A stretch of 22,162 nucleotides of DNA from a virus, in IMG/VR virus record IMGVR_UViG_3300007276_000344, positions 1 through 22,162 of that record. The stretch is one strand, 5' to 3'. The position numbers and the translations under genes are program-made. The stretch's first letter is position 1. Every line of letters begins with the position of its first letter. Of this stretch, positions 1-22,162 are shown piece by piece. A model generated the notes under the pieces. It saw nothing but the letters and a program-made list of their open reading frames with translations. It made no database searches and had not been told where the DNA came from.

Positions 1-666
1 CTTAACTCCATCGTTGTCTGCTTTAATGATTTGGTAAGAAATTGCTTGTCTAATCTTAGACTTCATAGCCACGACTGGGTTATCGAATGACTCGATGAAT
101 ACCTTCGGTGACTTCTTAGCCTTCTGCAAGAGATCGTGCTTAATCTCTGAGGTTGCACGATTAACGTCCATTCCGTAAGCTAACGCAACAGACAGAAGCT
201 CATCAAGCTCTTTATTTCGAAGCATGTTAATTGCATCGTTAACCAAAAAATCTTGACTAATATCTTTCTCCACGTTCTCAACAACGTCAACGAGAAAAAA
301 AGCATTCCCTCCGTTAGCTTTATTGTCAGGATGAACTTCTAAATAGGCCTGAAGGTTTGGCTTGTTTGAAGGAACCAAAAGGTTTCCCATCGTAAATATG
401 ACGGGTGTTTTTACCGAAAACTCACCTTGCTCGTCTTTAAATATAGAGTGTTCGTTCTCGCAATATCGGATCTCTCTAACTCTTTTGGACTCCTCGTCAA
501 ATACTGTAATTCCGCTCTGCATAAGCATAAGCACGGCTTTTGATCGAATGGACTTATAGTGAGCGGGTGCAGAAGTAGAATTTTCTACTCTTCTGATTTT
601 AGGCTTTCTAGGAGATTCCTGATTTTTTTTTGGTCGTCCAGGCGACTTCTTTGTTTGTGTAGGCAT
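1..666 (-). CDS. Hypothetical phage virion-associated protein, 3' end cut off by window edge
   Basis: The reading frame opens with ATG at 666-664 and has no stop down to base 1, so at least 222 residues are present and the C-terminus lies outside the window. The first ~25 residues are Lys/Arg/Pro-rich (MPTQTKKSPGRPKKNQESPR) with a GRPKK core that resembles an AT-hook. The rest is a mixed, soluble-looking sequence with no membrane segment; it includes an acidic stretch (DVVENVEKDISQDF) and a helical part around RNKELDELLSVALAYGMD. The gene follows the putative major capsid gene in the same direction, separated by a strong terminator. Genes just downstream of capsid are often head-completion proteins, but I do not recognise the family and assign no function. 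No Shine-Dalgarno sequence precedes the ATG; the leader is A/T-rich. Confidence 0.8.
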   Translation of the reverse strand, partial: MPTQTKKSPGRPKKNQESPRKPKIRRVENSTSAPAHYKSIRSKAVLMLMQSGITVFDEESKRVREIRYCENEHSIFKDEQGEFSVKTPVIFTMGNLLVPSNKPNLQAYLEVHPDNKANGGNAFFLVDVVENVEKDISQDFLVNDAINMLRNKELDELLSVALAYGMDVNRATSEIKHDLLQKAKKSPKVFIESFDNPVVAMKSKIRQAISYQIIKADNDGVK

Positions 667-682
667 GATTGAATGAAATTGA

Positions 683-730
683 AATTAAAAAAAAAGAGAT
701 AAAAGAAGGGGCTAGGCATTTCCCAGCCCC
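683..730 (-). terminator. Rho-independent terminator after the capsid gene
   Basis: On the minus strand, 19 bases after the capsid stop codon, GGGGCT (730-725) pairs with AGCCCC (713-708) around an 11-base loop that can form further G-C pairs. It is followed by TTCTTTTATCTC and a run of nine T. This is a convincing intrinsic terminator or attenuator placed between the capsid gene and the partial gene at 1-666, and would lower expression of the latter relative to capsid. Confidence 0.75.
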
Positions 731-748
731 CTCGATTACCGATAGGTA

Positions 749-2137
749 TTATCCTTGGAGTAATACGTGCTGGTTAGCAGCACGAGTCACCAAGTTACAC
801 TCAGAGCGATAGTTAAACTTAACGGTATCCTTACCGCTAGTTACGTGCCCAAGAACTCCACCGCCTTCTACCCAGTGCTCCATTTCGCGAGAGTAGTTGC
901 CAGCAGCTTTGTAGTTCATCTCCAAGGCTGGAGACTTAACACCAGTGTTAGCATCAGCAACCTGAGTCATTGGAATCATAGCTCCAGTAGGTCCTCCGAT
1001 ACCACCCAATGTCGGGTCGTTCAACAGCTTCCAGTCGTGCTTGTGGAAAGTATATCCACCGCGAGTAAACGACTTAAAGCCAAGGTTTACAGCCATGTCT
1101 TTGTCGTTATTAAACGCACCGAACTGAGAAGCCAAACCAGAAGTAATGTCAGCTCCAACACCAGCAGCCAACATGTCGTCGATTTTCAAAGACTGAGCTC
1201 TGTTCAAGTACATGGCGTACTCAGAAGAAGCTCCTTCCTTGTCTAACTGAAGAAGAATTGGATCAAAATCAGTAAAAGTGGCAGCTGAGCCAGAAACAGT
1301 GATTCCTCTCTTTTCAACAGCTTCGAAGTAACCTTCAGAAGGAACGATAGCCTTACCGCCGACAGTAACGGAAGCCCCGTTATTTGCCTCAGCATACAAC
1401 AACATCATTTCTCTTTCGTTCATGAAGCGCTTACGAGCATCCATTTCGTTCTTCAAGTACCACATGTACTGACCGTTCACGTTCAACCAACCGATGTTAG
1501 TAGCTTGAGAGCCGCTAACTTCGTACATCTCCTTAGTGATGATGTATGGGTTTTCACGCTTTACCAAACCAGTCTGGTAGAAAGCTGATGGCTGCTCAGT
1601 GCCTTGAGCGTGCATATTACCAATGATTGCAAACTTACCAGAAAAGTCACTAGAGGTACCAACATCGGTGCTAGTGTCAGTCTTTCCAAGATCAACAACT
1701 GTAAGTTTGTTTCTCGACGTAGTTGTAGTGCCGTCAGTATCATCCACGACCGCAGTAACGAGAAGTCGATCTCCATTTGGGCTAAGCAAAACGTCATTAG
1801 CGCGAGCTACAGTAGATACATCAACGTCGTCCGTGTTGGATGCCTCAAGGAAAATGGTGTCCGCAGATGCATCATAAAAACCAGATACAGTCTTGTGCAA
1901 ACGACCTTCTTCGTACCACTCAACCTTATCTGAGGTACCTGCGTTCTTCTTAGCGCCTGTGAGCTCCAAGAATCCAGTGATGCCCTGATCACCATAAGTT
2001 TGTACATAAAGATCTCTCACGTCGGGCTTCGTGGGATCAATTAAAGTTGCCAAAGAAACATAGTTCTGTGGCGTTGCTTGCAGACCACCACCATTTACGG
2101 TTGCGTCTACTGCATTACTGGGCGTTCCAAATGCCAT
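749..2137 (-). CDS. Probable major capsid protein
   Basis: This 462-residue protein has no signal peptide or membrane segment and is rich in small and polar residues. It contains long beta-prone stretches and a C-terminus ending NYRSECNLVTRAANQHVLLQ, a style of ending I associate with phage major capsid proteins. Position supports the call: it follows a 370-aa acidic scaffold-like gene by 19 bp and is followed by a strong terminator, the usual layout for an abundant shell protein. No prohead protease gene or obvious N-terminal delta domain is present, so the scaffold is probably the separate upstream protein. The start at 2137 follows an A-rich leader (AAAAAACAAATATT) rather than a Shine-Dalgarno site. 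An HK97-type fold is expected from the family context but cannot be shown here. The alternative would be another abundant head protein. Confidence 0.7.
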   Translation of the reverse strand: MAFGTPSNAVDATVNGGGLQATPQNYVSLATLIDPTKPDVRDLYVQTYGDQGITGFLELTGAKKNAGTSDKVEWYEEGRLHKTVSGFYDASADTIFLEASNTDDVDVSTVARANDVLLSPNGDRLLVTAVVDDTDGTTTTSRNKLTVVDLGKTDTSTDVGTSSDFSGKFAIIGNMHAQGTEQPSAFYQTGLVKRENPYIITKEMYEVSGSQATNIGWLNVNGQYMWYLKNEMDARKRFMNEREMMLLYAEANNGASVTVGGKAIVPSEGYFEAVEKRGITVSGSAATFTDFDPILLQLDKEGASSEYAMYLNRAQSLKIDDMLAAGVGADITSGLASQFGAFNNDKDMAVNLGFKSFTRGGYTFHKHDWKLLNDPTLGGIGGPTGAMIPMTQVADANTGVKSPALEMNYKAAGNYSREMEHWVEGGGVLGHVTSGKDTVKFNYRSECNLVTRAANQHVLLQG

Positions 2138-2156
2138 AATATTTGTTTTTTAAAAA

Positions 2157-3269
2157 TTAGATAAATCCGAACCCTCCCTTATTCACCCCCAGCGCTTCTT
2201 TTAGTTGCTGAGTCAGTGGGTCGGGCCCATTAGGTGTTTGGCCTTGACGAGGTGACGTTGGAGATGAATTAGCAGCTCTTTGCACCACACCGCGTTGAGC
2301 GTCAGACATCCCTTGTCTGTAAACAGACTGGATAATATTGTCTACGTTATCAATCACAGCTCTGTGCATATTGAGTGTGTCATAATCCCAACTTCCATCT
2401 TCTCTCACGTAAGGATTGAAGAATTCGTCTAGGCGAGCGTTTTTGTCCGCAAGGACATTTTTATAATTGTTGTCTAAACCGAATGTAAAGCTCTTTCCGT
2501 TTCCGAGATCAAATTCGATCCCATCTAAAGCGTCAAGCTCTTGTTTCATTCCGCTTATCCACTCTTCATCGACGACTGAATCGGGGCCTCCTTCTTCACG
2601 TTCTGGAGCTGCGTAATTATCACGCAAATCCTCGATGAAGCTTCTAGCCTCTTGAGCGTCAATTTTGAGTTGCAACTGAGAAACTTTAACCTCTTGTTCT
2701 GAATGAACATCGGGATCAAGTTTGTACTTACTAGACAGCAAAGTGTTAATCTCATCCTGCGATAGGTTTGGATACTCAGATGCCATTTCCACCTGAATAG
2801 CAGTCATATCATCCATTTCGGATGGGTTTAACTGCTGGTAAATAAACCAGTCTGCTGGATCCCTACCTGTGTCATTCACAAAGTTGGCGATAGCACTTAC
2901 GCGGTCGTCTAGCTCGCGTGACTCTTGTTGCTGCGTCAAATCTTCAAACGAGTTCAGTTCTCTTCCAAGCCTTTCGCTAAGAAAATTGAGGACTTCAGCG
3001 TCTAGATTTTCAGCATATGATTCTTGAGCATCTTGCTGATCGGGCTGATGCTCTTGATATCCTTCTGTTGTTGCGTTGAACTCACCTTCAGGGCTATCTA
3101 CAGTTTCTTGTTCTGTCGATGGCTCTGCTGTTGGTTCAGCCGCAGGGTTTTGCATAGCAGAGACTTCTTCGTCGCTTACAAAGCTAAATGACGGTGTAGA
3201 CTCTTCTGGTGTAGAAACGGGAGCCTCTTGCTCCATCCCTTCTACGGGTTGTGTATTTTCGTTTTCCAT
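2157..3269 (-). CDS. Putative scaffolding protein
   Basis: This 370-residue protein is strongly acidic. Its first ~95 residues are low-complexity and rich in Glu, Gln, Pro, Ser and Thr. A helical, charged middle follows (for example QEVKVSQLQLKIDAQEARSF), and the tail is Pro/Gln/Gly-rich, ending NKGGFGFI. This disordered-acidic plus helical composition, in a gene immediately upstream of the probable major capsid gene, is the usual picture of a phage scaffold. No catalytic motif for a prohead protease is visible. The gene starts 18 bp after the stop of the 87-aa gene, in an A/T-rich leader, and is probably co-transcribed with it and with capsid. The function is inferred from composition and position, not from a recognised domain. 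A capsid-associated internal protein is the main alternative. Confidence 0.6.
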   Translation of the reverse strand: MENENTQPVEGMEQEAPVSTPEESTPSFSFVSDEEVSAMQNPAAEPTAEPSTEQETVDSPEGEFNATTEGYQEHQPDQQDAQESYAENLDAEVLNFLSERLGRELNSFEDLTQQQESRELDDRVSAIANFVNDTGRDPADWFIYQQLNPSEMDDMTAIQVEMASEYPNLSQDEINTLLSSKYKLDPDVHSEQEVKVSQLQLKIDAQEARSFIEDLRDNYAAPEREEGGPDSVVDEEWISGMKQELDALDGIEFDLGNGKSFTFGLDNNYKNVLADKNARLDEFFNPYVREDGSWDYDTLNMHRAVIDNVDNIIQSVYRQGMSDAQRGVVQRAANSSPTSPRQGQTPNGPDPLTQQLKEALGVNKGGFGFI

Positions 3270-3287
3270 TAAATTAAGATTGTTTTT

Positions 3288-3551
3288 TTAGGTGTATGCA
3301 ATAACGGCGCAGCCCACAGTGTTGGGGACCACAATACTCGTGTATTCACCTTCGATAGTTTGTCCCTCCTTTAGGATAAGGTCGTAGCCGTCGCTGTCTT
3401 GAGTTCCGTTAACATAAAAGTTAGGAGAGGTGACGCCATAAGTTCCAGCGCCTGTAACCGTAAACTTAAAAAAGCTTTTCCCTGTAGGGGCATTTAGAGT
3501 CGTATTGATGGCACCTACGTGAACCTCGCTCACACTGTTTGGATATCCCAT
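3288..3551 (-). CDS. Small hypothetical protein, possible head-associated beta protein
   Basis: This 87-residue protein is rich in Thr, Val, Gly and Ser, with alternating hydrophobic residues (FFKFTVTGAGTYGV; YDLILKEGQTIEGEY) that suggest a small all-beta fold. There is no signal peptide and no cysteine pair. It is the first gene of the scaffold/capsid group and has its own promoter-like box 18 bases upstream of the ATG. Position next to scaffold and capsid suggests a virion role such as capsid decoration, but I do not recognise the family. Confidence 0.65.
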   Translation of the reverse strand: MGYPNSVSEVHVGAINTTLNAPTGKSFFKFTVTGAGTYGVTSPNFYVNGTQDSDGYDLILKEGQTIEGEYTSIVVPNTVGCAVIAYT

Positions 3552-3569
3552 AATTCTTTACTTTAAGTG

Positions 3570-3577
3570 CAAATATA
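3570..3577 (-). promoter_or_regulatory. Bacteroidota-type -7 promoter element for the scaffold/capsid genes
   Basis: On the minus strand this reads TATATTTG, a full match to the Bacteroidota TAnnTTTG element. It sits in a 37-bp gap, 18 bases from the ATG at 3551, which would leave a leader of about 15 nt. No convincing -33 TTTG lies 19-21 bases further upstream, so the call rests on the -7 match and on its repeated placement in other gaps of this window. Confidence 0.5.
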
Positions 3578-3588
3578 TAACTTATTTA

Positions 3589-3774
3589 TTACCCGTGATT
3601 TACCAGCTTGAAGCTAGCCTCCTTGATGGCGTTGGGATGCGAAGTATATTCACCCTTCATAAGAAAGTATCTACCACGCTCTTCCATCCAGTGAAAACCA
3701 GCAGGAGCAGGAACAGACTTCGTAGCGGAGCTAACTTTGAGCTTACCGCCCTTGTTGTACTTCACGGTATTCAT
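3589..3774 (-). CDS. Small conserved-looking hypothetical protein (PAGFHWMEE motif)
   Basis: This is a 61-residue basic protein starting MNTVKYNKGGKLKV and containing PAGFHWMEERGRYFLMKGEY, a compact aromatic-rich segment I associate with small marine-phage proteins of unknown role. I chose the ATG at 3774, which overlaps the TAA stop of the preceding gene as TAATG, the same coupling seen elsewhere in this window; a GTG two codons upstream is possible but less likely. It lies between the basic 95-aa protein and the scaffold/capsid group, and may be a minor virion component. No function is assigned. Confidence 0.6.
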   Translation of the reverse strand: MNTVKYNKGGKLKVSSATKSVPAPAGFHWMEERGRYFLMKGEYTSHPNAIKEASFKLVNHG

Positions 3775-4061
3775 TACCACTTTACTTTATTGGCCCAGTA
3801 AGCCGCACTGCTTTTGCCTTTGGCTATATTCTTTCTGTGTCTGGCTTTAAACGACTTGCGTTTCGCTTTCATGCGAGCGCTCTCTCCAGCCTTCGGCTTA
3901 CCCGCAGTGCTTGCCCCTCGTTCCCCGAAGCGAATAATCTTTACCTTTCCGCCTTCGCGTACTGCTACGATATGCGACTTTTTACCGCTAGTAGATCGCT
4001 TGGGTTTGTTTAACCCAGACAGCCCAAATCGCTTAAGTTTCTTTTTTACATCTTCGGCCAT
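3774..4061 (-). CDS. Very basic small protein, DUF5872-like (SFKARH...AAYWANKVKW)
   Basis: This is a 95-residue protein in which Lys and Arg make up roughly a third of residues. The motif order is: a KKLKRFGLSGLNKPKRS N-terminus, then HIVAVREGGKVKIIRFGERG, then an AGESARMKAKRKSFKARHR stretch, and SSAAYWANKVKW at the end. The pattern of FG, then SFKARH, then YW.xKW recurs in marine phage virion-region proteins that I associate with DUF5872, a family without an established function. The charge suggests nucleic-acid or capsid-interior binding, which is inference. The start is placed at ATG 4061 rather than 4094, because the upstream extension would be translated from within the terminator. The gene is the first after that terminator and shares a TAATG junction with the next gene. 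Confidence 0.7.
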   Translation of the reverse strand: MAEDVKKKLKRFGLSGLNKPKRSTSGKKSHIVAVREGGKVKIIRFGERGASTAGKPKAGESARMKAKRKSFKARHRKNIAKGKSSAAYWANKVKW

Positions 4062-4065
4062 AAGG

Positions 4066-4073
4066 CAAAGATA
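4066..4073 (-). promoter_or_regulatory. Possible -7 promoter element just before the basic protein gene
   Basis: The minus strand reads TATCTTTG, matching TAnnTTTG, only 4 bases before the ATG at 4061 and directly after the terminator's T-tract. If used, the transcript would be essentially leaderless. The close spacing and lack of a -33 element make this weaker than the other boxes. Confidence 0.3.
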
Positions 4074-4107
4074 ACAAAAACAAAAAAGGCCCACGAGGGG
4101 CCCTTTC
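4074..4107 (-). terminator. Rho-independent terminator after the 90-aa gene
   Basis: On the minus strand, GGCCC (4102-4098 read as its complement) pairs with 4092-4088 around a 5-base loop, extended by A-T pairs past one mismatch. It is followed by TTTTTTGTTTTTG. It closes the fibre/lectin transcription unit before the basic-protein/scaffold/capsid unit. Confidence 0.6.
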
Positions 4108-4128
4108 TTAAGTATAAGCTACTGTGTA

Positions 4129-4401
4129 TTAACTATCTAAAGTTGCCTCAGGAAACGCCTGAGCAATTGCCGAATCAACGATCACATCCAAGTCTGTTTC
4201 CCCAGCAGCGTTGTTGTACTGAACGTTTAGGTTGTGTACAAACACGCCACCGTTCTCTACTGCTTTCATGCCGATGTATACGTTCTCTTCATGAACACTC
4301 ACCTGCATAACAGATAGGGTTGGATTTAGAATCGTGAAGTGATTCTCGAATTCTTTTTCGCCTGCGATAGACCAGGACTTTGATTGAAATGAAAATGCCA
4401 T
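4129..4401 (-). CDS. Hypothetical virion-region protein
   Basis: This 90-residue acidic protein starts MAFSFQSKSWSIAGEKEF and has alternating polar/hydrophobic strands (HFTILNPTLSVMQVSVH; FVHNLNVQYNN), suggesting a small beta-rich domain. It has no signal peptide or cysteines. It lies 26 bp downstream of the second lectin gene with its own TAnnTTTG box in that gap, and is followed by a terminator, so it could be expressed alone as well as by read-through. I do not recognise it. The beta-rich look and the neighbours make a structural role more likely than an enzymatic one. Confidence 0.6.
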   Translation of the reverse strand: MAFSFQSKSWSIAGEKEFENHFTILNPTLSVMQVSVHEENVYIGMKAVENGGVFVHNLNVQYNNAAGETDLDVIVDSAIAQAFPEATLDS

Positions 4402-4418
4402 AATTAAAAAGTTTAGCG

Positions 4419-4426
4419 CAAAGGTA
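4419..4426 (-). promoter_or_regulatory. Bacteroidota-type -7 promoter element before the 90-aa gene
   Basis: The minus strand reads TACCTTTG, matching TAnnTTTG, 17 bases from the ATG at 4401 and just past the stop of the lectin gene (4428). The distance agrees with the boxes at 3570 and 21719. No clear -33 element is visible. Confidence 0.45.
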
Positions 4427-4427
4427 A

Positions 4428-5090
4428 TTAAATAAATCTATTTTTTAATGCGTTGTAGTTTTGGAGGACTTCTGAGTCGGAAAGCGCTCGATTATACACT
4501 TTAGCAATAGCTAAGTTCCCTCCAAACTCGTCCCCAGCAGCCTGATCGCTACAAGCTAACCTTAAGGAGTTTGTGGAAATAAGCGCCGTGGGAACCGTTC
4601 CACTTACTGTGTTTGTTATTCCGTCACCCAGAATAGTATGAGTAGAACCGTTTCTCCTAGACACAATGTAATGCCAATCGCCTTCTGAAAGCGTAACATA
4701 CCTTCCAAATGGAGACGAAGATTCCCGCACTCCTCCCCCCCAGGAATTTTGATTGTTACTGTTTCTCCCAACCCAAAAACCACTAATGTAATTTTTGTCA
4801 AATATCCTTTCGTATGTATTAATACTTGAGTCTTTTTTAAACCAAGCGCAAGCTGTAAAGTCGCCTAAAGCGTCGTTAAAAGGCGTTAACACTTTATCAT
4901 CAACCCCATCAAACACAATACTTCCCCCATTATCAGAAGAATATGTAGGCCCATTAGTTAAGGTACCGTTATTGCTACCCACTAAGTCTGACCAAGCAGT
5001 CCCAGATCCTGGATAGCTATCACCATTCCCAGCATCTACGTAGAACACCAACCCATCCGTCACTATGCTTTTCCCGTAGCTGTAGCTCAT
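4428..5090 (-). CDS. LamG/concanavalin-like lectin-fold protein, copy 2
   Basis: This 220-residue protein is almost entirely one LamG-type (concanavalin-like jelly-roll) domain. The signature runs DGLVFYVDAGNGDSYPG, WSDLVGSNNGTL, GGSIVFDGVDDKV near residues 13-68, and ends LSDSEVLQNYNALKNRFI. Such domains bind glycans and are common in phage adhesins; here it probably contributes to host-surface recognition. It is a tandem paralogue of the 5087-5758 gene, with near-identical N-terminal ~65 residues and a similar C-terminus but a diverged middle. The ATG overlaps the stop of copy 1 as ATGA, so translation is coupled. There is no signal peptide, as expected for a virion protein made in the host cytoplasm. 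Confidence 0.8.
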   Translation of the reverse strand: MSYSYGKSIVTDGLVFYVDAGNGDSYPGSGTAWSDLVGSNNGTLTNGPTYSSDNGGSIVFDGVDDKVLTPFNDALGDFTACAWFKKDSSINTYERIFDKNYISGFWVGRNSNNQNSWGGGVRESSSPFGRYVTLSEGDWHYIVSRRNGSTHTILGDGITNTVSGTVPTALISTNSLRLACSDQAAGDEFGGNLAIAKVYNRALSDSEVLQNYNALKNRFI

Positions 5091-5758
5091 GCGAATCTGT
5101 TTTTAAGGGCGTTATAGTTCTGAGTGATCTCGGCAGCAGAAAGCTCACGATTATATAAAGAAAAAAGAAAAAACTTTCCTTGAAAACGCCATAGTTGATT
5201 TCCATCCGCCCCTATAGTTGCGTCATCCCATACAATTGTTGATTCAGCTGTAGTAGTTTTGATTAACGTGGTGTTTTGATAAAGATTCCAATCACCCCCT
5301 GATTTTGTAGTTATAGCTAAAAGGTGGGGTGTAGTTTTGTTTAAAGAAGATAAAGAAATACTATCTACTCTTGCATTTCTAAATGTGTCAAAATATGCCA
5401 ATCCATTTGTCCACGGATAGTGTGGACGTTCATTGGACCCGCCAAATCCAAATATTCCAGTTTGCTCAGCACTAGGAGAGTTGCTGTTACAGGCGACCCA
5501 GCAAAGTAGAGTTGCCTCTCCATTAAAATCACTCGTGCTAATGTTAGATACATCTACACGATCATCAACCCCATCAAACACAATACTCCCCCCATTCCCA
5601 CTATCAAACGTAGGCCCATTTGTTAAAGTACCATTATTGCTACCTACTAAATCACTCCACGTAGTCCCGCTACCAGGATACGACTTGCTGTTCCCTGCGT
5701 CTACATAGAATACTAGCCCATCGGTTACGATAGGTGCGTTATTTGCAAACCCACCCAT
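5087..5758 (-). CDS. LamG/concanavalin-like lectin-fold protein, copy 1
   Basis: This 223-residue protein carries one LamG-type jelly-roll domain: DGLVFYVDAGNSKSYPG, WSDLVGSNNGTL, GGSIVFDGVDDRV, then a diverged middle (LLCWVACNSNS...GIFGFGGSNERPHYP), and LSAAEITQNYNALKNRFA at the end. The likely role is glycan binding in a virion adhesin, by family knowledge. Its ATG directly follows the TAA stop of the 84-aa gene (TAAATG), and its own stop overlaps the next lectin start by 4 bases. Comparison with its neighbour shows a shared framework and a changed centre, consistent with duplication and specialisation. Whether it sits on head or tail cannot be told from sequence. Confidence 0.8.
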   Translation of the reverse strand: MGGFANNAPIVTDGLVFYVDAGNSKSYPGSGTTWSDLVGSNNGTLTNGPTFDSGNGGSIVFDGVDDRVDVSNISTSDFNGEATLLCWVACNSNSPSAEQTGIFGFGGSNERPHYPWTNGLAYFDTFRNARVDSISLSSLNKTTPHLLAITTKSGGDWNLYQNTTLIKTTTAESTIVWDDATIGADGNQLWRFQGKFFLFSLYNRELSAAEITQNYNALKNRFA

Positions 5759-6013
5759 TTAGATCTCTGCGTTAGGGTCAGTCCACTCAGGTCCAGCCAA
5801 CAGCGTAAGAATCTCTTCGTGAGAATATTCCTGACTGCGTGTAGTAAGAGCAACTACCGAAGGTGGTTGGTCCCCTTCGTACTTCACGAAGCTCTGCGTG
5901 TTAGCTAAGTTCTTTCTCAGCGTATCTGATGATGTCTCCATGACTTCAGAGAAGTCGATTGTATCTACCTCTGATAGGTCGAAGACTACGTAATGTCTGT
6001 TTTCAAAATGCAT
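5759..6013 (-). CDS. Hypothetical small protein in fibre operon
   Basis: This 84-residue acidic protein opens MHFENRHYVVFDLSEVDTID and continues with a helical, charged stretch (SEVMETSSDTLRKNLANTQSF) and a C-terminus ending GPEWTDPNAEI. There is no signal peptide, membrane segment or recognisable motif. It is sandwiched 4 bp after the 85-aa gene and abutting the first lectin gene, so it is clearly part of the fibre operon. It may be a fibre-assembly chaperone or a small connector, but this is only positional inference. Confidence 0.6.
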   Translation of the reverse strand: MHFENRHYVVFDLSEVDTIDFSEVMETSSDTLRKNLANTQSFVKYEGDQPPSVVALTTRSQEYSHEEILTLLAGPEWTDPNAEI

Positions 6014-6017
6014 TTTA

Positions 6018-6275
6018 TTATGGTTTAATTCCGTATTCCCCTGGTTCTAGCGTGTACGTAATAGTACCTCCGTTAGCAATATCCAAATAAGTGTAAGCCC
6101 TTGGAGAGGAAACATCCATAGATTGATATGTAGCCTGCCAAGTTGTTTCGTTAATCTGTACACACTCATTTAGAGTGGCTTGATCAAATGAAAACCCAAA
6201 GTTTGGGCAATTAGAGTCCGACCACGTTTCTTCAAGCTCAGACTGAGAGGTTACGTTTACTGTGTATTGTGCCAT
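6018..6275 (-). CDS. Hypothetical small beta-rich protein in fibre operon
   Basis: This 85-residue acidic protein starts MAQYTVNVTSQSELEETW and is rich in Thr, Ser and Tyr, ending TITYTLEPGEYGIKP; it looks all-beta. I chose the ATG at 6275, which lies one base after the stop of the RCC1-like gene, over an in-frame ATG at 6335 that would overlap that gene by about 60 bases. No domain is recognised. Context suggests a minor fibre or adhesin component. Confidence 0.6.
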   Translation of the reverse strand: MAQYTVNVTSQSELEETWSDSNCPNFGFSFDQATLNECVQINETTWQATYQSMDVSSPRAYTYLDIANGGTITYTLEPGEYGIKP

Positions 6276-6276
6276 G

Positions 6277-7638
6277 TTATGTTGCGTATGCGAATACAAA
6301 CTTAGTATTCTCGGAGTTATTTGAGGAGGATACACCCCAGCTGTCGTTTGAGGAGACTGTTTGCATAATCACTGTTGGGGTTGAGGTAAAGGACGCTGTA
6401 GTATCAGCTATCCTTCCATAATAATTTAATCCAGCATAAATTATCTGGTTGTTTTTTCTGGCAAGCCCATGAGTTGAAAAGCTATAGTTTCTCTGAATTT
6501 TTACGTCCTGCCAATCAGTATCTGTTCCTGTCTGAACGTGGTCTCCGTCTTGATGATCGGTCTGGGTCCCATCAAGTGCCACATAGTACGCTCCGCTTCC
6601 CCCGTGATAAAGCTCTCCGCTAGTGTTTATTAAAAGCGAATACCTGTCTGAAACACAACCTCTTGACCAGTCGGTTTGAAGTGCCCCGCTTACTTTGCCT
6701 GATTGAACAGGGACTGTCTGATCCCCAGTTAGGTTGCTTCCGAAAGCCTCGAAAGAGCTACTTGCATCCCCCCAAAAAAAAGCTCTACCACTTTGAATAG
6801 CCAGCACATTGTTTATTGATGAGGTAACAAACGTGAAATTGTTATTCGTGGCGCTAACTAAGTTTGTAGCCGTAACGGCGGTAAAAGTTGTTTGGTTCCC
6901 AGAGGTGGCGCTGTTTCCGTTCTTTCCATTGTTGTTTCGTCCCGCTGCATACAACACATTCGAGCTTCCTTTTATAGCGTATGAGTTGTAGTTATCAACG
7001 TGAACAGAAACCCAATCAGTATCTATTCCTATCTGCAAAAACGAGTTGTAACTGGTCGTTGTTGTACCGTTTCCAAAACCACCATAGGTATTCGCTCCAA
7101 TACCATAAAGCTTTCCGCTGTTGATGAGAAGTGTCAGTGTCTGCCCAACACTTACGTTTGTCCACCCAGTATCTGAGTCTCCTACTCCAGTTACCTGTCT
7201 CCATTCGTAATTCGTGCTGTCGGTGCCAGCATTTGCACTATTTCCTCCGTAGAGGGTTGCGCCAACTCTCCATAGCTTACCAGCGCTGTCTATAATCCAA
7301 GAAACATACTGACCGAAATCAACAATGGTGGGTGTTCCCATACCAGCTGGAAGGTTTTCTTTCACGACGTTATAATAACCGTCCACATCAGAACCTATGT
7401 TTCTTATAGTGTCTGTTCCGTTGGGAAATCCAATTATGTCATCTCCAATTACATAGGTCTCTGGCGGATTTGATTTTGAAACGCCACCTATTCTAATCAA
7501 CCCAGTTGTAGGGACTGTTTCCGTATACGTCCCAGTCCCAGCTACAGGATCGTATGCTCCACCAGAAGCTACGTCCTGACCGTTTATAGATGCAATATTA
7601 GCCATGTCTATACCGTTTTTCTGATCTATGTCTGGCAT
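6277..7638 (-). CDS. RCC1-like beta-propeller virion protein
   Basis: This 453-residue protein has an N-terminal leader (~1-100) followed by about six RCC1-type repeats, near residues 106-135, 161-192, 208-243, 265-300, 324-356 and 376-411. Each combines a W-x-x-V strand, a leucine/isoleucine strand, and a GKLYGIGANTYGGFGNG-like turn. RCC1 repeats form a propeller; in eukaryotes the name-giving protein is a Ran exchange factor, but in bacteria and phages the fold serves other roles, so no exchange activity is inferred. A host-surface or polysaccharide-binding role fits the neighbours. The ATG overlaps the stop of the large fibre (TAATG). A second ATG at 7605 (MANIASINGQDV) is a plausible alternative start. 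The protein has no signal peptide and few charged residues. Confidence 0.75.
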   Translation of the reverse strand: MPDIDQKNGIDMANIASINGQDVASGGAYDPVAGTGTYTETVPTTGLIRIGGVSKSNPPETYVIGDDIIGFPNGTDTIRNIGSDVDGYYNVVKENLPAGMGTPTIVDFGQYVSWIIDSAGKLWRVGATLYGGNSANAGTDSTNYEWRQVTGVGDSDTGWTNVSVGQTLTLLINSGKLYGIGANTYGGFGNGTTTTSYNSFLQIGIDTDWVSVHVDNYNSYAIKGSSNVLYAAGRNNNGKNGNSATSGNQTTFTAVTATNLVSATNNNFTFVTSSINNVLAIQSGRAFFWGDASSSFEAFGSNLTGDQTVPVQSGKVSGALQTDWSRGCVSDRYSLLINTSGELYHGGSGAYYVALDGTQTDHQDGDHVQTGTDTDWQDVKIQRNYSFSTHGLARKNNQIIYAGLNYYGRIADTTASFTSTPTVIMQTVSSNDSWGVSSSNNSENTKFVFAYAT

Positions 7639-10600
7639 TACGCAAGAGTGATAAAGTCATTAGAAGGATTAAAGTAAATTATATTAGTGCCTACCTTATG
7701 GCCTACAACTCTGACTACAAAGCCAGTCGTCCCTGTTGGGGCTGTAGTTGTAAGCAATCCATCGGTTGCGGCACTAAGATAAACAACGTCTCCCACACTG
7801 CCACCTGGATCAGCGCTAACATATACAAATCCTCTTGTAACCATTCCGTTTACATCTGAGTCTGAGCCTGCTGCAATGGCGAGCATACCGACAGAGTTTG
7901 TGTTGTTTGTGGCGTTGGTCTTTGTCCAGTCCCCAGAGCTATTTAAATAGCATGCAGACCCTGCTTGTGTTGCACCAGTACCTTGATACCAAATTTCTGC
8001 ACCCTTACCATATTGTCCAGCAGCGGTTAATGCCCCGTCGTCTGCCTTAACGCTCTTAGCAATAACTCCTTGATCCTCGTCTACCTCTAGTTTAGGGAGT
8101 CCTGATACATCGTTAACACTAAAGAGTACGCCAGTAGTACCTGTATCTACTTGGAAAAGATCGTGTGTACCGTCGTGGATTGTAAACGTATCCGCAGTGC
8201 CTGTTGGGTCGAGCTCGATATCAAGATTAAAACCGTTAGTGTCGATGGTTCTGTCAGCTGTGAGAGTCTGATCTGCACCGCCTAATCCTCCTCCTCCACC
8301 TCCAGAAGGTGTGGCAAATGCGAGGTCCCCACTAGCGTTTACTTCGAGTACCTGACCAAGCGTTCCAGTAGCTGTTGGGAAGGCGTAACCTGTAGAAGCT
8401 GGGTCATTGACTTGTAGCGTACCGTTTACTCTAAGGATATCATTATCGAACTCCCCGTAGATAAGCGGGGTAGTAGAACTACTGTTCTCAATAAACAACT
8501 TATTTGAGCCTGTTTCACCGTCGCCAGCTTGATAACCAATAAAGATATTGCCAGATCCTGTGCTTTCTCCTGCTTCATAGCCTATAGCAACGCTGTTTGC
8601 GCCAGCTTGAGCCAGATATCCAATGCCTACTTTATTTGCAGTACTTGATGTATAATTTGCTTGATAACCAATTGCAACTGAGTTGCCTGAAAGTCCATAA
8701 CCACCAGCCCCAAATCCAATATTAACTGTTCCAAAACCGTTGTTGTTAAAACCAGAGTTTTGTCCAATATGAACACTGCGAGTATTTGGGTTGTTTCCTG
8801 CCCCTGAACCAACAGCCACAATTCCAGAATATGCCCCTGTGGTAAGCGAACTACCAGCGCCACTCCCTATGAAAGTGTTGTCAGTAGAAAAAGCGGAACT
8901 TGATTGATAGCCTGCCTGATAACCAAAGAAAGTGTTACTACCAGCTGCGGTCAAAGCAGCCCCCGCTTGATATCCAACAGCCGTATTACTTGTACCTGTG
9001 GTTAATGCAGTTAATGCTTGATAGCCGACGGCTACTGTGTTGGCGAAGGTAGAGGTGCCTGTAACGCCTAATCCAGCCTCATAACCGACCGCTACGTTGT
9101 TGGCTCCTGTCGTGTATTGAGCGGTTTTGTTACCAACTAAAACAGAGTAGTCGGTACTGCTTCCGTTAGACGAATTATGGCCGACAGCTACGGAATAGTT
9201 TCCTGCTTTTGATTTAGATCCTATTGATGTGCGATTTGTTTTGCTTTGAAATGCGCCAGCTTGAAACCCCATAACGACATTATTCCCCCCACTATCGTTT
9301 TTTCCAGCATCATGACCTATATGTATAGAATAATATCCAGCAACGTTTCCAACAGAATTTGAGCCTATCGCAATAGTACTTGAAGTTGCTATCTTTCCTG
9401 TAACTTTTATATTCCCCGCAACATGCAAAGCCTCAGTAGGTGTCGTAGTTCCGATACCTACGTTACCTGTGTTGTAGTAGATGTCGCTTCCTGTGGTTGT
9501 CCAAGGGGAGCTTCCTCCACCTGATACAGTTCCAGGCTCCCACTTGCTAGCTGTGTTGTCCCATACAAGGGCCTGTCCATCCGTAGGGGCTACCGTGCTA
9601 GTATCTACGTCTGAAAGATCGTCGATGCTAGTAGGTACGTCCGCAGTCGTAGCAAGTGTTCCGCTAGACTGAGGGAGAGTAATTGTGGTGTCCGCCGTGT
9701 TAGAAGGATAGTTTCTGATCTGAGCATCGCCACCGCTAGTAGCTTCAATTTTAAAATTACAACCAGGTTCTAATAACAGGTCTGCAACGTCTGTAGTGGT
9801 CGTGCCAGTAAGCGTAAAAGCATCAAACTGAGTTTCTGTGCCAGATGCGCCAGTTGCTACACTAAACGTCAAAACACCTGGAGACGTTTGGGAGGCCGTT
9901 AAGAAGGTGCCGCCCAGACCCATCTTTGCAGAGGTAGACTGAAGGTCTACGTACCCAGCAGAAGTGTCGAGAGACGTATTATAAACCTGCGTTCCAGACG
10001 AAGACTTAATGATCCCTAGCAGGTTTTGAAGGTTTGGACTCTTCATCCATTGTCCAGAACCAGAGTTGTATGTCAGTACATCGCCTTGACTTGGAGTACC
10101 TATAATGTTTACGTCGCTTAAATCATCTATGCTTCCAACTGGGCTTGACCAACTTAACGTACCAGATCCATTTGTAGTCATAACCTGACCAGTAGTTCCG
10201 TCAGAGGTAGGGAAGCTAAACGCGCTGTTTACCGTAACGGTACCATCTTCATCAACGCTAAACCTAACAGCGTCTGCGCTATTGACGACACTAAACTTCT
10301 GATTGGTTTCGTCATTATCCTGATCAAGCTTAACTACGACGTTTCCATCACTTAAGATTCGAAGGTCATCAGCGGAGCCATCCCCCTGAATCGTCGATAT
10401 AATTGAACCCCAAGGGTTAAAATTAATGGAGTTTACATTGAGGGAACTTGCCGTAGTGGACCCTAGCTGCGTCGTGCCAGTTACAGAGAGTCCAGAATTG
10501 GCTGACAACGTGGCTCCACTTACGATCATCCCGTTAGTGGAAACGAGACCTGAGCTAAAAATTTTAACACCAGTAATCGTCTGAGTGCCATCGAGAGTAA

Positions 10601-11969
10601 CCACGTTGCTGCTATCTGACAGATCAGACAGAGTGGGAGCCACAAACGTTACAGCACCTGAGCCGTCGGTCTGCAAGAAAGTGTTTGCTGCGCCGTCTGC
10701 CGTGGGGAGGGTGTAAGCAGACTCAGTAGTGTATGTAGAGCTACCAATAAAAAACTTACCGTCTGGCAAATTAGGAACATCGTTAGCTCTGCCAGCGCCT
10801 AGGACGACGGCAGAAATCTTATTGCCAAAAGTGTTGACTTTAACAATTACCCCAAGGTTCTGAATAGCTGAGGTTCCGCCAGGCTTTGTGGTAACCCAAC
10901 CGCCAGAAGCTCCGAGATAAACCGTTTGACCCTCAGAATAAATAGAGGCGTTAAAAACATCAATGTTATTTATAAAGCCCAAGGCAACAGCCCTTCCCTC
11001 AGCTTCGTTAGCGAGACTTTCATTAAGAATAAGGTGAGCTGGGTAGTTAGTAGTCGCGTCAGCGGCGATTACCTCAACTGTATTTCCAGTAGACCCAGTA
11101 ACATGTAGTGGAGTTCCTTTATCCAAAAGCCCTCCGCTTACGTTCTTAACAGCCTCTGTAATAGTCTGTATGTGCTCGAAAGATATATTTCCAGACCCGT
11201 CGGTCTGTAAGAAAGTGTTAGCAGAACCATCAGTAGCAGGAAGCTTGTATCCCCCAGAATCTGGGCCAATCTGAACGTGCTCAAGAGCCCATGGAGAATC
11301 ATCAGTAGCCTTGATCTCAAAAAGCTTTTCTACACTTGAGTCAGTGGTAGCCCGATAAAAAGTGGTTGTTCCCCCGCCCCCAACAACAACCCTATCTTGA
11401 TTGAAATTTGTGTTAGCGTCGCGGATAGTAAACTTTCTGGAGCTCGTCGCTCCGTCAATATCTACTCTTGCACCATTGCCGCTTAAAATAGCTAAACCAT
11501 TAGGCGAGTACAAAGTTGCGTTTCCACTACCAGAGGAATTCACAGATATCGGAGCGTTTGTAGATGAAGCCGATATAAAGCCTCCGCTCGAATTAGTGAG
11601 TTTTAGAGTTTGAGAGCCTATGTTTACATTATTGATGGCTGATTGCGTCTGAATAATATTCCCATAAGCAGACGTGACCGTGATGTCGCCACCTACGGTT
11701 AAATCACCAGATATGCTAGGACTAGACACTAAAGATATTGTGTAATCAGGCCCAGAGCTTAAGACTATGTTGTCTCCAGCTGTAAGAACTTGATCCGCAG
11801 TGGCCCCAGCTTCAATCCCAGCTAGCTTAGCCCTTTCGCTCGGTGTGATCCTAGCGTCGTTTACAACGACGTTATTCTTCAATGCAGGGTTTACTACAGA
11901 GATAGTATTCGAGTCAGCAGACGGTGCCGATATCGTAATGTTTATCGTGTTGTCGTTGATGTCAGCCAT
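7638..11969 (-). CDS. Large fibre protein with YadA-like head repeats
   Basis: This 1443-residue Thr/Ser/Gly-rich fibre protein is built from modules. The N-terminal half holds ITISAPSADSNTISVV, a KAKLAGIEAGATADQ-type start module, and four repeats of the TDGSGNISF kind. Two SIDDLSDV modules follow, near residues 612 and 780. A VGIGTTTPTEALHVAGN motif sits near residue 835, then a long YadA-like region (~860-1160) of AVGYQAG/AIGYEAG repeats and KLFIENSS plus IYGEFDNDILRVNG. A Gly6 linker lies near residue 1225, and a separate C-terminal domain (~1330-1443) ends YFNPSNDFITLA. Such repeats form trimeric beta-rolls. Fibres with this arrangement often end in a self-cleaving S74 chaperone, which is absent here. 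It probably forms a trimeric receptor-binding fibre. Start and stop both overlap neighbours as TAATG. Confidence 0.85.
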   Translation of the reverse strand: MADINDNTINITISAPSADSNTISVVNPALKNNVVVNDARITPSERAKLAGIEAGATADQVLTAGDNIVLSSGPDYTISLVSSPSISGDLTVGGDITVTSAYGNIIQTQSAINNVNIGSQTLKLTNSSGGFISASSTNAPISVNSSGSGNATLYSPNGLAILSGNGARVDIDGATSSRKFTIRDANTNFNQDRVVVGGGGTTTFYRATTDSSVEKLFEIKATDDSPWALEHVQIGPDSGGYKLPATDGSANTFLQTDGSGNISFEHIQTITEAVKNVSGGLLDKGTPLHVTGSTGNTVEVIAADATTNYPAHLILNESLANEAEGRAVALGFINNIDVFNASIYSEGQTVYLGASGGWVTTKPGGTSAIQNLGVIVKVNTFGNKISAVVLGAGRANDVPNLPDGKFFIGSSTYTTESAYTLPTADGAANTFLQTDGSGAVTFVAPTLSDLSDSSNVVTLDGTQTITGVKIFSSGLVSTNGMIVSGATLSANSGLSVTGTTQLGSTTASSLNVNSINFNPWGSIISTIQGDGSADDLRILSDGNVVVKLDQDNDETNQKFSVVNSADAVRFSVDEDGTVTVNSAFSFPTSDGTTGQVMTTNGSGTLSWSSPVGSIDDLSDVNIIGTPSQGDVLTYNSGSGQWMKSPNLQNLLGIIKSSSGTQVYNTSLDTSAGYVDLQSTSAKMGLGGTFLTASQTSPGVLTFSVATGASGTETQFDAFTLTGTTTTDVADLLLEPGCNFKIEATSGGDAQIRNYPSNTADTTITLPQSSGTLATTADVPTSIDDLSDVDTSTVAPTDGQALVWDNTASKWEPGTVSGGGSSPWTTTGSDIYYNTGNVGIGTTTPTEALHVAGNIKVTGKIATSSTIAIGSNSVGNVAGYYSIHIGHDAGKNDSGGNNVVMGFQAGAFQSKTNRTSIGSKSKAGNYSVAVGHNSSNGSSTDYSVLVGNKTAQYTTGANNVAVGYEAGLGVTGTSTFANTVAVGYQALTALTTGTSNTAVGYQAGAALTAAGSNTFFGYQAGYQSSSAFSTDNTFIGSGAGSSLTTGAYSGIVAVGSGAGNNPNTRSVHIGQNSGFNNNGFGTVNIGFGAGGYGLSGNSVAIGYQANYTSSTANKVGIGYLAQAGANSVAIGYEAGESTGSGNIFIGYQAGDGETGSNKLFIENSSSTTPLIYGEFDNDILRVNGTLQVNDPASTGYAFPTATGTLGQVLEVNASGDLAFATPSGGGGGGLGGADQTLTADRTIDTNGFNLDIELDPTGTADTFTIHDGTHDLFQVDTGTTGVLFSVNDVSGLPKLEVDEDQGVIAKSVKADDGALTAAGQYGKGAEIWYQGTGATQAGSACYLNSSGDWTKTNATNNTNSVGMLAIAAGSDSDVNGMVTRGFVYVSADPGGSVGDVVYLSAATDGLLTTTAPTGTTGFVVRVVGHKVGTNIIYFNPSNDFITLA

Positions 11970-14809
11970 TAGTAAACGCTATAATAAGTGTTCAGGTTAG
12001 AAAGAATGGCTGACCGCTCGGAAGACTTGTCACCGTCAAGCATGATGATCTCCTGTACGTTTCCGCCAAAGGAGTACTGTTGATTACTCCAATTGTTCAG
12101 AATTCTATCACCTCTAAAATCTCCATTTCTGGTGTAACTGAACGTAGAGGTAATACTATTTCTCTGTGCTGTATTAACGTTACTAGAGTCTCTTCTTATA
12201 TTGAATACCATTTGACCCATTTGATACCATCGAAGAGTATTACTTCCATCATCATTAAAGTTTCTAAAGTTGTCAGTCTCTCCGTTGTTTAGCTCGAAAT
12301 TCAATTGATAGTCCTTAAACCAAAGCCTGTTGTCGTTGCCTGTTTGGGTACCGAAAAGCATACCGTGATTGGAGTTGTTAATAGTTTTTTGACATACTGC
12401 AAAAAAATCGAATTCACCAGAAGCAGAAAACTCAGACTCCATGACCATACCTGCGTCAATAGTTTCTATGCATGGCTTACCGTTATCTGTAATGACAGAC
12501 CCAGCAGACACAATCTGCGGCTTTCTGCCTGAGTAGCTCGTGCTGCTTTCCCAGGTGGCATCATTGCCATCTCCAGTAGCGCCGCCTTTTGCCTGGTCAT
12601 ACCACTTAACAAGATACCCGTCGCCGCTTCCACAGTGAGTCAAAAGGGCTGTAGTGTCAAGCTCATAACTAGAGTTAAAGCCAATATCAGCCTCTACATC
12701 GCTGTCGTTTACCACTCGTATTGCTGCCCCTGCGTATGTGTGGTTAAGAAGTCTAAGGCTATAAATTACAGACGTACCTCCAAACCCGTTTGCATCTCCA
12801 CTAAGGAGCCCTGAAGAGCCAAGGTAATTAGAGATGACAATCTTAGTTGAAAGCGGAGGAGTCCCTGTAGCTTGAGTGTTTAAAAGCGCGTCAGCTGACT
12901 GAGATATCGAAGACGCTAAAGAAGTGGAGGCATAAGCTGTACCTACCGTCCAATCAGAAGCCGTGTCTGGATCGGCAAAAGCCTTGTTAGAATAGTAGCT
13001 TGTTCTGGTTAGGGTTTGACCTGAAGCTGGTAACGCACCTATTTGCCTTTGGAACTTCCCCTGACCATCGGCTCGCGCTGTATAGTAATACTCGATGTCT
13101 TCTGTAGCGCCAGTAACTTTAGCCTCAGAATTGGAGTCGTACCTGTCAAAGTAATAGAGCTCAGCGGTTGTTTTAATAGTAGCGTCAACACTTGGAATGA
13201 AGAGGGTTTTTCGGGGTCCGTCTAAATAATCAGCGCTTGGCTTTAAAAGAACCCCGTTGCCTGAACTATGGCCACCAGCAAAGAGTATGCCCTGCTGCGT
13301 ACCTCCTTTAACATTAAAGTAACCGTTAGTAGCGTAAAGATACGAGGCATTAATACCTCCCATGTTGGTCTGACCACCAAGGCTGCTGTTATTTCCCGTA
13401 ATTATCCTTCCAGAGAATGAGGCGCTTGCTGCGCTTATACTATTTGAGTAAATCTTTGGGATGAAAGCTACATCAGAGATAAAAGTACCATCATCTGAAG
13501 GCTCGACAGCTTTAGTATCAAACCTGTAAATCCTGTTGTTCTGATCGCCTACGATAAACGCATAATCAGAATTATTAGCGTTGTAGTATATGTCTTCATA
13601 TGCTGTGTCTGGTTCACCAAGTTCCTGATATCCTATAAAGGTTAACGTGCTCAAATCCCAAGCCGTAGAAAACTCGAACTCCTGTATGTATTCTAAGTGA
13701 TCAACAACGTACATCTTTAATCCGTCATCGCTAATTGTTAACCCCCTAGGCTCAGAGTTTACACTAACATCATCAATCCCATAGTTAGCTACAGATGCAG
13801 ACACTGTTGTCAGATCCCATGCTGTCGTAAGATTATACTCGTGAATAGCATCACCAGAGTTTGTTCCTACATACATCTTTGTCCCGTCTGGCTTAAAGTA
13901 AAGAGAGAGGGGCGAATACCCTCCAGTGTGCCAGGAGTCGTTGTTGTTGTAGAAATTTGTCCATGATGCATCAGAAACATCCCAAGCGGTATCCATGGTT
14001 GCCACGTACACCCTTCTGTTGCCTGAGTCAGCCCAAAAAAACTTACTTCCATCAGGGGATATGTAGCAAGATGAAGGCGTGGGTGAGAGGTATTGATCCT
14101 CTGTAAATGTGGCGGTGCTTGGGTCCCAGGCGGTAGAAAGAGAGTATTCGTTTACGTCGTCAGATCCGCCACCAACGACATACATTTTTGTGCCGTCTGA
14201 CTTAAAATAAAGACCAAGTGGATTGCTCTGGCTCTCGGTATCGGTGTCGTGAAACTTTCCATCAGGAAACCAGTAATTGACTGAACTCAGCTCGGTAAAT
14301 GAAGAGATATCACCTGGCTCCCACTCGCTGTTCGCGTTGTTCCATACCAAAGCCTGACCGTTGGTTGGGGCAGTAGTAGTAGTGTCTACATCGCTAAGGT
14401 CATCAATGCTAGATGTGCTGATGTCTCCTGCTGGACCCTGAATACCCTGAATACCCTGCGGGCCTGTAGCTCCTGTCTCTCCCTGAATACCTTGTGGTCC
14501 TGTAGCTCCTGTAGCTCCTGTAGCTCCTGTAGCTCCTGTAGCTCCTTGCGGCCCTGTAGCTCCTTGCGGAATGGCAAACTCAAATACAGCAGCCGAAGAG
14601 GTGCCAGTGTTTATAACGGTAGCGCCAGTCCCTGCGGATCTTGTTTGTGTTGACGAGCTTACGGAGACAGTTGCTGCATCACCAGCAATCCCTTTGTCTC
14701 CCTTGTCTCCCTTGTCTCCCTTAAGACCCTGAGTTCCTGTCTCTCCTTTGTCCCCTTGGTTCCCTTTAGGGCCTTTAGAGACGGTTACATTGATTCTAGA
14801 TCTAGCCAT
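11969..14809 (-). CDS. Mosaic fibre: collagen-like, propeller repeats, arabinofuranosidase-like domain
   Basis: This protein has 946 residues. Residues 13-44 and 83-129 are Gly-X-Y collagen-like repeats (GDKGDKGDKG; GATGATGATGATG), expected to form a trimeric triple helix. Residues 134-167 are a SIDDLSDVDTTTT module. Residues 197-433 hold four clear propeller-type repeats (LGLYFKSDGTKMYVVG...STAWD) and a fifth weaker one. From about 660 to 946 the pattern IYSLRLLNHTYAGAAIRVV, DIGFN, LVKWYDQA and QEIIMLDG...SAILSNLNTYYSVY resembles the arabinofuranosidase-B-like jelly-roll common in phage adhesins. Catalysis is not shown, so binding is the safer call. The gene sits between the 163-aa protein and the YadA-like fibre, joined to both by TAATG. 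The nine-base DNA repeats in the collagen part may vary in length. Confidence 0.85.
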   Translation of the reverse strand: MARSRINVTVSKGPKGNQGDKGETGTQGLKGDKGDKGDKGIAGDAATVSVSSSTQTRSAGTGATVINTGTSSAAVFEFAIPQGATGPQGATGATGATGATGATGPQGIQGETGATGPQGIQGIQGPAGDISTSSIDDLSDVDTTTTAPTNGQALVWNNANSEWEPGDISSFTELSSVNYWFPDGKFHDTDTESQSNPLGLYFKSDGTKMYVVGGGSDDVNEYSLSTAWDPSTATFTEDQYLSPTPSSCYISPDGSKFFWADSGNRRVYVATMDTAWDVSDASWTNFYNNNDSWHTGGYSPLSLYFKPDGTKMYVGTNSGDAIHEYNLTTAWDLTTVSASVANYGIDDVSVNSEPRGLTISDDGLKMYVVDHLEYIQEFEFSTAWDLSTLTFIGYQELGEPDTAYEDIYYNANNSDYAFIVGDQNNRIYRFDTKAVEPSDDGTFISDVAFIPKIYSNSISAASASFSGRIITGNNSSLGGQTNMGGINASYLYATNGYFNVKGGTQQGILFAGGHSSGNGVLLKPSADYLDGPRKTLFIPSVDATIKTTAELYYFDRYDSNSEAKVTGATEDIEYYYTARADGQGKFQRQIGALPASGQTLTRTSYYSNKAFADPDTASDWTVGTAYASTSLASSISQSADALLNTQATGTPPLSTKIVISNYLGSSGLLSGDANGFGGTSVIYSLRLLNHTYAGAAIRVVNDSDVEADIGFNSSYELDTTALLTHCGSGDGYLVKWYDQAKGGATGDGNDATWESSTSYSGRKPQIVSAGSVITDNGKPCIETIDAGMVMESEFSASGEFDFFAVCQKTINNSNHGMLFGTQTGNDNRLWFKDYQLNFELNNGETDNFRNFNDDGSNTLRWYQMGQMVFNIRRDSSNVNTAQRNSITSTFSYTRNGDFRGDRILNNWSNQQYSFGGNVQEIIMLDGDKSSERSAILSNLNTYYSVY
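14501..14545. repeat. Five perfect copies of a 9-bp repeat coding Gly-Ala-Thr
   Basis: The plus strand reads TGTAGCTCC five times without change, encoding (Gly-Ala-Thr)5 of the collagen-like stalk on the minus strand. Flanking degenerate copies extend the block. Since 9 bp is a multiple of 3, slippage would change stalk length in frame. Confidence 0.9.
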
Positions 14810-15300
14810 TATACAGCGACTGTTACATCTTCTACAATCTTGAAAATACCGTAAAGCAAAGTTTCCACTGAATCAATAGTGTCGGCATTTTCGGCACCGC
14901 CTTCTACGTCAACACCGCCTTCTGCGCCGTCATCGCCGAGATCAGAAACAATTTTTTGCTGAATATCATAAACGTAAATCCCAGCAGGTACGTTCAGCCC
15001 AGTCATCAAATCGTGAGCCTGAGTAAAAGTGACGAGGCCATTACTTGTGGTGGAGATAGTACCATTCATTTGTAAGACATAGCCAGGAGAGCCCCCTGAA
15101 GCGTCAGTCTCGTCAGTATCGGCCTCCCTAACCTCCATCTTATAGAAGTAATAATCATCAAGCGAGCTATCCTGAGCATTACCCAAAACCAAAGCTACGT
15201 TGCTGTCACCCTTTAGCTCAAGGTTGAGGTTAAACGTATCTCCTCGCTTGCAAGTAATGTCTACTCTTTGCGACCTATCTAAATTAATCTGGTTTGCCAT
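14809..15300 (-). CDS. BppU-N-like fibre connector protein
   Basis: This 163-residue acidic protein has the pattern RVDITCKRGDTFNLNLEL, DYYFYKMEVREADTDETD, GLNVPAGIYVYDIQQ and LLYGIFKIVEDVTVAV. This resembles the beta-sandwich domain found at the N-terminus of baseplate upper proteins (BppU-type) and in short proteins that precede fibres in many phages. An acidic, glycine-rich insert (~125-145) is probably a loop. The gene follows the portal by 4 bp, and its stop overlaps the collagen-like fibre start (TAATG). A connector that attaches fibres to the virion is the best guess. Family recognition is moderate, and the partner is not shown. Confidence 0.65.
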   Translation of the reverse strand: MANQINLDRSQRVDITCKRGDTFNLNLELKGDSNVALVLGNAQDSSLDDYYFYKMEVREADTDETDASGGSPGYVLQMNGTISTTSNGLVTFTQAHDLMTGLNVPAGIYVYDIQQKIVSDLGDDGAEGGVDVEGGAENADTIDSVETLLYGIFKIVEDVTVAV

Positions 15301-15304
15301 CTTA

Positions 15305-17743
15305 TTACCCTAATATTTCTGATGTTATATCCCCTGCTTGTTGCTCATCCCCAAGCTCCCCTCTCTCTCCTTGTCTCTGAGAGATGAGTTTGCTTTGCTC
15401 GACAGCTTGCTTCTTAACCCGCTCATCCTTCCTGTCGTCTTTCATTGTTTCGATAGATTCTTTGAAGGAAGTTTCTGATTCAACTTTACTAGAAACAGCT
15501 TGAGCTTTTATCATTTCTATCTCTTTTTTAAAGCCGTGCTTTACTTCTTCTAGCTGAGCTTCTAGCTGAGCCTTAAGTTGCATTTCCTGAGCCTTTAGCT
15601 GAGCCTCCATCTGCATCTCTTGCTGCCTAGCTTCCGCTGCTGCTTGGGTAGACTGCTGTTGTATTTGAGCTTGTTGCTGAGAGTTCTGCATAGCAGCCTG
15701 TTGAGCCTGCGCCATTCTTTTTTTACGTCTTACAACTAGTAAGCGCTCAGCCTGGTTAACGTCTTTTAGTTGCCGAACAGCGATTGCGTCCTCTAGATCT
15801 ATTTCTTTTTGACCTAGAGCTATCTGGATGTTTTGCTCCAAATATTGACGCTCACCTTCCTCCATTTCTTTTACAACACGAACGCCAAAATTATACATGG
15901 CTAAATTCTGGAAAGAGCTAAGCACGCCCATATTTTCCTTGCCTATAGCGTTTTCGTAGATCTTGTAAAGAACTGATTCAGGGTGAATAACTTGAACGCA
16001 CTTCACGATGTCACTACAAACCTTTTTGTAAAGAACCATAGAAGCGTTTGTAATGTCATATATAGCGTTGTTTGCAGCCGCTAAAGCCTGCTGTCTAACA
16101 CCTACCAGAGCATCTGACTTCGGTGAAGAAGCATCCATAACCTCATTGACTCCCGTTGCGTCTCGGATCATCTTGAGGTAGTGGTTATACAAAGTAACAA
16201 GCTCGTTTATATTTCGTATGCTGTTACCAATTTCTCTAATAGGCGGGTTCTGAAAGCCTCCTTCTGGGTTCTTACTTCTGTAATAGAAAACACCCGTCTG
16301 CTCATAAATATCATGCAGCTCTAAAGGCTGTAGCTCACCTCCTTTACCTAGCTGAACGTTCTCTAATCCTTCGATGTCGATGATGATGCCGTCAGGCTTA
16401 GCCTTCGCTACAGCTTGTTGTATCTTCAAGTGGGTGATCTGAAGTTGATCAGCAAACCCAATGCAGCTGTCAACCATAGACTTTGGCATCATGTCTAACA
16501 GATTGGTAGCGCAAACAGAATATGAAAGGTTAGTGCGAGATATATCGTGGATATTCTTAGGGATGTTGTTCTTCTTGCCGTAATCAAATAGGAAGTCCGT
16601 CCCCAGGATGTAGCACCCTCCGTAAACGGAGGCGTTTTCAAGCTTGCTTACCTCCCTGTTAAAAACAGAGCTTTTTGGGGTCTTATAGTTTTCTCCTTTA
16701 GAGTAAAAACCAACGTTCCCGTACTTACTTTCTTTTGATTCGTAGTACTCACAGTCAACAGAAATAAACTCAAAATCAAGGAGTTCAATCATGTATTCAT
16801 CATAACCAAAGTTATTTGTGTTATTGAATCTGTCGTATGAGGATTGACTGAGTTTAGCCGCATCGTACCCGTACTTCTTCTGAGCTTTCTGAGCGATCTC
16901 TTTATACTGCTCTTCAGTGAACTGATCTCCAGCCATTCTTTTAAGCTCTTGAATAGGGACGTGTCTTACATGTCCCGCATAAACCAAGTCGCTAAAATTA
17001 GGATCTTCAGTAAAGCTGTGGATAAAGTGAATAGGATCTATGTAGCTTGTTTTGATTCCGTACTGAGGGTCATTATCTCTTTTGACAACCGCCATCCCAA
17101 GTGCGGTTAAATCTCCTACACATCTTCTTAGGATGTTGTCGTTAAAATCATTCCACTCTAGGGTAAGATTTGTGGCTACCTGAGCTGCTATCTCAGAAGA
17201 AGACTTGATATTATTACCAATAAAAATTTCAGCTTCTTCTAGCGTGTCTGGAATAGAATTAGAATCCATACCTATAATCACTCCAGTTTTTTCCTCTATC
17301 TTCTTTAGTTGGTTTTTTGCGCTAATAACCATCTCTAGCTTTCTTCGATCGGCGTCTTTCTCAGAAGAAGAAAGAGGATCTACAGCTTCTAAATTTGGAT
17401 AAGGGCTTAAAGAGAGGATTTTGTTTGTTACAATTCTTACGAACTTAGGAAGAATAGGGACTGGAGTAAAGTCTATGTTAAGCATACTTCCATCCCCATT
17501 GTTGGGATCTAAAGAGGTAAGAAGGGATCTGTAAATTCCCGTGTCTTGAGTTCCGTTTGCGTACCTACGGTTTCTCTCAAAGGTCTTCTTTCTATTTCCG
17601 TAAATAGAATTTTGTTGATCCGTCTTGCCCCATTGTTGATATATCGATTTAGCATATTTCAACCCGTACTGGTCCCCCTTTTTCTCTTCGGGAGATGCTA
17701 ACGGATCTGGAAAGCCAGCAGATTTTTTGGTGTTACTATACAT
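15305..17743 (-). CDS. Portal protein
   Basis: This 812-residue protein is the portal candidate by position directly after TerL and by sequence. It has IDFTPVPILPKFVRIVTNKI near the N-terminus, DPIHFIHSFTEDPNFSDLVY and VRHVPIQELKRM in the middle, and GVNEVMDASSPKSDALVGVR in the later part, all portal-like. The last ~135 residues are a long Gln/Glu/Lys/Met-rich coiled coil (QQQAQIQQQSTQAAAEARQQ and on), as in large portals of podovirus type. The portal forms the ring at the head vertex through which TerL drives DNA. It is larger than usual for a portal (~500-700 aa). It has its own promoter box and inverted repeat upstream. The ATG at 17743 has no Shine-Dalgarno site. The downstream gene begins 4 bp after its stop. 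Confidence 0.85.
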   Translation of the reverse strand: MYSNTKKSAGFPDPLASPEEKKGDQYGLKYAKSIYQQWGKTDQQNSIYGNRKKTFERNRRYANGTQDTGIYRSLLTSLDPNNGDGSMLNIDFTPVPILPKFVRIVTNKILSLSPYPNLEAVDPLSSSEKDADRRKLEMVISAKNQLKKIEEKTGVIIGMDSNSIPDTLEEAEIFIGNNIKSSSEIAAQVATNLTLEWNDFNDNILRRCVGDLTALGMAVVKRDNDPQYGIKTSYIDPIHFIHSFTEDPNFSDLVYAGHVRHVPIQELKRMAGDQFTEEQYKEIAQKAQKKYGYDAAKLSQSSYDRFNNTNNFGYDEYMIELLDFEFISVDCEYYESKESKYGNVGFYSKGENYKTPKSSVFNREVSKLENASVYGGCYILGTDFLFDYGKKNNIPKNIHDISRTNLSYSVCATNLLDMMPKSMVDSCIGFADQLQITHLKIQQAVAKAKPDGIIIDIEGLENVQLGKGGELQPLELHDIYEQTGVFYYRSKNPEGGFQNPPIREIGNSIRNINELVTLYNHYLKMIRDATGVNEVMDASSPKSDALVGVRQQALAAANNAIYDITNASMVLYKKVCSDIVKCVQVIHPESVLYKIYENAIGKENMGVLSSFQNLAMYNFGVRVVKEMEEGERQYLEQNIQIALGQKEIDLEDAIAVRQLKDVNQAERLLVVRRKKRMAQAQQAAMQNSQQQAQIQQQSTQAAAEARQQEMQMEAQLKAQEMQLKAQLEAQLEEVKHGFKKEIEMIKAQAVSSKVESETSFKESIETMKDDRKDERVKKQAVEQSKLISQRQGERGELGDEQQAGDITSEILG

Positions 17744-17745
17744 AT

Positions 17746-17775
17746 GCAGTAGGTAGAGTTATTTTAACTCACTGC
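17746..17775. promoter_or_regulatory. Inverted repeat between promoter box and portal start
   Basis: GAGTTA (17756-17761) and TAACTC (17765-17770) are a perfect inverted repeat around a 3-base spacer. It is flanked by a second arm, GCAGT (17746-17750) with ACTGC (17771-17775), with a 5-base bulge on one side. It lies between the -7 box at 17775-17782 and the ATG at 17743, so it could be an operator or a 5' leader hairpin that controls portal synthesis. Confidence 0.45.
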
Positions 17776-17782
17776 AAATATA
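17775..17782 (-). promoter_or_regulatory. Bacteroidota-type -7 promoter element before the portal gene
   Basis: The minus strand reads TATATTTG, identical to the boxes at 3570 and 21719, in the 45-bp gap between TerL stop and portal start. A leader of ~28 nt would carry the inverted repeat. A TTG lies only about 16 bases upstream, so the -33 element is doubtful. Confidence 0.5.
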
Positions 17783-17788
17783 GTAAAA

Positions 17789-19936
17789 CTACAAGTGCCA
17801 AGCTTTTGGCTTATGGGTCCTAAAAAATTTCTTGTCGTTGAAGTCTGAAATAACCCTCTCTTTCTTTTTTGTTTTCTGAGCAGCTAAAAGAGCCAAGCCA
17901 GAACTGATGGTTAAGTCAAACTTAGTTCTTTTGTCTATTTTATACCCTATCCAATCCTCTAGCGTTCTGTTGAAAAGCATTTTACCGACCTCACCATCCT
18001 CTGGGTTTATACCAACATGATCATGGATAAAAGCTTCGATAGCGTGAGCGTGAGATTGAATCACGTCTTGAGAGTTTGAGGGGACACCCTTTGTCTTTAC
18101 CGAAACAGAGGAGTTACCAGTTTTTAGGTGCTCTGGGCGGTCCATAAGGTATCCGTCGTAACCACGGGTCTCAAAATACCTGGCTATGCCGTACTTGTTA
18201 TTCTCTATAAGGAGCGGATAACCATAGAAAAAAGCGCACATAAGAACGTCCTCATAAAATATGCTTGCCAGATCTGGCCGAGAAGCGTACTCTACAACGA
18301 ACATATTAGAAGGCACGTCCATGTTGAACTTGTTGTACATATGGAGTGCCCCTTTAGATCCTCTTCCGTCTACTGTGGCGTCAAGATCATAAGAGTCAAC
18401 GCCTCCAACCCCTATGTGTGTATTGGGGGCTACTTTCTTTCCTCTGTCTTCAGATTTATTGTTTCTTAAGTGATCAGGAGGGAGCCAAGCCACCCTAAAT
18501 CTACCATTAGGATCAGGAGAAAACACCACCTCTTCATCTTTAACTCTCCATATAAAATTCCCTTTCACTACAGGGTCAGGGTAAATGCTTTCGTTGTGCT
18601 CTATTTGCTGGTATATCTTACCGATGTTAAACAGACTGCCCTCGATGCTGTCCCTGAAGGCTTCGTCCTCAGTAAAAGGAAACTGCCTAATGATCTCGTT
18701 GAGCTCTGAGGGATCATTCCTGAAGGAGTGACGGTCATTCTTAAGGTATGATTTACTTCCCTGGTCTATAACCTCGCCGTCGATACCTATGACGCCACCA
18801 TGTGTGTGTACGCTTTGGGAAGGATCGTCGATTACTGGGTTTCCATACTTATCGAAAAAACCCTCAAGAGCGTTGTAGGCTGGAATAAAGATTCGATAAA
18901 GTCCAGATCTAGTTCTTCCGTTTTGATTTCTTTCGTTAGGATCAGAGTCATGCCACAACACTCTGTACTCCTCTCCTCCTTTATTCATGGGGTTCACGGT
19001 GCTCCCGACCATCGCTTTCCCTACTACTCGCTTACCGACAATAAGGCAAGTTCTCTCGATCCTCCAAGCTTCTCTGATGTCGCTAGGCTTCTCCCACTTG
19101 CCAGCCTCATCGAGGTACAGCATATGTAGCTTCTCCCCGTCGTATGCGTTATTCGTAGTGTTCTTCCAGTTTATAACTGAGTTGAGGGCATCTCCCAGCT
19201 GAGAAGTTTTATTGTTTTTCGTGATGCGCTTGGAAGGCTCCCGAAAAGCAAGCTCCATTCTCGGATTGGTAGTTCCGTCTTGAATAGGCTTGAAGAAAAA
19301 AGGATAGCTGCGAAATATCGCAACTACTTTCTTCATGAAAATGTTTTCCTGAGCGTCTTTACCTGTCTTTGACTGAATCCCAAGAAGCTTCTCTTTAACT
19401 TGGCTAGCTTCGTCAACAAGGACTGAAGAGCAAATATTAGTGTAGCCAGAACGACGACACTTAGTATAAAGCTGACCGAAACAACGAGGATCAGCTTCGC
19501 ACGCAGCCATGTGGAGAAAGATCTCTTTCTGGAAAGCAAGGTATGATGGATATCCGATATCAATTTTAGACCATTGTAGAAACATATAATGCCTCCCTGT
19601 AATATACGTAGGTTTCCCATTATTGTAAAACCAAACACCGTCGCGCCTACGCTGAAACTCCTGCTCGATGTAAGAATGAAATTTCTTTCGAAACTCGGCA
19701 GGTTTTTCGAGCCACTCATCCATACCTCGAATCCTTTGCAGGTCTTCGGGCATAGGAATGCGCTTCCACACCTGCATCTCTCTTGGGAGGTCATGGAAGA
19801 GAATTTCAGATCGCTTTGGTTTTTTTGGTAAAACAACGAGTAACCCGTGGAGTTCGGTAGCTTCTCCTTCTGTACCGTTAGGGTCGATCTTAATCCCTTT
19901 AGTTTCATACCCTTTTATGTCGATTAAAGTGGACAT
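17789..19936 (-). CDS. terL: Terminase large subunit
   Basis: This 715-residue packaging motor couples ATP hydrolysis to DNA translocation into the head and cuts the concatemer. The ATPase has a deviant Walker A, TKCRRSGYT at 158-166, with Lys159 at the start of the motif instead of the usual Lys before Ser/Thr, as in the lambda gpA motif KSARVGYS. Walker B is LYLDEA (273-278, Asp276, Glu277), and the coupling motif is GST at 311-313. The C-terminal RNase-H-like nuclease shows Asp514 (GGVDSYD), Glu578 (IENNKYG) and Asp674 (FDLTISS). Length is above the usual 450-650. Its ATG overlaps the zinc-ribbon gene's stop by one base (TGATG). The portal follows after a 45-bp gap, and a separate TerS is not certain. 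Confidence 0.93.
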   Translation of the reverse strand: MSTLIDIKGYETKGIKIDPNGTEGEATELHGLLVVLPKKPKRSEILFHDLPREMQVWKRIPMPEDLQRIRGMDEWLEKPAEFRKKFHSYIEQEFQRRRDGVWFYNNGKPTYITGRHYMFLQWSKIDIGYPSYLAFQKEIFLHMAACEADPRCFGQLYTKCRRSGYTNICSSVLVDEASQVKEKLLGIQSKTGKDAQENIFMKKVVAIFRSYPFFFKPIQDGTTNPRMELAFREPSKRITKNNKTSQLGDALNSVINWKNTTNNAYDGEKLHMLYLDEAGKWEKPSDIREAWRIERTCLIVGKRVVGKAMVGSTVNPMNKGGEEYRVLWHDSDPNERNQNGRTRSGLYRIFIPAYNALEGFFDKYGNPVIDDPSQSVHTHGGVIGIDGEVIDQGSKSYLKNDRHSFRNDPSELNEIIRQFPFTEDEAFRDSIEGSLFNIGKIYQQIEHNESIYPDPVVKGNFIWRVKDEEVVFSPDPNGRFRVAWLPPDHLRNNKSEDRGKKVAPNTHIGVGGVDSYDLDATVDGRGSKGALHMYNKFNMDVPSNMFVVEYASRPDLASIFYEDVLMCAFFYGYPLLIENNKYGIARYFETRGYDGYLMDRPEHLKTGNSSVSVKTKGVPSNSQDVIQSHAHAIEAFIHDHVGINPEDGEVGKMLFNRTLEDWIGYKIDKRTKFDLTISSGLALLAAQKTKKKERVISDFNDKKFFRTHKPKAWHL

Positions 19937-20124
19937 CAGTAGCTCTGTCCGTGCTTTGTCATTCTACCTAGCGAAGGTACTCCTTTTTTAGGGTTCTTCA
20001 GCTCCATTTGATCACCGCAATCACACTGACCTTCAGGATAATAGACATCCCCGTTTCTAAACTTCATGCTTAAGGTCTGAACCGACTTCTCAGCCTTGCA
20101 TTTTTTGCAAATTAGATCTGGCAT
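19936..20124 (-). CDS. Small zinc-ribbon protein
   Basis: This 62-residue protein has Cys6-x2-Cys9 and Cys34-x-Cys36, a CxxC/CxC set consistent with one zinc site, in a basic, otherwise simple sequence. The C-terminus ends LGRMTKHGQSY. Its stop overlaps the TerL start, and it starts 18 bp past the tRNA. It may bind nucleic acid or regulate packaging, but that is inference. Zinc binding itself is predicted only from the spacing. Confidence 0.65.
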   Translation of the reverse strand: MPDLICKKCKAEKSVQTLSMKFRNGDVYYPEGQCDCGDQMELKNPKKGVPSLGRMTKHGQSY

Positions 20125-20142
20125 TTTTTTTAATTTAATTCG

Positions 20143-20216
20143 TACACCCGACAGGACTCGAACCTGTGACCGTCTGCTTAGAAGGCAGATGCTCTATCCA
20201 GCTGAGCTACGGGTGC
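20143..20216 (-). tRNA. trnR-TCT: tRNA-Arg (anticodon TCT)
   Basis: The minus strand folds as a canonical 74-base cloverleaf. The acceptor is GCACCCG with CGGGTGT (one G-U pair), the D stem GCTC/GAGC, the anticodon stem TCTGC/GCAGA with loop CTTCTAA, the variable loop 5 bases, and the T stem ACAGG/CCTGT with loop TTCGAGT. The discriminator is A. The anticodon TCT (20182-20180) reads AGA (and AGG by wobble). CCA is not encoded. The gene sits inside the packaging operon, between the coiled-coil gene and the zinc-ribbon gene, and may serve phage codons that are rarer in the host. Confidence 0.95.
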
Positions 20217-20222
20217 ATATGT

Positions 20223-20295
20223 TTATCTTCAGATAACCCGCTGTATTGTTTTGATTATCAAAGTTGTAGTCGTCCCAGTAGATAAGACCGCTGGG
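20223..20295. other. Structured 80-bp spacer upstream of the tRNA
   Basis: Between the coiled-coil gene stop (20297) and the tRNA 5' end (20216) there are three small inverted repeats: CCCAG/CTGGG (20274-20278 and 20291-20295), TTTGA/TCAAA (20250-20254 and 20258-20262), and TTATCT/AGATAA (20223-20228 and 20231-20236, two-base loop). None has a T-run, so it is not a clear terminator. It may guide processing of the tRNA out of the operon transcript, or hold a small RNA. Confidence 0.4.
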
Positions 20296-20296
20296 C

Positions 20297-20590
20297 CTAC
20301 TTTGAGAATCTTTCTGCGAATCCCCCTGAGTAGTCTTTGTTTTTTTCGATTTCTCCATTTTCGTTTAACTCTTTAACCATTTGTTCTAACCTCTGGCGCT
20401 CCACCAAAAGCTCTTTGCAATCAATAGCTGTTTGCTTTATGGATTGGAGCTCGGCCTTCCTAGAAGAGCCACCAGCCTCAGGGTCAACAGGCTTTTTGAC
20501 CTCTTCGATCATGTTGTCAATAGCAATCTCCATGCTATTCATAAGCCTTTCAGCGGCACCTATCGTGGTAAACTTTTTACTTCTCGACAT
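20297..20590 (-). CDS. Coiled-coil protein, possible small terminase subunit
   Basis: This 97-residue protein is mostly helical and charged, with a coiled-coil-like segment near residues 47-80 (LQSIKQTAIDCKELLVERQ) and a C-terminus ending YSGGFAERFSK. Its start overlaps the end of the GroES-like gene by 14 bases, so it is in the same operon. Small terminases are short helical proteins encoded just upstream of TerL, and no other candidate is present, so TerS is possible. I see no helix-turn-helix, and the call is tentative. A general hypothetical phage protein is the alternative. Confidence 0.55.
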   Translation of the reverse strand: MSRSKKFTTIGAAERLMNSMEIAIDNMIEEVKKPVDPEAGGSSRKAELQSIKQTAIDCKELLVERQRLEQMVKELNENGEIEKNKDYSGGFAERFSK

Positions 20591-21161
20591 ACATTAAGTC
20601 TTCTGCGCGGGTTCTATAGTACTCAGTCCCATCAATGGTGATGCGATAATCCATGTTTTTAGCAAATCCTACTACGTCGCCAACCTTTAACCCTAGTTCT
20701 TCCACCCAAGGCGGCGTAAAAGAGATCTTCCCTTTTGTGACAGGGTTGTCCTTAAGCTTAACAACATCGATAATAGAAGACTGTTGCTCCTCGTCAACCT
20801 CCACTCCTTCGAGAAGAGCCCAGCCCGCCAGCGGATGTATGTCCCCAGTCTTTGCAGACTTGTAAGCAATAGCCTGGTTATTAATGGTATGATTAGGATC
20901 GTACCGTACAAGGTAGCTATTGTCCTCTCCAGTAAGAGGCTGACCATCGTTAATAACAACAAGATGATGGAAATAAAGCGTGTCCCCAACTTCCACTCCT
21001 GTATCGTACTTAAAAGGCGTCGCCACCACGGGGCCTTCTGTGGTTCTGTTTTTGAATTCATTGAATCTATTGTCTATGTAAAGTTCTAAACCGCTGTCGG
21101 TTGTGATCGTGTCGTTGACAAGCTTTTTTAGCTCGACAACAAACAAATCGAATGTTCTCAT
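20577..21161 (-). CDS. Tandem GroES-like co-chaperonin
   Basis: This 194-residue protein has two GroES-like units. Unit 1 (~4-104) has FDLFVVELKK, a mobile-loop-like TITTDSGLELYID, then EGPVVATPF and VEVGDTLYFHHLV, and a YLVRYDPN segment before AIAYK. Unit 2 (~107-194) has DIHPLAGWALLEGVEVD, EEQQSSIIDVVK, KGKISFTPPW and LKVGDVVGFAKNMDYRITID, then GTEYYRTRAEDLMYVEK. The second unit closely parallels GroES endings (VGD..F, IDG.EY..., R.EDIL.V). Normal GroES and T4 Gp31 have one unit (~97-111 aa). It likely replaces or works with host GroES on GroEL to fold capsid protein. The start is close behind the 78-aa gene. Whether seven or fewer copies form the lid is unknown. Confidence 0.75.
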   Translation of the reverse strand: MRTFDLFVVELKKLVNDTITTDSGLELYIDNRFNEFKNRTTEGPVVATPFKYDTGVEVGDTLYFHHLVVINDGQPLTGEDNSYLVRYDPNHTINNQAIAYKSAKTGDIHPLAGWALLEGVEVDEEQQSSIIDVVKLKDNPVTKGKISFTPPWVEELGLKVGDVVGFAKNMDYRITIDGTEYYRTRAEDLMYVEK

Positions 21162-21164
21162 TAA

Positions 21165-21401
21165 TTAAAAATTTAAGTCAAATTCAAGCATGCAGGGCAT
21201 CTCGTCGATGGACTTCCAAAGGAGCGTGCCCTCATCGTTTTCAATATACACAAGGTATCGCTTTTTACCAAATTTGTGAAGGTGATGATCATCTTCCAGT
21301 ATAGCGGAAACCTCTCCTCTACCAGCCTTCATGCCTACATAATAAGCCATGCCGTCTTTAGGCTCCTTGCCTACTACGATTTTTCTAATAAGTCCTTCCA
21401 T
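21165..21401 (-). CDS. Hypothetical small protein
   Basis: This 78-residue protein opens MEGLIRKIVVGKEPKDGMAY and reads YYVGMKAGRGEVSAILEDDH in the middle, ending SIDEMPCMLEFDLNF. It looks like a compact alpha/beta or beta protein of a family seen in other phages, but I know no function. It starts 1 base after the stop of the 98-aa gene and ends 3 bases before the GroES-like gene, so all three are co-transcribed. Confidence 0.65.
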   Translation of the reverse strand: MEGLIRKIVVGKEPKDGMAYYVGMKAGRGEVSAILEDDHHLHKFGKKRYLVYIENDEGTLLWKSIDEMPCMLEFDLNF

Positions 21402-21402
21402 T

Positions 21403-21699
21403 TTAGTTTAGGGATATACCTAAATCGCCAAGGAGGTCGTCTAATGAATCGTTTTCTTGAAAAGCGCCGTCCATAACCTGCATCAACGTCTCTAGCTCAG
21501 ACCTACTTTCCAGATTGAAGCTATACATTGTTTTCATTTCTGCGCTTTCATCACCCTCTTCCATAGCATCAAAGTCTATAACGCCTACTACTATAGAGGC
21601 TAAGGTGCGGTCTTTCATTTCGAACTCCTCGATTGTCTCCTCCATCTTTTTGACGAGAGAGTACATTTCGGCAAAGAAGAGGGTGTCTTTAGGATTCAT
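21403..21699 (-). CDS. Hypothetical acidic protein, first gene of the leftward operon
   Basis: This 98-residue, strongly acidic and mostly helical protein starts MNPKDTLFFAEMYSLVKKME and ends DSLDDLLGDLGISLN. It is the first gene of the minus-strand packaging operon, 19 bases downstream of a TATATTTG box. It has no recognised domain; an acidic helical protein at this position could be an early regulator, but this is a guess. Confidence 0.65.
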   Translation of the reverse strand: MNPKDTLFFAEMYSLVKKMEETIEEFEMKDRTLASIVVGVIDFDAMEEGDESAEMKTMYSFNLESRSELETLMQVMDGAFQENDSLDDLLGDLGISLN

Positions 21700-21703
21700 G
21701 ATG

Positions 21704-21711
21704 TAAATTTG
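21704..21711 (+). promoter_or_regulatory. Plus-strand -7 promoter-like element for the winged-helix-like gene
   Basis: TAAATTTG matches TAnnTTTG on the plus strand, 28 bases before the ATG at 21740. It faces the minus-strand box at 21719-21726 across 7 bases. An upstream -33 element is not clear. Confidence 0.4.
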
Positions 21712-21718
21712 TTTAAGT

Positions 21719-21726
21719 CAAATATA
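21719..21726 (-). promoter_or_regulatory. Minus-strand -7 promoter-like element for the packaging operon
   Basis: The minus strand reads TATATTTG, 19 bases from the ATG at 21699. A TTG lies about 18 bases upstream (inside the start of the plus-strand gene), slightly short of the 19-21 expected for a -33 element. It would drive the leftward operon that leads to TerL. Confidence 0.5.
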
Positions 21727-21739
21727 CGAAACAATTAGG

Positions 21740-22159
21740 ATGCCCAAGTCAACGGTCAAAAAAACAAGGCTATTTAGAGAGGTATCAAAGCTCCCAGATA
21801 AATACGTAAAGAATAACCACTTAAAAAACTTACGTAGTGCAACGGACAGCTTCTTGGATAGCAATCCAGACATTACCAGGTCATATCTTAACTTAATGCT
21901 GTTCTTGTACGATCTAGAGTTCTTTACTATATCGTGGGTGGCAGAAAATTACGGTATGTACAAAAAGAACCTAGCCGACAGGATGATATACCCGCTGGTT
22001 GCTTCTGGCTACCTGTATAAACACTTTGATAAGCTTACGCCTTCTCAGACTCTAGAGGATCATCTGTTCCGCGATGAAACAAAATATAATTACAGAGTTC
22101 GCTATGCGCTGTCGCAGAAAGGTAGGCTAGCGGTGCAGCGTTTCTATAACTCACTTTAA
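21740..22159 (+). CDS. Winged-helix-like DNA-binding protein candidate
   Basis: This 139-residue basic protein is the only plus-strand gene. Residues ~44-95 (SYLNLMLFLYDLEFFTISWV, then YKKNLADRMIYPLVASGYLY) read like helix-helix-recognition helix of a MarR-type winged helix. The pattern YRVRYALSQKGRLAVQRFYN at the end resembles the wing strand plus C-terminal helix. The basic N-terminus (MPKSTVKKTRLFREVSKLPD) may add DNA contacts. It diverges from the packaging operon across a 40-bp gap, so it could regulate both directions. The fold is read by eye and the role is inferred from position. The TAA stop lies three bases before the window end. Confidence 0.6.
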   Translation: MPKSTVKKTRLFREVSKLPDKYVKNNHLKNLRSATDSFLDSNPDITRSYLNLMLFLYDLEFFTISWVAENYGMYKKNLADRMIYPLVASGYLYKHFDKLTPSQTLEDHLFRDETKYNYRVRYALSQKGRLAVQRFYNSL

Positions 22160-22162
22160 CGC

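Follow-up and report, generated by a model that had tools for sequence, protein, structure and literature searches.

The locus examined here raises the question of whether a single phage gene encodes two GroES domains in one chain and, if so, what kind of chaperonin lid such a protein would build. The window, by which we mean the whole stretch of DNA that was analysed, is the entire IMG/VR virus record of 22,162 bases. In this study, we believed, with a probability of about 80%, that the gene encodes a Cpn20-type tandem GroES co-chaperonin of a podovirus-like Bacteroidota phage.

The open reading frame claimed by a sequence-only reading of the window is present on the minus strand as an intact frame of 194 codons (Table 1), and the plus-strand reading of the same interval is not open, with many stops. 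All the segments quoted in that reading were found in the translation, namely GLEL (24–27), VEVGDTLYF (56–64), IHPLAGWALLEG (108–119), SIID (129–132), and LKVGDVVGF (158–166). Among 44 relatives, G59 and D60 are invariant, and G161 and D162 are at least 90% conserved. The predicted structure places the domain boundary at approximately residues 102–107, between the last strand of the first domain (96–101) and the first strand of the second (108–110), close to the split at 104/105 that had been claimed. The earlier mobile-loop assignments in both halves also agree with the profile alignments: SGLEL of the N half is in register with GGIVL of GroES, and the loop of the C domain lies around QSSIIDVV, where the pLDDT of the predicted model is low at 131–136. 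Judged as sequence, both halves carry a mobile loop with a hydrophobic tripeptide, a putative GroEL-binding element.

Table 1. Features of the tandem co-chaperonin gene and its neighbours in the window
Feature	Position	Strand	Details
Tandem GroES (Cpn10–Cpn10) co-chaperonin ORF	20577..21161	minus	194 aa, ATG start, phrog_13932
N-terminal GroES domain (predicted)	20844..21161	minus	residues 1–106; mobile-loop segment SGLEL 23–27, VGD turn 58–60
C-terminal GroES domain (predicted)	20580..20843	minus	residues 107–194; first strand IHPLAGWALLE, VGD turn 160–162
Terminase large subunit, downstream of tandem	17789..19936	minus	phrog_6681, E 6.7e-210
Portal protein	15305..17743	minus	phrog_6547, E 2.8e-191
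Small conserved gene directly upstream of tandem	21165..21401	minus	78 aa, MEGLIRKIVVGKEPKDGMAYY...; homologues at the same place in relatives

The profile phrog_13932, labelled 'co-chaperonin GroES', matched the protein over its full length (E 3.4e-47; residues 1–193 on profile positions 1–199 of 200). On the whole protein, Pfam Cpn10 (PF00166) matched residues 108–190 (E 1.5e-4; 22.2 bits vs a cutoff of 21.1), and the C half in isolation reached 19.5 bits. When the 44 relatives were scanned singly, 35 were matched by Pfam Cpn10 at E ≤ 0.01, and it was found in the N half of none. Because Pfam Cpn10 sees the C half alone, a plain domain search would return a single GroES domain and leave the N half unexplained. 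The single-domain phage GroES family phrog_3188 matched the C half of the window protein (E 8.1e-8) and likewise fell on the C half of the phi38:1 homologue, and it matched the N half of the homologues from an Ekhidna MAG (L207, 14–76; E 3.4e-5) and from Elemovirus (L165, 14–64; E 3e-4). For HHalign, the reference alignment held 15 single-domain GroES sequences (E. coli GroES and 14 from viral contigs or phages), and 100 column-shuffled versions served as the control. The N-half profile scored 33.8 over 45 columns (shuffle maximum 23.1) in an alignment that brought its mobile-loop segment and VGD turn into register, and the C-half profile scored 64.9 (shuffle maximum 15.9). Compared with each other, the two half profiles were weakly alike (21.8 over 28 columns; shuffle maximum 17.4). 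A recent simple duplication of one domain is unsupported, since the N and C profiles align over just 28 columns.

The whole-chain AF2 model had a pLDDT of 79.2 and a pTM of 0.77. Its best PDB match was the Chlamydomonas tandem Cpn20 subunit 7ekq_R, the sole match under 1e-3 by Foldseek (E 5e-5); by VIA, the Z score was 10.8 (model 1..194 on chain 11..194), and the packing of the domains was compared over 172 residues at 4.1 Å from one predicted monomer. T4 gp31 was also listed among the PDB matches, and the phi18:3 'chaperonin cpn10' was the best match in the viral library. The C half matched 1wnr_G with a VIA Z of 8.5. Folded alone, the N half had a pLDDT of 80.6, and its 13 best VIA rows were all Cpn10/GroES, gp31, or Cpn20 (Z 5.6–7.5, with 1wnr_G at 7.5), followed by GroES-like dehydrogenases at Z ≤ 4.7; the top three by Foldseek were M. 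tuberculosis Cpn10, H. thermophilus GroES, and T4 gp31. As every one of these N-half scores is below 8, a single row is unconvincing; what convinces is that all the rows agree and that a gap separates them from the next fold. In the models, both halves are predicted to adopt the Cpn10 β-barrel fold, and the whole chain and the isolated N half give two GroES domains rather than one domain with an unrelated half. The roof hairpin of GroES is absent from both halves, with gaps of eight (N) and seven (C) columns against the GroES profile. The claim of two GroES domains fused in tandem was thus borne out by structure prediction, profile comparison, and the relatives, and it was not borne out by Pfam, which recognises the C half and misses an N half that phrog_3188 (in relatives) and HHalign detect. 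On Pfam alone, one of the grounds for refutation named in the sequence-only reading, a profile match confined to one half, would have applied.

A first scan found 105 viral contigs with a match, and a second found at least 528. From loci of the window's group we collected 80 distinct intact proteins, all of 194–201 aa; these intact ORFs, together with homologues in sequenced isolates, rule out a frameshift or a misassembled fusion. The median dN/dS in this group was 0.12 for the N half and 0.16 for the C half, values that indicate purifying selection on both. Distant homologues, with 19–27% identity in a shared alignment, occur in the Cellulophaga phage phi18:3 and its kin, Elemovirus, the Maribacter phage Panino, and the Manatee Spring phage MW202828 (UOF82516.1). 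The phi38:1 protein gp089 matches phrog_13932 at E 1.8e-82, and a scan started from the Panino protein found no relatives among viral contigs. The hosts named in the records of relatives, and three MAGs with a match, are Bacteroidota. The tandem is a conserved gene of a large phage family infecting marine Bacteroidota, and computation shows its architecture, its conservation, its synteny, and the presence of single GroES and GroEL beside it in relatives.

The gene order is also conserved. The tandem lies upstream of the terminase and portal genes in Baltivirus, Callevirus, Elemovirus, and others, directly or closely upstream of the terminase in relatives, and the order that recurs in distant phages is a gene of 75–80 aa, the tandem, terminase, and portal. 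Homologues of the 78-aa gene are likewise placed in Elemovirus, Panino, MW202828, and two MAG contigs, and a similar 80-aa ORF is found in phi38:1; R6, K7, I8, M18, Y20, I34, W62, K63, and E73 are invariant in eight sequences. This gene had no match in Pfam or PHROG, and its product is possibly a functional partner of the lid.

Other features of the window were recorded alongside. A 97-aa ORF (20297–20590, minus) shares 14 bases with the end of the tandem ORF and lies ahead of the terminase; proteins of 94–99 aa occupy its place in MW202828 and phi18:3, and it is a candidate for the small terminase subunit. Between the tandem gene cluster and the terminase lies a tRNA-Arg (anticodon TCT; 20142–20216, minus). 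A tail-type protein of 946 aa (11969–14809, minus) starts with a collagen-like Gly-X-Y stretch. Two adjacent paralogues of approximately 220 aa (4428–5090 and 5087–5758, minus), reading GLVFYVDAGN...SYPGSGT.WSDLVGSNNGTLTNGP..., apparently arose by tandem gene duplication and are possibly lectin-like. Outside the window, crAss001, from a related phage group, encodes a single-domain counterpart of the tandem: gp15 (L225, 1874–2284), a GroES of 136 aa that is extended at its C-terminus and lies a few genes before the terminase.

Five relatives represented by isolates or complete genomes were checked (phi18:3, phi38:1, Panino, Elemovirus, and MW202828), and each had a separate single Cpn10; a GroEL was present in four of them, with phi18:3 as the exception. 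In Elemovirus (L189, 9234–11047), the single groES is paired with groEL on the opposite strand, at a distance of several kb from the tandem. The idea of the tandem as a mere substitute for a missing GroES is unsupported in the relatives, where the single GroES is kept. In the window's own group, no phage GroEL was found on 12 contigs of 42–68 kb, which are perhaps fragments, and no single GroES was found on these perhaps incomplete contigs with the phage GroES profile to E 1. The Ekhidna MAG that holds a tandem homologue has its own groES–groEL pair, and the window's group presumably uses the GroEL and GroES of the host. In Elemovirus, Panino, and MW202828, the second domain has a shortened loop region; hence GroEL binding may not extend to every domain, and the two domains are perhaps non-equivalent.

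The fit of an even-domained co-chaperonin to a seven-fold chaperonin is the known puzzle of plastid Cpn20. In a GroES ring, the C-terminus of a subunit adjoins the N-terminus of its neighbour, so the short linker of the phage protein, between the strands at 96–101 and 108–110, would suit two domains sitting as ring neighbours. For GroEL binding, ring stoichiometry, function, and substrate, we infer that the following is most likely. The tandem would cap a GroEL ring, that of the host in the window's group and that of the phage in several relatives. Pairs of domains cannot total seven, and the simplest lid would therefore combine, in one mixed ring, three tandem chains with a single-domain GroES supplied by either host or phage. 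The single GroES beside the tandem in relatives suggests such mixed seven-domain rings, as in chloroplasts; as none was found on the 12 contigs of the window's group, mixing there would require host GroES. Chloroplast Cpn20 and Cpn10 form functional hetero-oligomers of seven domains, as reported for Chlamydomonas CPN20/CPN23 with a single-domain subunit (PMC5780408). We put the chance of the mixed ring of three tandems and one single GroES slightly short of even.

A homo-oligomeric lid without a single-domain partner appears unlikely, although it is the best of the alternatives, and it is most plausible in the window's group. Three or four tandem chains, with six or eight domains, would cap GroEL asymmetrically, so that either a GroEL subunit stays free or a lid domain is left out. 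Such a lid would agree with the 12 contigs of the window's group, on which no single-domain GroES was seen, and Cpn20 homo-oligomers can be functional too: in E. coli, apicoplast Cpn20 takes the place of GroES, and concatamers of six and of eight domains are functional (PMC5780408). However, single Cpn10 accompanies the tandem in each of the five relatives checked, host GroES should be at hand, as in the Ekhidna MAG, and the lids native to plastids are regarded as mixtures with seven domains (PMC5780408). The sequence-only reading had held that a two-domain lid would change the symmetry of the GroEL–lid complex; an altered symmetry is plausible, but the co-occurring single GroES points instead to rings that restore seven.

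We considered it still less probable, and quite improbable overall, that the GroES fold has been co-opted for packaging or head assembly, or for capping or inhibiting a different ring such as ClpP, and does not act as a folding lid. The fixed place beside terminase and portal, which in Elemovirus is away from the groES–groEL pair, would fit such a role, as would the reduced second loop of some relatives and the fact that the best structural match, Cpn20 in 7ekq, was solved in complex with ClpP. However, no Cpn20 chain other than 7ekq_R ranked among the PDB matches, and the link to ClpP may thus simply mirror which structures exist; moreover, the window's group keeps the mobile-loop and VGD features, and mass spectrometry did not mark the phi18:3 homologue, gp096, as structural. 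That the C half alone is GroES and the N half an unrelated beta-rich domain is hardly credible, since the Pfam match to the C half alone, which favours it, is opposed by the fold of the N half, its profile–profile score, and the phrog_3188 matches in relatives.

Under the folding-lid reading, virion or packaging proteins most likely fold beneath the tandem; a virion protein is named as the putative substrate because of the gene order and the T4 precedent. As neither domain has the roof hairpin, the dome should be more open, like that of T4 gp31. By analogy, the folding cage may be enlarged, as the earlier reading had supposed, given that the hairpin is missing in both halves as in gp31. In gp31, the roof loops are absent, the chamber is approximately 8% larger, and the dome is open (PMC6318259).

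The sequence-only reading was right to name chloroplast Cpn20 as the known tandem GroES, and the phage version proved widespread. Similar to chloroplast and apicoplast Cpn20, the phage protein has two Cpn10 domains head to tail in approximately 190 residues, and in relatives it co-exists with a single-domain Cpn10. Unlike Cpn20, it is phage-encoded with no plastid lineage, shares 15–17% identity with it in structural alignments, and has no roof hairpin in either half. The two are probably independent fusions, with no sign of common tandem ancestry, and the phage tandem is classed as working like Cpn20 and not as Cpn20 by descent. With T4 gp31 it shares a phage-encoded co-chaperonin fold without the roof hairpin and a presumed role in virion-protein folding; unlike gp31, which is a single domain and forms homo-heptamers, the tandem cannot build a homo-heptamer of domains. 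Each half has the barrel fold (predicted), mobile loop, and VGDxxxF turn of GroES/Cpn10 (PF00166), but the chain differs from that family in its two domains, its missing roof hairpin, and an N half diverged past Pfam detection.

Phage GroES, gp31, and plastid Cpn20 are already known, and the family is already labelled 'co-chaperonin GroES' by PHROGs, as are many members by GenBank. The phrog_13932 proteins and the phi18:3 'chaperonin cpn10' belong to the same family over the full length and occupy the same place before terminase and portal, but their labels do not state the tandem nature. The homologues of phi38:1 and MW202828 are annotated 'hypothetical protein', and no description of a tandem phage GroES was found in the open literature searched, with subscription papers outside its scope. 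Annotations would be corrected accordingly, as several homologues are called hypothetical and others plain GroES, with the tandem unstated.

Tentatively, and with slightly less confidence than for the ring composition itself, we suggest that Bacteroidota phages evolved, independently of chloroplasts, a mixed GroEL lid of three tandems and one single GroES, whose unequal loops and open roof would fit large virion proteins, and that some bring their own GroEL. With another tandem, apparently of independent origin, in Cellulophaga phi18:3 and phi38:1 and in Elemovirus, all of them small phages that can be cultured, the Cpn20 puzzle becomes testable; these genomes also encode single GroES and, in many cases, GroEL, which makes for a simple test system. 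It also raises the question of whether selection favours tandem lids when the substrates are difficult ones, for example capsid proteins.
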